Assembly: GCF_001523745.2 (NCBI RefSeq)
Contig: NZ_CP013387.1
Coordinates: 2,170,001-2,234,000, forward strand
DNA length: 64,000 nt
Reading direction: 5' to 3'
Source of the DNA: Burkholderia mayonis
GTDB taxonomy: Bacteria; Pseudomonadota; Gammaproteobacteria; Burkholderiales; Burkholderiaceae
The position numbers were made by a program, and so were the translations under genes. Shown here one piece after another: positions 1 to 64,000 of this stretch (position 1 is its first letter; each line of letters starts with the position of its first letter). The notes below the pieces were generated by a model, which ran no database searches, was not told where the DNA came from, and was given only the letters and a program-made list of their open reading frames with translations.

Positions 1-1460
1 TCGATCGGCACCTCGTCGAAGCCGATCTGCTGCGCGCCCTTGCCCGCGACGTCCTCGTACTTGATCGTCTTCACGCCGAGATGGCGCAGCGCGAGGCTGT
101 CCATGTCGTGCGTACGATGCGATTCGAGCACGTACGACTCGAGCAGCGTGTCGTGCTCGATGCCGTTCAACGCGATCCCGTGGTTCGCGAGCACCTGCGC
201 GTCGTACTTCAGGTGCTGGCCGAGCTTCTTCGTGCCCGCGTCCTCGAGCCACGGCTTCAGCTTCGCGAGCACTTCGTCGCGCGGCAGCTGCGCGGGCAGG
301 TCCGGCCCGCGATGCGCGACCGGCACGTACGCGGCGTGCCCCGGCTCCACCGAGAACGACAAGCCGACGATCTGCGCGAGCATCGGATCGAGCGACGTCG
401 TCTCGGTATCGAACGCGGTCAGCTCCGCAGCCGAGATCTTCGCGAGCCATGCGTCGAACTGCTCCCACGTCTGCACAGTGTCGTAGTTGCGCGCGGCGGC
501 GAGCGGCAGTTCGGCGGTCGCGCCGCTTGCAGGATCCTGAACCGCGCCGGCCTCAGCGGCCGCGCCGTTCGCGGCGGGCTCGCTGTCGAGCTCGCGCAGC
601 CAGGTCTTGAAGCCGTGGGTCGAGAAGATATCGCGCAGCGCGTCGCGGCCTTCGCCGTCCGTCGCGAGCGACGACTCGATCGACTCGACGTGCGGCGCGA
701 GCTCGCATGCGGTCTCGACCGTCACGAGCTTGCGCGCGAGCGGCAGGAAATCGAGTGCGCGGCGCAGGTTGTCGCCGACGACGCCCTTGATCTCGCCCGC
801 GTGCTCGACGACGCCGTCGAGCGTGCCATATTGCGACAGCCATTTGACGGCCGTCTTGGGGCCGCATTTCTCGACGCCCGGCACGTTGTCGACGGTGTCG
901 CCGATGAGCGACAGATAATCGACGATCAGCTCGGGCGGCACGCCGAACTTCGCGAGCACGCCGTCGCGATCGAGCGCCTCGTTCGTCATCGTGTTGATCA
1001 GCGTGACGTGGCCGGTGACGAGCTGCGCGAGGTCCTTGTCGCCCGTCGACACGATCACCTTCATTCCGCGCCGCTCGGCTTCCTTCGCGAGCGTGCCGAT
1101 CACGTCGTCGGCTTCGACGCCCTCGATCATCAGGAGCGGCCAGCCGAGCGCGCGCACCGCCGCGTGGATCGGCTCGATCTGCAGCGAGAGATCGGGCGGC
1201 ATCGGCGGCCGGTGCGCCTTGTATTCGGCGTACAGATCGTCCCGGAAGGTTTTGCCCTTTGCGTCGAACACGCACGCGCTATACTCTGCACTGACATCCT
1301 TGCGCATGCGGCGCAGCATATTGATGATTCCGTAGAGCGCTCCGGTCGGCTCCCCGCCAGGGCCGCGCAAATCAGGCATCGCATGGTAAGCCCGATACAG
1401 ATAGCTCGAACCATCAACCAATAGCAGGGTCTTACCTTCCAGATTTCGTTCTTCAGGCAT
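1..1460 (-). CDS. polA: DNA polymerase I, N-terminal part (runs off the window)
   Basis: The minus strand from the ATG at 1458-1460 encodes a protein beginning MPEERNLEGKTLLLVDGSSY. This is the 5'-nuclease domain of DNA polymerase I, with the usual acidic runs (VDGSSYLYRAYHA near residue 16, GVEADDVIGTLA near 110, STGDKDLAQLV near 135 and GDTVDNVPGV near 180). About 480 codons are present. After a linker near residue 300 a 3'-5' exonuclease domain begins with an intact Exo I motif (AFDTETTSLDP), so proofreading looks functional. The polymerase domain lies outside the window. The enzyme fills gaps and removes RNA primers during replication and repair. Its start lies 1 bp from the start of the divergent LOG gene, so both promoters must sit inside the opposite coding sequence or be extremely compact. 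Confidence 0.97.
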   Translation of the reverse strand, partial: MPEERNLEGKTLLLVDGSSYLYRAYHAMPDLRGPGGEPTGALYGIINMLRRMRKDVSAEYSACVFDAKGKTFRDDLYAEYKAHRPPMPPDLSLQIEPIHAAVRALGWPLLMIEGVEADDVIGTLAKEAERRGMKVIVSTGDKDLAQLVTGHVTLINTMTNEALDRDGVLAKFGVPPELIVDYLSLIGDTVDNVPGVEKCGPKTAVKWLSQYGTLDGVVEHAGEIKGVVGDNLRRALDFLPLARKLVTVETACELAPHVESIESSLATDGEGRDALRDIFSTHGFKTWLRELDSEPAANGAAAEAGAVQDPASGATAELPLAAARNYDTVQTWEQFDAWLAKISAAELTAFDTETTSLDPMLAQIVGLSFSVEPGHAAYVPVAHRGPDLPAQLPRDEVLAKLKPWLEDAGTKKLGQHLKYDAQVLANHGIALNGIEHDTLLESYVLESHRTHDMDSLALRHLGVKTIKYEDVAGKGAQQIGFDEVPI

Positions 1461-1461
1461 T

Positions 1462-2211
1462 ATGAATAAGAGAAAAGTGATTCCGAGTCTGCGTTCGCTC
1501 GCAGATCAAGAACGCGCGACGGCGAAGAAGGCCCGCGCTTCGTGGCAGATGTTCACGATTATGGCAGAGTTTATCGAGGCGACCGAGTACCTGTCCGAGA
1601 TCCGCCCTGCCGTCAGCATCTATGGTTCCGCGCGCCTCAAACCGGATTCGCCGCACTACAAACTCGCGGTGCAGATCGCGCGCAAGCTGTCCGACGCGGG
1701 CTTCGCCGTGATCTCGGGCGGCGGCCCGGGGATCATGGAAGCGGCGAACAAGGGCGCGCACGCCGGCAAGGCGCCGTCCGTCGGCCTCAACATCGAGCTG
1801 CCGCACGAGCAGGCCGGCAACCACTTCCAGGACATCTCGCTGCGCTTCCGCCATTTCTTCACGCGCAAGGTCACGTTCGTGAAGAACTCGGACGCGGTGA
1901 TCGTGATGCCGGGCGGCTTCGGCACGCTCGATGAGCTGTCCGAAGTGCTCACGCTGATTCAGACGAAGAAATCGCGCCTCGTACCGATCGTGCTCGTCGG
2001 CAGCGAATTCTGGACCGGACTGCTGCAGTGGTTCCGCGATCAGATGATTCCGATGGGCCTCATCAATCCGGACGACATGAACCTGATGAAGGTGATCGAC
2101 GATCCCGACCAAGTGCTCGAAGCGGTGCTGGCGTTCTACGAGGATCGCGGCGAGGAAACTGAGGAAGCGCAACCGCCGCGGCCGGAAGAGGACCGGATGT
2201 TCTACCTGTGA
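1462..2211 (+). CDS. LOG-family (TIGR00730) nucleotide-binding protein
   Basis: A 249-residue protein of the LOG (LONELY GUY) / Rossmann-fold family. The signature is complete: SGGGPGIMEAANKGA near residues 89-103 and PGGFGTLDELSEVL near 151-164. These residues form the phosphoribohydrolase active site that cleaves nucleoside 5'-monophosphates (cytokinin riboside monophosphates in plants, AMP-like substrates in bacteria). It is cytoplasmic, and the residues before the Rossmann core form a charged helix. The first ATG (1462) is only 1 bp from the divergent polA start and has no clear ribosome-binding site. An in-frame ATG at 1549 (MFTIMAEF) is an alternative, but the longer form matches the size seen in Burkholderia as I recall it. 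The physiological substrate is not deducible here. Confidence 0.9.
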   Translation: MNKRKVIPSLRSLADQERATAKKARASWQMFTIMAEFIEATEYLSEIRPAVSIYGSARLKPDSPHYKLAVQIARKLSDAGFAVISGGGPGIMEAANKGAHAGKAPSVGLNIELPHEQAGNHFQDISLRFRHFFTRKVTFVKNSDAVIVMPGGFGTLDELSEVLTLIQTKKSRLVPIVLVGSEFWTGLLQWFRDQMIPMGLINPDDMNLMKVIDDPDQVLEAVLAFYEDRGEETEEAQPPRPEEDRMFYL

Positions 2212-2267
2212 CGAACACGCGCGCCGCATGCCGTTGCGGCGCGCACGGCGCACATCGAGTACACGCG

Positions 2268-2304
2268 AACGGGCGGGGCCGACGAAGCGCCCGCCCGTTT
2301 TTCT
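2268..2304 (+). terminator. Rho-independent terminator after the LOG gene
   Basis: Ten base pairs form between aacgggcggg (2268-2277) and cccgcccgtt (2290-2299), with a 12-nt loop, followed by a T-rich run (ttttctt). It lies about 57 bp downstream of the LOG stop codon. The rest of 2305-2513 holds no gene I can support. Confidence 0.8.
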
Positions 2305-2520
2305 TGTGCGCCGCGACGATCGAAACCCAGCGATTTGGGCGCGGCGCGGCACGCACTTCGTAACCGTTCATTTCACCGGCCGCAGGGCAAATGTCAAATT
2401 CGGCGCGCCACGCGTCCCGAATCGATATGCTCGCCGATCGGATTGTCAAGCGGCGCCCTACCCGCATCCGGCCGCGCGAACTGTGCGAGAACGCACCGTT
2501 ACAAATCCACACGCCAATTA

Positions 2521-4002
2521 GTCGGCCCTGAACAATTCGTTTTGTCGCGCAGATGAAGCTACGCCGCCGACGGCGCAGCGGCTCGGAAGCTGAGCAAAGC
2601 GACGAGAATCAGGGCGTAAAAAAGCCGCAGGTTGCGCAGGATCATCCGCAGGTTGTGGCCAGCGCCGCACAGCACCGCATGAATCGCATCGCCCAACGAA
2701 CCCTTGAGCCAATTTCGATCGAGCTTGCCGTCGGCCTTCATGTGCCCGATGGCCGGTTCGATTGCGCTGCGACGCCGGATCATTGCTCGCAGGCCGCGTG
2801 TGATACCGCGTCGCAAACCTGGGTGATAGACCTTCACACCATCGACGGCGACGCCCTTGTAGCCGCGGTCGACGACGGCGATCTCCGGCTGCACATCGCT
2901 CAGGATCGCCGCTTGTTCTAACGCTTCGGCCAACGTGTGCCCGTCGTATGGATTGCCCGGCATTGAACGAGCTCCGACTACCAGACCTTCCTTGTGCGTC
3001 GTGGTGATCGACACCTTCACGCCAAATTCGTACGGCTTGCGCGCTTTGCCTTTCGCCAGGCACTCCACTTCCGGCGCGTGCAGCGCATACAGCTTGTTTT
3101 TGTCCTTCTGCTTCTGCGTGAGAATCCGCTTCGTGCGGCTGATCAAGTCTTCCAACTCCGCGCGACTTTGCTGAACAACGCCTTCCAGTTGCCGCTCCAC
3201 GTCACGCATCACGCGCCCCACTCGTGAACGCAAAGTGCGCAGCGCCTTCTTCATCCGCTTGTACTGCTTCGCATGCGCATAGCGCCCGATCTGGCCCGCC
3301 AGACGCGGCGCTTCGCGGTTGTAGTTCTGCCGCAGCTTCAGCCCGTGCTGGGCGGCGGCCTTCACCAGATGTTCCCGGCAACGTTCGAGCAGGCGCGAAT
3401 CGGTGGGATGCGCAATCGCCTTTTCCATCACCGTCGTATCGACAATCACCCGCTTCAGGCTCGTCGTCTTGATGACCTTTGCGCGTTTGGCCGCTTCGAT
3501 CGTCTCAGCCAACAGTTCTTCAACGCCGGCTTCGCCCAGGCGCTTACGCCAGCGCGTCAGGCTCGACGGATCGATCGGCGGTTTCGTCTGCAAGTACGTC
3601 TCGCCGGTGAACACTTGCCAGTACGGGTTCTCCAGCCATTGCCAGACGACCTCTTCATCCGACAGGTCGAACGCGTGCTGCAAGTACAGCAGCCCTGCGA
3701 TCAAACGCGGCGACGTTGCCGGTCGGCCACGAGACGATGCGAAACTCGCACTCATCGTCGTGCTCAACCGAGCCCAGTCGATCAGATCGGCCAGGCGAAT
3801 CAACGGATGCTTCAGATTGATCTGCTCGCGCAGCGGTTGGCGGAAGAAATCTCCCTCTGTCACCGGCAACTTCGGACCCATCCACACCTCGTCAGGATTT
3901 GCAGGATTCACGCGTCAATATGCCTGCTTCCTGCAAATCCAACAACACCGTTTCGGCCTCACCGCCTTTCCGTATAAGCCGTCCAGGATTGTTCAGGTTC
4001 GA
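2521..4002 (-). mobile_element. IS5-family insertion sequence, apparently complete
   Basis: A 1.48-kb element carrying one intact transposase. The ends are imperfect inverted repeats: reading inward, TCGGCCCTGAACAAT on the left (from 2522) and TCGAACCTGAACAAT on the right (ending 4002), 13 of 15 identical. The 7-bp sequence CCAATTA lies immediately outside both ends (2514-2520 and 4003-4009) and probably includes the target duplication. IS5-type elements usually duplicate about 4 bp, so part of the match may be chance or element sequence. Nothing else is carried. It sits between the LOG gene and the small secreted protein and does not interrupt a recognisable gene. Intact ORF and matching ends suggest a recent insertion. 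Confidence 0.85.
2559..3911 (-). CDS. IS5-family DDE transposase
   Basis: 450 residues, uninterrupted. The N-terminus (GPKLPVTEGDFFRQPL..HPLIRLADLIDWARL) is the DUF772-type domain found in IS5/IS1182/IS1478-like transposases. The DDE catalytic triad is visible: Asp in VIVDTTVMEKA (near residue 157), Asp in AVVDRGYKG (near 355) and Glu in AIEPAIGHMK (near 395). A Lys/Arg-rich insertion lies between the first two acidic residues. It cuts and pastes the surrounding element. Start ATG 3911 is about 90 bp inside the right terminal repeat. Family assignment is confident; the exact IS subgroup is not certain. Confidence 0.93.
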   Translation of the reverse strand: MNPANPDEVWMGPKLPVTEGDFFRQPLREQINLKHPLIRLADLIDWARLSTTMSASFASSRGRPATSPRLIAGLLYLQHAFDLSDEEVVWQWLENPYWQVFTGETYLQTKPPIDPSSLTRWRKRLGEAGVEELLAETIEAAKRAKVIKTTSLKRVIVDTTVMEKAIAHPTDSRLLERCREHLVKAAAQHGLKLRQNYNREAPRLAGQIGRYAHAKQYKRMKKALRTLRSRVGRVMRDVERQLEGVVQQSRAELEDLISRTKRILTQKQKDKNKLYALHAPEVECLAKGKARKPYEFGVKVSITTTHKEGLVVGARSMPGNPYDGHTLAEALEQAAILSDVQPEIAVVDRGYKGVAVDGVKVYHPGLRRGITRGLRAMIRRRSAIEPAIGHMKADGKLDRNWLKGSLGDAIHAVLCGAGHNLRMILRNLRLFYALILVALLSFRAAAPSAA

Positions 4003-4040
4003 CCAATTAATCCACCGCGCCGCCACACTTTGTCCTGCTG

Positions 4041-4102
4041 CGTGTCCGTCGGAACGGACACGGCGGGTTTGGGGCTCGAAGCCTGCACGCGTCGGAACGG
4101 AC
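4041..4102 (+). promoter_or_regulatory. Leader hairpins with a repeated 12-mer upstream of the small secreted protein
   Basis: A 9-bp perfect stem with a 4-nt loop (cgtgtccgt at 4041-4049 pairing with acggacacg at 4054-4062) is followed by a weaker hairpin, gcgtc/gacgc (4089-4104). Both contain the 12-mer GTCGGAACGGAC (4048-4059 and 4091-4102). They lie 30-90 bp upstream of the ATG at 4131, which has a reasonable ribosome-binding site (gtgagg). They could be an operator pair or an RNA leader; the function is unknown. Confidence 0.4.
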
Positions 4103-4130
4103 GCTCATCTCAACTCGTGAGGAAAAGAAC

Positions 4131-4421
4131 ATGAAACGCTCGTTGATCGCCCTTGCATTGACCGGTATCGGTATCGCGCTATCGGGCGCGGCGCACGCCG
4201 TGAATGTGGACGTCAACATCGGCGCGCCGGCTCCTGTCGTCGTCGCACCGGCGCCTGCCCCCGTCGTCGTCGCCCCCGCGCCCGCGCCCGCCGTCATCGT
4301 CGGCTGGCACGGCGACCGTTACTGGGACGGCCACCGCTATTGGGAACGTCGCGAGTGGGAAGAGCATCACCGCCATCGCGGCTTCTGCCCGCCGGGACAC
4401 GCGAAGAAGGGCGAATGCTGA
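4131..4421 (+). CDS. Small secreted protein with Pro/Ala/Val repeats
   Basis: 96 residues. The first 23 or so form a clear Sec signal peptide (MKRSLIALALTGIGIALSGAAHA), cleaved after AHA. The mature part starts VNVDVNIG, followed by two copies of an APVVVAPAPAP-like low-complexity stretch. It then ends in a His/Trp/Arg-rich segment (GDRYWDGHRYWERREWEEHHRHRGF) and a short tail with two cysteines. Proteins of this layout are common and uncharacterised in Burkholderia; they are periplasmic or outer-membrane-associated. The His-rich segment could bind metal, but that is speculation. The ribosome-binding site gagg lies 10 nt upstream. It appears monocistronic. Confidence 0.75.
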   Translation: MKRSLIALALTGIGIALSGAAHAVNVDVNIGAPAPVVVAPAPAPVVVAPAPAPAVIVGWHGDRYWDGHRYWERREWEEHHRHRGFCPPGHAKKGEC

Positions 4422-4537
4422 TGCCGCGCGCCTGATTCGCGCCGCGCGGCAAACATCGACGGCGGCCGTCTGCGCAGCCGGCCAATGCGAAACGAAACAG
4501 CCCGATCGGGCAGTTTCAGTCAGGCCGACGATCTTCT

Positions 4538-4578
4538 CGACAAGGTCGTCCATGATCGGATCATGGACGACCTTGTCG
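4538..4578. repeat. 41-bp perfect palindrome with a single-base centre
   Basis: The 20-base arm cgacaaggtcgtccatgatc (4538-4557) is followed by one G (4558) and then its exact reverse complement (4559-4578). The next bases are tcttttgcgc, so on the plus strand it could act as a terminator-like hairpin for the upstream small gene. Its length and perfection are far beyond a usual terminator. It lies in the 294-bp gap between the secreted protein and the decayed SRAP gene. Confidence 0.85.
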
Positions 4579-4715
4579 TCTTTTGCGCAATCGCCTCGGC
4601 GCCGCACGCACCGGCGCGTTGTCGCGTTACGGGAACGCGACCTCCGCGAAGCAGCGCAGTTCGAAGTCGCACTACGCTGCAAAATCAATGCTTTCCAGAG
4701 TTTCTCTAACTTCAA

Positions 4716-5429
4716 TCACTTGACGCGCTGTATCTTTTCCCGCGAATTGATCTGTGCTTTTTGGCAAGTTAGACAACCTTTCCACGACCTCAGCGCTGGC
4801 TCGGCTGCCATCTCGTCCGCCTGAGAAAGCGACCACGACGTGCGCGCGACTTCGACATTTTTCGCGTCGAATCGCGCGTCGTCATCGACTGACCGCAGGA
4901 TGACAACGGACCGCTCCTCGTCGCCCGGGCGGTACACGTGCCTCATCATCGGATGCTCGTCGGCGCTCACCGTCAGCATCGCCATTGCGAGGATTTCGCC
5001 GCCTTTCAGCGTCTTCCGCGCACACAACAAACCGACGACACAAAATGGTCGCCAGCCAGCGAGCCCGATCCAGTAGCGGACGTGCTTTCCGGTTTCCCAT
5101 TTCGGCTCGTAAATCCACACTGCCGGAATCAAACAGCGCTGGCCCGCTCGCCACGCACTTCGGTATGCTGGCTTCTCACCCGCCGTCTCGGCGTACGCGT
5201 TGACCGTCAGGTACTTCTTGCCCGGCGGCCGGTTCGCCGTTGGGACTACGTTGGCGGCCCTTGGCAGCGCGAAGCAATGAGCATGTGAACGGCGCATCGC
5301 CAACAACCAGTCCGCAGCAATTGGCCGGCCCAAGCAATTGGCCGGCCCAACAACGCCTCCTCGCCCCGCCTCCAGGAAGCGTCTCAATAAAGTGAGCAGG
5401 ACTACCACGGCAATCAGACCAACAAACAA
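4716..5429 (-). pseudogene. Decayed SRAP-domain (YedK/HMCES) gene, 5' end lost
   Basis: The reading frame covers 237 codons, but only the middle and end resemble the SOS-response-associated peptidase (SRAP) family. Recognisable parts are NAYAETAGEKPAYRSAWRAGQRCLIPA, YEPKWETGK, MLTVSADEHPMMRHVYRPGDEERSVVIL and the late AEPA. SRAP proteins begin with MC and use Cys2 to crosslink abasic sites in single-stranded DNA. Here the frame opens with an unrelated hydrophobic stretch (MFVGLIAVVVLLTLLRR), and no MCGR-like start is present. The conserved NARxET is NAYAET and the PA..YEW region is altered (PAVWIYEP). It is therefore most likely a non-functional remnant. Conserved homology covers roughly 4716-5230. 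Confidence 0.7.
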
Positions 5430-5667
5430 ATTAAATTATTAACAATTGTCACAAAACAGAAAAGAATCTTAGAAAAAATAGGCAGAACGAATTATTACAT
5501 ATATGATTCAATATCATTACTTTTTAATAACTAGCAAAAAGATACATTCCATCACAACAGGGTGCACGCCGATTCGGTTCACCAATGAGCAAAAAATCAT
5601 CAGCCTCACAAAATATCACATTCATTACCAATTTATTTAAAATTCACAAGAATACATCGCATCAGTT
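5430..5667. other. AT-rich non-coding stretch
   Basis: This 238-bp stretch is strikingly A/T-rich compared with everything around it (for example 5430-5560 and 5620-5660). No ORF or RNA gene is recognisable. It may contain the promoter of the orphan ORF at 5668; several TATAAT-like hexamers occur but none stands out. The composition indicates foreign origin together with the following ORF. Confidence 0.6.
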
Positions 5668-6060
5668 ATGAATATAATTATCCACAATCAATCGAACTGT
5701 CCTCTCTCGATTACCGCTAATGATGATTGGTCCAGGATTCCCTCTGACGGCCATCAATATACAATCGCACGCCACGAGAGACTTGCATATACAGGTCACG
5801 GATGGATTTACATCGAGGCAAACCCTCAAGAATCGATAAATTCCACCATAAGAGGCAGGACCGCCAACTCCCCACCGTTTCCACGCGGACATATTGATAT
5901 GCTGCTCAATATCCTTCGCGGAGTTGTCATAGAAAACACCGGGAAAAATGGAATTGTAATTAGTTCATACAACTACTTTATCGGAGTCGAAAGCGGAAAT
6001 TCAATCTCAATTTTTGAAGGCGCGGCCGCTCAGGTTTTCGAAGGCGCAGAACCAGCATAA
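5668..6060 (+). CDS. AT-rich orphan ORF, unknown protein
   Basis: 130 residues, no family recognised. Predicted features are a soluble, beta-rich, polar protein (MNIIIHNQSNCPLSITANDD.., then RGHIDMLLNILRGVVIENTG, then YNYFIGVESGNSISIF), with one cysteine and no signal peptide or membrane segment. Codon use is clearly different from the neighbours, with frequent A/T third positions (aat, att, aaa). No good ribosome-binding site precedes the ATG. It ends just before a GC-rich zone. Composition and an open frame of this length in AT-rich DNA argue that it is, or recently was, a real gene acquired by transfer. Confidence 0.5.
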   Translation: MNIIIHNQSNCPLSITANDDWSRIPSDGHQYTIARHERLAYTGHGWIYIEANPQESINSTIRGRTANSPPFPRGHIDMLLNILRGVVIENTGKNGIVISSYNYFIGVESGNSISIFEGAAAQVFEGAEPA

Positions 6061-6576
6061 TATGTACCCACACTGGCGGCACCGGAAACGCTGGCCAGAT
6101 CGTCGCGATCGGTTGCCGTGCAGTTCGGACGGCGATGCGCAGCCGTTCAGCACCAGTGGCAAGAGCGGCCCGTAGGCCGCGATTCTCTGCTTCGTATTCG
6201 ATTCTCTTTTTCGTGTTTTTCGCGCCGACGCGCCGCTACAGCCAATGCGGCCGCATCGTGCGTCGCGAGCGCACACCGCACCGATGCCCGCAGACGGAAA
6301 CGGGACATACTCAAAGGCGTAATCCATCGCCTGCACGTCAGCGCGAACAAGATCGATCCAAGGATCGACATGCGAACTTGCAACCTGCTCTCCAAAGGAG
6401 ACTGCAGGCTGCGCTCGCGATAAGCCAGAGTATGACGGCGCACTACATGAAGTCGCGCGAAGTGGAACGCGCCCGGCCAGTCCCATTGAAGCGCGCAAGT
6501 TAGACACTGACGCTGATGTTAGACAAGAAGGCCCCCCCCCGAACCAGCTGGGGAGCCTTGTACAGTCAGGGGGTTG
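6061..6576. other. 516-bp region with no supportable gene
   Basis: Open frames here on both strands overlap each other, have no recognisable similarity and look like random GC-rich frames. Near the end, 6529-6561 contains a C-rich run (ccccccccc) and an imperfect stem (aaggccccccc..ggggagcctt) that could serve as a terminator for the leftward amn gene. The region likely belongs to the accessory patch that starts near 4.4 kb. Confidence 0.5.
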
Positions 6577-8103
6577 TCACTGAAACGCCACTTCCGCAAA
6601 GCTGCGCAGCTTGCGGCTATGCAGCCGGTCTAGGCCGTTCGTGCGCAGGATCTCCATCGCCTTCACGCCGATCTGCAGATGCTGATCGACCTGCCCGCGA
6701 TAAAACTGGTCCGCCATTCCGGGCAGCTTCAACTCGCCGTGCAGCGGCTTGTCCGACACGCACAGCAGCGTCCCGTAAGGCACGCGGAAGCGGAAGCCGT
6801 TCGCGGCGATCGTCGCGCTTTCCATGTCGAGCGCGATCGCGCGGCTCTGCGACAGCCGCAGCACCGGTTCGCGATGGTCGCGCAGTTCCCAGTTGCGATT
6901 GTCGACGCTCGCGACGGTGCCCGTACGCATCACGCGCTTCAGCTCGACGCCTTCGAGCTGCGTGACTTGCGCGACCGCGCGCTCGAGCGCGACCTGCACT
7001 TCGGCCAATGCCGGGATCGGCACCCACAGCGGCAGATCCGCGTCGAGCACGTGATCCTCGCGGACATAGCCATGCGCGAGCACGTAGTCGCCGAGACGCT
7101 GCGTGTTGCGCAGCCCCGCGCAGTGGCCGAGCATCACCCACGCATGCGGACGCAGCACCGCGATGTGATCGGTGATCGTCTTTGCGTTCGACGGTCCGAC
7201 GCCGATGTTGACCATCGTGATCCCGCTGCCGTCCGCGCGCTTCAGGTGATACGCGGGCATCTGCGGCGCGCGCGGCGGCGGCGTGCCTTCCGTCGACGCA
7301 TCGCCGAGGTTCGCGTTGTACGTGACCACGTCGCCCGGCTCGACGAACGCCGTGTATTCACTGCGATACGCACGCACCTCGGGATCGTCGCTCGCCGACA
7401 TCATCGTGCGGCCGAGCTTCACGAATTCGTCGATATAGAACTGGTAGTTCGTATAGAGCACGTAGTTCTGAAAATGCGTCGGCAGCGTCGCCGTGTAGTG
7501 GCGCAGCCGATGCAACGAGAAATCGACGCGAGCCGCGGTAAAGAGCGCGAGCGGATGCGGCTCGCCCGGCGCGGGTTCGTATGTGCCGTTGACGATCCGG
7601 TCGTCGAGGTACGCGAGATCCGGCGTATCGAACACGTCGCGCATCGCGACGAGGCGATCGCGATCGAGATCGCCTTCGAGGTGGATCCCTTCGGAAAACG
7701 CGAAGTGAACCGGGATCGGCTGCGCCGAGACGCCCACTTCGATCCGGACGTGATGGTTCTTCGCGAGCAGGCGCAATTGCTCGCGGTAGTAATACGCGAA
7801 CAGGTCGGGGCGCGTGACGGTCGTCTCGAACACGCCCGGACCGGCGACGAAGCCATACGAGCGGCGCGAATCGACATGCGTGTTGACGTCGGTGCGGATG
7901 CGCACGAACGGATAGCACGCGCGCACGCGCTCGTCGAACGTGTCGTTGCGGCGATAGCGCGCGAACGCGTCGCGCAGGAACGCGGTATTCGTTTCGTAGA
8001 TCTCGGAGAGCCGCGCGACGGCGGCGATCGGGTCGTCGAACGCGTCGACGGACGGACTGTCCGGCGTATGCATCCGGGAACGGCGGTTGGGATCGTTCTT
8101 CAT
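6577..8103 (-). CDS. amn: AMP nucleosidase
   Basis: 508 residues, full length for the bacterial AMP nucleosidase family (about 480-510). It hydrolyses AMP to adenine and ribose 5-phosphate in purine salvage. The N-terminal regulatory domain (residues 20-190) contains FVRIRTDVNTHVDSRRSYGFV. The C-terminal nucleoside-phosphorylase-like catalytic domain includes GITMVNIGVGPSNAKTITDHIAVLRPHAWVMLGHCAGLR and ALDMESATIAANGFRFRVPYGTLLCVSDKPLHGE, where the Met-Glu-Ser and Asp residues form the base/ribose site. The start at 8103 has gacgagg upstream; an ATG 10 codons later (8073) is an alternative. It is transcribed alone and divergent from the gene at 8259. Confidence 0.97.
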   Translation of the reverse strand: MKNDPNRRSRMHTPDSPSVDAFDDPIAAVARLSEIYETNTAFLRDAFARYRRNDTFDERVRACYPFVRIRTDVNTHVDSRRSYGFVAGPGVFETTVTRPDLFAYYYREQLRLLAKNHHVRIEVGVSAQPIPVHFAFSEGIHLEGDLDRDRLVAMRDVFDTPDLAYLDDRIVNGTYEPAPGEPHPLALFTAARVDFSLHRLRHYTATLPTHFQNYVLYTNYQFYIDEFVKLGRTMMSASDDPEVRAYRSEYTAFVEPGDVVTYNANLGDASTEGTPPPRAPQMPAYHLKRADGSGITMVNIGVGPSNAKTITDHIAVLRPHAWVMLGHCAGLRNTQRLGDYVLAHGYVREDHVLDADLPLWVPIPALAEVQVALERAVAQVTQLEGVELKRVMRTGTVASVDNRNWELRDHREPVLRLSQSRAIALDMESATIAANGFRFRVPYGTLLCVSDKPLHGELKLPGMADQFYRGQVDQHLQIGVKAMEILRTNGLDRLHSRKLRSFAEVAFQ

Positions 8104-8258
8104 GTAGCGGTGCCTCGTCAGATCGTTTCGACATTACCACGGAACCCGCTTGCGCGGCCGATGCCCATCGCGACGGCAAGGCCGCCCGCGTGTCGACGGA
8201 CGGCACCGTCAAGACGCCGGTATTTGCTAAAATCGAATGGTTCACTGGGAGAAACACG

Positions 8259-8657
8259 ATGAAGCCGCTCCTTTTTGCCGCCGCCATGACGGCACTCGCT
8301 CTCGGCGGCCCCGCCTACGCCGCCGATGCCGCCCAGGCGGCAGCCGACGCGAAGGCCCAGGCCGCGGCCAACGAGGCAGCCGGGCTGCCCGATCTCACGA
8401 AGATCAACCGCCCCGGCGCCGAAGTGACGTCGAAGGTCGATTTCAACGACGTGAAGCGCACGCCGAGCTTTCACGAAAAAAGCAAGAACGGCACCGAGGT
8501 CACCGAATACCGCGATCGCGGCAAGCCGGTCGAGATCAACGTGAAATCGAACTTCGGCACCCGCTATCAGATGAGCGCGTCGCCCGACACGTCGCCGCGT
8601 CCGCACGACGCCGGCGTGCCGGTCACCCGCCTGCCGTCTGTCAACCTGCGCTATTGA
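8259..8657 (+). CDS. DUF2782-like periplasmic protein
   Basis: 132 residues with a Sec signal peptide ([21 protein letters not shown]). An Ala/Gln-rich stretch follows ([21 protein letters not shown]), then a conserved module ([30 protein letters not shown]) that matches the DUF2782 pattern of small proteobacterial exported proteins, often found beside polA or thrB as here. The function is unknown. The ATG at 8259 is preferred over the upstream in-frame start because the signal peptide begins there and ggga lies 9 nt upstream. The next gene, thrB, follows after 97 bp and may be cotranscribed. Confidence 0.85.
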
Positions 8658-8754
8658 CGACGCCCGCCGGCGCCACGCGGCGCCGGCCCCTCTTCCGCCC
8701 TTTTCGCGACACCGGCGCGCCGCCGGCACGCCAACCCGAACCAACGTCTCTTGC

Positions 8755-9750
8755 ATGGCCGTTTTCACCGCAGTTTCCGACGCTGACCTCGCACTCTGGA
8801 TGCGCCACTACGATCTCGGCGACGTTGTCGCGTTCCGCGGCATCCCGTCCGGCATCGAGAACAGCAACTTCTTCCTGACGACCACGCGCGGCGAATACGT
8901 GCTCACGATCTTCGAGAACCTGACGGCCGGGCAACTGCCGTTCTACGTCGACTTGATGAGCCATCTCGCGAAGCACGGCGTGCCCGTGCCCGCGCCCGTC
9001 GCGCGCGACGACGGCACGCTGTTCGGCGAGCTGCACGGCAAGCCGGCCGCGATCGTCACGAAGCTCGAGGGCGCGGCGGAGCTCGCGCCGCGCGCCGAGC
9101 ACTGCGTCGAAGTCGGCCAGATGCTCGCGCGCCTGCACCTCGCGGGCCGCGACTATCCGCGGTATCAGCCGAACCTGCGCAGCCTGCCGTGGTGGCGCGA
9201 GACGGTGCCCGCGATTGCGCCGTTCATCACCGGCGAGCAGCGCGCGCTGCTGGAAAGCGAGCTCGCATACCAGGCCGCGCTCTTCGCATCCGACGACTAT
9301 GCGGCGCTGCCGGAAGGCCCATGCCATTGCGACCTGTTCCGCGACAACGCACTGTTCGCGCAAGCGGATCGGGGCACCGGGCATACGGTGCGGCTCGGCG
9401 GCTTCTTCGATTTCTACTTCGCCGGCTGCGACAAATGGCTGTTCGACGTCGCGGTGACGGTCAACGACTGGTGCGTCGATCTCGCGACGGGCGTGCTCGA
9501 CGCCGTGCGCGCCGACGCGCTGCTGCGCGCGTATCAGACGGTGCGCCCGTTCACGGCAGGCGAGCGGCGCCACTGGGGCGACATGCTGCGCGCAGGCGCG
9601 TACCGCTTCTGGGTGTCGCGCCTGTATGATTTCCACCTCCCCCGCGCCGCGCAGATGCTCAAGCCGCACGACCCGGGCCATTTCGAACGCATCCTGCGCG
9701 AACGCATCGCGCACGCGGGCACGCTCCCCGAGACCCACGCATGCAACTGA
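8755..9750 (+). CDS. thrB: Homoserine kinase (APH-fold type)
   Basis: 331 residues. It phosphorylates L-homoserine to O-phosphohomoserine in the threonine branch of the aspartate pathway. This is the ThrB2-type enzyme of the choline/aminoglycoside kinase fold used by many beta- and gammaproteobacteria, not the GHMP fold of E. coli ThrB. Visible motifs are [22 protein letters not shown] (ATP-binding lobe, residues 33-54), the catalytic HCDLFRDN (191-198) and FFDFYFAG (Mg-binding, DFG-like, near 215). The stop codon overlaps the next start by 10 bp, so the two genes are likely translationally coupled. Confidence 0.95.
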
Positions 9751-10550
9751 TCGAAGTTCCCGCCAAGACCGGCTACGTGTGGTTCCGCCAGGGCATTTGG
9801 CTGTTCCGGCGGAATCCGCTCGCGTTCGTCACGCTGTTCTTCACGTACCTGCTCGCGATGATGCTGGTATCGCTCGTGCCGGTAATCGGCGCGGCGCTGC
9901 CGCTGTTGTTCATTCCCGGCATCGCGGTCGGCTTCATGGCGGCGTGCCGCGACACGATCGCAGGCAAGCAGGTGCTGCCGACGATCCTGATCGATGGCTT
10001 TCGCTCGTACGGCCCCGTCGTCACGCAGCGGCTCTTCGCGCTCGGCGGGATCTACATCGTGTCGATGGCGCTCGTGTTCGCGTGCTCGGCGCTCGGCGAC
10101 GGCGGCATGCTGCTGAAGATCATGTTCGGCCTCGGTGCCGAGAACCTCGAACCCGAAGCGCTCGCGTCGCCGGGCGTCGCCATTGCGGTGCTGATCGCGG
10201 CCGCGCTGTACATGCCGGTCGCAATGATGTTCTGGTTCGCGCCGGTGCTCACCGCGTGGCACGACATTCCGCCCGTGAAGGCGCTGTTCTTCAGCGTCGT
10301 GAGCTGCTGGCGCAACAAGGGCGCGTTCACGATCTACGGGCTGTTGTGGTTCGCGGTCGCGCTCGGCGTGTCGTTCGGGCTCGCCGCGCTGATGCAAGCG
10401 CTCGGCGCGGGCGCGTACGCACTCACGGTGATGATGCCAGCATCGATCATTATCACCGCAATGCTCTATTGCTCGTTCTACGCGACCTATCGCGGCTGCT
10501 ACGGCGTGCAGGAGCCGGGCGCGCCGAATCTTCCGGATTCTGCTCGGTAG
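9741..10550 (+). CDS. BPSS1780-family inner-membrane protein
   Basis: 269 residues with about six hydrophobic segments (for example [39 protein letters not shown] and ALFSVV-flanked helices up to [20 protein letters not shown]). The layout matches the BPSS1780 family of membrane proteins found next to homoserine kinase in Burkholderia. The N-terminus ([27 protein letters not shown]) is the family hallmark. No enzymatic motif is visible and the function is unknown. Overlap with thrB indicates one operon. Confidence 0.88.
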
Positions 10551-10985
10551 GCAACGCGGACGGAGACGGCGCGGCGGCGCGGCGGCGCGGCCGAGCATGC
10601 ATCGCGTGCGTCAGTGCGTCGGGCGGAGTCGACGCTGAGGCCGCGGCGGGTGCTTTGACGGAAAAAGCGCCGATGACGCGGCGCTCAAGCCGATATTAAT
10701 GCCCGCTCGGATGCGGGCATCCGGCGCCATGTTGCCGATGTGACACGCGACGTAGCCGAACGACGCTCGCTCGGGTTTTCGACGCTGCGCCTCTTGCACA
10801 TTTCGTCGAATCCACGCCCAACCCGCGGCAACTTCGCTCCATTGGCCTCGCTGCCAAACTCGGCCCCTTGCCGCCGTCGATCGATCCATCCCCCTTTTGA
10901 CCACCCAGCACCTCTCGCCAACCGGCACGATCAGGCGCAAAATCATTAGGACTCTAATTTTTTGCACATTACAGAAAATCTCGCC
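10551..10985. other. Gap between the thrB operon and ohrR, with one hairpin
   Basis: No gene is supportable. An 8-bp perfect stem with a 6-nt loop (atgcccgc at 10699-10706, gcgggcat at 10713-10720) may be a processing or termination structure, but no U-run follows. The last 50 bp carry the ohrR promoter/operator (separate entry). Confidence 0.5.
10955..10974. promoter_or_regulatory. Candidate OhrR operator in front of ohrR
   Basis: TAATTTTTTGCACATTACAG lies 12 bp before the ohrR ATG. Apart from a 2-bp indel and one substitution it matches TAATTTGCACACTA at 11480-11493, downstream of ohrR and in front of the displaced ohr leader. OhrR proteins bind AT-rich sites overlapping their own and ohr promoters. 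A shared element at both places is what that model predicts. Confidence 0.5.
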
Positions 10986-11438
10986 ATGAACGACTCGCCG
11001 ACCTTCCCGCTCACGCTCGACGACCAGCTCTGCTTCGCGCTCTATTCGACGTCGCTCGCGATGACGAAGGCGTACAAGCCGCTGCTCGACAAGCTCGCGC
11101 TCACCTATCCGCAGTACCTCGCGATGCTCGTGCTATGGGAATCCGACGACATGGCGGTCAAGGACATCGCCGCGCGGCTCAGCCTCGATCCGGCCACGGT
11201 CACGCCGCTCCTGAAGCGCCTGGAAGCGCTCGGTTACATCGAACGGGTGCGTGACACGAATGACGAGCGGATCGTCCACGCGCGGCTCACCACCGAAGGC
11301 GCCGCGCTGAAGCAGAAGGCCCGCTCCGTGCCTGCCGAGCTGTTTTGCGCGATGCGACAGACGCCCGATTTCCTGATCCGCCTGCGCGAGGATCTCACGC
11401 GGCTGCGACAAGCGCTCTCGGACGCCAGCGACGCCTGA
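10986..11438 (+). CDS. ohrR: Organic hydroperoxide sensor/repressor OhrR (MarR family)
   Basis: 150 residues. A MarR-type winged-helix repressor that senses organic hydroperoxides through cysteine oxidation and controls ohr. The reactive Cys is in LDDQLCFALYST (residue 16 of this start), the position conserved in OhrR. A second Cys (LFCAMRQ, about residue 121) lies where two-Cys OhrRs carry the resolving Cys, suggesting intersubunit disulfide control. The wing/recognition helix region reads SLDPATVTPLLKRLEALGYIERVRDTNDERIVHARLT. The ATG at 10986 is preferred over 10962 because MNDSP.. is the usual OhrR length. The partner ohr follows but is now separated by an insertion element. Confidence 0.93.
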   Translation: MNDSPTFPLTLDDQLCFALYSTSLAMTKAYKPLLDKLALTYPQYLAMLVLWESDDMAVKDIAARLSLDPATVTPLLKRLEALGYIERVRDTNDERIVHARLTTEGAALKQKARSVPAELFCAMRQTPDFLIRLREDLTRLRQALSDASDA

Positions 11439-11478
11439 TCGACACGCGTTCGTCACCGTCGGATCGTACCCCGAAAAT

Positions 11479-11502
11479 TTAATTTGCACACTAATAATTA
11501 GT
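11479..11502. promoter_or_regulatory. Original ohr promoter/operator region, now cut off from ohr
   Basis: An AT-rich stretch (TTAATTTGCACACTAATAAT and on to about 11510) sits between ohrR and the leader that ends taggagaattgaaatga at 11580. It shares a core with the site in front of ohrR. Before the IS110 insertion this would have driven ohr through the AGGAG ribosome-binding site at 11565-11569. Transcripts starting here must now cross 1.4 kb of element before reaching ohr. Confidence 0.5.
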
Positions 11503-11576
11503 TAGATATATTTCTGTCGTGGCCCGCGCTTCGCAATTCGCCGGGCCCTTTCCCCTCACGAAGTAGGAGAATTGAA

Positions 11577-13007
11577 ATGAGCGCGCCCCCCCCCGTGAAC
11601 GTGAGAGCAGAGGCAGGAGGATCCTCACGGGCCAACGCCATCGAAGTGCCCAGGTGGGAAATGCGCGCATTTCCCGGCAACCGGAGGATCCACGAGGAAC
11701 GGTATGGCCGTGGGCGTGGACATCGCCAAGCAGGTTTTCCAGGTGCATTACGTCGATCAGACAAGCGGAGAGATCGTGAACCGGCCGATCAAGCGGGCCG
11801 AGTTTCTCGAGCACTTCGCGAACCGTGCGCCGTGCCTGATCGGGATGGAAGCGTGCGGCGGTGCGCACCACTGGGCCCGGCAACTCTGACGAGGATGGGT
11901 CATGAGGTCAGGCTGATGCCAGCCGAGTTCGTGAAGGCGTTCAACATCCGCAACAAGAACGATGCGGCAGACGCGCGGGCGATCTGGCTGGCGGTGTAGC
12001 AGCCAGGCAAGCCGGTCGCGGTGAAAACCGAAATGCAGCAGGCCATGTTGGCGCTGCACCGGATGCGCGAGCAGCTTGTGAAGTTCCGCACGATGCAGAT
12101 CAACGGACTGCGTGGCCTGCTGACGGAATACGGCGAAGTGACGAGCAAGGGGCGAGCAGCACTGGACAAGGAGATACCAGCGGCACTTGGCCGAATTGCG
12201 GAGCGCCTGCCAGCGGCACTGATCGATACGCTGCGCGAGCAGTGGAACGGGTTGGCAAAGCTCGACGAGCAGGTTGCCGAGATCGAACGCCGGATGCGCG
12301 AATGGGAGAAGGAGGACAAGGCCGTGAAAGCGATCAGCGAGATCTCCGGTGTGGGGTTGCTGACCTCCACGGCAGCAGTCGCGATGATGGGCGATCCGAA
12401 GGCGTTCAAGTCCGGTCGCGAGTTTGCCGCGTGGGTCGGGTTGGCGCCAAAGCAGACCGGCTCGGGCGGCAAGGTGAACCTGCACGGCATCAGCAAGAGA
12501 GGCGACACGTATCTGCGCACGCTGCTGATTCACGGCGCGCGCAGCGTGGTGGCGAATGCGAAGCAGCCCGACCCGTGGATCGAGCAGATGAAGAAGCGGC
12601 GACCGACGAATATGGTGATCGTCGCGCTGGCGAACAAGATGGCACGGACGATCTGGGCGGTGCTCGCCCATGACAGGCCGTACCGGAAGGACTACGTAAG
12701 CGTGAAGCCGGCTTGAACGGCTCACGCGAGGTAGAAGTTCAACGCTTAACACAGGGTGAACGTCGAAAGGTTGCGCAGTAATCGAGTGTGATGACAAGCC
12801 AGGTAGGACCGGGACTCGCTAAACCTGCATGCCGTGTAGAGCTTCGAGCTCGCCAGGAGAATGAGGTGCGAGTCAGCGTATTTCATAGGGGTCCGCAGCG
12901 GGCAGTATCGGCTGCAACAAGGCCGAATATAGAGCTGCAGCCCATCCTGTCAAGTCTGACCACACGAAAACTGTTGCAAACGGGACGCGTTCATATAGGC
13001 AGCATGA
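11577..13007 (+). mobile_element. IS110-family element inserted at the ohr start codon (decayed)
   Basis: The DNA between the ohrR-side leader and ohr is an IS110-like element of about 1.42 kb. The 4-bp sequence ATGA occurs at both junctions: 11577-11580, directly after a good ribosome-binding site (aggagaattgaa), and 13004-13007, as the first bases of ohr. This places the insertion precisely at the ohr start. Exact ends are inferred from this junction, not from recognised terminal sequences; IS110 elements often lack inverted repeats. The 12717-13003 part is non-coding element sequence. The transposase inside is inactivated. Confidence 0.75.
11704..12716 (+). pseudogene. IS110-family transposase, frameshifted and with an amber stop
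   Basis: Three collinear fragments of one IS110 transposase are visible. First is MAVGVDIAKQVFQVHYVD..GMEACGGAHHWARQL (11704-11886, RuvC-like DEDD domain). Next, in another frame, is TRMGHEVRLMPAEFVKAFNIRNKNDAADARAIWLAV (to 11996). Last, after a TAG at 11997, is QPGKPVAVKTEMQQAMLALHR (from 12000 on) with the C-terminal Transposase_20 domain (ISGVGLLTSTAAVAMMGDPKAFKSGREFAAWVGL and HGARS). The frame change at about 11885 fits duplication of CT (caactctgacg versus caactgacg). The TAG fits a CAG-to-TAG change in AVQQPGKP. It cannot move itself. Confidence 0.88.
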
Positions 13008-13423
13008 ACATTCTGTACAAGACGGCGGCAACCAGCACCGGCGGCCGCGACGGCCGCGCGACGACCCATGACCAGAAGCTCGACGTGAAGCTTGCCGCGC
13101 CGCGCGAACTCGGCGGCGCGGGCGCCGAAGGCACGAATCCCGAGCAACTCTTCGCCGCCGGTTACTCGGCATGCTTCCTGAGCGCGATGAAGTATGTCGC
13201 AGGCCAAAACAAGCAGACGCTGCCCGCCGACACGACCGTTACAGCCGAAGTGGGCATCGGCCCGAACGAGGAAGGTGGGTTTGCGCTCGACGTCGAGCTG
13301 CGCGTCGCGCTGCCCGGTCTCGACGCAGCGGCAGCAAAGGCGCTCGTCGATCGCGCGCACCAGGTGTGTCCATACTCGAACGCGACTCGCAACAACGTCG
13401 CGGTGCGCCTCGTCGTCGCGTAA
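13004..13423 (+). CDS. ohr: Organic hydroperoxide reductase Ohr
   Basis: 139 residues, full length for Ohr (OsmC/Ohr family). It detoxifies organic and lipid hydroperoxides using two redox cysteines, both present: FAAGYSACFLSAMK (peroxidatic, residue 60) and HQVCPYSNATRNN (about residue 125). The catalytic Arg is in the N-terminal TSTGGRDGRA region. The protein begins MNILYKTAATSTGGRDGRA, the normal Ohr start, so the IS110 insertion immediately upstream left coding intact. The native AGGAG and OhrR-controlled promoter are now 1.4 kb away. The new upstream sequence (ataggcagc) gives only a weak ribosome-binding site, so expression is probably altered. Confidence 0.95.
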   Translation: MNILYKTAATSTGGRDGRATTHDQKLDVKLAAPRELGGAGAEGTNPEQLFAAGYSACFLSAMKYVAGQNKQTLPADTTVTAEVGIGPNEEGGFALDVELRVALPGLDAAAAKALVDRAHQVCPYSNATRNNVAVRLVVA

Positions 13424-13458
13424 CGCTGCGCGCGGCGGGCGAGCGCCGAAAAGACAAA

Positions 13459-13500
13459 GAGGGCACGCCGGTCATCGAGCCGGCGCGCCCTCTTCAGTTT
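13459..13500 (+). terminator. Terminator after ohr
   Basis: GAGGGCACGCCGG (13459-13471) pairs with CCGGCGCGCCCTC (13480-13492) with one A-C mismatch, followed by ttcagttt. It lies 35 bp after the ohr stop. The sequence between it and the DUF3563 remnant (13501-13543) is AT-rich and otherwise unremarkable. Confidence 0.75.
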
Positions 13501-13543
13501 GACAACTTTATGCGTATAAATTTAATACGCGCTTAACGCGGAA

Positions 13544-13703
13544 TCACGAGCGATCGAGCGCGGCTTCGCGGTCGAGCTTGCGCATGCGGAATTCGAGGTC
13601 GTACAGATCGGATGCGGCGGAAAGATACGCATCGGCGCGTTCCTTCGCGCGTTGCTCGGGCGACTTCGTCAGGAACAGGAACAGGCGGCTCAGCAAGTAC
13701 ATG
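13544..13703 (-). pseudogene. DUF3563-like small gene with a 1-base frameshift
   Basis: On the minus strand the start MYLLSRLF (ATG at 13703) and the body FLFLTKSPEQRAKERADAYL, SAASDLYDLEFRMRKLDREA and ALDRS (stop at 13544-13546) together match the layout of the roughly 50-residue DUF3563 proteins common in Burkholderia. They lie in different frames: one extra T in the ttt at about 13680-13682 breaks the join. No other start exists in the body frame (a TGA precedes it at 13691-13693). This is either a genuine frameshift or a sequencing error. The family has no known function. Confidence 0.6.
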
Positions 13704-13799
13704 ATCGGTCACTCCAATCCAAGGGTTTTATCTTAGGTATTTACCCGTATTATAGGGAAAACCCTGACCTCGAGCCAACCGCTTTCGAAGCGTGCGTCG

Positions 13800-14927
13800 T
13801 TACGACGCGACAACCGCCCTCGCGCGCGACGCAAAAAACGACCAGATCAGCTCGCTCGCGTCCGGACCGGTCGCCGAGTGGAACGGCACGCTGTCGTCGC
13901 CGCCCGACCACGCGTGCGCGAGGCCTTGAACCCGGCAGAGGCGCACGACGGATTCACCGTCGCACCGGTAGTCGATCGTGTGCACGTCGGCCGCGCGCGC
14001 CTCGAAGCGCTTGACGCCCGTCGGTTCGCCTTCGGTGTCGGCGAGGCCGTTCAGCCGCAGAAACTGGACCGCGAGCTCGTCCGCATTCTTCGGTGCGACG
14101 ACGCGGTCATCGTCGCCATGCATGATGAGGGCCGGCATCCCCGGATGCGCGCCCGGCTCCACGAGCGCGTCGACGACGACGGCAGGATTGCGGTGCAGGC
14201 CGCGGCGCATCACGTCCATCGCGGTGATCCCGGAGTGAGCGTCGCCGAACGCGGGTCCCGAATGGAGCGCCACGGCCGCAAAACGCTGCGGGAAATGCAG
14301 CGAGAGCAGCGACACGAGCCCCGCGCCCGCCGACATGCCGGCCGCATAGACACGCGACGCATCGAAGCCGCGTTCGGCAACGAGCGCGTCGACGAGCACG
14401 GCGACCGCCTGCGCTTCGCCGCGCCCACCGTGCGCGGTGTCGTCGTACCAATGCCAGCAGCCGTGTGCATGCGCGTTGAGCGATTGCTCCGGATAGAGCA
14501 CCGCGAAGCCGTATCGATCGGCGAGCAGGTTCATCCGCGTGCCTTGCGCGAACTGATCCATGTCCTGCTTGCAGCCGTGCAGCATCACGACGAGCGGCAG
14601 GCCTTCCGCGTCCGCTCCGGACGGTACGTACAGGCCGTATTCGAGATGCTTGACGAAGCGCCCGAATGCGGGCGGCAGCGGGTGATCGGCGCGAGTCCAT
14701 TCGCCGTCCGCCCATGCGGCCGCGCGCGGCCGGACACGGGACTCGCGCGCGACAGGCGGCGCCGGTTCAGCGGGCGCTGCGACGGCAGCGGCAATCGGTC
14801 CGGCGAACGGCCAGTCGGTCGCCATCTTTTGGGCAGCCTTCAGAGCGGACTTCGACGTCCGCGAGTTCGGCATGTGCAGCATGCGTTTCACGCCGCCCAG
14901 CCAGAGTTTCGTCAGACTTTTGGTCAT
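13800..14927 (-). CDS. PHB-depolymerase-family esterase
   Basis: 375 residues from the ATG at 14927 (MTKSLTKLWLGGVKRM); a longer frame from 15005 adds 26 unlikely residues. The alpha/beta-hydrolase core belongs to the esterase PHB / feruloyl-esterase-like depolymerase family. It shows the oxyanion region VVMLHGCKQDMDQFAQGTRMN, the nucleophile box AAGMSAGAG, Asp in HGDDDRVV and a late His in GLAHAWSGGD. The N-terminal 80 residues are basic and Ala/Pro-rich with no classical signal peptide. This suggests a cytoplasmic or granule-associated polyhydroxybutyrate depolymerase, or a related esterase. The nearest gene upstream is divergent. Confidence 0.88.
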   Translation of the reverse strand: MTKSLTKLWLGGVKRMLHMPNSRTSKSALKAAQKMATDWPFAGPIAAAVAAPAEPAPPVARESRVRPRAAAWADGEWTRADHPLPPAFGRFVKHLEYGLYVPSGADAEGLPLVVMLHGCKQDMDQFAQGTRMNLLADRYGFAVLYPEQSLNAHAHGCWHWYDDTAHGGRGEAQAVAVLVDALVAERGFDASRVYAAGMSAGAGLVSLLSLHFPQRFAAVALHSGPAFGDAHSGITAMDVMRRGLHRNPAVVVDALVEPGAHPGMPALIMHGDDDRVVAPKNADELAVQFLRLNGLADTEGEPTGVKRFEARAADVHTIDYRCDGESVVRLCRVQGLAHAWSGGDDSVPFHSATGPDASELIWSFFASRARAVVAS

Positions 14928-15177
14928 CGGTCGGGGCTCGCAGTCAGAAATTAGGGACGCCGCAATGGGCGCAATCATTTTGGTTTGTGCAATGCACAAT
15001 AACACTGTTTCTGGGATTTATCCCGACACCCGATAGTTCCCCACCGGCCTCCGATCGGAGCACGGCCCACGACGACCTGTATACTGGGCGCTCGCGCTTG
15101 TCTTCGTTGTAGTCGCTATTGACGGCTCATGCGTTAAGCAAGTATCCCGCATTTCCCGTACCTGCCCGCAGCCCCCG

Positions 15178-15873
15178 ATGTTCGATTTGCCGCCCCGTCT
15201 GTGGATCTCGATCACCGCCCTAGGCGGTGCCGGCCTGACCCTGCCCCTCGCCATCACGATCGCCGTCTGGCTCGCGCTCGGCTATTCGCTTCGCCGCGCC
15301 GCCGCATGGCTCGCCGTGCTGGGCGTCGCGATCGGTATCGTCGCGCTCACGAAAATCGCGTTCCTCGGCTGGGGCATCGGCGTGCGCGCGTGGGATTTCA
15401 CGGGCTTCAGCGGTCATGCGATGCTGTCGACATCAGTCTATCCGGTCGCGATGTTCCTGGCGCTCGCTCGTGCGAAACCGGCGGTGCGCATCGCCGGTAT
15501 CGTGGTCGGGCTCGCGGCGGGCATCGCCGTCGGGCTGTCGCGCGTCGCGCTCGACGCGCATTCGCCGTCCGAGGCGGTCACGGGCTGCATCATCGGCGCC
15601 GTCGCCGCGCTGTCGTTCATCGCCGGCTCGTGGCATGCGATGCCGCACCGCTGGTCGGCGCCCGCCGTCGCGACGAGCCTCGTGGCCGTCACGATCGCGC
15701 TGCACGGAGTCACCGTGCCGTCGCATCGCTGGGTCACCGCGGTCGCGCTGCAGCTTTCCGGCCACGAGCGTCCGTATGTGCGGGCGCGCTGGAAAGCGAA
15801 TCCGAACTACCGGCCCGCGTCGCGACCGGCCCAGCAACAGACGCTCGGCATGCCGACGGCGGTCCGCGCGTAA
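15178..15873 (+). CDS. PAP2-family membrane phosphatase
   Basis: 231 residues with five or six membrane segments. PAP2 signature parts are present: FSGHAMLS (motif with the catalytic His) and SRVALDAHSPSEAVTG (third motif, with Arg, His and the acid pair). The first KxxxxxxRP motif is not obvious, so this may be a divergent member. The family dephosphorylates lipid phosphates such as undecaprenyl diphosphate or phosphatidic acid at the membrane. The C-terminal tail (HERPYVRARWKANPNYRP) is basic. The gene is separate from the mod genes downstream. Confidence 0.85.
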   Translation: MFDLPPRLWISITALGGAGLTLPLAITIAVWLALGYSLRRAAAWLAVLGVAIGIVALTKIAFLGWGIGVRAWDFTGFSGHAMLSTSVYPVAMFLALARAKPAVRIAGIVVGLAAGIAVGLSRVALDAHSPSEAVTGCIIGAVAALSFIAGSWHAMPHRWSAPAVATSLVAVTIALHGVTVPSHRWVTAVALQLSGHERPYVRARWKANPNYRPASRPAQQQTLGMPTAVRA

Positions 15874-15910
15874 AGCAGGCCGGGAAGCCGCCGAGCGTTT
15901 CCGCGATCCT

Positions 15911-15958
15911 GCTGTTCCGCTGTTCCGCTGTTCCGCTGTTCCGCTGTTCCGCTGTTCC
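15911..15958. repeat. Octanucleotide tandem repeat, six perfect GCTGTTCC units
   Basis: Six uninterrupted 8-bp copies (15911-15958) lie in the gap between the PAP2 gene and modA. Such short arrays vary in copy number between strains and are used as VNTR markers in Burkholderia. It is 90 bp upstream of the ModE operator, so length changes could affect spacing but probably not expression. Confidence 0.95.
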
Positions 15959-16048
15959 GCTGCCCAATTGTCCCGCTTCCCGCCGTCCTAAGCCGCCCTT
16001 CGCGCGCTGCGGCGTCATGCAGCACCAACACAGTACGAAAACCCGGGG

Positions 16049-16073
16049 CGTTATAACCTCGCCTATATTACGA
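16049..16073. promoter_or_regulatory. ModE operator in front of modABC
   Basis: CGTTATAACCTCGCCTATAT followed by TACGA. The half-sites CGTTATA and TATTACG are near-palindromic around an 8-10 bp spacer. They closely resemble the E. coli modA operator, which also has CGTTATA, a TCGCCTA core and ATAACG. It lies 34-58 bp before the modA ATG and overlaps a TATATT that could be the -10 box. Molybdate-loaded ModE would repress here. Confidence 0.8.
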
Positions 16074-16106
16074 TTACGGTTTTCCTCCACGTCATTGTTT
16101 CCCGCC

Positions 16107-16907
16107 ATGTCCGCTCCCGTCCGTTCCGCCCGCCGATTGTTCCTGCGTCTCGCGACGCTGTCCGCGCTCGCGGCCGGCTTCGCCGCTCCGGCCGCACATG
16201 CCGCCGACGAACTCGTCGTATCGGCCGCGGCGAGCCTGACCAATGCGTTCAAGGCAGTCGGCGACGCCTACGAGAAGCAGCATCCGGGCACGAAGATCCT
16301 GTTCAACTTCGGCGCGTCCGACGTGCTGATGCAGCAGATCGCGAAGGGCGCGCCGGCCGACGTGTTCGCGTCGGCCGACCAGAAGGCGATGAATCGCGCG
16401 GTCGCCGAGCGCGTGATCGCCGACGGCACGCGCCGCGACTTCGCCGAGAACTCGCTGGTACTGATCGTGTCCACCGACAGCCGCGCGACCTTCGGCTCGC
16501 TGCGCGATCTGGCGGCGCCCGCCGTGAAGCGCGTCGCGTTCGGCGATCCGGCGTCGGTGCCCGTCGGCCGCTACACCGAGGGCGCGCTGAAGGCGGCCGG
16601 CGTGTGGAACGACGTAAGCGCGAAGGGCGTGCTCGCCGCGAACGTGCGTCAGAGCCTCGACTACGTCGCGCGCGGCGAAGTCGACGCGGGCTTCGTGTTC
16701 GGCACCGATGCGGCCGTGATGCCCGAGCGCGTGAAGGTCGCGCTGACCGTCCCGACGCAAACGCCGATCACCTATCCGATCGCCGTCGTCAAGGACAGCC
16801 GGCACGCGGGCGCCGCACGAGGCTTCGTCTCCTTCGTGCTGTCGCCAGCGGGCCAGGCGGTGCTCGCGAAGTACGGCTTCAAGCCGGCCGCGAACGCCGC
16901 GAACTGA
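16107..16907 (+). CDS. modA: Molybdate-binding periplasmic protein
   Basis: 266 residues. Signal peptide MSAPVRSARRLFLRLATLSALAAGFAAPAAHA with a twin-arginine-like run (SARRLFLRL), probably Sec exported. The mature protein shows the ModA pattern: ELVVSAAASLTNAF, FNFGASDVLMQQIAKGAPADVFASAD, and later SLDYVARGEVDAGFVFGTDA. The Ser/Ala residues in SAAASL and GASDVL line the molybdate/tungstate pocket. It delivers oxyanion to ModB. The first gene of modABC; modB starts 12 bp after the stop. Confidence 0.96.
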   Translation: MSAPVRSARRLFLRLATLSALAAGFAAPAAHAADELVVSAAASLTNAFKAVGDAYEKQHPGTKILFNFGASDVLMQQIAKGAPADVFASADQKAMNRAVAERVIADGTRRDFAENSLVLIVSTDSRATFGSLRDLAAPAVKRVAFGDPASVPVGRYTEGALKAAGVWNDVSAKGVLAANVRQSLDYVARGEVDAGFVFGTDAAVMPERVKVALTVPTQTPITYPIAVVKDSRHAGAARGFVSFVLSPAGQAVLAKYGFKPAANAAN

Positions 16908-16919
16908 TCGGGATACGCG

Positions 16920-17594
16920 ATGCACGACGCCTGGGTTCCGCTGCTGCTGTCACTGAAGGTCGCCGGCTGGGCGACGGCGCTCGATCTCGTGCTCGGCGTC
17001 GCGACGGGCTATGCGCTCGCGCGTTGGCGCTCGGGCGCGCGCGACGTGATCGATTCGCTGCTGACGCTGCCGCTCGTGCTGCCGCCGACGGTGCTCGGCT
17101 ACTACCTGCTCGTGCTGCTCGGCCGGCGCGGCGTGTTCGGCGCGTGGCTCGACGAACTCGACATCCAGCTCGTGTTCACGTGGCAAGGCGCGGTGATCGC
17201 GTCGATGGTCGTCGCGTTTCCGCTGATCCTGAAATCCGCGCGCGCCGCGTTCGAAGCGGTCGATCCGCAGCTCGAGCGCGCGGCGCGCACGCTCGGCGTC
17301 AGCGAAGCCGGGATTTTCTTTCGCGTGACGCTGCCGCTCGCCGCGCGGGGCATTCTCGCGGGCGCGCTGCTCGCATTCGCGCGCGCGCTCGGCGAATTCG
17401 GCGCGACGCTGATGATCGCGGGCAACCTGCCCGGACGCACGCAAACACTGTCCGTCGCCGTCTACGCGGCCGTGCAGGCGGGCGACGACACGACCGCGAA
17501 CTTCCTCGTGCTCGTCACGTCGGTGACCTGCGTGCTGATCCTCCTCGCCGCGGGGCGGCTCGTGCCGCAGCGCGCGCTCGTCGGAGCGCGATGA
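16920..17594 (+). CDS. modB: Molybdate ABC transporter permease
   Basis: 224 residues with five or six transmembrane segments and the EAA loop typical of ABC permeases (AARTLGVSEAGIFFRVTLPLAARGILAGALLAFARALGEFGATLMIAGN). The ending GEFGATLMIAGN is characteristic of ModB/CysTW-type permeases. It forms the inner-membrane channel for molybdate. It begins 12 bp after modA and ends one base before modC. Confidence 0.95.
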   Translation: MHDAWVPLLLSLKVAGWATALDLVLGVATGYALARWRSGARDVIDSLLTLPLVLPPTVLGYYLLVLLGRRGVFGAWLDELDIQLVFTWQGAVIASMVVAFPLILKSARAAFEAVDPQLERAARTLGVSEAGIFFRVTLPLAARGILAGALLAFARALGEFGATLMIAGNLPGRTQTLSVAVYAAVQAGDDTTANFLVLVTSVTCVLILLAAGRLVPQRALVGAR

Positions 17595-17595
17595 G

Positions 17596-18297
17596 ATGAG
17601 CCTCGTCGTCGACATCCGCAAGACGCTCGTCACGCCCGAACGGCATTTCACGCTCGACGTGTCGTTTGCGTCGGCCGCGCAGCGCATCGTGCTGTTCGGG
17701 CCGTCGGGCGCCGGCAAGAGTCTCACGCTGCAGGCGATTGCCGGACTGCTCGCGCCCGATTGCGGCACGATCTCGCTCGGCGGCGACACGCTGTTCGACG
17801 AAGCACGCGGCATCGACATGCCGACGCAGGCGCGCCGTGTCGCGTATCTGTTCCAGGACTACGCGCTCTTTCCGCATCTGAACGTCCGGCAAAACCTCGC
17901 GTTCGGCCTGAAGCGCGGCTGGCGCAATCCGCGCGCGAAGGCGCTGCCGGTCGAAGCCGCATACTGGCTGCGCGCGTTCGAACTCGAGGCGCTCGCCGGG
18001 CATTATCCGGCGCAGCTGTCGGGCGGACAGAAGCAGCGCGTCGCGCTCGCGCGCGCGCTGATCGCGCAACCGCGGATCCTGCTGCTCGACGAGCCGTTCT
18101 CGGCACTCGACGTCGCGATGCGCCAGCGGATGCGCAGCGAACTGACCGATCTGCAGATGCGGCTCGACATTCCGATGGTGCTGATCACGCACGATCCGGA
18201 CGATGTCGCCGCGTTCGGCGATCAGGTCGTGCAGCTTCAGGAAGGGCGCGTGCTGCCCGAGGCGCCAATCGCCGAATGGGCGACGAGCATTCGGTGA
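17596..18297 (+). CDS. modC: Molybdate ABC transporter ATPase, short form
   Basis: 233 residues. Walker A GPSGAGKSLTL (residues 35-45), Q-loop LFQDYALFPHL, signature LSGGQKQRVALARAL, Walker B ILLLDEPFSAL and H-loop LITHDPDD are all present. The nucleotide-binding domain is intact. E. coli ModC is about 350 residues and carries a C-terminal MOP/TOBE molybdate-sensing domain; here the protein stops straight after the ATPase core. The di-MOP module is instead present in the adjacent ModE, so sensing may rest solely on the regulator. Confidence 0.95.
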   Translation: MSLVVDIRKTLVTPERHFTLDVSFASAAQRIVLFGPSGAGKSLTLQAIAGLLAPDCGTISLGGDTLFDEARGIDMPTQARRVAYLFQDYALFPHLNVRQNLAFGLKRGWRNPRAKALPVEAAYWLRAFELEALAGHYPAQLSGGQKQRVALARALIAQPRILLLDEPFSALDVAMRQRMRSELTDLQMRLDIPMVLITHDPDDVAAFGDQVVQLQEGRVLPEAPIAEWATSIR

Positions 18298-18512
18298 CGA
18301 GATCGGCTCGCGTCGTTTGCGCGGCCGGTGCTTGCCGGGATGCGATTTCGATGTCGATGCGTCGCGCGATACGGCAGCTTGGCGATCGTCCGCCGGGAAC
18401 CGCGCAAATCTTTCGACATGTTCGGCCATTCCACTCCGTTCGACGCGGTTCTTAACGCCTCTCCACGAGACGGCATACGGCCGCGCGCTCGTTTCTTCGG
18501 CGAACGGACAGA

Positions 18513-18540
18513 CGCAAAAACGCCGGCTTCGAGCCGGCTT
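18513..18540 (-). terminator. Terminator after modE (leftward)
   Basis: On the minus strand gccggc (18533-18538) and its partner (18522-18527) form a stem with a 5-nt loop, extended by flanking pairs and followed by gtttttgcgtc. It lies 55 bp downstream of the modE stop and may also stop modABC transcripts. The remainder of 18298-18594 holds no supportable gene. Confidence 0.7.
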
Positions 18541-18594
18541 CGTTCCGCCCTCGCTCGCGTCACCGAATACCGCCCGGCGAACACGGCCGCCGCA

Positions 18595-19443
18595 TCAGCC
18601 GTTGACCGCCAGAATCACGCTCGACGCCTTGAACGCCGCCACCGCGCTCACGCCCTTCGCGAGCCCGAGCGCATCGACGCTATCGTTCGTCACGATCGCC
18701 GCGAGCGTCATGCCGCCGTCGAGCGCGAGCAGCACTTCGCTGTTCACCGCGCCGCGCGTGACCGTCTCGACGACGCCAGGTAGCTGATTGCGCGCCGACA
18801 GCTTGAGCGGCGCGCCGTCGTCGACCGCGAGCACGATCCACGACGCCTTCACGAGCGCGCATGCGTCGACGCCCGGCGTGAGCCCGAGCGCCTCGGTGCT
18901 CTCGTGCGTGACCACCGCGGTGATCGTGTGGTCGCCCGGCAACGCGAGCACCACTTCGTCGTTCACCGCGCCGTGCTTGACCAACAGAACCTTGCCGAAC
19001 AGCTGATTGCGTGCGCTCGTCTTCATGCCTATTCTCCCGATGAGTTCCCAATTGACCGCAAAGCCTTCGACGGCTGCGCTCGCCGCGTCGATGAAGCGCC
19101 GATGCTCGCGCTCGATCGCGCGAAACGCCGCGATCAGCGCCGTCGCGCGCGGCGTGAGCGTCGTGCCGCCGCCGCCCTTGCCGCCCGTCAAACGCAACAC
19201 GAGCGGCTCGCCCGCGAGGTTGTTCATCGTGTCGATCGCATCCCATGCGCCCTTGTAGCTGAGGCCGACCGCCTTCGCCGCGCGCGTGATCGAGCCAGTC
19301 TCGCCGATCGCGGCGAGCAGCGCGATGCGCGTCGCGCCGCCGAGCGTCTGGGCGCCCGCATTCAGCCACAGTTCGCCGCGCAGTGCGAGCGGCTCGTGTG
19401 CGGCGGGCGCGTCGGAACGGGGAGAGGACGAATCGGCGGTCAT
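18595..19443 (-). CDS. modE: Molybdate-responsive regulator ModE
   Basis: 282 residues. The N-terminal winged helix (GGATRIALLAAIGETGSITRAAKAVGLSYKGAWDAIDTMNNLAGEPLV) is followed by the Gly-rich GGKGGGGTTLTPRATALI typical of ModE. The C-terminus has two tandem MOP (TOBE) domains, starting KTSARNQLFGKVLLVKHGAVNDEV and KLSARNQLPGVVETVTRGAVNSEV, which bind molybdate. It should act on the operator at 16049. The ATG at 19443 is chosen because upstream residues in the longer frame are not ModE-like. It converges on modABC. Confidence 0.95.
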   Translation of the reverse strand: MTADSSSPRSDAPAAHEPLALRGELWLNAGAQTLGGATRIALLAAIGETGSITRAAKAVGLSYKGAWDAIDTMNNLAGEPLVLRLTGGKGGGGTTLTPRATALIAAFRAIEREHRRFIDAASAAVEGFAVNWELIGRIGMKTSARNQLFGKVLLVKHGAVNDEVVLALPGDHTITAVVTHESTEALGLTPGVDACALVKASWIVLAVDDGAPLKLSARNQLPGVVETVTRGAVNSEVLLALDGGMTLAAIVTNDSVDALGLAKGVSAVAAFKASSVILAVNG

Positions 19444-19477
19444 CGACGCAGCGAAGCAAGACGGGGAGCCATTATAG

Positions 19478-21361
19478 TCACGCCTTCCTGCCGCCGATCT
19501 TCGGCGGCCGCATCCCGCGCAGCATCTGCTCGGCCGCCTCCGCCGCATAGCGCTGCGCCGCCGCGCCGTAGCCGCGCGCGAAGCCGAGCTGATACGGCGG
19601 TGCGGACAGCCGCTCGAGACAGCGCAGCGCGACAGCCGCGTCGTTCGCATCGCCGAGCGCGTTCTGCACGCGCGCGAGCAGCCGCACCGTCCTCTCGCGC
19701 GTGCGGCGCGACGCAAGCGACGAGAAGAATTCCAATGCGTAGCGCAATCGCTTCGCGTCGATCCGCACGCGGTGACGCGCGGCCGCGTCGAGCGTCGTCA
19801 GCCGTCCCGAGCCGTACAGATGGCCGAACAGCCGGCTCACGCGCTTCGCCGCGTGTCGCTTGAGCGACGGCGCCTTGCCGCGCGCCGGATCGTCGTGCGT
19901 CAGCGGAAGCAGGCTCAGCCATTCGAGCCATGCGAACACGAGCTGCGCATAGCGCGCGGTGCCGAGCGCCTGCCGCAACTCGGCGCGCGCCGCGTCGCCT
20001 TGCGCGCGTGCGGCATCGAGCGTGCCGGCCCACGCGGCCTCGTCGCCGTCCGCGGCGGCAAGATCGGGTAGCGTCGACGTCACGCAGACGTCCCAGTCGC
20101 GCACCGTGCCGAGCATCCCGGCGAGCCAGCGGAGATCGCCGGAGAACGCGTCCTTCCACGCGACGTCGGCATAACGCGGGAACAGCCGTGCGAGCGTGCG
20201 CAGCCGGCGCAGCGCAACGCGCATCTGATGGACGTATTCCGGATCGCCCGCGTCGCGCACGCCGGCTTCGTTGCCGAGCCAGTGCCCGGTCACGCCGCAG
20301 CCGAGCGCGAAGAATGCCGCACGCTGCGTACGCGTCTTCGACAAATCGACCGACTGCGCCTTCACCGGCGCGGCAAGCGCGTCCGGTGCTTCGCCCGTGC
20401 ACGCGCGGTCGAGGACGCTCGTCAGCGACAGCGATGCCGGCCACGCGCCGCTCAGCTCGCGGGCCGCGCTGAAGAGCGCGCGCAACGCGGCGGCGCGCGC
20501 ATCGGGATCGTCCGCGTCGGCGACAGCGAGACGCAATTCGCAGACGCGCAACGGCGCGGCTTGGGTAGCGGTGGAAGACGCGGCGGCGGCCGCCGGCGCG
20601 AACGTGATGTCGTCGAGCGTCAGTTCGACTTCGATGCCGTCGGCGTCCAGCCACCGTCCGCGACGGCGATCGGCGACGAAGCCGTGCGCCCATTGATCGG
20701 CAGATTGCGAATCGGCGGAAGCCGCGCCGGAAACGGCGGCGCCGACGATCGAAGCGGAATCGGCGATCGAATCTCCGGACGCGGCGGGACCGGTTTCGGA
20801 AGATCGAGCCCCGCCCTTTGCGCCGGGTTCGCCCGGCAGCGGAGACGCGCTCGTCGACGCATGCTTCGACGAGCGTCCGGAAGCAGCTTTCGACGCCCGG
20901 CCCCGCGGCGGCGGCGCCGCTCGCACCGCCGCCGGCGAATCGGGCGGCGGCGTGCTTCCCTGCGCGGCCTCCGCCGCTGCCGGCGATGCGGCTGCCGCCC
21001 CCGACGCCTGCGATGCTATACGCACATCGCCGCGGTAGTCGTCGAAGCGCTCGCGCACCGTGACGCCCGGCACGAACGGATGGCTACGCGCCGCAAGCAC
21101 CCGCCGCGCCTGCCCGCTCGTCTCGATCCAGGTCTGCCAGCGGCCGCCGTCGTCGGGCTCCGCTTCGACGAACCGGCACGGCTCAATCGTCACGCGCTCG
21201 TGCCCGCGACGCATTTTCACCGGCGGACAGATCCGCCATGCCCGCGCAAGCTCCACGCCGAAGTCGCGCGCCGCGCCGCGCGACGTGCGCGCCCGCGACC
21301 CGCGTTCGGCTTGCCAGCCCTGCAGCGGAAAATCCAACACGATTTCCAGAACACGCGCCAT
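19478..21361 (-). CDS. CHAD-domain protein with an N-terminal CYTH-like region
   Basis: 627 residues from the ATG at 21361 (MARVLEIVLDFPLQ). The C-terminal half is a CHAD (conserved histidine alpha-helical) domain, an all-helical polyphosphate-binding module: GDPEYVHQMRVALRRLRTLARLF, and later HRVRIDAKRLRYALEFFSSL, with basic His/Arg/Lys residues on the helices. The N-terminal 120 residues look like a diverged CYTH (triphosphate tunnel) domain, without its EXEXK clearly readable. Between them lies about 130 residues of Ala/Ser/Pro-rich, probably disordered linker. Such proteins associate with polyphosphate granules. It lies 34 bp upstream of modE in the same direction, so cotranscription is possible. 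Confidence 0.85.
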   Translation of the reverse strand: MARVLEIVLDFPLQGWQAERGSRARTSRGAARDFGVELARAWRICPPVKMRRGHERVTIEPCRFVEAEPDDGGRWQTWIETSGQARRVLAARSHPFVPGVTVRERFDDYRGDVRIASQASGAAAASPAAAEAAQGSTPPPDSPAAVRAAPPPRGRASKAASGRSSKHASTSASPLPGEPGAKGGARSSETGPAASGDSIADSASIVGAAVSGAASADSQSADQWAHGFVADRRRGRWLDADGIEVELTLDDITFAPAAAAASSTATQAAPLRVCELRLAVADADDPDARAAALRALFSAARELSGAWPASLSLTSVLDRACTGEAPDALAAPVKAQSVDLSKTRTQRAAFFALGCGVTGHWLGNEAGVRDAGDPEYVHQMRVALRRLRTLARLFPRYADVAWKDAFSGDLRWLAGMLGTVRDWDVCVTSTLPDLAAADGDEAAWAGTLDAARAQGDAARAELRQALGTARYAQLVFAWLEWLSLLPLTHDDPARGKAPSLKRHAAKRVSRLFGHLYGSGRLTTLDAAARHRVRIDAKRLRYALEFFSSLASRRTRERTVRLLARVQNALGDANDAAVALRCLERLSAPPYQLGFARGYGAAAQRYAAEAAEQMLRGMRPPKIGGRKA

Positions 21362-21577
21362 GGAAGCTCCGGCGATGGTCGGGCCTGTCCGCTGCGCGTC
21401 CCACGCTCGTCGACGGACTCCGACGTTCCCTATAGTAGACAGCCTCATTTACAACTTGTGAGGCGGAACGCCGCGCGCGGACGAAGTGAATCGTCTACGC
21501 GCGGGCGCGCCGCGTTTCGGCTTTTCATGTCGGCTTATCGGCCGTCAGCCGTCCGACCGGCTTCGCTGCGTCGAGTT

Positions 21578-21961
21578 TCAGCTCATGTACTGCGCGACGC
21601 CGTTGCCGAACGACCAATCCTCCTTCAGCACCTCGACGAGGCTGATGAACACGTCCTCGCGACGCACACCCGGACGTTCGGCGAGATGGTCGGCGATCAG
21701 TCGATACAGCTCGCGCTTCTGCTCGAGCGTGCGCGTGTCGTTCGCGGTGATCTGGATCATCACCAGATCGTCGCTGCGCTCGATGCCGAGATAGTCGCGG
21801 CCGTAGAAGAAATTATCGGCGCTGTGCTCGGTCACGGTCATGAAAATATCGTCGGCTGGCACGTCGAACGCACGCTGCAGCGCGCGATGAACGCCCTCCG
21901 ACAACGCCCGGCGGTATTCGGCGGACTTGCTTTCGCGCAATGCGATACGGGTGAACGGCAT
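21578..21961 (-). CDS. Tautomerase-superfamily protein
   Basis: 127 residues from ATG 21961, which is preceded by a strong ribosome-binding site (gaggagaaacacg). After Met removal the N-terminal residue is Pro (MPFTRIALRE), the catalytic base of the tautomerase fold. The size and the region DIFMTVTEHSADNFFYGRDYLGIERSDDLVMIQITANDTRT fit the Tautomerase_2 family. The substrate is unknown. It diverges from a LysR regulator across an AT-rich gap, the usual arrangement of a regulator and its target. Confidence 0.88.
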   Translation of the reverse strand: MPFTRIALRESKSAEYRRALSEGVHRALQRAFDVPADDIFMTVTEHSADNFFYGRDYLGIERSDDLVMIQITANDTRTLEQKRELYRLIADHLAERPGVRREDVFISLVEVLKEDWSFGNGVAQYMS

Positions 21962-22019
21962 CGTGTTTCTCCTCGTGGGTTGGGACACGCATGCAGCTTA
22001 GGTCTCGACATCTATAATG

Positions 22020-22048
22020 AATAGATATCAATCAATATTTCATCTATT
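22020..22048. promoter_or_regulatory. Candidate LysR operator between the tautomerase and LysR genes
   Basis: AATAGAT (22020-22026) and ATCTATT (22042-22048) form an inverted repeat separated by 15 bp inside an AT-rich 97-bp divergent intergenic region. LysR proteins bind interrupted dyads of this kind upstream of divergent targets. Confidence 0.5.
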
Positions 22049-22058
22049 TTCATTTGAA

Positions 22059-22934
22059 ATGAAACTGCTCGACCTCGATGCCGTCCGCGCGTTCGTCCTC
22101 GTCGCCGACCTGGCAAGCTTCACGCGCGCCGCCGACGCGCTCGGCACCACGCAATCGGCCGTCAGCCTCAAGCTCAAGCGGCTCGAAGCGCAGCTCGGCA
22201 AGCCGCTGCTCGAACGCACGCCGCGGCGCGTGACGCTCGCAGCCGTCGGCGCCGCGTTCCTGCCTGCCGCGCGCGACCTGCTCGACGCGCACGAGCGCGC
22301 GCTCGCCGCGCTGTCGTCCGAGCAGCGCCGGCTGTCGATCGGCGTCAGCGAGCACGTCGCGGTGCCCGATCTGCCGGCCGTCCTCACCGGCCTCAACCGG
22401 CACGACCCGGGGCTCGCGCTCGAGATGCACGTCGGGATGTCCGCCGGGTTGCTCGTGCAATATGACGAGCGGCGCCTCGACGCGGCGTTCGTCCGCCACG
22501 AACCTGGCGAAGACCCACCGCGCGACGACGCGACGCTGCTTTTCACCGAGCCGCTCGCGTGGCTCGCCGCGCCCGGCTGGACACCGCGCACGGGCGAGCC
22601 GCTGCCGCTCGCGGTGCTGGCCGGCCCGTGCGGCGTGCGCGCGGCCGCGCTGCGCGCGCTCGATCGCGCCGGCGTGCCGTGGCGCGAACGCTTCACGGGC
22701 GGCGGTGTCGCGGCCGTCGTCGCCGCCGCCGCCGCGGGCCTTGCGGTGTGTCCGCTCGCCCGGCGCGTCGCGCCGCGCTCGCTCGTCGACGTCGGCGCGC
22801 GCCTCGGGCTGCCGGCGCTGCCGGACTCGCAGGTCGCGCTGTATTCGCGGGTGCGCGACGTGCGCTCGAAGGACACGTTGCGGCGCTTCGCCGACAGCCT
22901 GGCGGGGCCGGCGCAGTCGGCCGGACGCGAGTAG
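22059..22934 (+). CDS. LysR-family transcriptional regulator
   Basis: 291 residues from ATG 22059 (MKLLDLDAVRAFVLVADLAS). The N-terminal helix-turn-helix is classic (FTRAADALGTTQSAVSLKLKRLEAQLGKPLLERTPRRVTLT-like). The C-terminal effector domain spans residues 90-280 and is Ala-rich (GGGVAAVVAAAAAGLAVCPLARR). The in-frame start at 22017 would overlap the operator and is less likely. It probably controls the divergent tautomerase and possibly the DMT transporter that follows 55 bp downstream. Confidence 0.9.
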   Translation: MKLLDLDAVRAFVLVADLASFTRAADALGTTQSAVSLKLKRLEAQLGKPLLERTPRRVTLAAVGAAFLPAARDLLDAHERALAALSSEQRRLSIGVSEHVAVPDLPAVLTGLNRHDPGLALEMHVGMSAGLLVQYDERRLDAAFVRHEPGEDPPRDDATLLFTEPLAWLAAPGWTPRTGEPLPLAVLAGPCGVRAAALRALDRAGVPWRERFTGGGVAAVVAAAAAGLAVCPLARRVAPRSLVDVGARLGLPALPDSQVALYSRVRDVRSKDTLRRFADSLAGPAQSAGRE

Positions 22935-22989
22935 ACTGTTAGGTTTCGTCTGCCGATTTACCGCCTTTCGTCTGCTTTTCCACCACCGC

Positions 22990-23913
22990 ATGAATCACGA
23001 CGCCCGCCAACACCTCCGCGCCAATCTACTGATGCTCGCCGCCGCTGCGATCTGGGGGTCCGCGTTCGTCGCGCAGCGACTGAGCCTCGCCGTGATCGGC
23101 CCGTTCCTGTTCACCGGGCTGCGCTTCCTGCTCGGCGCGGCGGTGCTCGTGCCGCTGTTGCGCCTGAACGGCGCGGCGCGCGCGCACTGCGCGGCGATCG
23201 CGCGCGACCGCACGCTGCTGCTGCCGGGGCTCGTGCTGGGCGCGCTGCTCGCGGTGTCGATCTCGATGCAGCAGATCGGCCTGCAATACACGAAGGTCGC
23301 GAACGCGGGCTTCATCAGTTCGCTTTACGTCGTGCTCGTGCCGATCATCGGCGTGTTCTTCCGGCATCGCACCGGAACGGGCACGTGGCTCGGCGCGCTC
23401 CTCGCGGCGATCGGCCTGTATTTCCTCAGCGTCGACGAGCACTTCTCGATGCTGCACGGCGACTGGTTCCAGCTTGCGGGCGCGATCGTGATCGCCGTGC
23501 ACGTGATCGCGGTCGGCCATCTCGTGCGCCGGCACGATCCGCTCGTGCTGTCGTTCATGCAGTTCGTCGTCTGCGGCGCGCTGTGTCTCGCGCTCGGGCT
23601 CGCGATCGAGCCCGTTGGCGGCACGTCGATCGTGCGCGCGCTGCCGACGCTGCTGTATGGCGGGCTGCTGTCGGTCGGTGTCGGCTACACGCTGCAGGTC
23701 GTCGCGCAACGCAACGCCGCGCCCGCGCACGCGGCCGTGATCTTCAGCATGGAAGGCGTGTTCGCCGCGATCGCGGGCTGGGCCGCGCTCGGCGAGACGC
23801 TGTCGCTGCGCGCATTGATGGGCTGCACGCTGATGCTCGCGGGGCTTCTCGTCTGCCAGCTTCTGCCGGGCCAGACACGGCGCGCCGACGACAACGACGC
23901 GCTCCCCGCTTGA
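22990..23913 (+). CDS. EamA/DMT-family transporter
   Basis: 307 residues, ten predicted transmembrane helices in two EamA repeats (AAAAIWGSAFVAQRLSLAVIGPFLFTGLRFLLGA in the first, FSMEGVFAAIAGWAALGETLSLRALMGCTLMLAGLL in the second). Members export amino acids, metabolites or drugs; the substrate here cannot be read. The start ATG at 22990 lies shortly after the LysR stop in the same direction, so the two may be cotranscribed. Confidence 0.9.
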   Translation: MNHDARQHLRANLLMLAAAAIWGSAFVAQRLSLAVIGPFLFTGLRFLLGAAVLVPLLRLNGAARAHCAAIARDRTLLLPGLVLGALLAVSISMQQIGLQYTKVANAGFISSLYVVLVPIIGVFFRHRTGTGTWLGALLAAIGLYFLSVDEHFSMLHGDWFQLAGAIVIAVHVIAVGHLVRRHDPLVLSFMQFVVCGALCLALGLAIEPVGGTSIVRALPTLLYGGLLSVGVGYTLQVVAQRNAAPAHAAVIFSMEGVFAAIAGWAALGETLSLRALMGCTLMLAGLLVCQLLPGQTRRADDNDALPA

Positions 23914-23994
23914 CGCGCGCCGGGCGCCGCGCGCGCGTCCGCTCCCTATAATGTCGATTCGCCCGTCATCTCGATTTCACGCAAGGGAAACACT

Positions 23995-24774
23995 GTGACT
24001 CCGTCCGCCGCCGATCCGGCCGCCACGCTGCTGCGCGAACGCGCCGCGCGCTTCGCCGCCGAGGTGGCGCTGTTCGTCCGCGACCACGCGCTGTCCGTCG
24101 CGTCGCACGACCTGCGCAGCCCGCTCAACGCGATGCACAGCTGGGCATACGTGCTCGAGCGCCGGCTCGCGCCCGGCGACGACATCCTGCAACGCGCGCT
24201 CGCCGGCATCCGGATCGGGATCGAGCAACAGACGAGCTTGCTGGAAACGGTCGTCGACGCGCCGCGCGCCGAGACGCGCACGCTCCCGATCGCACGCGCC
24301 GGCGTCGCGCTCGCGCCGCTCGTCGACGAATGCGCGGCGCTCGCACGCGCCGCGCTCGGCGACGCGCGCGGCACGGGCGTGACGATCGCGCCGCTCGCGC
24401 AGCCCGGCGCTTCGCTCGATTGCGACCGCGAGCGCGTCGCGCAGGCGTTGTGGTCGATGCTGACGTTCGCGATCGAAGCAAGCGCGCCCGGCAGCGAAGT
24501 CGCGCTCCGCTGCGACGCCGCGACCGACGCGACGCGCTTCGACGTGACGCTCCACGCGCGGCCGTCGGCGCTGACCGACGCGGCGCTGCCGCACGTATTC
24601 GAAATGTTCACACGGCGCGATGCGCTCGCCGAACGCCAGGGCGAACGTCCGGCGTCGGTGTTCGCACTCGCGCAGCGCGTCGCGCGCGCGCACGGCGGCA
24701 GGTTCGCGCAAGGCCCGCTCGCGGACGGCGCGCCGGCTACGCTCACGCTGACGATTCCCGCCGCCCGCGCGTGA
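23995..24774 (+). CDS. Histidine-kinase-like protein with a degenerate ATPase domain
   Basis: 259 residues starting at GTG 23995. The dimerisation/phosphoacceptor segment is well preserved: SVASHDLRSPLNAMHSWAYVLER, His at about residue 38 followed by DLRSPLN. The C-terminal HATPase region is poor. The N-box Asn is replaced (ALWSMLTFAIEASAPGS), no DxGxG G1 box is visible, and the G2 position reads PASVFALAQRVARAHGG. An F-box-like stretch (LPHVFEMFTRRDAL) and the terminal PATLTLTIPAA survive. No transmembrane or sensor domain and no adjacent response regulator are present. It may be a non-ATP-binding pseudokinase or phosphotransfer/phosphatase partner. Confidence 0.75.
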   Translation: MTPSAADPAATLLRERAARFAAEVALFVRDHALSVASHDLRSPLNAMHSWAYVLERRLAPGDDILQRALAGIRIGIEQQTSLLETVVDAPRAETRTLPIARAGVALAPLVDECAALARAALGDARGTGVTIAPLAQPGASLDCDRERVAQALWSMLTFAIEASAPGSEVALRCDAATDATRFDVTLHARPSALTDAALPHVFEMFTRRDALAERQGERPASVFALAQRVARAHGGRFAQGPLADGAPATLTLTIPAARA

Positions 24775-24865
24775 TCGGCCGCGCGCATCACGATCACGCC
24801 GCGATACATTACGCTTTCCTTTCCAACCTTATACTGTCGCTTCGTTCATTTCCGGAGTTCCTTCG

Positions 24866-26206
24866 TTGATACAGATCTTCGCGCTCGTCGGCGCGTTGTT
24901 CCTCGTGGCCCTCAACGGCTTTTTCGTCGCCGCCGAATTCGGTCTCGTCAAACTGCGTGCGACGCGCGTCAAGTCTCTCGCCCGCCAGCACGGCCTGCGC
25001 GGGCGCATCCTGCGGATCGTCCATGCGCGGCTCGACGCGTATCTGTCCGCCTGCCAGCTCGGCATCACGCTCGCCTCGCTCGGCCTCGGCTGGATAGGCG
25101 AGCCGGCGTTCGCCGCGTTGCTGTCGCCGATCCTCGCGTTCGTCGGCGTCGAGTCGGAACGGCTCGTGCATCTGATCTCGCTCGTGTTCGCGTTTTCGAT
25201 GATCTCGTTCCTGCACATCGTCGTCGGCGAGCTCGCACCGAAATCGATGGCGATCCGCCAGGCCGAGAAGACCGGCCTATGGGTCGCGATTCCGCTCTAC
25301 GCGTTCTACTGGGCGATGTATCCGGCGATCTGGGTGCTCAACTCGAGCGCGAACGCGGTGCTGCGGCTCGCGGGGCTGTCCGCCGATCACGGCGGCGACG
25401 CGCACTACTCGACCGACGAGCTGAAGCTGATCTTGCGCAGCCGTCGAAACACGGCCGGCGCGGCGAAGGCGTCGAAGGACACGTACAGCACCGACGAATG
25501 GAACACGCTCGCGCATTCGCTCGATTTCTCGTCGATGACCGTATCGGACCTGATGCGGCCCGCGCACGAGATGGTCGGCCTGCGCCGCGACGTGCCGCTC
25601 GCGGACAACATGGAAGTCGTCGCACGCCACCGCTTCAGCCGCTACCCGCTCTTCGACGACAAGTCGCGCGAGCGCGTGAACGGCCTCATCCACCTGAAGG
25701 ATCTGCTGCTCGCGCGGCACGCGGGCGCGTCGCTAGCCGACTTGTCCGACTACATGCGCCCGGTACAGTACGTGAAGCCCGACACGCCCGCGCTCGACCT
25801 GTTCCGCCGCTTTCGCAAGGGCGCGCCGCACTTCGCGCTCGTCGGCAAGAAAGGCGAGAAGCCGATTGGCTACCTGACGCTCGACAACCTGCTCGGCGCG
25901 CTCGTCGGCCAGATCCACGACGAGTTCCGTCAGGGCGATTCGGACTGGAGCCGCCTCGACGACGGCACGCTGATCGGCAAGGGCAGCCTGCCGGTCGTGT
26001 CGCTCGAACAGGCGCTCGGGATCGACATCGACGAGGGTCGTGCGGAATCGGTCGGCGGCCTCGTGATCCAGGCGCTCAACGACCTGCCGACCGAAGGCCA
26101 ACGCGTGTCGTTCGATCGCTTCGACGTCGTCGTGAAGAAGATGATCGGGCCGCGGATCGTGCTCGTGCGCGTGTATCCGAAGGCGTTCAAGGAGGCGGAC
26201 GAATGA
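24866..26206 (+). CDS. CNNM/CorC-type transporter (hemolysin-like) with CBS pair
   Basis: 446 residues. The N-terminal CNNM (DUF21) domain has about four membrane helices (FALVGALFLVALNGFFVAAEFGLVKLRATRVKSLA.., YLSACQLGITLASLGLGWIGEPA.., VVGELAPKSMAI). Two CBS domains follow (TVSDLMRPAHEMVGLRRDVPLADNMEVVARHRFSRYPLFDD.., YMRPVQYVKPDTPALDLFRRFRKGAPHFALV), and a CorC_HlyC domain ends the protein. The family is linked to Mg2+/Co2+ efflux. The start is a TTG (24866) 10 bp after a ggag ribosome-binding site; no ATG is available at the conserved N-terminus. Confidence 0.92.
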   Translation: MIQIFALVGALFLVALNGFFVAAEFGLVKLRATRVKSLARQHGLRGRILRIVHARLDAYLSACQLGITLASLGLGWIGEPAFAALLSPILAFVGVESERLVHLISLVFAFSMISFLHIVVGELAPKSMAIRQAEKTGLWVAIPLYAFYWAMYPAIWVLNSSANAVLRLAGLSADHGGDAHYSTDELKLILRSRRNTAGAAKASKDTYSTDEWNTLAHSLDFSSMTVSDLMRPAHEMVGLRRDVPLADNMEVVARHRFSRYPLFDDKSRERVNGLIHLKDLLLARHAGASLADLSDYMRPVQYVKPDTPALDLFRRFRKGAPHFALVGKKGEKPIGYLTLDNLLGALVGQIHDEFRQGDSDWSRLDDGTLIGKGSLPVVSLEQALGIDIDEGRAESVGGLVIQALNDLPTEGQRVSFDRFDVVVKKMIGPRIVLVRVYPKAFKEADE

Positions 26207-26252
26207 GCGGGCGGCGCGCGAAAGTGCGGCTGCGGCTGCGTAGGATGGCGAA

Positions 26253-26843
26253 ATGACCGATGTCCTCGCACTGCCGCCGTACTACCTGATCACGCCGGAG
26301 CCGGCCTCCGGTTCCGACGCGGACCTCGCGGCGTTTCTCGACCGGCTGTCGGCCGCGCTCGCGACGGGGCTCACACTTGTCCAATTGCGCGTGAAGTCGC
26401 TCGATGCCGCCGCGTACGCGGCGCTCGCCGCCGACGCGATCGCACGATGCCGCGCGCAACGCGCGCACCTGATCGTCAACGGGCCGATCGATGCCGATGC
26501 AGTGCTCGCGCTCGGCGCAAGCGGCGTGCATCTCGGCAGCGCGGCGCTGCGAAACGCGAGCGCGCGCCCCATCTCTTCGGACTACCTGCTATCGGCCGCG
26601 TGCCACTCGCTCGACGAGCTACGGCACGCGGAGCGCATCGGCGCGGATTTCGCGACGCTCTCCCCGGTCCTGCCGACGCTCACGCACCCCGGCGCGCCGA
26701 CGCTCGGCTGGCGCCGCTTCGCCGAATACGCGGCGCAAGCGCGCATGCCCGTCTACGCGCTCGGCGGGATGACGCGCGAGCATCTGGCGACGGCGCGCGC
26801 GCATCGCGCGCACGGCATCGCCAGCATTCGAGGGCTCTGGTAG
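26253..26843 (+). CDS. ThiE/TenI-like thiamine phosphate synthase family protein
   Basis: 196 residues, a TIM-barrel of the thiamine-phosphate synthase superfamily. It shows YLITPEP at the start, LVQLRVKSLDAAAY (pyrophosphate/HMP region), LIVNGPIDADAVLALGASGVHLGS (the ND..GVHLG motif, here NG instead of ND) and FATLSPVLPT..PTLGW..YALGGMT. The family couples HMP-PP and thiazole phosphate or, in TenI, aromatises the thiazole. The altered ND (NG) and small size suggest a TenI-like or MutT-associated role over a canonical ThiE. It lies 46 bp after the CNNM gene, same strand. Confidence 0.8.
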   Translation: MTDVLALPPYYLITPEPASGSDADLAAFLDRLSAALATGLTLVQLRVKSLDAAAYAALAADAIARCRAQRAHLIVNGPIDADAVLALGASGVHLGSAALRNASARPISSDYLLSAACHSLDELRHAERIGADFATLSPVLPTLTHPGAPTLGWRRFAEYAAQARMPVYALGGMTREHLATARAHRAHGIASIRGLW

Positions 26844-26995
26844 GAGACGATCCAGCAACGGGCGCCACGCGCCTGTCACCTCGTCACGCGCACGCCGTCT
26901 TCGGCCCGCGTTCGTTCAGCCATCCTGATCGGACGAAACGGCGCAGGCGCCGCCGGCTCGGCCGACGCGACGCCCCCCCGAGCGCTTTCGCCCGC

Positions 26996-28639
26996 TCAAA
27001 CGCTGCCCAACGGTCGCGGCGCGACATCCGCGTAGCGACGCGCATCGTGCGTTAGCGCGTACTGATTGACGTCACCCGTCAGCCACGCGACGAGCGCATA
27101 TGCCGGCAGTTCGCCGCCGTCGACGCGATCTCTCGCGCGGCCCGGTGTCTCGAACACGATCATCCCGTCCGGCGCGCCGTAGAACGGCACCGGCTGCGGC
27201 GACAGATTCAGCGCGATGCTGAGCGTCTCTCCGTCGCCGAGCCGCCACGCGGCGACTAGCGCATCGGCTTCGACGCCGTCGGCCGTGCGCAGCATGTCTG
27301 CGGTGCGTGGCTGCACGTCGGGGAGGCGCGGCGCGATCAGCTTCGCGCGCACCGCGAGCGCCGACTGCAGGAAGTGGCGTCGCGACGGGTCGCCCGCAGC
27401 TTCGTCGAAGATCAGCGGAATCTGCGGTGTCAGCAACGACAGCGCGAGCGCCGCGAGATCCGCCTCGCGCGCATCGCGCACGACACCGTCGGACAGCACG
27501 AGCGATGTGAGCGGTAGCCCAACGTCGGCCATCCCGCCGTCGCCGATCGGCTGCGCGCGCTGGAACACCGCGCCGTCCGCAGTCAATGCGCGCGCGAGCG
27601 CGTGAATCGACTGATGAGTCGACACGCCGTCACCGCGCGCGCGGTCACGGCGGCCCGTCAGCCGGTACAGCGCGCGCTCGCCGCTGCCGTTCCATTGCGC
27701 GTCGAAATGCGTATCGGCGAGATGTGACGGATGCCGCTCGCTGCCGAGCACCAGATGCACGATCCGATCGGTCGGCATCGCCGCATGCACGCGGTCGGCG
27801 ATCTCGCACAGCCACGTGCTGTCGATGCGATCCGCCTCGCGGATTCGCAGCCCGTCGCATCGATATTCTTCGAGCCAGTACAGCGCGTTGTCGCAGAAAA
27901 ACTCGCAGACCTGCGGATGATCGAGCGCGAGCGGCGGCGCCTGCAGCGGATCGTCGCGCGTATGGAAGAAAGGCTGTGCGTAGCGCCGCATTTCGTCGGT
28001 GCCGCAGCCGAAGCGCGCGTAATCGAGATCGAGCAGTACCGCGAGACCGAAGCCATGTGCGTCGTCGATCAGTTGCTTCAGCGCCTCGGGGCCGCCGTAA
28101 GTGGCGATCGGCGCGAACGGCAGGCTGTCGTCACGCGCTTGCGGCGCCGCGAGCAGCTCGAGCGCCGTCACGCCGAGCCGCGCGAGCTGCGGCAGACGGC
28201 GGCGCACGCCGTCGTAGCCGCCCGCCGCGCCGGGCTGGACCGCGTAGAGCGCGATCTCCTCCCACGGCCGGCCGCGCCAGAACGTATGGCGCCACGTGAA
28301 CGCGCGCGGATCGATCACTTCGCTCGGCCCTTCGATGCCTTCCGGCTGCGAGCGCGAGGCAGGATCGGGAATCGTCAGAGAATCATCGAGCCGGTACCGG
28401 TAGCGCGTATGGGCGCCGCAATCGGCAAACGTCTCGAACCAGCCGTCGCCAGCGGGCGCCATCGGCAGTTCATGCGGGCCGTCCGCGGTTTCGAGCGCGA
28501 GCGTGGCGGTCGCATGCGCGGGCGCCCAGACGCGGAAATGCGTGCGTGTGGTCGCACCAGCCGCGCCGCACGGTTGTGCGCCGAACGGCAGGCAATGCGA
28601 ATGGTGCCGCGCATATGGATCGTGAGGACATTCGGACAT
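26996..28639 (-). CDS. GH13 TreZ-like protein with lost catalytic residues
   Basis: 547 residues resembling malto-oligosyltrehalose trehalohydrolase. It has a CBM48-like N-terminus (THFRVWAPAHATATLALE), then a TIM barrel and a C-terminal beta domain. The catalytic sites are degenerate. Beta-3 DVVYNH reads DLDYARF. The nucleophile Asp expected in DGLRLDA is Arg267 (DGLRIREADRI). The general-acid Glu in LxxEDxRN is Gly299 (LVLGSERH). The beta-7 NHD is SDG. The frame is intact with normal codon use, so it is conserved as a protein rather than decaying. A non-catalytic glycan-binding or regulatory role is possible. Divergent from the methyltransferase downstream. Confidence 0.8.
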   Translation of the reverse strand: MSECPHDPYARHHSHCLPFGAQPCGAAGATTRTHFRVWAPAHATATLALETADGPHELPMAPAGDGWFETFADCGAHTRYRYRLDDSLTIPDPASRSQPEGIEGPSEVIDPRAFTWRHTFWRGRPWEEIALYAVQPGAAGGYDGVRRRLPQLARLGVTALELLAAPQARDDSLPFAPIATYGGPEALKQLIDDAHGFGLAVLLDLDYARFGCGTDEMRRYAQPFFHTRDDPLQAPPLALDHPQVCEFFCDNALYWLEEYRCDGLRIREADRIDSTWLCEIADRVHAAMPTDRIVHLVLGSERHPSHLADTHFDAQWNGSGERALYRLTGRRDRARGDGVSTHQSIHALARALTADGAVFQRAQPIGDGGMADVGLPLTSLVLSDGVVRDAREADLAALALSLLTPQIPLIFDEAAGDPSRRHFLQSALAVRAKLIAPRLPDVQPRTADMLRTADGVEADALVAAWRLGDGETLSIALNLSPQPVPFYGAPDGMIVFETPGRARDRVDGGELPAYALVAWLTGDVNQYALTHDARRYADVAPRPLGSV

Positions 28640-28918
28640 GATGCGCTCCTCCTGCGTTCAGAGGCATGACGATGCGCCGTGTGCGGCGCACATGCATGAC
28701 ACGCGTGGCCCGACGAAGAAGGGGCAATCAGTATGCGCCGATTCGGGCCGCGATGCGAGCGTCGCAGCAGGCTTTAAACGTGGAGTGACCCTGAAAAAGA
28801 GCGGTAGTCGCGATACCATGATCGACGCTTGACTTGTTGCGGCTCGCGCCGCCGTCTACGCTCCTGCTTCGTTTCGCACGCCACCCCGGCCGCGCATTTG
28901 ATCAGGAGTCCGACCGCC
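28640..28918. other. Divergent intergenic region, no gene seen
   Basis: 279 bp between the TreZ-like gene and the methyltransferase. No recognisable RNA or short ORF was found. A leader with aggag at 28903-28907 precedes the methyltransferase ATG at 28919. Confidence 0.6.
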
Positions 28919-29632
28919 ATGTCCACGCCATCCGGCGCCGCAAAATTCGACCCATCGCGCGCCGCGGAATACGCGGCGCAAAGCCGAATCGCGCTCGCGG
29001 GCTACGACGCGTGTCACGATCTCGCCGCGTGCATGCTCGCGTCTTCCGCCGCGGCGGAAGACGGCGCCGCGCAGATCCTCGTCGCGGGCGCGGGCGGCAC
29101 CGCGCGCGAGATCGTCGCGCTCGCGGGCCTCGAGCCCGGCTGGCGCTTCACCGCCGTCGATCCTTCACAGCCGATGCTCGACCTCGCACGCGCGAACGTC
29201 GCGGCGGCCGGCCTCGACGCGCGCGTGCGAATGCATCATGGCTATGTCGACGATCTGCCGCCCGACGCGCGCTTCGACGGCGCGACGTTGATCGGCGTGC
29301 TGCATCACGTGCCCGGCGACGACCCGAAGGCCGCGCTGCTCGGCTCGATCGCGCGGCGCTTGAAGCCGGGCGCGCCGCTCGTCGTCGCAGGCAACTACCG
29401 CCGCTACGCCGAGCATCCGCGGCTGCTGAGCGCATGGGCGCAGCGCTGGCGGATGCACGGGGCATCGCCCGACGAAGTCGCGCAGAAGCTCGCGACGATC
29501 CTGCGCGGCGCCGATCCGCCCGCGTCCGAGGACGCCGTGCTTGCGCTGCTCGACGCCGCCGGGTTTCGCGAGCCGGTGCGGTTTTTCGCGAGCCTGTTCT
29601 GGGGCGCGTGGATCGCGACGCACGGTGCGTGA
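28919..29632 (+). CDS. Class I SAM-dependent methyltransferase
   Basis: 237 residues from ATG 28919, with aggag upstream. The Rossmann core shows motif I ILVAGAGGTAREIVALAG (about residue 55), the acidic end of beta-2 FTAVDPSQPMLDLARANV, and FDGATLIGVLHHVPGDDPKAALLGSIARRLKPGAPLVVAGNYR (motifs II-III). The substrate is unknown. Family resembles methyltransferase type 12. It stands alone between the GH13-like gene and the end of the halogenase operon. Confidence 0.88.
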   Translation: MSTPSGAAKFDPSRAAEYAAQSRIALAGYDACHDLAACMLASSAAAEDGAAQILVAGAGGTAREIVALAGLEPGWRFTAVDPSQPMLDLARANVAAAGLDARVRMHHGYVDDLPPDARFDGATLIGVLHHVPGDDPKAALLGSIARRLKPGAPLVVAGNYRRYAEHPRLLSAWAQRWRMHGASPDEVAQKLATILRGADPPASEDAVLALLDAAGFREPVRFFASLFWGAWIATHGA

Positions 29633-29795
29633 GCGGTGGGGCGGGACGGGAGAGACGACGGCACCCGCGCATCGATCGATCAGGCATGCTCGCGACTCGT
29701 CCGTCGCCCGCTCGTCCCGTCGCGTCATACGTGGATTGCGTCGCTCGCCCCGTCGACGACGATCGTTCGACGCTGCACACGAACCGTGCGTCCGC

Positions 29796-30398
29796 TCAAT
29801 GCCCCAACACCGAATACGCGAGCGAGCCCGAAAACGTCGCGAGCACGAGCGACGCACAGCGCATGAACGTCGACGTATGCGCGGCCCACGAACGCTGCGA
29901 CGTCAGCAGGCCGCCGAGACTCGACCAGCCGACGCCGATCGGCGCCAGCACGACCAGGAACGCGACGACCGCCCATCCGAAGTAGCTGAGCGACCTGAAC
30001 GCTTCGAGCGGGAACATCGTGCTCGCGAACAGCAGCGCCTTCGGATTCATCAGTGTCGCGACGAACAGGTCTCCGAAGCCGATCGGGCCTGCGGACAGGT
30101 CGTGCAGCGCGCGGCTCTTCGTCCACATCTTGACTGCGAGCCACAGGATGTATGCGGCGCTCAACAGCTTGATCGTGCCGAAGAGCCACGGCCGGCTGGC
30201 CGCCACCGACAGCAGGAAGAATCCCCATAGCGAGATCGCGGCGACATAGCCCAGCGCCTCCGCAATCACGAGGCGCCAGGTGCCGCGCAGGCCGACCTTC
30301 AGGCCCGACGACAGCAGCAGCGTGTTCGTCGGCCCCGGCACGATCAGCACGAGCGACACGTAGAACGACATCTTGAGCAATGCATCCTGAATGAGCAC
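29796..30398 (-). CDS. LysE/RhtB-family amino-acid exporter (last gene of the halogenase operon)
   Basis: 200 residues with six membrane segments and the LysE/RhtB signature near the N-terminus (VSLVLIVPGPTNTLLLSSGLKVGLRG) and LFVATLMNPKALLFASTMFP in the middle. The family exports free amino acids such as homoserine, threonine, lysine or cysteine derivatives. It begins 36 bp after the cupin stop, same strand, so it is probably cotranscribed with the halogenase genes. This fits a product that is a small free amino acid, and could also give self-protection. Confidence 0.9.
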   Translation of the reverse strand: MLIQDALLKMSFYVSLVLIVPGPTNTLLLSSGLKVGLRGTWRLVIAEALGYVAAISLWGFFLLSVAASRPWLFGTIKLLSAAYILWLAVKMWTKSRALHDLSAGPIGFGDLFVATLMNPKALLFASTMFPLEAFRSLSYFGWAVVAFLVVLAPIGVGWSSLGGLLTSQRSWAAHTSTFMRCASLVLATFSGSLAYSVLGH

Positions 30399-30434
30399 GG
30401 CGCCTCCTCGGTTCGTCGGTCTCGTTGGTAGCCG

Positions 30435-30881
30435 TCATCGTTCGGTCGCCGACGCGGACGAAGCCGCGGCCGACGCGCCGGCGAAATAGCGATTGCCGCC
30501 CGGCGCGAGCCAGTCGGCCCGCAGCGGCGTGAACACGTCTAGATCGACTGCGTCTTCGAGACACAGCGCGTTGTGCGGCACGTTCGCGGGAATGTGCAGG
30601 ATCTCGCCCGGCCCGACCTCAGCCTCGTGCTCGAGTTGCACGCCGTAGCGGAACAGCAGGCACCCTTCCAGGATGTAAGTGAATTGCTCGTTCGGATGCG
30701 AGTGCGTCCCGACGAACGCGCCTTTCTTCAGGAACAGCTTCGCCATCATCAGCGCGTCGCCCGAGACGACCTGCCGCTCGATCCGATCGGTCAATACTTC
30801 GCGCTCGACCCAATCCCATGCGCCGAAACCTCGTTCATTCAAACCGGCCACGATTGCCTCCTCGTTCGATCGTTCGATCAT
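30435..30881 (-). CDS. Cupin-domain protein
   Basis: 148 residues, single cupin barrel. Metal-binding motif 1 is GTHSHPNEQFTYILEG (two His and a Glu in the HxHx3-5Ex6G pattern) and motif 2 is GEILHIPANVPHNAL, with the third His. Fe(II), Mn(II) or Zn(II) binding is likely. Roles in such operons range from dioxygenase to isomerase or a non-catalytic binding role; none can be chosen. It sits 20 bp after the aldolase and before the LysE exporter. The start is ATG 30881 (MIERSNEEAIVAGLNERGFG). Confidence 0.85.
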   Translation of the reverse strand: MIERSNEEAIVAGLNERGFGAWDWVEREVLTDRIERQVVSGDALMMAKLFLKKGAFVGTHSHPNEQFTYILEGCLLFRYGVQLEHEAEVGPGEILHIPANVPHNALCLEDAVDLDVFTPLRADWLAPGGNRYFAGASAAASSASATER

Positions 30882-30901
30882 GTGAAGCAGCGCCCGCGCG
30901 C

Positions 30902-31945
30902 CTACGCGGACAGCTCGCGAATCCGCACGCCGTCGGTCGCGCGCTGTGCGTCCCGCTCGCGCGCGAGCCGGCTCGCCTCTTCGATGATGATGTCTTCCTG
31001 TCCGGCGACGAGCTTGCGCTCCGCGAGCCGCTTGTACAGCTCGAACTCGTTGACGTCGAACTCCTGCGCCGCCTTCTGGATGTGCGGCACATAGCCGGAG
31101 AAGAGTCCGTACAGCCCGCTCGCGATGTTCGCCGGCTGGATGTGCGCCGTCTTGGGATTCAGGAATGCGTCGGTGCTGCGCGCGAGCGTCATCACAAGCT
31201 CGAACGTCGTGCGCGTGTCGTGCCCCTCCCGCTCCATCGCGGCGACGAGCGTCTCGAGCTGCGTGTTGCCCGCACCCGCGCCGAAGCCCTTCACGCATGC
31301 GTCGACGATGCGTGCGCCCGCTTCGAGCGCGACGAGACTGTTCGCGACCGCGAGCCCGAGGTTGTTGTGCGCGTGAAAGCCGACGTCGATGTCGAGGCCG
31401 TCGACGAGACATTCGACTTTCGCGCGCACGAGCGACGGCGTCGAATAGCCGGCACTGTCCATCAGCACCACCGCCTGCGCACCATAACGTTCCATCAGCC
31501 GGGCCTGCGCGAGCAACACGTCGGGCGGCGCCATGTGCGACATCATCAGCACACCGAACGCCGTCCGGCCGGCGAGCCTTGTCTGCTCGATGAAGCGCGC
31601 AGATACGTTCGCCTCGGTGCAATGCGTCGCGACGCGCACGACGTCGACGCCGGTCTCGAGCGCGAGCGCGATATCCGCCGCCTTGCCGAGCCCAGGAATG
31701 AAATGCACGCCGAGCCGACTCGTGCGCAGCGCGGCGCGCGCGGTCTCGAGCATCATGCGATCGCCAATAGGCGTCTGCCCGAGCAGGCACGACGAGCCGC
31801 CGAGGCCATTGCCATGCCCGACTTCGACGACGTCGATGCCCGCGTCGTCGGCCGCGCGCGCATACGCATGAATCTGCGCGGCGCTCAGTTGATGGCGAAT
31901 CGCGTGGTTGCCGTCGCGCAAGGTCGCATCGCTGATCAGTATCAT
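30902..31945 (-). CDS. 4-Hydroxy-2-oxovalerate aldolase (DmpG/BphI-type)
   Basis: 347 residues, full length. The DRE-TIM aldolase signature ISDATLRDGNHAIRHQLSAAQIHAYARAAD is at the N-terminus, and the Mn-binding HxH is in DVGFHAHNNLGLAVANSL. The C-terminal communication domain (NIASGLYGLFSGYVPHIQKAAQEFDVNEFELYKRLAERKLVAGQED) is the part that contacts the aldehyde dehydrogenase partner. It interconverts 4-hydroxy-2-oxoacids with pyruvate plus an aldehyde. Start and the partner gene's stop overlap by 4 bp (ATGA), so the complex subunits are coupled. No hydratase or ring-cleavage genes are nearby. Confidence 0.95.
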   Translation of the reverse strand: MILISDATLRDGNHAIRHQLSAAQIHAYARAADDAGIDVVEVGHGNGLGGSSCLLGQTPIGDRMMLETARAALRTSRLGVHFIPGLGKAADIALALETGVDVVRVATHCTEANVSARFIEQTRLAGRTAFGVLMMSHMAPPDVLLAQARLMERYGAQAVVLMDSAGYSTPSLVRAKVECLVDGLDIDVGFHAHNNLGLAVANSLVALEAGARIVDACVKGFGAGAGNTQLETLVAAMEREGHDTRTTFELVMTLARSTDAFLNPKTAHIQPANIASGLYGLFSGYVPHIQKAAQEFDVNEFELYKRLAERKLVAGQEDIIIEEASRLARERDAQRATDGVRIRELSA

Positions 31946-32835
31946 TGTGTGGCTCCTTGTCTGGCGGTTGCATGCCGATGCGAAGCGACCGCGAGCGCCG
32001 CGCAATTGATGATGTCCAGATTGCCCGCGTACTCGGGCAAATAGTCGCCGCGCCCGCGCACCGTCAGGCCGATCGTGATCCTGCCCTGGCTCTCGAGCGG
32101 TTCGACGACGAGCCGATAGCCGGGTACGTATTCGCGAACCTTCTCGACCATGTCGGCGACGCACGCTCGCACCCGGTCGAAATCTCGATAGCGCGCATAC
32201 GCATAGAGCGTCGTCTGCATCCGCACGCCGGGCTCGGCAGGATTGATGTTGAGGATCGCCTTCGTCTTCTTCGCACCGCTGAACTTCGCAAGCGCGTACT
32301 CGGTCGTCGTCATGTACTCGTCGATGTTCTCGCGCGTCGCGATGCCTGCGCTGCGCGACGCGATCGCCGACACCACCTCCAGGTACTCGATCTCGTCGAC
32401 CGCCTGCTTCAACGCGTACGCGAGCGGCAGGCTCGCCTGCCCGCCGCAGGTAATCAGGTTCACGTTCTGCTCGGCGCCCATGTCGTCCAGATTGATGCAC
32501 GGTACGCACAGGCGTCCGAGCTTCGCCGGCGTCAGGTCGATCACGAACTTGTCCGCACCCGAGAAGAAGCGATTGTTGAGCTTGTGCGCGGCGGCGGACG
32601 TCGCGTCGAACACGAGGTCATACGCGTTCTCGTGCTCTTTCAGGAAGTCGAGCCCGTCGCTCGACGTCTCGACGTTGCAGCTTCGCGCAAGCTTGAGACC
32701 TTCGCTCTGCGCATTGCGTCCGACGACAAACTTCAGATCGAATTGTTCGGATGCCTTGATTTTGAACATCAGATCGAGGCCGATGCTGCCCGATCCGAGG
32801 ATCGCCACGCGCGTTCGCGATGACTTGTTCTTCAT
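31942..32835 (-). CDS. Acylating acetaldehyde dehydrogenase (DmpF/BphJ-type)
   Basis: 297 residues. NAD-binding start VAILGSGSIGLDLMFKIKAS, catalytic Cys in VNLITCGGQASLPL and the family region DLTPAKLGRLCVPCINL. It interconverts an aldehyde with its acyl-CoA using NAD(H), channelling the aldehyde to or from the aldolase. Both neighbours overlap by ATGA: the thioesterase upstream (stop at 32832) and the aldolase downstream. In catabolic meta-cleavage pathways the pair ends a degradation chain. Here, next to a carrier protein and a halogenase, the reverse (biosynthetic) direction is plausible. Confidence 0.94.
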   Translation of the reverse strand: MKNKSSRTRVAILGSGSIGLDLMFKIKASEQFDLKFVVGRNAQSEGLKLARSCNVETSSDGLDFLKEHENAYDLVFDATSAAAHKLNNRFFSGADKFVIDLTPAKLGRLCVPCINLDDMGAEQNVNLITCGGQASLPLAYALKQAVDEIEYLEVVSAIASRSAGIATRENIDEYMTTTEYALAKFSGAKKTKAILNINPAEPGVRMQTTLYAYARYRDFDRVRACVADMVEKVREYVPGYRLVVEPLESQGRITIGLTVRGRGDYLPEYAGNLDIINCAALAVASHRHATARQGATQ

Positions 32836-33674
32836 GTTTCGCTCTCCTCCGTCAAATGACGCACGTGCGCCGTCGCATCGCGCGTGCCGCTCGGCCCGCC
32901 CGCCGCGTCGTGCGCGAGCAGACGCTCCAGTTCGCGACCGACTTCGGCAAGCACGCGGTCTTCTTCGCTGTGCATAAAGAAATGGCCGCCGGAAAACCCG
33001 GCGTAACGCACGAGCCCGCTCGTCTCCGCGAGCCAGCCTTCGAGCCCGGCATCGCTGACGAGGCCGTCGTTCGAGCCGTGCAGCACGAGCATCGGGCAAT
33101 CGAGCGGCGGCGCCTCGACGTAGCGGTACATCGCCGAGATCGTCAGATCAGCGCGCAGCCGCGGCAGCCACAGGTCGCGCAACACCGGATCGGCGATCAG
33201 CGCGTCGGGCGTGCCGTTGTAATCGCGCACCGCGGCGATGAACGCGTCGTCGGGCAGCGTCTGGATGCCCGCGTCCCGCCATTTGAAGCGCGGCGCGCTG
33301 CGACCCGACGCGACGAACAGCGATGGTGTCGCGAAACCGCGCGCGCGCAGCAAGCGTGCGAGATCGAACGCGATCAGCGCGCCCATGCTGTGGCCGAAGA
33401 ACGCGTAGGGAAGATCGAGCAGCGGCGGCACGGTTTCCGCGAGCGCCGCAACGATCGGCTCCGCCTGCTCGATCAACGGCTCGCCGAGCCGATACTCGCG
33501 GCCGGGCAGTTGCACCGCGACGACTTCGACCCAATCCGGCAAGGCGCCGGGCCACGTCCGGAAGATCGACGCGGTCGCGCCCGCGTAGTGGAAGCAGAAG
33601 AGACGCACGCGCGCGTTGCGCGCCGCATGGACGATCAGCCACGGCGAATCGGCCGCCGATTCACGTGCGTTCAT
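32832..33674 (-). CDS. Type II thioesterase, copy 2
   Basis: 280 residues from ATG 33674. Alpha/beta-hydrolase of the GrsT-like type II thioesterase family: VRLFCFHYAGATASIFRTWP, the nucleophile box FFGHSMGALIAF, then Asp in VLHGSNDGLVSDAG and His in FSGGHFFMHSEEDRVL. These enzymes clear or release aminoacyl chains from carrier proteins. It closely resembles the other thioesterase in this operon (35321-36118), including the shared LFCFHYAG and PGRE.RL.EPL blocks, so the two are likely duplicates. A 30-residue polar tail (AGGPSGTRDATAHVRHLTEE) is extra. Start and stop overlap neighbours by 4 bp. Confidence 0.92.
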   Translation of the reverse strand: MNARESAADSPWLIVHAARNARVRLFCFHYAGATASIFRTWPGALPDWVEVVAVQLPGREYRLGEPLIEQAEPIVAALAETVPPLLDLPYAFFGHSMGALIAFDLARLLRARGFATPSLFVASGRSAPRFKWRDAGIQTLPDDAFIAAVRDYNGTPDALIADPVLRDLWLPRLRADLTISAMYRYVEAPPLDCPMLVLHGSNDGLVSDAGLEGWLAETSGLVRYAGFSGGHFFMHSEEDRVLAEVGRELERLLAHDAAGGPSGTRDATAHVRHLTEESET

Positions 33675-34615
33675 GACCGTGCTCCGTCGCGTGCCGGCAC
33701 CGGCACGGGCGTGAGCCAGTTCCACTTGTCCGCATGCGTGCCGCGCACGATGCCGAAGTACTGATCCTGGATCGCGTTCGTCACCGGGCCGCGCTTGCCG
33801 CTGCCGACCGGCATCCTGTCGACCGAGCGCACCGGGCAGATCTCGACCGCCGTCCCGGTAAAAAAGATCTCGTCGGCGAGATACAGCATTTCGCGCGGCA
33901 TGCTCGTTTCGGTCACGGTGTAGCCGAGGTCGCGCGCGATCCGGATCACGCAATTGCGCGTGATGCCGCTCAGGATGCTGCTGCCGATCGAAGGCGTGAA
34001 GATCTCGTTCTTGTAGACGAGGAACACGTTCTCGCCGCTGCCTTCGCTGACGAAGCCGTTCGCGTCGAGTGCGATGCCCTCGCTCATCCCGTTCTCGTGC
34101 GCCTCCATCACGATCGCCTGACCGTTGACGTACTGGCCGCCAATCTTCGCGAGCGTGCTCGCCGCACCCGAGCCGTTGCGCCGCCAACTGCTGACCTGCA
34201 CGTCGACGCCCTGCTGGAGCGCCTCGTCGCCGAGATACGCGCCCCACGGCATGGTGACGAGCAGCGCTTCGGCCGGGCACTGCCGCGCATCGAGTCCGAG
34301 CGATTCGCCCGCGCCGCGATAGACGAGCGGCCGGATGTATGCGCTGCGCTGACCGTTCGCGCGCAACGTCTCGACGGTGGCTTCCATCCACTGCCCGACG
34401 CTCATCGGCGACGGAATCCGCGCAACCTTGCAGCTGAACAGCAAGCGCTCGAAGTGCTCGCGGCCACAGAGAATCGCCGCTTTGTCGCCGATCTCGTATG
34501 CGCGCACGCCCTCGAACACGCTGGTCCCGTAATGCAGCGCATGGCTCATCACATGTATCTGCGCGCGCTCCCACGGCACCAGTTCGCCGTTCTTCCACAC
34601 ATAGCTCGCTTTCAT
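33671..34615 (-). CDS. Class IV (branched-chain-type) aminotransferase
   Basis: 314 residues from ATG 34615 (MKASYVWKNGELVPWERAQI), with gaggagcg upstream. IlvE-type fold: HALHYGTSVFEGVRAYE, RLLFSCKVARIPSP, the PLP lysine in STLAKIGGQYVNGQAIVMEA, then SEGSGENVFLVYKNEIFTPSIGSSILSGITRNCVI (phosphate-binding). It should interconvert a 2-oxoacid and an L-amino acid with glutamate. Its position between an RraA-type protein and the aldolase pair suggests that it aminates the 2-oxoacid made by the operon. A housekeeping IlvE role is less likely given the context. Confidence 0.92.
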   Translation of the reverse strand: MKASYVWKNGELVPWERAQIHVMSHALHYGTSVFEGVRAYEIGDKAAILCGREHFERLLFSCKVARIPSPMSVGQWMEATVETLRANGQRSAYIRPLVYRGAGESLGLDARQCPAEALLVTMPWGAYLGDEALQQGVDVQVSSWRRNGSGAASTLAKIGGQYVNGQAIVMEAHENGMSEGIALDANGFVSEGSGENVFLVYKNEIFTPSIGSSILSGITRNCVIRIARDLGYTVTETSMPREMLYLADEIFFTGTAVEICPVRSVDRMPVGSGKRGPVTNAIQDQYFGIVRGTHADKWNWLTPVPVPARDGARS

Positions 34616-34629
34616 CGCTGTTACGCTCC

Positions 34630-35313
34630 TCACATGACGTTGTATTGATTAAATGCGTCGACGACGCTGCGGCCTTCTGCGATCGCGTCCCGAACCTTGC
34701 GCTCGAGCCGGCTCTTCACGATCGCTCGCTTGATGACCTCCTGCTCGGCTTCACGCGGAATCACGCAGACGCCGTCGCCGTCGCCGAAGACCAGATCGCC
34801 GGGCCGGATCCGAACGTGGCCGACAGTAATCGAGCAGCGATAGTCGACGACGTTGTGACGGCCTTGCAGTCCGTACGCGTACGAGCCGTGTGCGAACGCC
34901 GGCAGCTTCAGATCGAGAATCGCGTTCGCGTCGCGCAGGTGCGCGTTGAGCACGACGCCCGCCGCGCCCAGCTTGCGTGCGCGCGAGATCAGCAGATCGC
35001 CGAGCCGCGCGACTGCGGTCGGACCGCCGCTCGCGATGTAAATCTCGCCGGGGCGTAGCGCCTCGACCGATTCGAACAGCAGTCCGAACGGCTTCGCGTC
35101 GTAACGCTTGAGGCCGCCGTGCGGCACGGGCGGCTCGTCCTGCACCGGCATCGCGCGGCCGATCATCACCATGTCGCGACGCAGCGGGCGGATCTCCGGC
35201 GGCAGCATCGGGTCAGCGAACCCGAGCTGCTCCATCACGTCGCTGACGGGACAGGTCGAGAGCTCGGCGCGCATCAGCGCGAACAGCTCGCCATCTGAAT
35301 TCCACTGCGCCAT
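34630..35313 (-). CDS. RraA / HMG-aldolase-like protein
   Basis: 227 residues. Matches the RraA/4-hydroxy-4-methyl-2-oxoglutarate aldolase fold: STCPVSDVMEQLG at the start, SGGPTAVARLGDLLISRARKLGAAGVVLNAHLRDANAI (the Arg-Asp pair of the active site) and IRPGDLVFGDGDGVCVIP. Enzymes of this class are divalent-metal pyruvate aldolases or oxaloacetate decarboxylases; others regulate RNase E. The usual DG before the RD is replaced (NAHLRD), so activity needs testing. Position between thioesterase 1 and the aminotransferase suggests a step on a 2-oxoacid intermediate. Confidence 0.85.
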   Translation of the reverse strand: MAQWNSDGELFALMRAELSTCPVSDVMEQLGFADPMLPPEIRPLRRDMVMIGRAMPVQDEPPVPHGGLKRYDAKPFGLLFESVEALRPGEIYIASGGPTAVARLGDLLISRARKLGAAGVVLNAHLRDANAILDLKLPAFAHGSYAYGLQGRHNVVDYRCSITVGHVRIRPGDLVFGDGDGVCVIPREAEQEVIKRAIVKSRLERKVRDAIAEGRSVVDAFNQYNVM

Positions 35314-35320
35314 TTGTCTG

Positions 35321-36118
35321 TTATCCGATTAGAGTGGAGCTCGCGTCGCTCAAGAGCGGCTCGAGCTCGCGGTTGATGTGTTCGAGCACCGACGCCTCTT
35401 CGTCGTGAATGAAGAAGTGGTCGCCGGGAAACCGGTAGCGCGCGAAACTCTGGCGCGTCTCGCGCACCCAGCCGGCGAGCCCGTCGTCGTGCACGAGACC
35501 GTCGTCGACGCCGTGAAAGACGACGATCCGGCAATCGAGCGGCGCCTGCCGCTCGTAGCGATACGTCTCGAACACCGCGCCGTCCGCGCGAATCCGCGGC
35601 AGCAGCAGCTCGAGCAGCGCCGGATCCTCCAGAATCGCATCGGGCGTGCCGTTGCAGCCGCGCAGCACCTCGACGAACTCGGCGTCCGACAGCCGATGTC
35701 GAATCACCTCCGGCTTCACGTCGGGCGCGTTCTGCGCGGACGCGATCAGCAGCCGCGGCTGCGAGTGAGCACGGGCGCGAAGCACCCGTGCGACCTCGAA
35801 GCCGATCAGCGCGCCCGTGCTGTGCCCGAAGAACGCGAACGGCCGATCGAGCAGCGGTGCGAGCGCGTCGACGAGCGGCGATGCGACTTCGTCCATCGAG
35901 TACAGGAGCGGCTCGTTCAGACGATTCTCGCGGCCGGGCATCTGCACGGCGACGAGCTCGACCTCGTCCGGCAGCGACGCGGCCCAGTGCCGGAAGATCG
36001 ACCCGCCGCTGCCTGCATAGTGAAAGCAGAACAGCCGGATTCGCGCGTCGGGCTTCCGTTCGTCGGCGCCGAACAGGAACCAGCGGGCCTCGCATGCATT
36101 CATGTCGGCACCGTCCAT
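35321..36118 (-). CDS. Type II thioesterase, copy 1
   Basis: 265 residues. IRLFCFHYAGSGGSIFRHWA, nucleophile box FFGHSTGALIGFEVARVL, Asp in VFHGVDDGLVHDDGL and His in FPGDHFFIHDEEAS make a complete Ser-Asp-His triad of the GrsT-like family. It likely hydrolyses the carrier-bound aminoacyl thioester, either to release product or to edit. It starts 3 bp after the halogenase stop. An in-frame ATG at 36103 (MNACEARW) is an alternative start. It pairs with a second, similar thioesterase downstream. Confidence 0.92.
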   Translation of the reverse strand: MDGADMNACEARWFLFGADERKPDARIRLFCFHYAGSGGSIFRHWAASLPDEVELVAVQMPGRENRLNEPLLYSMDEVASPLVDALAPLLDRPFAFFGHSTGALIGFEVARVLRARAHSQPRLLIASAQNAPDVKPEVIRHRLSDAEFVEVLRGCNGTPDAILEDPALLELLLPRIRADGAVFETYRYERQAPLDCRIVVFHGVDDGLVHDDGLAGWVRETRQSFARYRFPGDHFFIHDEEASVLEHINRELEPLLSDASSTLIG

Positions 36119-36121
36119 CGC

Positions 36122-37027
36122 TTAAGCGAGCGCCGCCACGGCGGCGAGCGGCTTCGTCACGCGGTTATGGCCATAGCGGTCTTCGCCCGCCACCAGCACC
36201 GTCGCGTAGCGCTCGAGCGGCAGCACTTCACCGAAGTGGTGGAACGAGTCCTGGCCCGAGTAGACCTTGACGTGGGTCGGCACGAAGCGCGTGGCCCAGC
36301 CGAAGCGCACCGAATCCTTGCTCGTGTTCGCATTCGAGCCGTGCATGCAGCGCGACGTGAAGATGAAGAACTGGCCCGGCTTCACTTCCATGTGCACCGC
36401 ACGCGCCTCATCCGGCTTCCAGTCAGGATCGAGCTTCAGCTTCTCGTAGTCGTAGCCGTAGAAGCCCGACTTCTGGCCGTCGTCGAGCACGCGCTTGTTG
36501 AAGTTCTCCGGCTCGAACGGGATGTTGCGCTTCTCGTCGAAGTACCAGGTGCGGTGGCTGCCCGGCATCAGCTTCAGGCAGCCGTTCTCCTTCGTCGCCT
36601 CGCTCATCGCCACCCACGCGGTCAGCTCCCATGGGTGCCCTTCTTCGGCCGCCGTCGGCTCGAGCTTCTCGGTGCCCTCGAACTCGACGAAGCTCTCGGC
36701 CTGGTGCCAGTCGGTGCCTTCGTCGCCCGGATATTTCGGGAACCATTCGGTGCGCCAGCTCAGCACGTCCGGGCCGAGGATGCTCGAGATCCGGTCGACG
36801 ATCTTCGGATGACTGATGATCTGGTTCAGCGCGGGCATGTCGAGATGGCGGTCGTAGTTGAGCTTGCTGTTCGGGAACGCCGCCCTCGTCACGTCGAGCA
36901 GATCCATTCGCACGTCTTCCCAGACACGGGTCATTTCTTCCGGCTCGTACAGCGTGAACGGACCGGCATAGCCGTTCTCGTAAAAGAACTTCTGCTCGGC
37001 TTCCGACAGGTGAAAACGCTTTTGCAT
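36122..37027 (-). CDS. SyrB2-type non-heme Fe(II)/2-oxoglutarate halogenase
   Basis: 301 residues from ATG 37027, preceded by an excellent ribosome-binding site (taggagaactgat). It belongs to the phytanoyl-CoA dioxygenase superfamily. Where hydroxylases carry His-x-Asp/Glu, this protein has His108-Gln-Ala110 (GTDWHQAESFVEF), which leaves a coordination site open for chloride. The distal His is His229 (SRCMHGSNAN), and Arg241 and Arg247 follow (SVRFGWATRF). Spacing matches SyrB2 (His116, Ala118, His235) closely. SyrB2-type enzymes chlorinate unactivated carbons of aminoacyl groups tethered to a carrier protein. The A and PCP genes directly upstream supply exactly such a substrate. Confidence 0.94.
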   Translation of the reverse strand: MQKRFHLSEAEQKFFYENGYAGPFTLYEPEEMTRVWEDVRMDLLDVTRAAFPNSKLNYDRHLDMPALNQIISHPKIVDRISSILGPDVLSWRTEWFPKYPGDEGTDWHQAESFVEFEGTEKLEPTAAEEGHPWELTAWVAMSEATKENGCLKLMPGSHRTWYFDEKRNIPFEPENFNKRVLDDGQKSGFYGYDYEKLKLDPDWKPDEARAVHMEVKPGQFFIFTSRCMHGSNANTSKDSVRFGWATRFVPTHVKVYSGQDSFHHFGEVLPLERYATVLVAGEDRYGHNRVTKPLAAVAALA

Positions 37028-37043
37028 ATCAGTTCTCCTAAAT

Positions 37044-37060
37044 ATGGCGCAAGGCGCCAT
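37044..37060 (-). promoter_or_regulatory. Intercistronic hairpin before the halogenase gene
   Basis: ATGGCGC (37044-37050) and GCGCCAT (37054-37060) form a perfect 7-bp stem with a 3-nt loop, 16 nt upstream of the halogenase ATG and next to its ribosome-binding site. No U-run follows. It may set mRNA stability or halogenase translation relative to the PCP; speculative. Confidence 0.45.
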
Positions 37061-37120
37061 GTCCTGAAAAATCCGCTTGTCGCGGCCGCCGCTCGCGCGG
37101 CTCGTGAAACGCCCTCCGGA

Positions 37121-37381
37121 TCAGCCCGCGACCGGGGCCGCCGTGTTGCTGAGTTCGCGCAATGCGTCGATTTCGGCGCTCAACGCCATCACCGTCGAGC
37201 GCGTCTTGTCGAAGAACAGCCTCGGAGACGGCGCGACGCCCGTTTTCGCCTTGATCTGCTTCAGTACTTCGACGAGATTGAGCGAATTGCCGCCGATGTC
37301 CAGAAAACGGGCATCGCCCGTCACTTTCTTGGCGCCAATCACGCTCTCCAGAATCTGAATCAACATCGTTTCGGTTTTCAT
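37121..37381 (-). CDS. Free-standing peptidyl carrier protein
   Basis: 86 residues, a four-helix PP-binding domain. The phosphopantetheine site is Ser33 in FLDIGGNSLNLVEV (the usual GGxS). It needs a PPTase encoded elsewhere. Its start overlaps the adenylation-domain stop by 4 bp (ATGA), so equal synthesis with the A domain is expected. It would carry the activated amino acid as a thioester for the halogenase. SyrB1 joins A and T in one protein; here they are split. Confidence 0.94.
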   Translation of the reverse strand: MKTETMLIQILESVIGAKKVTGDARFLDIGGNSLNLVEVLKQIKAKTGVAPSPRLFFDKTRSTVMALSAEIDALRELSNTAAPVAG

Positions 37382-38967
37382 GAATTCATTTCCTCCTGGT
37401 TACTTTCGTTGATGCGTTGTTGCAATATCGACAGAAGCGCTTTGCGATCCGTCTTTCCCGACGACAACTGCGGAAACCGCTCGAGAACCGTGACGTGGCG
37501 AGGCATCATGTAGGCGGGCAGCTCCGCTGCGAGGCGTTGCTTGATCTCATCGACCTGCAGGTCGGCATCGAGCGACGCGCCCCGCTCGAACAGCACGCTG
37601 GCGGCGAGCAGCGTCTCGCCGTAGCGCGATTCGAGCAGCACGACCTCCGATCCGTACACGTGCGGCACGCTGTTGATGACCCGCTGGATTTCGCTCAAAT
37701 GGATTCGATAGCCACCGATCTTCACTTCGTTGTCTTTGCGGCCCATGTAGTACAGGCTGCCGTCGGCGAGATACGTGCAGACGTCGCCCGTCCGATAGAA
37801 CGGCACGCCGTCCAGACGAACGAGCCGCGCCGCCGTCTCCTCCGGCAAATTCCAGTAGCCCTGCATCACCTGCGTGCCGCCGATCATCAGCTCGCCCGGC
37901 ACGCCTGGCGCCGTGATCCGCTCGCCGCGCTCGTCGACGAGCAGCGCCCGCACGTGTTCGAGCGGCTTGCCGATCGGATAGAGCGCGCGCCGCTCGGGCT
38001 CGATCTCGCGAATCACGTGCGCAGTCGACGCGCAGGTCGCCTCGGTCGGACCGTATGCATTGATCACCTGCACGCCCGCGTTCTTCCTGAGCCAGCGCTG
38101 GATCGTCTTCACGTCCGGCACGTCGGTGCCGGTGAGGATCGTCTTCAGGTGCGGCAGCGGCGCGGTCTCAAATTCGCCCGCCTGCGCGATCAAGCCGAGC
38201 ATCATGCCCCACGCGGAGAAATGCGTGACGTCGTGCGTGCGAATCGCGTCGAACAGCAAGTCGGGCGCGTTCACGTCGTCGTGCACGTACAAAGACGCGC
38301 CCTGCGCGAGCGGGAACAGCATGTCCATCAGATACACGTCGAAATGCAGCGGCGAGAAGCTCGCGCATCGGGATTGCGACGTGACGTCGTAGACGACGCG
38401 CGTGCCTTCGAAGAAATCGGCGATGCTGCGGTGGTTGATCAGCACGCCTTTCGGGCGGCCGGTCGAGCCGGATGTGTAGATGCAGTACGCGATCGCGGTT
38501 TCGTCGAGCGGCGGCAGCGGCAGCGGCTGCACGAGCGCATCGAGCCGTGCCGAATCGTCGTCGGCGAGGAGCCGCTCGAGCGCGCTTACCGGCAGGATCG
38601 GCGCAGCGGACGGCAGCGCGTGCTCGAGCGCGTCGGTCGAGTCCTCGTCGGCGATCACGAGCGTCGGCGCAACGTCGTGCAGAATGTAGCGCAGACGGTC
38701 GGCCGGCAGGCGCGGATCGAGCGGCACATGTACGCAGCCCGCCCTGAACACGCCGATGATCGCCGCGACCAACAGTGCGCGGCGGCTCGCCAGCATCACG
38801 ACGCGATCGCCCGGGCGGCAGCCCAGCTCCTGCAGACGCATCGCGAAACGGGTGCTGAAACGGTCGAGATCGGCGTAGCTGAGATTGCCGCGTGAATCGG
38901 ACAACGCGCATTTGTACGGCGTGCCGAACGCATGAGACTGGATTGCTTGAACGATGTGTCTGGCCAT
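37378..38967 (-). CDS. Free-standing NRPS adenylation domain
   Basis: 529 residues from ATG 38967 (MARHIVQAIQ). All adenylation motifs are visible: A3 YTSGSTGRPKGV (164-175), A4 FSPLHFDVYLMDML (204-217, with Asp210 at the amino-group-binding position), A5 NAYGPTEATC (303-312), A7 YRTGD (391-395), A8 KIGGYRIHLSEI (416-427) and A10 Lys505 in LSSGKTDRKAL. Asp210 argues for an alpha-amino acid substrate; the side-chain code cannot be read with confidence. It activates the amino acid with ATP and loads the PCP. The protein has no condensation or thioesterase domain. It is the first gene of the operon. Confidence 0.94.
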   Translation of the reverse strand: MARHIVQAIQSHAFGTPYKCALSDSRGNLSYADLDRFSTRFAMRLQELGCRPGDRVVMLASRRALLVAAIIGVFRAGCVHVPLDPRLPADRLRYILHDVAPTLVIADEDSTDALEHALPSAAPILPVSALERLLADDDSARLDALVQPLPLPPLDETAIAYCIYTSGSTGRPKGVLINHRSIADFFEGTRVVYDVTSQSRCASFSPLHFDVYLMDMLFPLAQGASLYVHDDVNAPDLLFDAIRTHDVTHFSAWGMMLGLIAQAGEFETAPLPHLKTILTGTDVPDVKTIQRWLRKNAGVQVINAYGPTEATCASTAHVIREIEPERRALYPIGKPLEHVRALLVDERGERITAPGVPGELMIGGTQVMQGYWNLPEETAARLVRLDGVPFYRTGDVCTYLADGSLYYMGRKDNEVKIGGYRIHLSEIQRVINSVPHVYGSEVVLLESRYGETLLAASVLFERGASLDADLQVDEIKQRLAAELPAYMMPRHVTVLERFPQLSSGKTDRKALLSILQQRINESNQEEMNS

Positions 38968-39594
38968 CTGACTGAATCCTCTTTGCGATGTCTCTTTACG
39001 GGCACCTTCGAGATTCAGGCGGCATTGCGCACCGGCAGACGAGCGAACGACCCTGCATGCGCGCCTGCGATGCACGTCCGTTCGTCAACGACTACCGGCC
39101 CCTCGTCGTTTGACTGCTTGCTGCTTTCTCTCAGACTGCTGACTGCTTGTTCGAATCGTTCTGCCGATGCGCCGCCGATCTGTCGATGGAGCGGCGCGCC
39201 CGCGCTCGGATGCAACGCCGGCGAGCGCGCATCGAACAGGCGGGTGCGTGTTGTGCGGCGTCGGCTCGAATGCGCGTCGTTCGTCGCCGCATTCGTTGAT
39301 TGATAGGCTAGATGAAATTCCCCGTGGAATTACTTAGATCACTTCCAGAATATACCTGCACGATTTCAGCGCGATCGAAGAATAAGGCCGAAGTAGTTAT
39401 TTAAGCGTTTGTTGATGTCTTTTTTGGCAATCTAAATAAATACGTGGATCGAAGTGTGCCGCTTCGCATGCGGTTATGTTTGTTTGCACGACTGGAAAGC
39501 GCTGCGCCGCATTGAATGCGCGCCAAAAAAGAATGAAAGCGCATCTCGCCACAGGCTCGATGCGCTTGCCGATTCGACGCGCGACATTTTCGCA
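38968..39594. other. Upstream region of the halogenase operon, AT-rich in part
   Basis: No gene is supportable in these 627 bp. 39300-39470 is markedly richer in A/T than the neighbours. An inverted repeat AATTCC-CCGT-GGAATT (39316-39331) stands about 350 bp upstream of the adenylation gene and could be an operator or a hairpin. A TATATT on the minus strand near 39350 is a weak -10 candidate. The long leader suggests regulation, but no specific site can be assigned. Confidence 0.5.
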
Positions 39595-40469
39595 TCACGC
39601 GCGTTGTAATCCGATGCGTTTCATTTCGTCAGCCAAATAATCGACGAACGACACGACTCGTGACGAGATCGCCGTATTGCGGTAATAAACCGCGTGAATC
39701 GGCTGCAACACTTCGCACGTCAGGCGTGGAAGCAATTGCACGAGCCGCCCTTCGTCGCGGGTCTCCCGCGGTCATGAAGCCGGACAGGCAAGCGATTCCC
39801 GCACCCTGCAGCGCGAGTTGCCAGAGCGTTTCGCCGCTCGACGACGTCAGCGCCGGCGCGATCCGGTACGGCTCGCCGTCCCACGCGAGCACCGGCCACT
39901 GATCCAGCGATTCCGGCTGGTTGAAGCCGAGGAGCGCGTGCTTGCCGAGGTCGTCGACACGCCGCGGAGTCCGTGCGCGTCCAGATACTCAGGGCTCGCA
40001 AGGAGCCTCACCCGGCTGCTGCCGATCGCACGGCTATGCAGCGTCGAATCCTTCAGGCGACCGATCCGGATCGCGACGTCGGTGCGGCGTTCGAGCAGAT
40101 CGATGATCTCGTCGTTGCTGTTGAGCTCCAGTTCGACGTGGGGATAGCGCGAGCGATAGCCGTTTACGAGCGGCACGACGACATGCAGCACGAACGGCGT
40201 CGCGGCATCGACGCGCAGCCATCTGTTCTTCCGCACGCTCGACCGATTCGATGATTGCACGCGCGTTCTGCAGGAATGCGCGTCCCTCCTCGGTCGGTTC
40301 CAGACGACGCGTCGTCCGGCGCAGCAGCGTCCTGCATCTTCTTCTCGAGCCGGCCGAGCGTACGGCTCGTCGCCGACACGGTCAGGTCAAGCTGCTGCGC
40401 GGCCGCCGTGATCGATCCCGTGTCGACCACGATCGCGAATGTCTGCAATTCGTCGAGCGTGATTTTCAT
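39595..40469 (-). pseudogene. LysR-family regulator, multiple frameshifts
   Basis: Pieces of one LysR protein appear in order but in at least three frames. The helix-turn-helix MKITLDELQTFAIVVDTGSITAAAQQLDLTVSATSRTLGRLEKKM starts at 40469 and is followed by a frameshift. The middle is LRVDAATPFVLHVVVPLVNGYRSRYPHVELELNSNDEIIDLLERRTDVAIRIGRL. The later effector part is IAPALTSSSGETLWQLALQGAGIACLSGFM, and the tail FVDYLADEMKRIGLQRA ends at 39595. It lies between the halogenase operon and the decayed MFS gene and was probably the divergent regulator of the latter. It cannot make a full regulator. Confidence 0.88.
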
Positions 40470-40571
40470 GCTTGATTTCAAATCAAAAGTATTTCGCTTA
40501 TAGACCGCTTATTCATCAAAAGTAAAGGGCGCACGCTCCGCTTCGCCTCCATCGATGCCGGAACCGCCATC

Positions 40572-41735
40572 ATGCCCGTCGCCCTCCTCGCGCTGACGCT
40601 CAGCGCCTTCGCCATCGGCACGGCCGAGTTCGTGATGCCGGCCTGATTCCCACCTTCGCAGCCGCTCTCTGGGTAAGCCTGCCGTCCGCCGGGCTGCTCG
40701 TGAGCCTTTACGCGCTGAGCGTCGCTGTCGGCGCGCCGCTGCTGACCGCATTGACTGGCCGCGTGCCGCGCAAGACGCTGCTCACCGCACTGATGGCGCT
40801 CTTCACGATCGGCAACCTCGTCGCATGGCGCGCGCCCGGCTATGAGCCGCTGATCGTCGCACGCGTGCTGACCGGGCTTGCGCACGGCGTGTTCTTCTCG
40901 ATCGGCTCCGTGATCGCGACGACGTTCGTGCCGAAGGACAAGACCGCAAGCGCGATCGTGACGATGTTCAGCGGAATGACCGTCGCGTTCGGCGCCGGCA
41001 TTCCGCTCGGCACTTTCATCGGCCAGCACTTCGGCTGGCGCACGACGTTCGTCGTCGTCGCAACGTTCGGCGGCGTCGCGCTCGTCGGCGCGCTCGAATT
41101 CATCCCGCGCAGCCTCCCGCATGCGCGCCCCGCGCCGCTCGTCGAGCGGGCCCGTGCGCTCGCGCATCCGCGGCTCCTGCTCGTCTATGCGATGACGGCG
41201 ATCGGCTATGGCGGCTCGCTGATCGCGTTCACGTTCATGGCGCCGTTCGTCGAGCAGATCGCGGGCTTCACGCCGTCGCAGGCGAGTCTCGCGCTCGTCG
41301 CCTACGGCGTGTCGGTCGCGGCCGGCAACGTCTGGGGCGGCAAGCTCGCGGATCGTCTCCGCCCGGTCGGCGCGCTGAAGCGCATCTTCCTGCCGCTCTC
41401 GGTCGGGCTGTTCGCGCTGACCTTCACCGTCCACCACGCGGCGCTCGCGATATCGACGATGTTCGCCTGGCGCGCCGTCGCGTTCGGTAACGCGCCGGGT
41501 CTGCAAGACTACGGCGTCAAGCAGGCGCGGCACTTCGCGCCTCGATCGTCGGAAGTCGCATCGGGATTCAACATCGCCGCATTCAATCTCGGCGTCGCGG
41601 GCGATTCGTCGCTCGGCGGGCTCGTCGTCGCGCACGCCGGCCTCGGCCACACGCCGCGGATCGCAGGCACGGTCACGCTCGGCGCGCTCGCGCTAACGGC
41701 GCTGAGCGGCCGCCTCGATCGATTCGAACGCCAAC
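40572..41735 (+). pseudogene. MFS (DHA1-like) transporter, frameshifted near the start and truncated at the end
   Basis: The start MPVALLALTLSAFAIGTAEFVM at 40572 runs into a TGA (40644-40646), where functional relatives continue through EFVIMGLLPT. The remaining protein continues in another frame: PSAGLLVSLYALSVAVGAPL, LTALTGRVPRKTLLTALMALFTIGN and so on through eleven or so helices to ALSGRLDRFE. At 41735 the sequence switches into the old-yellow-enzyme remnant. The family are drug or sugar efflux pumps. It is inactive as written. Confidence 0.85.
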
Positions 41736-42275
41736 ATGCGAACCGACGCATACGGCGGCTCGCTCGAGAACCGCTGCGCTTCCTCGGTGGCGTCGCGCGC
41801 GCTGATCGAAGGCACAGGCGACGCCGCGCGCGTCGGCATCCGTCTCGCGCCGCTGACGACGCTCAACGGCTGCGTCGACGCCGATCCCGAGACGACGTAT
41901 GCCGCGGCCGCGAAGCTGCTCGACGAAATCGGCGTCGGCTACATCCACATCGCCGAAGCCGACTGGGACGACGCGCCGCACATGCCGGTGTCGTTCAAGC
42001 AGCGGCTGCGCGCCGCCTATCGCGTCGTGATGATCTACGCGGGCAAATACACGGCGGGGCGTGCACGCGAGGCGATCGCCGCAGGCTGGGCCGACCTGAT
42101 CGCGTTCGGGCGTCCGTTCGTCGCGAATCCGGATCTGCCCGCGCGGATCCGGCAGCATGCGCCGTGGAATGCGCATCGGCGCGAGACGCTGTTCGACGGC
42201 GATGCGCGCGAACTCACCAATTACCCGTCGCTCGCGGAGGAAGCCGCGATGCCGGTCGCCGAACGCGTCGAGTAA
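41736..42275 (+). pseudogene. Old yellow enzyme (NemA-like) C-terminal half, fused by deletion
   Basis: About 180 codons match the C-terminal half of FMN-dependent ene-reductases: RTDAYGGSLENR, VGIRLAPLTTLN, YIHIAEADWDDAP and the flavin-binding end YAGKYTAGRAREAIAAGWADLIAFGRPFVANPDLPARI. The entire N-terminal half is missing and the sequence directly continues the MFS gene, so a deletion joined the two. The ATG at 41736 is not a natural start. Non-functional. Confidence 0.85.
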
Positions 42276-42296
42276 GCATGGCGAGCGGCGCTGCCG

Positions 42297-42662
42297 TCAT
42301 TCTTCGACGGCCTGCCTGAGCCGCAGCAGCGCCTGATCCCACTGCCGCCCGATCGCTTCCAGCGCCGCCCGCGCCGCGTCGATTCGCGCGGGCTCGAAGC
42401 GCCACAGCCGCTCGCGCCCGACCCTCGTGTCGCGCACGAGCCCCGCTTCCGCAAGCACCTGCAGATGCTGCGTGACCGACTGTCGCGTGATGTCGGTGCC
42501 CGCGGTAATCTGCGCGATCGACAGCGCCGCCCCCGTGCACAGCGCGGCGACGATCCGCAGGCGGGTTTCGTCGCCGAGCGCGGCGAACACCGCCGCGCAA
42601 TCGCGCAGCTGCGCGCGCTTGAGCGGCGCGCGCGACGGCCGCCCGTCAGCGCGCGTCGACAT
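42297..42662 (-). CDS. ArsR-family transcriptional regulator
   Basis: 121 residues, winged helix: FAALGDETRLRIVAALCTGAALSIAQITAGTDITRQSVTQHLQVLAEAGLVRDTRVGRERLWRFEPARI. No Cys pair of the metal-sensing type is evident, so it is the kind paired with SRPBCC (AHSA1) proteins, not arsenic. Its start overlaps the end of the SRPBCC gene by 17 bp, so they are coupled and likely control each other. Confidence 0.92.
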   Translation of the reverse strand: MSTRADGRPSRAPLKRAQLRDCAAVFAALGDETRLRIVAALCTGAALSIAQITAGTDITRQSVTQHLQVLAEAGLVRDTRVGRERLWRFEPARIDAARAALEAIGRQWDQALLRLRQAVEE

Positions 42663-43107
42663 GCGCGGCGATGTTCTTCATCTGCTCGTCCCAGCCGCCG
42701 CTGTTCATCCGGAACGCGTCCGCGCGGCGCTCGATCGGCAGCTTGTCGAAGCCCGATTCGACGACGGTGAGCAGCGTGCCGGCTTCGGCGCCGGCGAGCT
42801 CGAACACGACGAGCGTCGGCGTCTCCTGCGAGTAGTCGACCGCGGGATCGACCGCGGCCGGATGCCAGCGATACGAGAAGCGATGTTCCGGCTCGATCCG
42901 CTCGACCCACGTCCGCAGCACCAGATGCTCATAGCCGGGATAGGTGATGCGGCCTTCGACGCGCGCTCCCGCTTCGAACGCCTGCCCTGTCAGGTCGACG
43001 CGAAACCACACGCCGAACTCATCGGCGTTCGTCAGCGCGCGCCACACCCGCGAGCGCGGCGCGTGCAGCACGATCCGCTTTTCGATACGATCGGTCGATG
43101 TGTTCAT
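42646..43107 (-). CDS. SRPBCC (AHSA1-like) domain protein
   Basis: 153 residues from ATG 43107, preceded by caggaggctgcat. The START-like fold begins IEKRIVLHAPRSRVWRALTNADEFGVWFRVDL and ends GGWDEQMKNIAAHVDA, as in the activator-of-Hsp90-like family. It binds hydrophobic ligands; the role is unknown. It is cotranscribed with the ArsR gene. Confidence 0.9.
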   Translation of the reverse strand: MNTSTDRIEKRIVLHAPRSRVWRALTNADEFGVWFRVDLTGQAFEAGARVEGRITYPGYEHLVLRTWVERIEPEHRFSYRWHPAAVDPAVDYSQETPTLVVFELAGAEAGTLLTVVESGFDKLPIERRADAFRMNSGGWDEQMKNIAAHVDAR

Positions 43108-43247
43108 ATGCAGCCTCCTGGCTGCAGATTCGGCAGCGCATCCGGGAAATGCAAGGATTCGGCTGCATATTACGAAAATCGCCCGGACGCCGCGGTATAT
43201 GCGCGAATGCGCGACTGACGCAGCATGCAACGTCCGATCCTTCGATT

Positions 43248-43901
43248 TCAGCTCAGCAGCCCCGCCGCGACGTTGACCGACAGCCCGAGTACCGCCATGT
43301 TGAAATAGAACGACAGGATCGACTGCGCGAGCGCCGCGCGCCGGATCGACCGGCCGCGCAGCGATACGTCCGACGTCTGCGACGCGACCGCGATCGTGAA
43401 CGAGAAGTACAGGAAATCCCAATAATCGGGCTCGAATTCGCGATCCGGAAACGATAGCGCGCGCGCTTCCTTCGGCGACAGATGGTAGAGCCGCGCATAG
43501 TGCAGCGTGAAGATCGTCGGAATCAGGAACCACGCGCCGAACATCGTCGCGCCCGTCACCGCGTAGTGCCCGAGGCCCGAACGAAATCCGACGCTCTTCA
43601 CACTGACGAGCTCGAGCACGATCGCGGCGATGCTCGCGACCGTTGCAAAACAGATGATGGTCAGCACGATCGTCGCGCTCTCGTCTTCGCGCATCGCGAT
43701 CTCGCGCACCTTGTAATGATGTGCGCGTACCATCCTCACCCACATCAGCACGAGATACAGCCAGATCGTGCAATCCCAACCGATCAGAATGCGCGCGAAC
43801 GGCCGAAGCGGGTAAGGGAACAGCAGGCCGAGCGCGGCGCCGATGGCGACCGCGATCACCATGCGCGGGCGATTGCGCAGCACTTGCGGATAGAACGTCA
43901 T
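43248..43901 (-). CDS. DUF1345 inner-membrane protein
   Basis: 217 residues with five hydrophobic segments (AVAIGAALGLLFPYPLRPFARILIGWDCTIWLYLVL..). The DUF1345 stretch EPDYWDFLYFSFTIAVASQTSDVSLRGRSIRRAALAQSILSFYFN is clear. The function is unknown. It is transcribed alone. Confidence 0.9.
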   Translation of the reverse strand: MTFYPQVLRNRPRMVIAVAIGAALGLLFPYPLRPFARILIGWDCTIWLYLVLMWVRMVRAHHYKVREIAMREDESATIVLTIICFATVASIAAIVLELVSVKSVGFRSGLGHYAVTGATMFGAWFLIPTIFTLHYARLYHLSPKEARALSFPDREFEPDYWDFLYFSFTIAVASQTSDVSLRGRSIRRAALAQSILSFYFNMAVLGLSVNVAAGLLS

Positions 43902-43945
43902 GGTTTCTCGCCGGGATCTTCGAAAGTCGAGTGAAAGTTCACGCC

Positions 43946-43975
43946 GTCGCGTCGCGTCGCGTCGCGTCGCGTCGC
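43946..43975. repeat. Pentanucleotide tandem repeat, six GTCGC units
   Basis: Six perfect GTCGC copies between the divergent DUF1345 and metallophosphatase genes. The array starts 45 bp from the DUF1345 start and ends 59 bp from the phosphatase start. Pentamer arrays are prone to slippage. Confidence 0.95.
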
Positions 43976-44034
43976 AGCGATTATCGTCATGTTGTCTCGC
44001 TGCGCCAAGCGCGGCTGTGTCCTAAGATGGGCGA

Positions 44035-44769
44035 ATGGACACCGCTCCCCTGATCCGTCGCCATACCGCGAACCATGCCGGCCGCGATTTCGTCGTCGGC
44101 GATCTGCACGGCTGCGTCGACCCGCTGCGCGTGCTGCTGCACACCGTGCGCTTCGATCCGGCGCGGGACCGGCTGTTCTCGGTCGGCGACCTCGTCGACC
44201 GCGGCGCACAGTCGGAGGCGGCGCTCGCGCTGCTCGACCGCCCGTGGTTCCACTGCGTGCTCGGCAATCACGAGGACGTGCTGTGCTCGGTCGCCGCCGG
44301 CAGGCTGCCGATGAGCGTCTGGCAGCGCATCGGCGGCGACTGGGCGGTCGATCTGCCCGCCGAGACGCTCGAACGCCACGCACGGCGGCTGCGCGAGCTG
44401 CCGCTCGTGCGCGTCGTCGGCGACGGCAACGAGCGCTTCAACGTGCTGCACGCGGAATTCTTCGGCAGCGATGCCGACCTCGACCGCGGCGACTACGCGC
44501 CGGACGTGATCACGCGCCTGCTGTGGGGCCGCGAGCTCGCGTACGGGCGCACCGATCCGGCCGCGCGGCAGAACGGCCTGTCGACCACCTACTGCGGGCA
44601 CACGCCGATGCACGACGTCGTGCGCATCGGCGCGCAGACCTTCATCGACACCGGCGCGTTCGATCCGTCGGGCCGGCTCACGCTGCTCGACACGAAAAGC
44701 GGCAAATGCTGGTCGCTGTCGGTCGCGGCCGCACGCCACCAGAGCGCGGCCGACGTCCCGCTGCCTTGA
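44035..44769 (+). CDS. Serine/threonine-type metallophosphoesterase
   Basis: 244 residues. The calcineurin-like motifs are in order: FVVGDLHGCVD (residues 19-29), FSVGDLVDRGAQ (48-59), CVLGNHEDVL (75-84) and later TTYCGHTPMHDVV. The di-metal site Asp/His/Asn residues are all present. It resembles PrpA/lambda-type protein phosphatases acting on phosphoproteins. The ATG at 44035 is GC-rich upstream with no strong ribosome-binding site. The gene stands alone, ending 68 bp from the convergent RES gene. Confidence 0.9.
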   Translation: MDTAPLIRRHTANHAGRDFVVGDLHGCVDPLRVLLHTVRFDPARDRLFSVGDLVDRGAQSEAALALLDRPWFHCVLGNHEDVLCSVAAGRLPMSVWQRIGGDWAVDLPAETLERHARRLRELPLVRVVGDGNERFNVLHAEFFGSDADLDRGDYAPDVITRLLWGRELAYGRTDPAARQNGLSTTYCGHTPMHDVVRIGAQTFIDTGAFDPSGRLTLLDTKSGKCWSLSVAAARHQSAADVPLP

Positions 44770-44837
44770 CGCGATTCGACTGCCTCGGTGCGCGCCGCCG
44801 CGCCGCCGCCGAGCGGCGTCGTGCCCGGCCCGCGCGC

Positions 44838-45545
44838 TCAGCCGACCTGATTCAGCTCGAACACCGCGTCGATCGACGCGCCGTTCCAGTTGTATTCGAG
44901 ATACGCGGCATGGTGACAATCGCGCAACAGCGTCGTCCTGAACGCCGCGAGACACTCGCCGCCCGGATCCCGCACCGACGGATACGCGATGCCCGCGCCG
45001 CCCGCGTCGCGCACCGCATGGCCGAATGCCTGGCCGGCCGTATAGTCGACGGGATCGAGGAGCGCCGGATCGCGCTCGCGCCACGCGCGCACGTCGGCGA
45101 CCCTGCCTTGCGCGACCACCGTGTAGAGACGCATCTGCTGACGCATCGGCAGCTCTTTCGTCGCGGCAAGGAACAGCGACGCGTGGTAGCGCGTCTCCGC
45201 GATCGCCGTATTGCGCGTGTGCGCACAATAGAACACGCCATAGCTGCCGTCCGAGAAACGGCTGCCGTTCGGATTCAGGTGCGTGAACGCCGCCATGATC
45301 GGCCCGTAGCCCGGCCCGAAGCGGCGCTCGTCGGGCGGCACGAGACCGAGCACGCCGACTTCGGTGCGCACGCGGTCGTTGGTCAGCGCCTCGAGCGCGT
45401 AGAGCGCGTCGAAATCCTCGGCCGACGCCACGCGGTCGAACAGGTTGATCGCGGGAAAGCGCGTGGGAATCACGCGATAGGCGGGCATCCAGTGAAGCGC
45501 CGCGGTGGGCCAGTTCGTCTGCCGTTCGGGGAAATTCACGCCCAT
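44838..45545 (-). CDS. RES-domain toxin
   Basis: 235 residues from ATG 45545. The RES domain is named for Arg-Glu-Ser; here are YRVIPTRFPAINLFDR (Arg), the YGVFYCAHTRNTAIAETRYH (Glu) block and IAYPSVRDPGGECLAAFR (Ser). These are the toxin active-site residues in RES-Xre systems, which degrade NAD+ or ADP-ribosylate targets (ParT, MbcT). It begins 10 bp inside the end of the antitoxin gene, typical for a coupled toxin. Confidence 0.92.
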   Translation of the reverse strand: MGVNFPERQTNWPTAALHWMPAYRVIPTRFPAINLFDRVASAEDFDALYALEALTNDRVRTEVGVLGLVPPDERRFGPGYGPIMAAFTHLNPNGSRFSDGSYGVFYCAHTRNTAIAETRYHASLFLAATKELPMRQQMRLYTVVAQGRVADVRAWRERDPALLDPVDYTAGQAFGHAVRDAGGAGIAYPSVRDPGGECLAAFRTTLLRDCHHAAYLEYNWNGASIDAVFELNQVG

Positions 45546-45955
45546 CCGCCTCGCGTCGCATCGAGATATTGCCGCACCGCGACGAGATCGCTGATGTTCC
45601 CCGCGAGCATCCGGTCGAGCGCGCGTTTGCCGTTGAACGGCACGGCGTCGTTCGGACGCTTGACCCACGCGTCCGCCGCGGCCGGCTGCGGCAGCAGGAT
45701 CTGCAGCGCCTTGTAGATGCCGAGCACGAGCGACAGGCGCTCGAGCGTGTCGTGCGTGAGACGCGCGGTTTGCGGCGACGCCTTCCATTTGAAGAACGTC
45801 GAGCGGCCGGGCGAGCCCAGCAGGACGATCTGCTCGTCGGTCGACAGATCCCAGTCGCGCGCGATGTTGAAGAATGCACGCAGGCCGGCCGCCGACATTT
45901 GCGCGACCGTCGCCTCCGGCGGATTCGGGAGCGGCTTCAGAGCGGGATGGGACAT
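45536..45955 (-). CDS. Xre/MbcA/ParS-like antitoxin
   Basis: 139 residues from ATG 45955. The N-terminal helical Xre-like part (RAFFNIARDWDLSTDEQIVLLGSPGRSTFFKWKA) is followed by the C-terminal DUF2384 toxin-binding domain (LERLSLVLGIYKALQILLP, AWVKRPNDAVPFNGKRALDRMLAGNISDLVAVRQYLDATRGGWA). It should neutralise the RES toxin by occluding its active site and autoregulate through the operator at 45980. Confidence 0.92.
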   Translation of the reverse strand: MSHPALKPLPNPPEATVAQMSAAGLRAFFNIARDWDLSTDEQIVLLGSPGRSTFFKWKASPQTARLTHDTLERLSLVLGIYKALQILLPQPAAADAWVKRPNDAVPFNGKRALDRMLAGNISDLVAVRQYLDATRGGWA

Positions 45956-45979
45956 GGCGGTTAGTCTCAAAATGAATCT

Positions 45980-45994
45980 ACTAACAAGATTAGT
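45980..45994. promoter_or_regulatory. Candidate operator of the RES-Xre pair
   Basis: ACTAA-CAAGA-TTAGT, a 5-bp inverted repeat with a 5-bp spacer, sits 25 bp upstream of the antitoxin ATG in an AT-rich patch. Xre-type antitoxins autorepress from such sites. A TTAGT also appears at 45961. Confidence 0.5.
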
Positions 45995-46775
45995 CCATTT
46001 TTGGATCATTGCAAGAAAAATGATGGCGGATCCCAATAAGCGGCGGATTGGGGCGGTTGGCGCGGTCTGAACGCCGTGAGGTGGTGGAGCTTCGGCCGAT
46101 TTGGAACGGACGAGCGGCTTTGGGCAAGTTGAGCTGCGTGGGCGGCTTGGGCGGTCGACGAATCGACGGGTCGGCGAATCGGTAGGTCGGTAGGTCGGTA
46201 GGTCGGCGGCAGGCAGCAGCATCGCCGAATGACTCGACGACACGGAGAAACGAAAGGGCGACAGACCGATTCAACGGCATGGCGGCACGAAGCCGCCGAA
46301 CGCGCCAGTCTGTGCCGGCCGCGAATCCGCATCACGGAAAGCGCTTTCCCGTCGCCGCCATCGCGCGCCTGCGCCGGGTGGTCACGGCTTCGTCGAACTG
46401 AAAAACAACGGATGAATCGACCACCCCGAACTCGCAACGTGCGATGTCGCCCATCCCTGATCACTTCACGCGTGTGCCCGCGATCGTCGCATACGCGTGC
46501 GCGAGGCGAAACGCATGCGTTCGTCCTTCGACACAAGCGCGCGAGACCGGCCACGCGCGCAAAGGTCAAGCGTCGAAATTTCGCTGCGTGACGAGAAAAA
46601 ATGCTGCGCTCGTGAAATTTTTCTCATTGCCTTCGAGCGCGTGCGGAACCGGCCTGGAAAACCGACGACGCGCAAACGAGCGCCGTGCGACATGCGATGG
46701 CCGCGCGGCCATCGCAGGCGGCGACGCGCCATCGGGCGCGCTGTCAAATGCGACGGCCCGGCCGATCGCGCCGGC
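45995..46775. other. Long gap without a supportable gene; short octamer repeat
   Basis: About 780 bp. Frames here look random and match nothing I know. Three perfect copies of GGTAGGTC (46181-46204) lie in a G-rich segment. A purine-rich stretch around 46570-46640 (gagaaaaaatgctgcgctcg) shows no RNA structure I can name. Confidence 0.6.
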
Positions 46776-47684
46776 TCACGCCGGCTTCGCGCGGTCGAGA
46801 TCGATCGGCGGCAGCGTCTGCGCGTCGCGCGCCTGCGTCGCCGCGACGATGCCGTCGACGCGTTTGAGATGATGGCGATTGTCGTGGTCCCACGGATGGA
46901 AGCCCGGCCGGAAGAAGCTCAGCCATTCGCGCGCGATGCTCGGGAACATCCCGTGGCGCGGTCCGTACAGCAGCTTGCTCACGCGCCAGAGGCCGCGCAC
47001 GCGATGATCCGCGTAGCGGTCCGAACGAATCAGGCGCGTATGCAGCAGGAACACGGTCGGCCAAAACGTCAGCGTCGTCATGAGAAAAATGCCGACGCGA
47101 ATCAGATAACGCTTCGGACCAGGCTTCATCACCGCGTTCCACACGTCGAACGACACTGCCTTGTGCTCGGTTTCCTCGAGCGCGTGCCACTGCCACATCT
47201 GCTTGTAGTCTTCGTGCGAGCCGGCGAACACGGCCGGATCGGACAGCAACCAGTTCGCGAGCATCGCCGTGTAGTGCTCGGCCGCGACCGTATGCGCGAG
47301 TTGCACCGAATGCGGCAGCACCTTCTTCAGCCAGCCGAGCACCTTCCACACGCGCTTGTCGAGCTTGCGTGCGGGCAGGCGGTTCGCCTGCATCAGTTCG
47401 TTGTACTCGATGTGCTCGCGCGTGTGCATCGCCTCCTGACCGATGAAGCCGAGCACCTGCTTTTTCAGCACGGGATCGTCGATCCGGTCGCGGTAGTTGC
47501 GCACCGAATCCATGAAAAAGCGTTCGCCCGCCGGAAACAGCAGCGACAGCGCGTTGAAGAAATGCGAGACTTGCGAGCCCTGCCCGTGCCAATTCGTCGC
47601 ACGCTCGACCGGCAGATGGAAGCGCAGGTCGCGGCGCACGGGCATGACGAACACGGGGTCCGTCGACTTCGCGGGTTGATTCAT
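46776..47684 (-). CDS. Ferritin-like putative metal-dependent hydrolase (PF10118 type)
   Basis: 302 residues. Two carboxylate/His clusters typical of this family are present: FIGQEAMHTREHIEYN (Glu-x2-His-x2-Glu/His) and WHALEETEHKAVSFDVW. A membrane-prone stretch follows (RVGIFLMTTLTFWPTVFLLHTRLI). The family is annotated as a predicted metal-dependent hydrolase and may be a diiron oxidase or desaturase-like protein; no substrate is known. It is a single gene. The N-terminal Met at 47684 has gagacatcg upstream. Confidence 0.88.
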   Translation of the reverse strand: MNQPAKSTDPVFVMPVRRDLRFHLPVERATNWHGQGSQVSHFFNALSLLFPAGERFFMDSVRNYRDRIDDPVLKKQVLGFIGQEAMHTREHIEYNELMQANRLPARKLDKRVWKVLGWLKKVLPHSVQLAHTVAAEHYTAMLANWLLSDPAVFAGSHEDYKQMWQWHALEETEHKAVSFDVWNAVMKPGPKRYLIRVGIFLMTTLTFWPTVFLLHTRLIRSDRYADHRVRGLWRVSKLLYGPRHGMFPSIAREWLSFFRPGFHPWDHDNRHHLKRVDGIVAATQARDAQTLPPIDLDRAKPA

Positions 47685-48176
47685 CGATGTCTCCTATCTG
47701 AGCGATCGTTGGCCGTGTCGATGCGGGTCAGGCCGGCCGGCGTCGCATCCGCCGGCGAAAGGCTCGCGCAATTCGACGGTTCGACGCCGGGTCGCTCGCG
47801 CACCGGCCGCCGCATACCGTCGGCACCTGCCGAGTCACGCGGCGCCGGCCACCGCACGCTCGCAGTTCGGCCGCCAACCTTTACATTAATAACTGAAACA
47901 ATATGGCGAGGATGCGCGGATAAGCAAGGCGCGTGTTAGTGGCGGCCTTCCAAACGACGGGCGGCCGCAAAGCGCCGTGAGGCGCGCCGCAGAGCCAGGT
48001 GTGGCGGACGTTTCGGCGTAGTTGTGCCCGCTATTGCCCCGTCTCGTAAACGCAATCTCGGACCGCTTTTCGGCCGCATCGCGCGAATCCGCCAAGCCGC
48101 GCGCGCCGGGAAATCCGGCCGAGATCGCGCGGCTCCCCTACAATAACGATCATTTCGTTTCCTTCAGGAGCATTTC
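47685..48176. other. Divergent gap before FKBP, no gene seen
   Basis: 492 bp with promoters of two divergent genes. A T/A-rich stretch (47880-47905) could be the promoter of the leftward gene. FKBP is preceded by aggagcatttc. No RNA gene or short ORF is recognisable. Confidence 0.6.
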
Positions 48177-48518
48177 ATGGCAGTCGTCACTACCGAATCG
48201 GGCCTCAAATACGAAGACCTGACCGAAGGCGCGGGCGCCGAAGCGAGCGCGGGCCAGACGGTGAGCGTCCACTACACCGGCTGGCTCACCGACGGTCAGA
48301 AGTTCGATTCGAGCAAGGACCGCAACGACCCGTTCGCGTTCGTGCTCGGCGGCGGCATGGTCATCAAGGGCTGGGACGAAGGCGTGCAAGGGATGAAGGT
48401 GGGCGGCGTGCGCCGTCTGACGATCCCGCCGCAACTCGGCTACGGCGCGCGCGGCGCGGGCGGCGTGATTCCGCCGAACGCGACGCTCGTGTTCGAAGTC
48501 GAGCTGCTCGACGTCTGA
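48177..48518 (+). CDS. FKBP-type peptidyl-prolyl isomerase
   Basis: 113 residues, a single FKBP domain. [84 protein letters not shown] contains the active-site Tyr, Phe, Asp, Trp and the terminal Phe of the family. There is no signal peptide, so it is cytoplasmic. It catalyses proline cis-trans isomerisation. Short FKBPs of this type (113 residues) are known virulence-linked proteins in Burkholderia. An aggag ribosome-binding site precedes the ATG. Confidence 0.96.
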
Positions 48519-48564
48519 CGCCGGCATCGCTCCGTTGTCGACGACCATCGATCGTCGCCGCATC

Positions 48565-49332
48565 ATGGCCCGCCTCGCTTCGCCGACGCTCTCGCTGCGC
48601 CGCTACAGCGCCATGCAGGAGTCGGACGTGCACGACTTCCATCAGATCGTGCTCGGCGTCGACGGCTCGATGACGATGACGGTCGACGGCGCCGACGAAA
48701 GGATCGACTGCCGCTCCGCCTGGCTGATTCCGGCAGGCTCGCGGCACGAATACGCGGGGCTCGGCAACAACAGCCAACTGGTGCTCGACCTGCCGCTCGG
48801 ATCGCTCGCGGTGCCCGAGCGGCTGTTCGAGCGCGCAAAGACGACGCCGATCGATCCGAGTCTCACAACGCTCGTCGGCGAACTCGCGTCGCGCGTCGCA
48901 CCCGAGCCGCGCGTCGACGTCGCGTCGGTCCGGCGCTTCCACTGGCAGGCGGCCGCGCGCCTCTGCGGTGCGCTCGTCGGCGAGTTGGGCGGCGCGTCGC
49001 CGCGGCCGGCCGCCGGGCTCGACTTCGCGCGGATCGACCGCTGGCTGCGCGCGCATCTCGCGGAGCCGCTGCGAATCGCCGATCTCGCCGCCCACTGCGG
49101 CTTCGGCATGCGGCGTTTCCATCAGCTCTTTTGCGACGCTTTCGGCGAAACGCCGCATCGCTATCTGCAACGGCTGCGGCTCGACGCCGCTGTCGTATTG
49201 CTAGGGAATCCGAAGCGTTCGCTGACCGATATTGCCGGCGAAGTCGGATTCGCCGATCAGAGCGCGTTCACGCACGCGTTCACGAAACGGTTCGGACTCG
49301 CGCCCGGGCAGTGGCGCGGCGATCGGCACTGA
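48565..49332 (+). CDS. AraC-family transcriptional regulator
   Basis: 255 residues from ATG 48565; a TTG at 48535 would add 10 residues and cannot be excluded. The N-terminal cupin-like sensor is DVHDFHQIVLGVDGSMTMTVDGADERIDCRSAWLIPAGSRHEYAG. The C-terminal double helix-turn-helix is RIADLAAHCGFGMRRFHQLFCDAFGETPHRYLQRLRLDAAVVLLGNPKRSLTDIAGEVGFADQSAFTHAFTKRFGLAPGQWRG. It starts 46 bp after fkp. The regulon is unknown. Confidence 0.92.
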   Translation: MARLASPTLSLRRYSAMQESDVHDFHQIVLGVDGSMTMTVDGADERIDCRSAWLIPAGSRHEYAGLGNNSQLVLDLPLGSLAVPERLFERAKTTPIDPSLTTLVGELASRVAPEPRVDVASVRRFHWQAAARLCGALVGELGGASPRPAAGLDFARIDRWLRAHLAEPLRIADLAAHCGFGMRRFHQLFCDAFGETPHRYLQRLRLDAAVVLLGNPKRSLTDIAGEVGFADQSAFTHAFTKRFGLAPGQWRGDRH

Positions 49333-49570
49333 ATTTTCGGCGCACGCAGTCGGCCGCCGGTTCGAGCGGTCCGACGATACGGGAAACGCACGACGGCCCG
49401 CGCAACGCCTGCGCACATCGTTCGAAAACGTTCGGCCGGCGGCATTGCGCCACACGGCGTCCTGCCTCGGCCAAACTCGCCAGAAAACCCACGACGATGC
49501 AGTGCGGCCCATCCGCTCGCACCGCGCATTGCGCGCGGGTAGGCGAACGCCCGAACGCCGCGTCCGCGCA

Positions 49571-50737
49571 TCACGCTCCTGCCCGAATCGCTTCCTCGTA
49601 AACCTCCGCGACGCGCCGCGCGATCACCACGTTGTCGAAATGCTCGCGCGCATACTGCCGGCACGCATCGGCATCCGGCAGAACGAGCGAGCCCGACAAC
49701 GTCGCAGTCAGCCCGTCCGCGATCGCGCGCGCGCCGATCTCGGGCAACACGAGCGCCTCGGACAAGCCGGCGACCGCCTCCGGCAACCCGCCGACGGGCG
49801 TCACGAGCACCGGCGTGCCGGACGCGAGCGATTCGACGGTGACGAGGCCGAACCCTTCGAGCGCGACGGTCGGCACGACGCTCAGCGTCGCCGCGCGATA
49901 CAGCACGGCCAGATGGTTGTCCGGCACGAAGCCGAGCAGCGTCACGTTGCCGCCCAGTCCGGCGTCGTCGATCCGCTTCTGCAATTCGCCCTCGAGCCGC
50001 CCCTTGCCTGCGATCAGCAGGAGGACGTCCGGATGCCGGCGCCGCACGATCTTCACCGCGTCGATCAGATCCTCGAGCCCCATGCGCCGCACGAGCCGCC
50101 GCACCGCGAGCACGATCGGCCGGTCCTGCGGCAGTTGCAGCTTGCGGCGCGCGTCGGCGGACGTCATCGGCAGATCGAATTGCGCGGTGTCGACGCAACC
50201 CGGCACGACGCGCACACGGTCCGGATCGACGTTGTAGCGCGACGTGAGAATCTGGCCGAATGCGTTCGACAGCACGATGAGCCGCAGCGAGCGCGCGTAG
50301 ACCGCCTGTTCGAGCCGGTGCTTGACCTTCTGCCCGAGCGAATCCGCGCCTTCGACATGACTCTCGTCCGCCCACGGTCCCTGGAAATGCGACACCTGCG
50401 GAATGCCGCGCGTCACGTCGAGACCGGGGAACGTGTACAGCGCGAAATGCGACGACACGACGTCCGGCCGCTCGATCCGAACCACGTCGCGCAGCGCGTG
50501 GCGCGCGGCGATCATCCGGCGCGGCAGCGACGACGTCGCCGGACCAAAGCCGCGGATCGCGCCCCCCGTGTCGGCCGCGACGCGCTCGGAGCCCGCGACG
50601 ACGCCGCGCACCGCGACGCCCGCGCCCGGCAGCGCGCCGACGAGCGAGTAATACATGCGATCGAGCCCGCCCGCGCGTTCGGGAAACCAATGCATGCCGA
50701 TTTGCAGTGACTTGATCGACGTTACGGTGTGCTTCAT
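49571..50737 (-). CDS. bceK: Glycosyltransferase BceK (GT4)
   Basis: 388 residues from ATG 50737. The GT-B fold with the GT4 signature: AGGLDRMYYSL in the N-terminal lobe, then VRRLVRRMGLEDLIDAV and VVPTVALEGFGLVTVESLASGTPVLVTPVGGLPE (the EX7E motif with donor-site Glu residues). It transfers a sugar to the growing polysaccharide repeat at the cytoplasmic face of the inner membrane. Last gene in the minus-strand bce series. Its start shares one base with the bceJ stop (TAATG). Confidence 0.9.
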   Translation of the reverse strand: MKHTVTSIKSLQIGMHWFPERAGGLDRMYYSLVGALPGAGVAVRGVVAGSERVAADTGGAIRGFGPATSSLPRRMIAARHALRDVVRIERPDVVSSHFALYTFPGLDVTRGIPQVSHFQGPWADESHVEGADSLGQKVKHRLEQAVYARSLRLIVLSNAFGQILTSRYNVDPDRVRVVPGCVDTAQFDLPMTSADARRKLQLPQDRPIVLAVRRLVRRMGLEDLIDAVKIVRRRHPDVLLLIAGKGRLEGELQKRIDDAGLGGNVTLLGFVPDNHLAVLYRAATLSVVPTVALEGFGLVTVESLASGTPVLVTPVGGLPEAVAGLSEALVLPEIGARAIADGLTATLSGSLVLPDADACRQYAREHFDNVVIARRVAEVYEEAIRAGA

Positions 50738-51921
50738 TACAATGGCTCCTGCGTCACGGCATGCTCGGCGCTGGCGAGCGACGGCGACTGCGACGAATGG
50801 CGCAGCCGCCGATACAGCGCGATGTATTGCGCGCCCATGCGCGCCCACCCGAATCCCTCCATCAGCTTGCGCGCCGCCTCGCCCATCGCGCGGCACGCTT
50901 CGCGCGAGCGCGCAAGGCGTTCGATCGCCTGCGCGAGCGCGGCCGGATCGTCGGGATCGTCGAGCACGATCCCGCAGTCCTGCGTGATGATCTCCGCGCC
51001 GCCCGCGGTGTGGGCGGTCACGACAGGCAGCCCCGCCGCCATCGCTTCGAGCAGCGACAGGCTCATTGCTTCGTAGCGCGAAGGAAACACATACGCATCG
51101 ACGGACGACATCAGTGTCGGCATGTTCTTGACAAGCCCGAGGAAATGCACGCGCGAATCGATCTTGAGCGTACGCGCCTCGTCCGGATACGGGCTGCCGG
51201 GCAAGTATCCCGCGACTGCGAGATGCACGTCCGGCGGCAGCCGCGTCAGCGCCTTCAGCACGGTGCCGAGGTTCTTGCGCGGCGTGCGCAGATCGCCGAC
51301 GAACAGCAGCATGAATGGTTCGGATGGCAAACCGAATGCAATGCGATCGGGCGCCGCGTTCGCGAACGCCTGCGTGTCGACGCCGTTGTAGATCACGCCG
51401 ATCCGGTCGCCGTCGATGCCGATCCGCTCGATCTCGTCGGCCACCTTCCGCGACACGGCCGTGATCGCGCGCGAGCGGCGGTACGCCCAGCGTTCGAGCA
51501 GCGCATTCGTTCGCGTATAGAGGTACTGATACGCGGACCACAGCCCCTTCGACAAGCCGAACGGGTAGTAGGGGCTCGCGAACCAGCCGCCGTGGACGAA
51601 GTGCGCGGTATTCACGTCGGCGCGCACCCATGAGATGAAGCCGTTGACGTGCAGCACGTCGTACGTATCGCGATGGTTGCGCAGCCACCACCCGCTCTTG
51701 ATCGCGAACACCTGCTGCTTGACGAGGTGCGACGGCCAGAAGCGGCCCACCTTCACCGGAATCCAGCGCACGCGCGCATCCGCGAGCAGTTCCGGTGCGA
51801 CATGCGACGCGACGAGCGTCACCTGATAGTTCTCCTCGAGCGCCGCTCGCGCGATCTCGTAATTGACGCGTCCCTGGCCGTCGTTATGCCGCACGACGTG
51901 CGTGACGATGACGATTCTCAC
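50737..51921 (-). CDS. bceJ: Glycosyltransferase BceJ (GT4)
   Basis: 394 residues starting at GTG 51921, overlapping the polymerase stop by 4 bp (GTGA). GT4 features: RIVIVTHVVRHNDGQGRVNYEIARAA at the N-terminus, LFVGDLRTPRKNLGTVLKAL, and YVFPSRYEAMSLSLLEAMAAGLPVVTAHTAGGAEII (EX7E). Cytoplasmic or membrane-peripheral. It adds one residue of the repeat unit; the donor cannot be read. Position and type match bceJ of the cepacian cluster. Confidence 0.9.
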   Translation of the reverse strand: MRIVIVTHVVRHNDGQGRVNYEIARAALEENYQVTLVASHVAPELLADARVRWIPVKVGRFWPSHLVKQQVFAIKSGWWLRNHRDTYDVLHVNGFISWVRADVNTAHFVHGGWFASPYYPFGLSKGLWSAYQYLYTRTNALLERWAYRRSRAITAVSRKVADEIERIGIDGDRIGVIYNGVDTQAFANAAPDRIAFGLPSEPFMLLFVGDLRTPRKNLGTVLKALTRLPPDVHLAVAGYLPGSPYPDEARTLKIDSRVHFLGLVKNMPTLMSSVDAYVFPSRYEAMSLSLLEAMAAGLPVVTAHTAGGAEIITQDCGIVLDDPDDPAALAQAIERLARSREACRAMGEAARKLMEGFGWARMGAQYIALYRRLRHSSQSPSLASAEHAVTQEPL

Positions 51922-53408
51922 TGGTCGGCTCCCGGAAAACGCGCGGCGCTCGCGCGCTGTTGCTTTTGCCAGTGCGCCGCGGACAAGATCGAAAATATGC
52001 TCATGAACAGCAACAGCCCTCCCGTGCCGATGAACGAATTGGTGAAGACGAGCATCGCGAAGACAGACAAACTGAGACTCAGGCACGCGGCGACGAACTT
52101 GTCGCGGCGCAGCCGGAACGACGCGCGCAGCACGCGGCCGAGCAGCCACACGAGCCCGAACAGATAGAGCAGCGTGCCGGGCCAGCCGAGCACGAACGGC
52201 ACGTTCATCACGCCGCTGTCGAAGCTGCCGTATTTGCCGAGATCGCCGTTGCTGCTCGACAACTTCGTCGACGCGCCGGTCGCGCCGAGCCCTTCGCCCG
52301 CGACGTCGGTAAACGCGGTCTGCGCGAACGTCGCATAGAACTTGTTGCGATCGTCATAGCTGCGGTCATCCTTCAGGTTCGTGATCGATTGCAGGCGCTG
52401 GCCGAGGCGGTCCGCGACGGGACCGACGGTCAAGAGCGGCACGCACAGCGCGGCCAGCACGATCGCGCTGCCGACGATCCGCACGCGCACGCGATTGCTC
52501 GATTTCGCGAGCTGGATCACGAGCGCGATCACCCAGCCGCCCCATGTCGATCGCACGAGACACAGGCAGAACGAGATGAAGCCGGCCGCGCCCGCAATCC
52601 AGCGCACGCGCCCGGTCGCGGCGATCATGAACACGAGCGCGCCCATCATCGCGAACGCGAACGGCCCCGACGAATTCATCGTGCTGAACACACGCACGCC
52701 ATACGGCGCCGGATCGCCCTGCGAACTCATCTGCGCGCCGACCATCCACAGCACGTCCCACTTCGGCATCACGAAGAACTGCACGATGCCGTAAATGCCC
52801 ATCACGAGCATTCCCCAGACGAACGTCGACAGAATCACCTTGCGATACTCAGGGTAGTCGCGCGAATTCACTACGATGTGAAAGCCGATCAGCACCGGGT
52901 AGAGCCAGTTCGCGAGGTCGTAGATGGCGGCAAGCGGCCCGCTCGACACGACGCCGACGAGAAACGCGTACATCAGGCCGGACAGGATCAGCAGCACTGG
53001 CAATCCGCGCCGCTCGGCGAGCACCCTGTAATGGCGCAGCAAGCCGAACCCCGCGATCATCGTGACCGCGAGCGGCGCGATCTGGATCAGGCTCGTCGGC
53101 GTATACGCCCCCTTCGACCAGTCGGCGAGGCGTCGCACCTCGGGACTCAGGAACCACATCCACCACATGAAGCCGACATAGCGCGCCGGACTCGTGAAAT
53201 ACAGCCACAAGCCGGCCGCGATCGCGAGGCACGGAAAACCATACGTCAAGATCGCGCCCTGATGCGCGGCGATCAGCAGTGCGGTGACGGACCACAAGCC
53301 CACCTGCGCGACCCAATGCTTCGGATCGCTCAGTAACTTTCGCCGGCTCGCGACCCGGCCGGATGCGGGAAGGGATAGGGTCGTCACGCTCATCGTCGCC
53401 GCCCTCAT
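51918..53408 (-). CDS. bceI: Polysaccharide polymerase-like membrane protein BceI (Wzy-type)
   Basis: 496 residues, about 11-12 transmembrane segments with a large periplasmic loop (FSTMNSSGPFAFAMMGALVF and a long polar stretch NLKDDRSYDDRNKFYATFAQTAFTDVAGEGLGATGASTKL). The layout is that of an O-antigen ligase/polymerase-family protein. It joins repeat units in the periplasm after flipping. The first residues MRAATMSVTTLSL give a possible second start 5 codons later. The start overlaps the bceH stop by 4 bp. Confidence 0.88.
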   Translation of the reverse strand: MRAATMSVTTLSLPASGRVASRRKLLSDPKHWVAQVGLWSVTALLIAAHQGAILTYGFPCLAIAAGLWLYFTSPARYVGFMWWMWFLSPEVRRLADWSKGAYTPTSLIQIAPLAVTMIAGFGLLRHYRVLAERRGLPVLLILSGLMYAFLVGVVSSGPLAAIYDLANWLYPVLIGFHIVVNSRDYPEYRKVILSTFVWGMLVMGIYGIVQFFVMPKWDVLWMVGAQMSSQGDPAPYGVRVFSTMNSSGPFAFAMMGALVFMIAATGRVRWIAGAAGFISFCLCLVRSTWGGWVIALVIQLAKSSNRVRVRIVGSAIVLAALCVPLLTVGPVADRLGQRLQSITNLKDDRSYDDRNKFYATFAQTAFTDVAGEGLGATGASTKLSSSNGDLGKYGSFDSGVMNVPFVLGWPGTLLYLFGLVWLLGRVLRASFRLRRDKFVAACLSLSLSVFAMLVFTNSFIGTGGLLLFMSIFSILSAAHWQKQQRASAARFPGADQ

Positions 53409-54544
53409 CCGTTCGAGCGCGAACGCGAATCCGCGAACGGCAGTGCAGCCTTCGCCGCCGCATGCGCACGGCGGCGCGTCAACAGATCGCGCGTGATCCG
53501 CATGTGCTGCGCGGCGAATTGCTGCGTCGTCAGATCGCTTTCCTGCAGCCGACGTGCGGCCGCCTGCGCGCGTGCGAGCGCCTGATCGGGCCGCGCGGCG
53601 AGCGCGTCGGCCGCGCGTCGCAGCGCGCTCACGTCGAACGGCTGCACGTAGGTCGCCGTGCCGTGAGGGAAATAATCGCGCAGCCCGCCGACGTCGCTGA
53701 CGATCATCGGCTTGCCGGCCGCCGCCGCCTCGAGCATCACCGTGATGCCCGACGCGTGGTGATTCGGTCGCAGCGGCACGACGATCAGGTCCGCCCAGTC
53801 GTATAGTTCGCGCTGCCTCGCGATGCCCGACACGGATGCGATCTCGACGTTCGGCGCATGCAGCGCACGCGGAATCCGGCGACGCGTCGCGAGACGCACG
53901 TCATAGCGCGCGTCGCCGCCGAACGCAGTGACGAACGTCTTCCAGTCGCGATCGCGATCGTTGCCGATCGCCGCGATGCGCAGCGGCCGATGCGGCGACC
54001 ATGCGTCCGGCATGCGCATCGGGAAATCCTGCGTGTTCAGCCCGTAATACACCTGCAACGCATCGCGCCGCAGATAGCGGCGGCACAGTTCGGCGTTGTC
54101 GCGCGCAAGCGTCGTCAGCACGTCCGCGCGGCCGAGCAGCTTCCGATATGCCCAGCGGCGCACCGCGCCATAGCCGGGCCACTTGTCGAGAAGCCACACG
54201 CTTTGCGCAAGCAGCAGCGGCTTCGCGCCGCGCGCGCCCGACAGCTTCAGCACGAGTGACGCCGCGAGATGCTCATGCTCGGTGTGCGTCCAGATCACAT
54301 CCGAATCGAGCAGCGCGGCCCGGTTGCGCCACGCATGCATCAGATCGAAGCCGAGCACGTATTTCAGCGCGCGGCGGCCGACGCCGACGAGCCGGCTCTC
54401 GCGCGCGTCGTGCGAATACGTCAGTGCGAACTCTTCGGACTCCGCATGGTGATAGCCATACAGGCAGCCGATTTCGTCGCCGTTGCGATAGGTGCGCGGA
54501 TCGGCGCCGTAAAACAGATGAACGTGAACCTTTGTGGCGGTCAT
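53405..54544 (-). CDS. bceH: Glycosyltransferase BceH
   Basis: 379 residues from ATG 54544 (MTATKVHVHLFYGADPRTY). The GT-B/GT4-like donor region is RPLRIAAIGNDRDRDWKTFVTAFG and VVPLRPNHHASGITVMLEAAAAGKPMIVSDVGGLRDY (EX7E-like, with TVMLEAAAAG). The acceptor half is less conserved. It builds the repeat unit. There is a 43-bp gap to the bceG stop. Confidence 0.87.
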   Translation of the reverse strand: MTATKVHVHLFYGADPRTYRNGDEIGCLYGYHHAESEEFALTYSHDARESRLVGVGRRALKYVLGFDLMHAWRNRAALLDSDVIWTHTEHEHLAASLVLKLSGARGAKPLLLAQSVWLLDKWPGYGAVRRWAYRKLLGRADVLTTLARDNAELCRRYLRRDALQVYYGLNTQDFPMRMPDAWSPHRPLRIAAIGNDRDRDWKTFVTAFGGDARYDVRLATRRRIPRALHAPNVEIASVSGIARQRELYDWADLIVVPLRPNHHASGITVMLEAAAAGKPMIVSDVGGLRDYFPHGTATYVQPFDVSALRRAADALAARPDQALARAQAAARRLQESDLTTQQFAAQHMRITRDLLTRRRAHAAAKAALPFADSRSRSNG

Positions 54545-54587
54545 GCGAAAACTCCAGCCCGAATCAAATGAATCTGCAATGCGTCGC

Positions 54588-55535
54588 TCATCGCGCGGCG
54601 CCGACATGCGGCTCGGACGCCATGCGCCGCGCATCGTGCGCACCGCGCCGCACCGCGCGCCAACGCACGCGCATGCTCGCGCCGTTCTTCGCGGCGACGG
54701 TCAGCACGACATGCACGAAGCCCGGATACGCGCGCGTGCCGACGAGCGTCCACCACCACCACGCGATCACGCGCCGCATGGGCGGCAGATGCTCGCGCAA
54801 GGTCAGATGCAGGTTGTACGCGGCGTTCGACAGCGCGGCCATCGACGCGGCGTCGCGCCGATCGTCGTCGAAGCGCTCGGCCGGATAATGGTCCACTGCG
54901 ACGGCCGGGTCGTAGACGAGCTTCCAGCCCGCGCGCTTCACGCACATGCTGAACAACGTGTCGTTGTGTGTCTGCGCTCCCGCGCCGCGCAGACGCATGT
55001 CGAAGCGCAGTCCTTCGATCGCCGCGCGGCGATAGCTCATGTTCGCGCCCTTCAGCGTGTCGACTTCGCGTGCGCCGCCGACGCCCAGATGGTGATTGCC
55101 GATGATCTTGCCCGACACGGTGAGCCGGCCGACGAGCGCCTGCTCGCCGTCGAGCAGCCGGCCTTTCTCGTGCACCCAGTCGCGGCCGCCCACCGCGCCG
55201 ACGCGCGGATCGGCGTCAAATATCGCGCCGATCCGTTCTAGCCAGTCGACGCGCGGCGCGGCATCGTCGTCGGTGATCGCGATCACGTCGCCGCGCGCGG
55301 CGTCGAGGCCGCGATTGAGCGCCGCCACTTGCCCCGGTACGTCGACCGCGACGATCCGCAGTGCAAGCGCGCCGCATACGCCCGGATCGGCGAGCCGCTC
55401 GTGGGTCGCATCGTCGTCGGAGCGCGCGACGACGATCACTTCTTCGGGCGCCACGCGCTGCCGCTGCAACGCGATCAGGCAGCGCGCGAGATCCGCGGGA
55501 CGCCGGTAAGTCGGCACGAGTACGGAAATTTTCAT
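54588..55535 (-). CDS. bceG: Family 2 glycosyltransferase BceG
   Basis: 315 residues from ATG 55535 (MKISVLVPTYRRPADL), with gaggtgacg upstream; two extra residues are possible from 55541. GT-A fold: nucleotide-binding VLVPTYRRPADLARCLIALQRQ, the metal-binding DDDAAPRVDWLE (DXD-like) and late GAGAQTHNDTLFSMCVKRAGWKLVYDP. It ends in a hydrophobic segment (MRRVIAWWWWTLVGTRAYPGFVHVVLTVA) that may tether it to the membrane. Confidence 0.9.
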   Translation of the reverse strand: MKISVLVPTYRRPADLARCLIALQRQRVAPEEVIVVARSDDDATHERLADPGVCGALALRIVAVDVPGQVAALNRGLDAARGDVIAITDDDAAPRVDWLERIGAIFDADPRVGAVGGRDWVHEKGRLLDGEQALVGRLTVSGKIIGNHHLGVGGAREVDTLKGANMSYRRAAIEGLRFDMRLRGAGAQTHNDTLFSMCVKRAGWKLVYDPAVAVDHYPAERFDDDRRDAASMAALSNAAYNLHLTLREHLPPMRRVIAWWWWTLVGTRAYPGFVHVVLTVAAKNGASMRVRWRAVRRGAHDARRMASEPHVGAAR

Positions 55536-55566
55536 CGTCACCTCGTCGATCGAAGCAGGGTCCGCG

Positions 55567-57786
55567 TCACGCGCTCAGATATTCGTGCACGGCCGCATAG
55601 CCGCGGCCGTAGCCGCGGGTGCGCGCCGGCACGCCGTTGAAGATCCCGCCTTGCAACTGCACGCCCGCGGTACGCAGTCGCTTGATCGCATCGCCGATCT
55701 CGCCCTCGGTATGCATGCCGGAGCGCAGCACGAGGAACGTCGAGCCGGCGAGCTCGCCGAAGATCGTCGCGTCGGTGACGGCTAAGATCGGCGGCGAATC
55801 GACGATCACCGCGTCATAGCGCTTCGCGAGGCCGTCGAGGTATTGAGACAGTCGCGGCGACATCAGCAGCTCCGACGGATTCGGCGGACGCGGGCCCGAC
55901 GGGATGAACGACAGCCCCGGCACCGACGTTTCGCGGATCGCCTCTCCGAGCGCGACCTGATCGCTCAGCAGTTCCGACAGACCGTTCTTCACGCCCGTGC
56001 CGAAGTAGCGATCGAGCGAGCCGCGCCGCATGTCGGCGTCGATCAGCAGCACGCGCTTGCCCGAATGTGCGACGAGCGAGGCGAGGTTGACGGCGAGGAA
56101 GCTCTTGCCGACGCCGGGCGTCGGGCTCGTCAGCACGATCACGCGATTCTTTGCGTTCATCAGCGCAAACTGCATCGCGGTACGCAGGCTGCGCAGGCTT
56201 TCGACGCTCGGATCCTTCGGCCGCGCGCACGCGAGGATCGGCCGCACGCGATTGCCCTTGTCGGCGGCGTCGAAGCGCGTCTGCTCGGCGCTCACCGGCA
56301 CGAGGCCGTACAGTGGCAGGTTGAATACGCGCTCGACGCGATCCGGATCCTCGATGCCATGGAACAGGTTGCGGCGCATGAACACGACGCTCGTGCCGAG
56401 GATCAGGCCGAGCAGCGTCGCCGCCGACAGGATCAGTACCTTCTTCGGCTTCACCGGCACGCCCGGGCGCAGCGCCGCGTCGACGAGGCGGATGTTGCCG
56501 CCCGTGCCGGCCTTCTGCACCGACAGCTCCTGTACGCGATTGAGCAGCAGCACGTAGATGTCTTCCGCGACCTTCGCGTTGCGCTGCAGCGCGACCGCCT
56601 TCACTTCGGTCGCCGGCAACCCGCGGAACTTGCCGTCGTACTTCGCGCGCTCCGCCTCGAGCTGCGCGAGCTGCTGCTTCGCCGCGACGACGAGCGGATG
56701 CTCTTCCGTGTAGCGCTGCGAGAGCGCCGCGAGCTGCAGCCGCTGCGCGGCGATCTGCTGCTCGTACTGGACACTGCCTTCGAGATAGACCTTCGCTTCG
56801 TCGCTCGCGTTGATCGAGCCCGACGTGCGCTGATATTCGGTGAGCTCCGCCTCCGCGCGCTCGAGGTCCGATTTCAGGCGCGGCTCCTCATTCTTCAGGA
56901 ATTCGAGCATTTTCGTCGCTTCGGCCTGCTTGCTCGTGATGTGCTGGTGCAGGTACGACTGCGCAAGCGCGTTTGCGATCAGCGCAGTTAGCTCGGGATC
57001 CTTTCCTTCTAGCGAGATCTGGATCACGCCCGTCTGCTTGCCCTGCTCGGCCACTTGAATCGCCGACTGGAATCCGGTGATCGCATCGAGATCGTTCTGC
57101 CGGATCACCGTGAAGCGCGTGCCGGGGCGCGCGACGAGCTTCGACACGCTGATCGTCGCACCGCCACCCTGCTCATTCTCGCCAACCTTGCCGCGCAACA
57201 GCAGGTTGCCGTCCGGATCGGCGAGCGAGTAGTCGCCTCCCGCGCCTGCCGTCAGCGTCAGCTTCTTGCCTTCGAGCGCGGGCGTCACATTGATCGAATC
57301 GACGTCCGCCTCCTCGCCGCCCCATGCATACGACGACAGCCCGAGCCACGGCTTCGCCAGTTGCCCCGGCGTCGCGAGCCGCGCGGCGATCGCGCCGAGA
57401 ATCGGAAATGTGTCCGGCGTGACCGACGAGTTCAGCTTGAACTGCTCGACGACCGGCGCGACGACGCCGCGGCTCTTGATGATCTCGATTTCCGCATCGG
57501 TCGGCGGCGTCGCCGGGCCGCTGTTGATGACGGCGCCCGTCTGCGTCTGCGTGAGCGCTTGCGACGTGTTGTCGCTCGCCTCGACGCGAACCTGCGCGTC
57601 GGCCGAATACACCGGCTTCGCGACATAGCAGTAGAGCCCGGCGAGCGCGATCACGAAAAGCGCGATGCCGAGAAGCAGCCAGATATCGTCGAGAATCACC
57701 TGGATCAACTGGCCCAGGACGACGTCTTCCTCGTCGGTCTTCACCACGAGGTCGGCATAAGGATGTTTCGCTTGCGTATTCACCAT
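55567..57786 (-). CDS. bceF: Bacterial tyrosine kinase / chain-length regulator BceF
   Basis: 739 residues from ATG 57786 (MVNTQAKHPYADL). It is a Wzc-like polysaccharide co-polymerase. The first transmembrane segment (IWLLLGIALFVIALAGLYCYVA) is followed by a periplasmic Wzz domain and coiled coil (about 170-440), then a second TM (VLILSAATLLGLILGTSVVFM) and a cytoplasmic BY-kinase. Walker A is TPGVGKSF (about 557-563), Walker A' LLIDADMRRG and Walker B AVIVDSPP. The C-terminal Tyr cluster is Tyr726, 730 and 736 (RGYGRGYAAVHEYLSA), the autophosphorylation sites acted on by BceD. It controls polymer length and export. Confidence 0.95.
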   Translation of the reverse strand: MVNTQAKHPYADLVVKTDEEDVVLGQLIQVILDDIWLLLGIALFVIALAGLYCYVAKPVYSADAQVRVEASDNTSQALTQTQTGAVINSGPATPPTDAEIEIIKSRGVVAPVVEQFKLNSSVTPDTFPILGAIAARLATPGQLAKPWLGLSSYAWGGEEADVDSINVTPALEGKKLTLTAGAGGDYSLADPDGNLLLRGKVGENEQGGGATISVSKLVARPGTRFTVIRQNDLDAITGFQSAIQVAEQGKQTGVIQISLEGKDPELTALIANALAQSYLHQHITSKQAEATKMLEFLKNEEPRLKSDLERAEAELTEYQRTSGSINASDEAKVYLEGSVQYEQQIAAQRLQLAALSQRYTEEHPLVVAAKQQLAQLEAERAKYDGKFRGLPATEVKAVALQRNAKVAEDIYVLLLNRVQELSVQKAGTGGNIRLVDAALRPGVPVKPKKVLILSAATLLGLILGTSVVFMRRNLFHGIEDPDRVERVFNLPLYGLVPVSAEQTRFDAADKGNRVRPILACARPKDPSVESLRSLRTAMQFALMNAKNRVIVLTSPTPGVGKSFLAVNLASLVAHSGKRVLLIDADMRRGSLDRYFGTGVKNGLSELLSDQVALGEAIRETSVPGLSFIPSGPRPPNPSELLMSPRLSQYLDGLAKRYDAVIVDSPPILAVTDATIFGELAGSTFLVLRSGMHTEGEIGDAIKRLRTAGVQLQGGIFNGVPARTRGYGRGYAAVHEYLSA

Positions 57787-57836
57787 GCATTCCCGCTTGA
57801 GGTTGAGGCGGGCCGCGCGCGACGGCCCGGGACCGA

Positions 57837-59012
57837 TCAGCGCGTGATCTGCTTCATGTAATAAATCGACTGGATCGTCGGAAACACCTGCTGGAGCAGA
57901 CGGTTGAAGCGCACCGACTCGGTCGTGCCGACATAGACGACATCGAGCGGCTTCAGCTGAAAGCGGCTCGACAGCATCAGCGCGTCTGGCTGCGTCATGT
58001 CGAGACGGAAGATGTCGGGCGTATTCGGTTTGTCCTTCAGGTCGCGCAGCACGTAAATCTGGCGCGGGTTCGCGTCGGTATCGAGAATTCCGCCGCCTGC
58101 CGTCAGCGCATCGGCGATCGTCAGGCGGCCCTTGAGCATCGGCACCGTCGCGGGCGTCTTCACTTCGCCCATCACGAACACGCGGCTGTCGCTGCGGTCC
58201 GGCACGTTGACGATATCGCCCGGCTGCAGCATCACGTTCTGCGTGACGTCGCCGCGATCGAGCATTCCATTCGCGTCGAGCTGGTAGAACTTGCCGTCGC
58301 GCGTGAGGCGCACCCGCTGCAGGTCGGCCTCGTTGGTCGAGCCGCCCGAGCGCGTGATCGCGTCGACGAGCGTGATCGGCACGTCGGTGATCGCGAGCGG
58401 ACCGGGCGTCTTCACTTCGCCCGTCACCTGCACCTTCTGACTGCGGTACGACAGCACGCGCACGTCGACCTGCGGGTTCTTCACGTAGCGCGCGAGCCGC
58501 GCGGAGAGTTCGTCGCGCACCTGGCCGACCGTCTTGCCGACCGCCCGAAGGCGGCCGACGAACGGAAAGTAGATCGTGCCGTCCGCGCCCACCGTCTGCC
58601 CGTACGGATCGGCCTGTCCGGGCAGTGCATTCGTATACGGTTGCTGCAGCGCGCCCGCGACCGTCTGCGTCGTGTTGCCGCCGCTCGAGAACGACTGACC
58701 TTGCGGCGTCGTCAGCTCTGGGTGATCCCAGACGGTGACGCCGAGAATGTCCTGCGGCGCGATCCGGTACACGTACTGCGCCGGATCGGTGTAGTTCGAC
58801 GGCGGCAGCGGCTGATCCTTGCGCTGCGCTTCGGCCTGCGAAACGACCAGCTGCGCGGTGATGAGTTGCACGTTGTAGTGCTCGGTCGGTTGCGCATCCT
58901 TGTCTTCGAGGCGCGACGTATCCATATAGTTGCCTGGCGCCATCGAGCACGCCTGCAGCAACGATGCGAACGCGACGGCGAGCGCCATGGGTTTAAGCGA
59001 ACGATTCAGCAT
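57837..59012 (-). CDS. bceE: Polysaccharide export outer-membrane lipoprotein BceE (Wza-type)
   Basis: 391 residues. The signal peptide ends in a lipobox (FASLLQACS, Cys22), so it is an outer-membrane lipoprotein. A Poly_export domain starts YRIAPQDILGVTVWDHPELTTPQGQ, and two SLBB-like repeats follow (VQVTGEVKTPGPLAITDVPITLVDAITRSGG.. and VFVMGEVKTPATVPMLKGRLTIADALTAGGG). It forms the export channel with BceF. The start at 59012 (MLNRS) overlaps the phosphatase stop; ATG 59027 (MVAKD) is an in-frame alternative. Confidence 0.94.
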   Translation of the reverse strand: MLNRSLKPMALAVAFASLLQACSMAPGNYMDTSRLEDKDAQPTEHYNVQLITAQLVVSQAEAQRKDQPLPPSNYTDPAQYVYRIAPQDILGVTVWDHPELTTPQGQSFSSGGNTTQTVAGALQQPYTNALPGQADPYGQTVGADGTIYFPFVGRLRAVGKTVGQVRDELSARLARYVKNPQVDVRVLSYRSQKVQVTGEVKTPGPLAITDVPITLVDAITRSGGSTNEADLQRVRLTRDGKFYQLDANGMLDRGDVTQNVMLQPGDIVNVPDRSDSRVFVMGEVKTPATVPMLKGRLTIADALTAGGGILDTDANPRQIYVLRDLKDKPNTPDIFRLDMTQPDALMLSSRFQLKPLDVVYVGTTESVRFNRLLQQVFPTIQSIYYMKQITR

Positions 59013-59440
59013 ATCTTTTGCAACCATCCTTGAACCAGACGTTCGATCAATGTGTAGCTCTGTCGATAATCGACCTCGGGACCGCCGTAGGGATCGGCGA
59101 TCTCGGTGTCTTCCCATTTGCCGAGCAGATGCACCTTGCCGCGCGCGACCGGATCGAGCGATTCGACGTCGGCGATCTGCCGGCGCTCGGTGACGAGAAC
59201 GAGATCTGCCGCACGCATGAGCGCTCGATTCAAGCGCCGCGAACGGTGCGGCGCGGCGTCGACGCCGCGCTCCGCCAACAGGCGCGACATCGTCGGATCG
59301 ATGCCGTCGCCGTCGTTCGCATCGATGCCCGCCGAGTGGAATGCGAGCGCGGCGCGCGACGCCATCGACTTGAACAGCAGCTCCGCGGCCGGGCTTCGGC
59401 ACACGTTCGCATGGCATACGATCAGAATATTGCGGAACAT
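59006..59440 (-). CDS. bceD: Low-molecular-weight protein-tyrosine phosphatase BceD
   Basis: 144 residues. The P-loop is CHANVCRSPAA (Cys9, Arg15; the usual Gly after the first Cys is replaced but C(X)5R is kept), and the general acid is in ADPYGG near the C-terminus (Asp, Tyr). It dephosphorylates the tyrosines of BceF, completing the phosphorylation cycle that permits polymerisation. It is followed by bceE with a 7-bp overlap and is preceded by bceC with a 20-bp gap. Confidence 0.94.
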   Translation of the reverse strand: MFRNILIVCHANVCRSPAAELLFKSMASRAALAFHSAGIDANDGDGIDPTMSRLLAERGVDAAPHRSRRLNRALMRAADLVLVTERRQIADVESLDPVARGKVHLLGKWEDTEIADPYGGPEVDYRQSYTLIERLVQGWLQKIC

Positions 59441-59460
59441 GGTCGAACTCGCGTTGTCAC

Positions 59461-60873
59461 TCACGCTCTGGCGCGCGCGGCGCGCTTGTCGCTCGCCGCC
59501 GCGCGCGATGCGGCGCCCGGCCGTCCGATCGGGTAATACTCGATGCCGAGCTCGCGCATCGCGATCGGCTCGTACAGGTTGCGTCCGTCGAAAATCACGG
59601 GTGTTTTCCAGCGCTTGCCGAGCGCGACGAAATCCGGGCTCTTGAACGCCTTCCATTCGGTGACGATCACGAGCGCGTCCGCGTCCTGCGCGACTTGCGC
59701 CTCGTCGTCGGCAAACGCTAGTCGCGCGAGCGCGTCCTGACGATCGCCCAAGTCGAGCGCGAGCACACGCTGCGCTTCCGCCTGTGCGACCGGGTCGTAC
59801 GCAGTGACGTGAGCGCCGCGCGACAGCAACTCGGCGATCAGCGCGCGGCTCGGCGCTTCGCGCATGTCGTCGGTGTTCGGCTTGAACGCGAGACCCCAGA
59901 CGCCGAAGCGAAGGCCGGTCAGGTCCTCGCCGAAACGCGCGACGACCTTCTGCGCGAGCACGCGTTTCTGTTCGTCGTTGACGGCCGACACCGCCTGCAG
60001 CACGCGCAGCGCCTGCCCGTGCTCGGCCGCCGTGCGGATCAACGCTTCGACGTCCTTCGGAAAGCAGGAGCCGCCATAGCCGCAGCCCGCATACAAGAAG
60101 TGATAGCCGATCCGCGGATCGGAGCCGATCCCGCGCCGCACTGCTTCGATGTCGGCGCCGAAGCGGTCCGCCAGATTCGCGAGCTCGTTCATGAACGAGA
60201 TGCGCGTCGCGAGCATCGCGTTCGCCGCGTATTTCGTGAACTCCGCCGAGCGCACGTCCATGTACAGCGTGCGCTCGTGATTGCGGTTGAACGGCGCATA
60301 GAGCTTCTTCATCAGCTCGCGCGCGCGCTCGCCGGGCACGTCGTCGTCACAGCCGATCACGATCCGATCCGGCCGCGTGAAGTCCTCGACCGCCGCGCCT
60401 TCCTTCAGGAACTCCGGATTCGACACGACCGAGAACATCGAGTCGTCGCCGCGCGCCTTCAGTTCGTCGGCGACCGCCGCGCGCACGCGCTCGGCCGTGC
60501 CGACGGGCACCGTCGACTTGTCGACGATCACCTTGAAGCCCTTCATGTAGCGGCCGATGTTCCGCGCGGCCGCGAGCACGTATTGGAGATCCGCAGAGCC
60601 GTCCTCGTCGGGCGGCGTGCCGACCGCGATGAATTGCACGTCGCCGTGCGCGACGGCCGCCTCGACATCGGTCGAGAACTGCAGCCGGCCCGCCGCGCGA
60701 TTGCGCGCGATGATCTCGGCAAGGCCCGGCTCGTGTATCGGCACGCCGCCGCCGTTCAGTACGTCGATCTTTTTCCGATCGACGTCGAGACAGAACACAT
60801 CGTGGCCGATGTCGGCGAGACAAGCGCCCGTGACGAGCCCCACATAACCGCTGCCGATGATAGTCAGATTCAT
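59461..60873 (-). CDS. bceC: UDP-glucose 6-dehydrogenase BceC
   Basis: 470 residues. NAD-binding [22 protein letters not shown], the [14 protein letters not shown] stretch, and the catalytic Cys270 in [21 protein letters not shown]. It oxidises UDP-glucose to UDP-glucuronate with two NAD+, giving the acidic sugar of the polymer. The C-terminal tail is basic ([21 protein letters not shown]). It lies between bceD and bceB on the same strand. Confidence 0.97.
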
Positions 60874-60917
60874 CTGTCGAACCTCTTACCCAGTGAGTCG
60901 GAAACGCGTTGCCGCGC

Positions 60918-62300
60918 TCAGTACGCGTTGCTGCCGGTGAAGCCCTTCCACAGCGTCAGCGCGACGATCTTGATGTCGAGCCAGAACGACCAGTTCTGCA
61001 TGTAGTACAGATCGAGTTTCACGCGGCCCATCATCTTCTCGATGCGATCGGTTTCGCCGCGAAAGCCGTTGATCTGCGCCCAGCCCGTGATGCCCGGCTT
61101 GATCCGGTAGCGGAACATGTAGCCCTTGACGAGATCCTTGTAGATGTCGTCGTGCTCGAGCGCATGCGGACGCGGACCGACCACCGACATCTCGCCCTTC
61201 AGCACGTTGATGAACTGCGGCAGTTCGTCGAGGCTCGTGCGGCGCAGGAAGCGACCGACGGACGTCACGCGCGAATCGTTCTTCCTCGCCTGCGTGACCT
61301 TCCCCTCCGCCTCGTGATGCACCTTCATCGAACGGAACTTGTAGATCTCGAATTCGTTGCCGTCGACGCCCTTGCGCTTTTGCCGGAAGAACACCGGGCC
61401 GGGCGACGTCAGCTTGACGAGCGCCGCGATCACGAGCATCGCGGGCGCCAGCATCGCGAGCGCAGCAAGCGCGAACAGCCGGTCAAACACGAACTTCGGC
61501 AGGATCCGAACGTCGGTGATCGGCGACGCGGCGAGATTGATCGCGGGCACGCCGAGCAGTTCGATGACTTCCTGATTGAAAAACGACAGGCTGCGCACGT
61601 CCGGCACGAATCGAATGTTGACGAAATCGTTTCTGAACTCGGTGACGATCCGGTGAATCTGCGGCTCCTCGGAAAGCGGCAGCACGAGCCACAGCTCGCC
61701 GATCTCGCGGCTGCGCACACGGCGCACGAGGTCGCCGAAGCGGCGCTCGATCGCGATGCCGTCGAGTTCGGCCGTCGCCGCGTCGCTGCGTCCGTCGTAG
61801 ATGCACACTGGATTGAAACCCGCATCCGGACGCGCTCGCATGTGGGCGACGAGGCGCTTCGTCGCGGTCGCGTCCGCGCTGCCGACGATCGCGACCGACT
61901 TGTGATTGAAGCCGCCGCGCCGCAGTTGCCGCAGCACCGCGTACACGCCGGCCTTCGATGCGACGAGCAGCGTGATCGTCGTCATCGCCCAGTAGCCGAG
62001 CCACAGGCGCGACAGAGCGCCCGCGTGATGGACGCTGAAGCTCATCAGGATTCCCGCCAGCTCGACGACGAGCCACGCGACCGACACGCGCCACATAAGC
62101 CCGAACACCGGCTTGCCGCGCCACGACTGGTAAATGCCGAACGCCGGGAAGAACACGATGACGAGCATGCAGTCGAACACGACGACGGTGCGCCGCAGGT
62201 CGTCGAGCCACACGAAGCCGCCGCGATGAATCATGGCGGCGATCAATGCGCCTGCCACGGCCATCGCGATATCGATCATCCTAGCCAGTACGCTCAGCAT
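60918..62300 (-). CDS. bceB: Undecaprenyl-phosphate sugar phosphotransferase BceB
   Basis: 460 residues from ATG 62300, with a strong cgaggaag ribosome-binding site. The N-terminal half has four or five transmembrane segments and a CoA-binding-like domain ([24 protein letters not shown]). The C-terminal catalytic domain has the PHPT signature: [60 protein letters not shown] and [20 protein letters not shown]. It attaches the first sugar-1-phosphate (glucose in cepacian) to the lipid carrier, initiating the repeat unit. Confidence 0.95.
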
Positions 62301-62728
62301 GGTTCTTCCTCGTGAGACGGAAACCGGCCGCACACATCCCGTCGATGTGCATCCGATTTAAACATTGCATGCCGTTATTGAACCGGGAAGAAAATCCCTC
62401 CCGCAAGCGCACAAGTATTTCTAAAAATAATCGGAAATTTTTTCAGGGACACGACGATAATAAATCAGAATATTTTGCCGAAGCAATCACCTCGATAGAC
62501 AACCAGAAGAGACGAACATGCCGACGAAAGCCTTTACCTACAAGGCTTTGACGGGTTGGAACCCAATATTTTTTTAATTTTTTATTCATTACTTCGCACG
62601 CATCCCATGCAATTTGCGTGCACCTCACGACAGCAAGCTGCCAATCGAGCGTGTCCGCACGATTCTTTTATTGTCGATTTACGTCGTGCTACAACGTCGG
62701 GACAGTCTTGTACTCGAGGAGTGTCATC
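62301..62728. promoter_or_regulatory. Divergent bceB/bceA control region with terminator-like hairpins
   Basis: 428 bp, partly AT-rich. On the plus strand two hairpins occur: aaagcctt/aaggcttt (62527-62534 and 62542-62549, 7-nt loop) and gggttggaaccc (62553-62564), followed by a run of T residues (62569-62583). This looks like an intrinsic terminator with no gene in front of it, 145 bp before bceA, so it is a candidate leader attenuator. AT-rich promoter-like stretches lie at 62420-62480. Confidence 0.55.
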
Positions 62729-64000
62729 ATGAACACCACGCTCGCCACCGACGCCCGTCCCGCTTGCGTCGCCGCCGGCACGCACCTTTCCGTGCAACCC
62801 GTCGTGCTGGCCGGAGGCTCGGGCACGCGGCTCTGGCCGATGTCGCGCGAGCGCCATCCGAAACAATTGATCAATCTGCTCGGCGACGAGTCGCTGCTGC
62901 AATCGACCGCGCGCCGCCTCGACGGTCTGTCGACCAGTCATCCGGTATCCGAACGAATGATCATCGTGTGCGGAGAAGAACACCGCTTCACGACCGCCGA
63001 GCAACTGCGACTCGCGGGCAAGGACGCGACGCTCGTGCTCGAGCCGCTCGGCCGCGACACCGCGCCGGCGCTGACGATCGCCGCGCTACGCGCGGTCGCG
63101 GACAGCGACGACCCGGTGCTGACCGTAATGCCGGCCGACCACGCGGTCGCCGACGTCGCGCGTTTCCAGCAAGCGGTCGCAGCCGGCGTGCGCTACGCCG
63201 AACAAGGCATGATCGCGACGCTCGGCATCGTGCCGACGCACGCCGAGACGGGCTACGGCTACATCCGCGTCGGCGCGGGCGCGAGCGACGCGGAACCCGG
63301 CGTCGCGGTCAGGAAGCTCGACCGCTTCGTCGAGAAGCCGCACCTGGAACTCGCCCAGCAATATGTCGCCTCGGGCGAATACTGGTGGAACAGCGGCATC
63401 TTCATCGTCCGCGCATCGGTATGGCTGAAGGCGATTCGCCACTTCCAGCCCGCGATCCACGAAGCATGCGCGCGCGCGGTCGCGCTCGGCAGCGATGACG
63501 GTCCGTTCTTCCGCGTCGATCGCGACAGTTTCGCCGCGTCGCCGTCGAACTCGATCGACTATGCGGTGATGGAACCGCTTTCGAACCTGCCCGCCGTCTG
63601 CGAATGCGTCGTCGTGCCGCTCGACGCCGGCTGGTCCGACGTCGGCTCGTGGGACGCGCTCTGGCAGATCAGCGACAAGGACGACGACGGCAACGTCGCG
63701 CGTGGCCGCGTATGCTTCGAGCAAGCGTCGTCGACGTTCGCGCATTCGGAAGGACGCCTGATCGCCTGCGTCGGCACGCAGAATCTCGTCGTCGTCGAAA
63801 CGCCCGATGCAATCCTAGTCGCCGATCGCGCGCACGTGCAGGACGTAAAGAAAATCGTCGGACGCCTGAAGGCGGAGTCCGGCCCGGAAGCGTCCGACCA
63901 CCGCAAGGTGCATCGCCCGTGGGGAAACTACGATTCGGTCGACAGCGGCGAGCGCTTCCAGGTGAAGCGGATCGTCGTCAAGCCGGGCGCGCGCCTGTCG
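62729..64000 (+). CDS. bceA: Mannose-1-phosphate guanylyltransferase / phosphomannose isomerase BceA, partial
   Basis: The first 424 codons of a type II bifunctional PMI-GMP; the 3' end is outside the window. The nucleotidyltransferase signature is VVLAGGSGTRLWPMSRERHPKQLINLLGDESLLQST. Then come VMPADHAV, FVEKPHLELAQQYVASGEYWWNSGIFIVRASVW and GWSDVGSWDALW. The C-terminal cupin (isomerase) part starts HRPWGNYDSVDSGERFQVKRIVVKPG, cut off. It makes GDP-mannose from fructose-6-phosphate via mannose phosphates, a precursor of GDP-rhamnose and mannose units. ATG 62729 has gaggagtg upstream. It is divergent from bceB-K. Confidence 0.94.
   Translation, partial: MNTTLATDARPACVAAGTHLSVQPVVLAGGSGTRLWPMSRERHPKQLINLLGDESLLQSTARRLDGLSTSHPVSERMIIVCGEEHRFTTAEQLRLAGKDATLVLEPLGRDTAPALTIAALRAVADSDDPVLTVMPADHAVADVARFQQAVAAGVRYAEQGMIATLGIVPTHAETGYGYIRVGAGASDAEPGVAVRKLDRFVEKPHLELAQQYVASGEYWWNSGIFIVRASVWLKAIRHFQPAIHEACARAVALGSDDGPFFRVDRDSFAASPSNSIDYAVMEPLSNLPAVCECVVVPLDAGWSDVGSWDALWQISDKDDDGNVARGRVCFEQASSTFAHSEGRLIACVGTQNLVVVETPDAILVADRAHVQDVKKIVGRLKAESGPEASDHRKVHRPWGNYDSVDSGERFQVKRIVVKPGARLS

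What the first reader, a model, noticed from the sequence alone, without database searches (positions are those of the whole stretch)
29796..38967. Compact operon for a free halogenated amino acid with no PKS or condensation domain
Ten minus-strand genes with ATGA overlaps or gaps under 100 bp encode A domain, PCP, SyrB2-type halogenase, thioesterase, RraA-like protein, aminotransferase, second thioesterase, acylating aldehyde dehydrogenase, HOA aldolase and cupin, followed by a LysE exporter. Families are read directly. The pathway is inference: carrier-bound amino acid is chlorinated, released by hydrolysis and exported. The absence of any peptide- or polyketide-forming module points to a small free amino acid. 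I do not recognise this combination as a described cluster.
Basis: partly seen in the sequence, partly recalled or inferred. Interest (0 to 1): 0.92.

Follow-up and report, generated by a model that had tools for sequence, protein, structure and literature searches.

The report
Two-part leucine-mimic halogenation pathway
The operon is real and is most likely one half of a conserved, uncharacterised bacterial pathway that chlorinates a small leucine-like amino acid on a carrier protein to make a free antimetabolite; related clusters carry a spare leucyl-tRNA synthetase, which hints at the target.

Summary
The ten genes and the LysE exporter are present at the stated coordinates, intact and tightly packed. 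The operon recurs in 5 further genomes of the genus and, in the same order, in two Ramlibacter MAGs (11 and 10 of 11 genes). Dedicated clades of halogenase, RraA and HOA aldolase occur in exactly the same 6 of 65 genus genomes.

A luciferase-like monooxygenase, flavin reductase, phosphopantetheinyl transferase and LuxR-type regulator lie about 0.4 Mb away behind a shared leader; in three other genomes they adjoin the operon.

A sister form (four alphaproteobacteria, one acidobacterium) has LeuA instead of aldehyde dehydrogenase plus HOA aldolase; four of those five add a remodelled leucyl-tRNA synthetase. The adenylation pocket is shared and the halogenase is closest to BarB1/BarB2, so the substrate is probably leucine or a near relative and the product a leucine antimetabolite.

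Two steps look new: an RraA protein with an intact metal/enolate site in all 13 clusters, and an aldolase whose pocket resembles an engineered stereo-inverted variant. The final structure, and whether chlorine stays in it, cannot be told here. Carrier-bound cassettes making free chlorinated amino acids are known (CytC).

The parts
37378..38967 (-). Free-standing adenylation (A) protein, 529 aa; pocket D-V-M-S-L-G-A-C-A (GrsA positions recalled)
   Evidence: TIGR01733 and PF00501; pocket alignment
37121..37381 (-). Free-standing peptidyl carrier protein, 86 aa, GGNSL serine motif
   Evidence: PF00550; sequence
36122..37027 (-). Fe(II)/2OG halogenase, HQA motif, 68-70% identical to the two Moorena bar-type halogenases
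   Evidence: TIGR01762; alignment to CytC3/SyrB2
35321..36103 (-). Thioesterase 1, adjacent to the halogenase; 45% identical to the Moorena bar-locus thioesterase
   Evidence: PF00975
34630..35313 (-). RraA-family protein with R127, D128 and E204 at the catalytic/metal positions of the HMG/CHA aldolase; present in 13 of 13 clusters
   Evidence: PF03737
33671..34615 (-). Branched-chain aminotransferase (IlvE type)
   Evidence: TIGR01122 373 bits, cut-off 246
32832..33674 (-). Thioesterase 2
   Evidence: PF00975
31942..32835 (-). Acylating aldehyde dehydrogenase, partner of the HOA aldolase
   Evidence: TIGR03215 398 bits, cut-off 282
30902..31945 (-). HOA-type class II pyruvate aldolase; dedicated clade with H81, I83, F282 in the acceptor pocket
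   Evidence: TIGR03217
30435..30881 (-). Small cupin
   Evidence: PF07883
29796..30398 (-). LysE-type exporter
   Evidence: PF01810
38952..39117 (-). Leader and first five codons of the A gene, matched (136 of 165 bases) in front of the flavin reductase at the second locus
   Evidence: earlier

Best explanation
The operon is half of a two-locus pathway for a small free leucine-type antimetabolite. Shown by sequence: an A domain that keeps the Asp for an alpha-amino group, a free PCP, an HxA halogenase, two thioesterases, a metal-enolate (RraA) enzyme, an IlvE-type transaminase, a dedicated pyruvate aldolase with its aldehyde dehydrogenase, an exporter, and a second locus with monooxygenase, flavin reductase, PPTase and LuxR-type regulator. 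Inferred: the A domain loads leucine or a close analogue on the PCP; the halogenase chlorinates a side-chain methyl as BarB1/BarB2 do on leucine; TE1 releases the chloro amino acid; BCAT interconverts it with the 2-oxo acid, on which RraA works through a metal enolate; the flavin monooxygenase tailors it; LysE exports it. LeuA (sister form) or ALDH/HOA aldolase (this form) supplies or extends the carbon skeleton. The target is probably leucine use, most likely leucyl-tRNA synthetase.
For: Halogenase, RraA and HOA-aldolase clades occur in the same 6 of 65 genus genomes; the monooxygenase orthologue in those 6 plus one. Shared leader between operon and second locus; contiguous arrangement in L098-L100. 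Halogenase 68-70% to the Moorena bar-type enzymes, which act on leucine. A pocket shared by both forms: 8 of 9 positions in 11 of 11, the ninth in 10 of 11. Form II: LeuA without a regulatory-domain hit in L018 and a LeuRS with changed pocket and editing motifs in 4 of 5 loci. No condensation domain nearby.
Against: The A pocket differs from the bar-type one at 3 of 9 positions, each larger here, so a substrate smaller than leucine is possible. The window's own form has no LeuA and the genome no second LeuRS, so target and self-protection are borrowed from relatives. ALDH, HOA aldolase, cupin and TE2 have no assigned step. BCAT is missing near 3 of 13 clusters. One monooxygenase orthologue (77%) sits in a genome without the halogenase. 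No product, assay or expression data exist here.
Confidence: 0.55

Rival explanations
1. Same logic, smaller substrate: norvaline, 4-hydroxynorvaline or 2-aminobutyrate is loaded, giving for example gamma-chloronorvaline (leucine with a methyl replaced by Cl) or 5-chloro-4-hydroxynorvaline. LeuA (2-oxobutyrate elongation) in one form and ALDH/HOA aldolase (acetaldehyde + pyruvate) in the other both build a linear C5 2-oxo acid that BCAT aminates.
For: The three pocket residues that differ from the bar-type A domain are all larger here. LeuA and ALDH/HOA replace each other at the same place. Gamma-chloronorvaline is a known natural leucine analogue (PMC8659048, passages). CytC3 is the best solved match of the halogenase.
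Against: The halogenase is closer to the leucine-acting bar-type enzymes (68-70%) than to CytC3 (best solved match at 290 bits; identity not computed). HOA aldolase would give a 4-hydroxy acid, LeuA would not, yet the A pocket is the same. HOA pocket residues argue against plain acetaldehyde.
Confidence: 0.22
2. Cryptic chlorination: the halogen is a leaving group and the product carries no chlorine. RraA, acting on the chloro-2-oxo acid, or another enzyme closes a ring or eliminates HCl.
For: RraA keeps the enolate-stabilising Arg and both metal ligands and is in 13 of 13 clusters; a transaminase is in 10 of 13. Halogenation leading to cyclopropane is known for CmaB (PMC6864650, passages).
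Against: No RraA-family cyclase came up in any call. The known cyclopropane pathway uses another protein family (recalled). RraA could equally act as an aldolase or decarboxylase.
Confidence: 0.15
3. The operon makes a chlorinated building block for an assembly line encoded elsewhere, as the bar genes do for barbamide.
For: A, PCP, halogenase and TE1 resemble the Moorena bar-type set; the own genome has 26 condensation-domain matches over the cut-off.
Against: None of those lies in the window. The operon brings its own exporter. Form II brings a LeuRS, which fits a free amino acid rather than a peptide unit.
Confidence: 0.05
4. A meta-cleavage type catabolic gene pair (ALDH, HOA aldolase) merely sits beside an NRPS-like cassette.
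For: Both proteins are over the cut-offs of the catabolic NCBIfam equivalogs.
Against: The operon aldolase is 82-96% alike only in the 6 halogenase-bearing genomes; the next best in the genus is 42%. Pocket residues differ from the 4 solved enzymes in 8 of 8 operon copies. Order is kept in Ramlibacter.
Confidence: 0.01

Closest known systems
CytC cassette of Streptomyces (gamma,gamma-dichloroaminobutyrate)
   Same: Free-standing A, T and non-heme iron halogenase making a free chlorinated aliphatic amino acid antimetabolite (title of Ueki 2006 seen in the references of PMC6864650; gene set recalled).
   Different: No RraA, BCAT, second thioesterase, ALDH/HOA aldolase or monooxygenase known to me in CytC (recalled); halogenase closer to the bar type than to CytC3.
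Barbamide starter genes BarA-BarD (trichloroleucine)
   Same: PCP 49%, halogenases 68-70%, TE 45%, A domain 50% identical to the Moorena locus L022; A pocket 6 of 9 positions.
   Different: One halogenase instead of two; no assembly line; added RraA, BCAT, TE2, ALDH, HOA aldolase, cupin, exporter and second locus.
DmpFG (HOA aldolase / acylating aldehyde dehydrogenase)
   Same: Both subunits, the communication domain and the catalytic motifs.
   Different: Dedicated clade, at most 42% to the others in the genus; pocket Leu/Leu/Tyr replaced by His/Ile/Phe; sits in a biosynthetic operon.
HMG/CHA aldolase (RraA family)
   Same: Enolate-stabilising Arg and both metal ligands (PMC5065237 passages).
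   Different: Own tight clade tied to the halogenase; role unknown.
Coronamic acid pathway (CmaA-E, CmaT)
   Same: A-T loading, SyrB2-type chlorination of an aliphatic amino acid and TE release (recalled; CmaB and cyclopropane noted in PMC6864650).
   Different: None of the families found in the operon is the known cyclase (recalled); ring closure here is hypothetical.

Membership tests
SyrB2/CytC3-type carrier-dependent halogenase | HxA in place of HxD/E plus the distal His | tested here: met
   H108-Q-A110 and H229 aligned to SyrB2 and CytC3; TIGR01762 over cut-off
SyrB2/CytC3-type carrier-dependent halogenase | Acts on a PCP-bound amino acid and needs chloride | not testable with these tools
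   A and PCP genes adjoin it; no assay
CytC-type free chlorinated amino acid cassette | A, PCP, halogenase and TE without a condensation domain | tested here: met
CytC-type free chlorinated amino acid cassette | Substrate 2-aminobutyrate | not testable with these tools
   pocket differs from the bar type; CytC1 was not aligned
Barbamide-type leucine chlorination | Leucine-activating A domain | tested here: inconclusive
   6 of 9 pocket positions shared with the Moorena locus
Barbamide-type leucine chlorination | Two halogenases giving CCl3 | tested here: not met
   one halogenase in the operon and one match in the own genome at E<=0.001
DmpFG catabolic complex | Aldolase and dehydrogenase with communication domain | tested here: met
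   PF07836, TIGR03217, TIGR03215
DmpFG catabolic complex | Catabolic acceptor pocket (Leu-87, Leu-89, Tyr-290 of BphI) | tested here: not met
   His, Ile, Phe in 8 of 8 operon copies; Leu, Leu, Tyr in 4 of 4 solved enzymes
Class II HMG/CHA-type pyruvate aldolase (RraA family) | Arg-123, Asp-124, Glu-199 equivalents | tested here: met
   R127, D128, E204 invariant in 13 of 13
Class II HMG/CHA-type pyruvate aldolase (RraA family) | Aldolase or decarboxylase activity | not testable with these tools
   no assay
Self-resistance aminoacyl-tRNA synthetase cluster (sister form) | Second, altered synthetase gene in the cluster | tested here: met
   LeuRS in 4 of 5 form II loci, motif changes in 4 of 4
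Self-resistance aminoacyl-tRNA synthetase cluster (window form) | Second, altered synthetase gene in the cluster or genome | tested here: not met
   one LeuRS in the own genome; three weak partial matches at 26-31% are taken as other synthetases
Coronamic acid pathway | CmaC-type cyclase | not tested
   no CmaC sequence was compared; no family named suggests one

The most novel reading that the evidence does not exclude
An RraA-family enzyme has been recruited as a cyclase. BCAT turns delta-chloroleucine into its 2-oxo acid, the RraA metal site makes the C3 enolate, and C3 displaces the chloride on C5. This closes a cyclopropane, and BCAT then gives 2-(2-methylcyclopropyl)glycine or a relative: a chlorine-free leucine/isoleucine antimetabolite made by cryptic chlorination, with ring closure on the free 2-oxo acid, against which the sister clusters carry an altered LeuRS.
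Probability: 0.1. Interest if true: 0.88.

Novelty: new variant of a known kind. Interest (0 to 1): 0.7.

Why it matters
It outlines an uncharacterised family of compact pathways in beta- and alphaproteobacteria and an acidobacterium, for which a probable target (leucine use by LeuRS) can be read from self-protection-like genes in relatives. It offers three testable pieces of enzymology: an RraA enzyme in secondary metabolism, a naturally altered pyruvate aldolase pocket that mirrors an engineered stereo-inverting pair, and a leucine-type aliphatic halogenase with free-standing partners. It also warns that in 3 of the 6 genus genomes with the operon a cluster finder would see only half the pathway.

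Tried and rejected
Rfam on the leader (38800-39700): 0 matches. Plasmid records: 1 record matching 2% of the operon, and 27 records with a halogenase, every one below 60% identity; none holds the operon at those sensitivities. Literature: ten searches were answered; two of them were about the aldolases. None of the listed titles or abstract starts describes this cluster; only open-licence PMC papers are held and long hit lists were shown in part (20 of 224), so absence from print is not proved. Meta-cleavage neighbour idea rejected. I kept this only as a lead, because no ligase or amidotransferase is in the operon. A LuxR remnant beside LysE in the window was sought and not found. No structure was predicted: it would not have settled the substrate.

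Corrections to my own steps: one search aligned a wrong reading frame as the housekeeping LeuRS and was redone. One search aligned too short a leader piece (64 of 79) and was superseded (136 of 165). GrsA pocket positions, the DmpG/BphI offset of one, LeuRS residue roles and the CytC and Bar gene sets are recalled, not from a call.
Full report
Observation. The operon is as described. Eleven minus-strand genes run from 38967 down to 29796 as open frames, with junctions of -4, 93, 18, 7, 14, -4, -4, -4, 20 and 36 bases. Families were confirmed against Pfam and NCBIfam. Against two related genomes, ten of the eleven genes (cupin not computed) have dN/dS of 0.05 to 0.30, so they are kept by selection. 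A search of the own genome for condensation domains gave 27 matches, 26 over the cut-off, none in the window. Ketosynthases were not searched.

Distribution in the genus. The window is G000:C2:2170001-2234000 of a 6.59 Mb genome in two contigs. Of 65 genus genomes, 19 have some halogenase at E<=1e-20; 6 (own included) have one at 90% identity or more, the other 13 are at 47% or less. RraA at E<=1e-40 occurs in 6 of 65, the same 6. HOA aldolase homologues at E<=1e-60 occur in 51 of 65, but only the same 6 are at 82% or more; the next best is 42%. In a sample of 398 family genomes 8 pass E<=1e-120: five at 90% or more and three at 56-58% (G014 was not in that sample).

Wider distribution. A scan of genome contigs gave 235 confirmed relatives of the halogenase, of which the best 80 were kept. 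Seven of the 80 carry it with the same RraA clade (65% or more): two Ramlibacter MAGs (L016, L023), four alphaproteobacteria (L017, L018, L020, L021) and one acidobacterium (L019). With the six genus genomes that makes 13 clusters. In these 13: A, PCP, halogenase, RraA and at least one thioesterase 13 of 13; two thioesterases 12 of 13 (one in L019); BCAT within the held DNA 10 of 13 (not in L016, L017, L020). In L017 and L021 the A gene is cut by the end of the held DNA. L026 (Breoghania sp.) shows only a PCP and a halogenase matched in two pieces and was not counted.

Two forms. Form I (6 genus genomes, 2 Ramlibacter) has ALDH, HOA aldolase, cupin and LysE. Form II (L017-L021) has a LeuA-like protein instead. 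In the held DNA no cluster has both and each has one. The L018 LeuA (417 aa) hits the catalytic HMGL domain and the following HCS_D2 domain and no other Pfam domain, so no regulatory domain was seen; release from leucine feedback is my inference. Four of the five form II loci also hold a LeuRS; the L018 one scores 653 bits to the bacterial leuS model, cut-off 548. Against the housekeeping LeuRS of the window's genome, all four have YPPFPSG where it has MLPYPSG just before HMGH, and differ at the segments TTRADT and HDERD, while HMGH and KMSKS are kept. That these segments belong to the leucine pocket and the editing site is recalled. In L017 the monooxygenase is fused to a GNAT acetyltransferase domain and L019 has a GNAT protein alone; L020 looks the same as L017 by eye. 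An altered LeuRS and an N-acetyltransferase beside a small amino acid pathway are what self-protection would look like (inference). The window's own genome has one LeuRS, and three weaker matches at 26-31% over short parts that I take for other synthetases.

Substrate. The nine pocket positions of the A domain (GrsA numbering recalled) read D-V-M-S-L-G-A-C-A. Eight are the same in 11 of 11 complete A domains of both forms, the ninth in 10 of 11 (L019 has G). The Asp for the alpha-amino group is kept, so an amino acid is probably activated. The A domain of the Moorena bar-type locus (L022) reads D-A-M-A-L-G-G-C-A: six of nine shared, three changed, each larger here. The halogenase is 68 and 70% identical to the two Moorena enzymes (a listing names one cluster BarB1), which chlorinate leucine for barbamide (PMC3252866, passages). 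So leucine is the first choice and a slightly smaller aliphatic amino acid the second.

The second locus. In G014, G015 and G027 (L098-L100) the operon has a LuxR-type regulator upstream and a flavin reductase, a luciferase-like monooxygenase (NtaA/DmoA family, TIGR03860) and a 3-hydroxyisobutyrate-dehydrogenase-like gene downstream, next to branched-chain oxo acid dehydrogenase genes; L098 also has a phosphopantetheinyl transferase there. Ramlibacter has LuxR, operon, flavin reductase and monooxygenase together. In the window's genome these genes lie at about C2:2610400-2618300, with a phosphopantetheinyl transferase (PF01648) and an MFS transporter, some 0.4 Mb from the operon. G035 and G017 are split in the same way, by about 0.8 and 0.4 Mb. 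The monooxygenase orthologue occurs in 7 of 65 genus genomes at E<=1e-215: the six operon bearers (84% or more) and G062, without the halogenase, at 77%. The leader and first codons of the A gene recur in front of the flavin reductase at the second locus: 136 of 165 bases in the window's genome (score 85), 153 of 215 in L128 (61) and 121 of 145 in L129 (62); the best of 20 shuffles of L114 scored 19. I read this as the scar of a move of the operon away from that locus; a shared regulatory leader is the alternative, and both may hold.

RraA. Profile alignment to the P. putida HMG/CHA aldolase (3NOJ) puts R127, D128 and E204 on Arg-123, Asp-124 and Glu-199 (counted on the printed alignment). A paper on that enzyme calls Arg-123 essential for stabilising the pyruvate enolate and Asp-124 and Glu-199 metal-binding residues (PMC5065237, passages). 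The three are invariant in 13 of 13 cluster proteins. A 2-oxo acid enolate step in the core pathway is the natural inference, and it would explain the transaminase beside it.

HOA aldolase. In 8 of 8 operon copies the residues at DmpG 88, 90 and 291 are His, Ile and Phe; in 4 of 4 solved enzymes they are Leu, Leu and Tyr. By the recalled offset of one these are BphI Leu-87, Leu-89 and Tyr-290. Leu-87 and Leu-89 govern the aldehyde accepted, and L87N/Y290F and L87W/Y290F variants use the 4R and not the 4S enantiomer (PMC3962088, passages). The operon enzyme is therefore predicted to take a different aldehyde or the opposite face, in keeping with a biosynthetic role.

Known or new. A free-standing cassette that makes a free chlorinated antimetabolite is known from CytC (title in the references of PMC6864650), and gamma-chloronorvaline is a known natural leucine analogue (PMC8659048, passages). 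Ten literature searches showed no description of this gene combination among the papers listed. A 2023 compilation of Burkholderia antimicrobials does not hold the words 'chlorin' or 'antimetabolite' and uses 'halogen' once, for pyrrolnitrin (PMC9958762, passages). I file the finding as a new variant of a known kind.

Caution on the organism. Halogenases listed for B. oklahomensis (97%) and for one record labelled B. pseudomallei (95%) are near-identical, so bench work is proposed only with the non-listed relatives and the rest is referred.

Noticed in passing
39629-40481 (-): A LysR-type regulator upstream of the operon lies in three separate open pieces (HTH_1; LysR_substrate twice), so it looks broken. 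Described only.
   Followed up: partly
40700-42319 (+): An MFS transporter frame (PF07690 over residues 1-299 of 539) runs on into sequence without a Pfam match; it may be a decayed or frameshifted neighbour.
   Followed up: no
L017:14513-16339, L020:14561-16399, L019:14015-14647: NtaA/DmoA-type monooxygenase fused to a GNAT acetyltransferase domain in form II clusters (L017, L020 by eye); GNAT alone in L019.
   Followed up: partly
L098, L099, L100, L114, L128, L129: Branched-chain oxo acid dehydrogenase genes (E2, Lpd) border the LuxR-type regulator in these six loci; whether they belong to the pathway is open.
   Followed up: no
G076, G106, G154 (L116-L118): Three more distant family halogenases (56-58%) show one in-frame TGA inside the match, perhaps only the match running past the stop codon.
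   Followed up: no
A possible link to this operon is speculation.
   Followed up: partly
G062:C3:436273-437598: A 77% monooxygenase orthologue in a genome without the halogenase orthologue.
   Followed up: no
L096:16273-17316: A second LuxR-type gene (52%) lies convergent to LysE in G035, and a short remnant beside LysE in L097; none was found in the window.
   Followed up: partly
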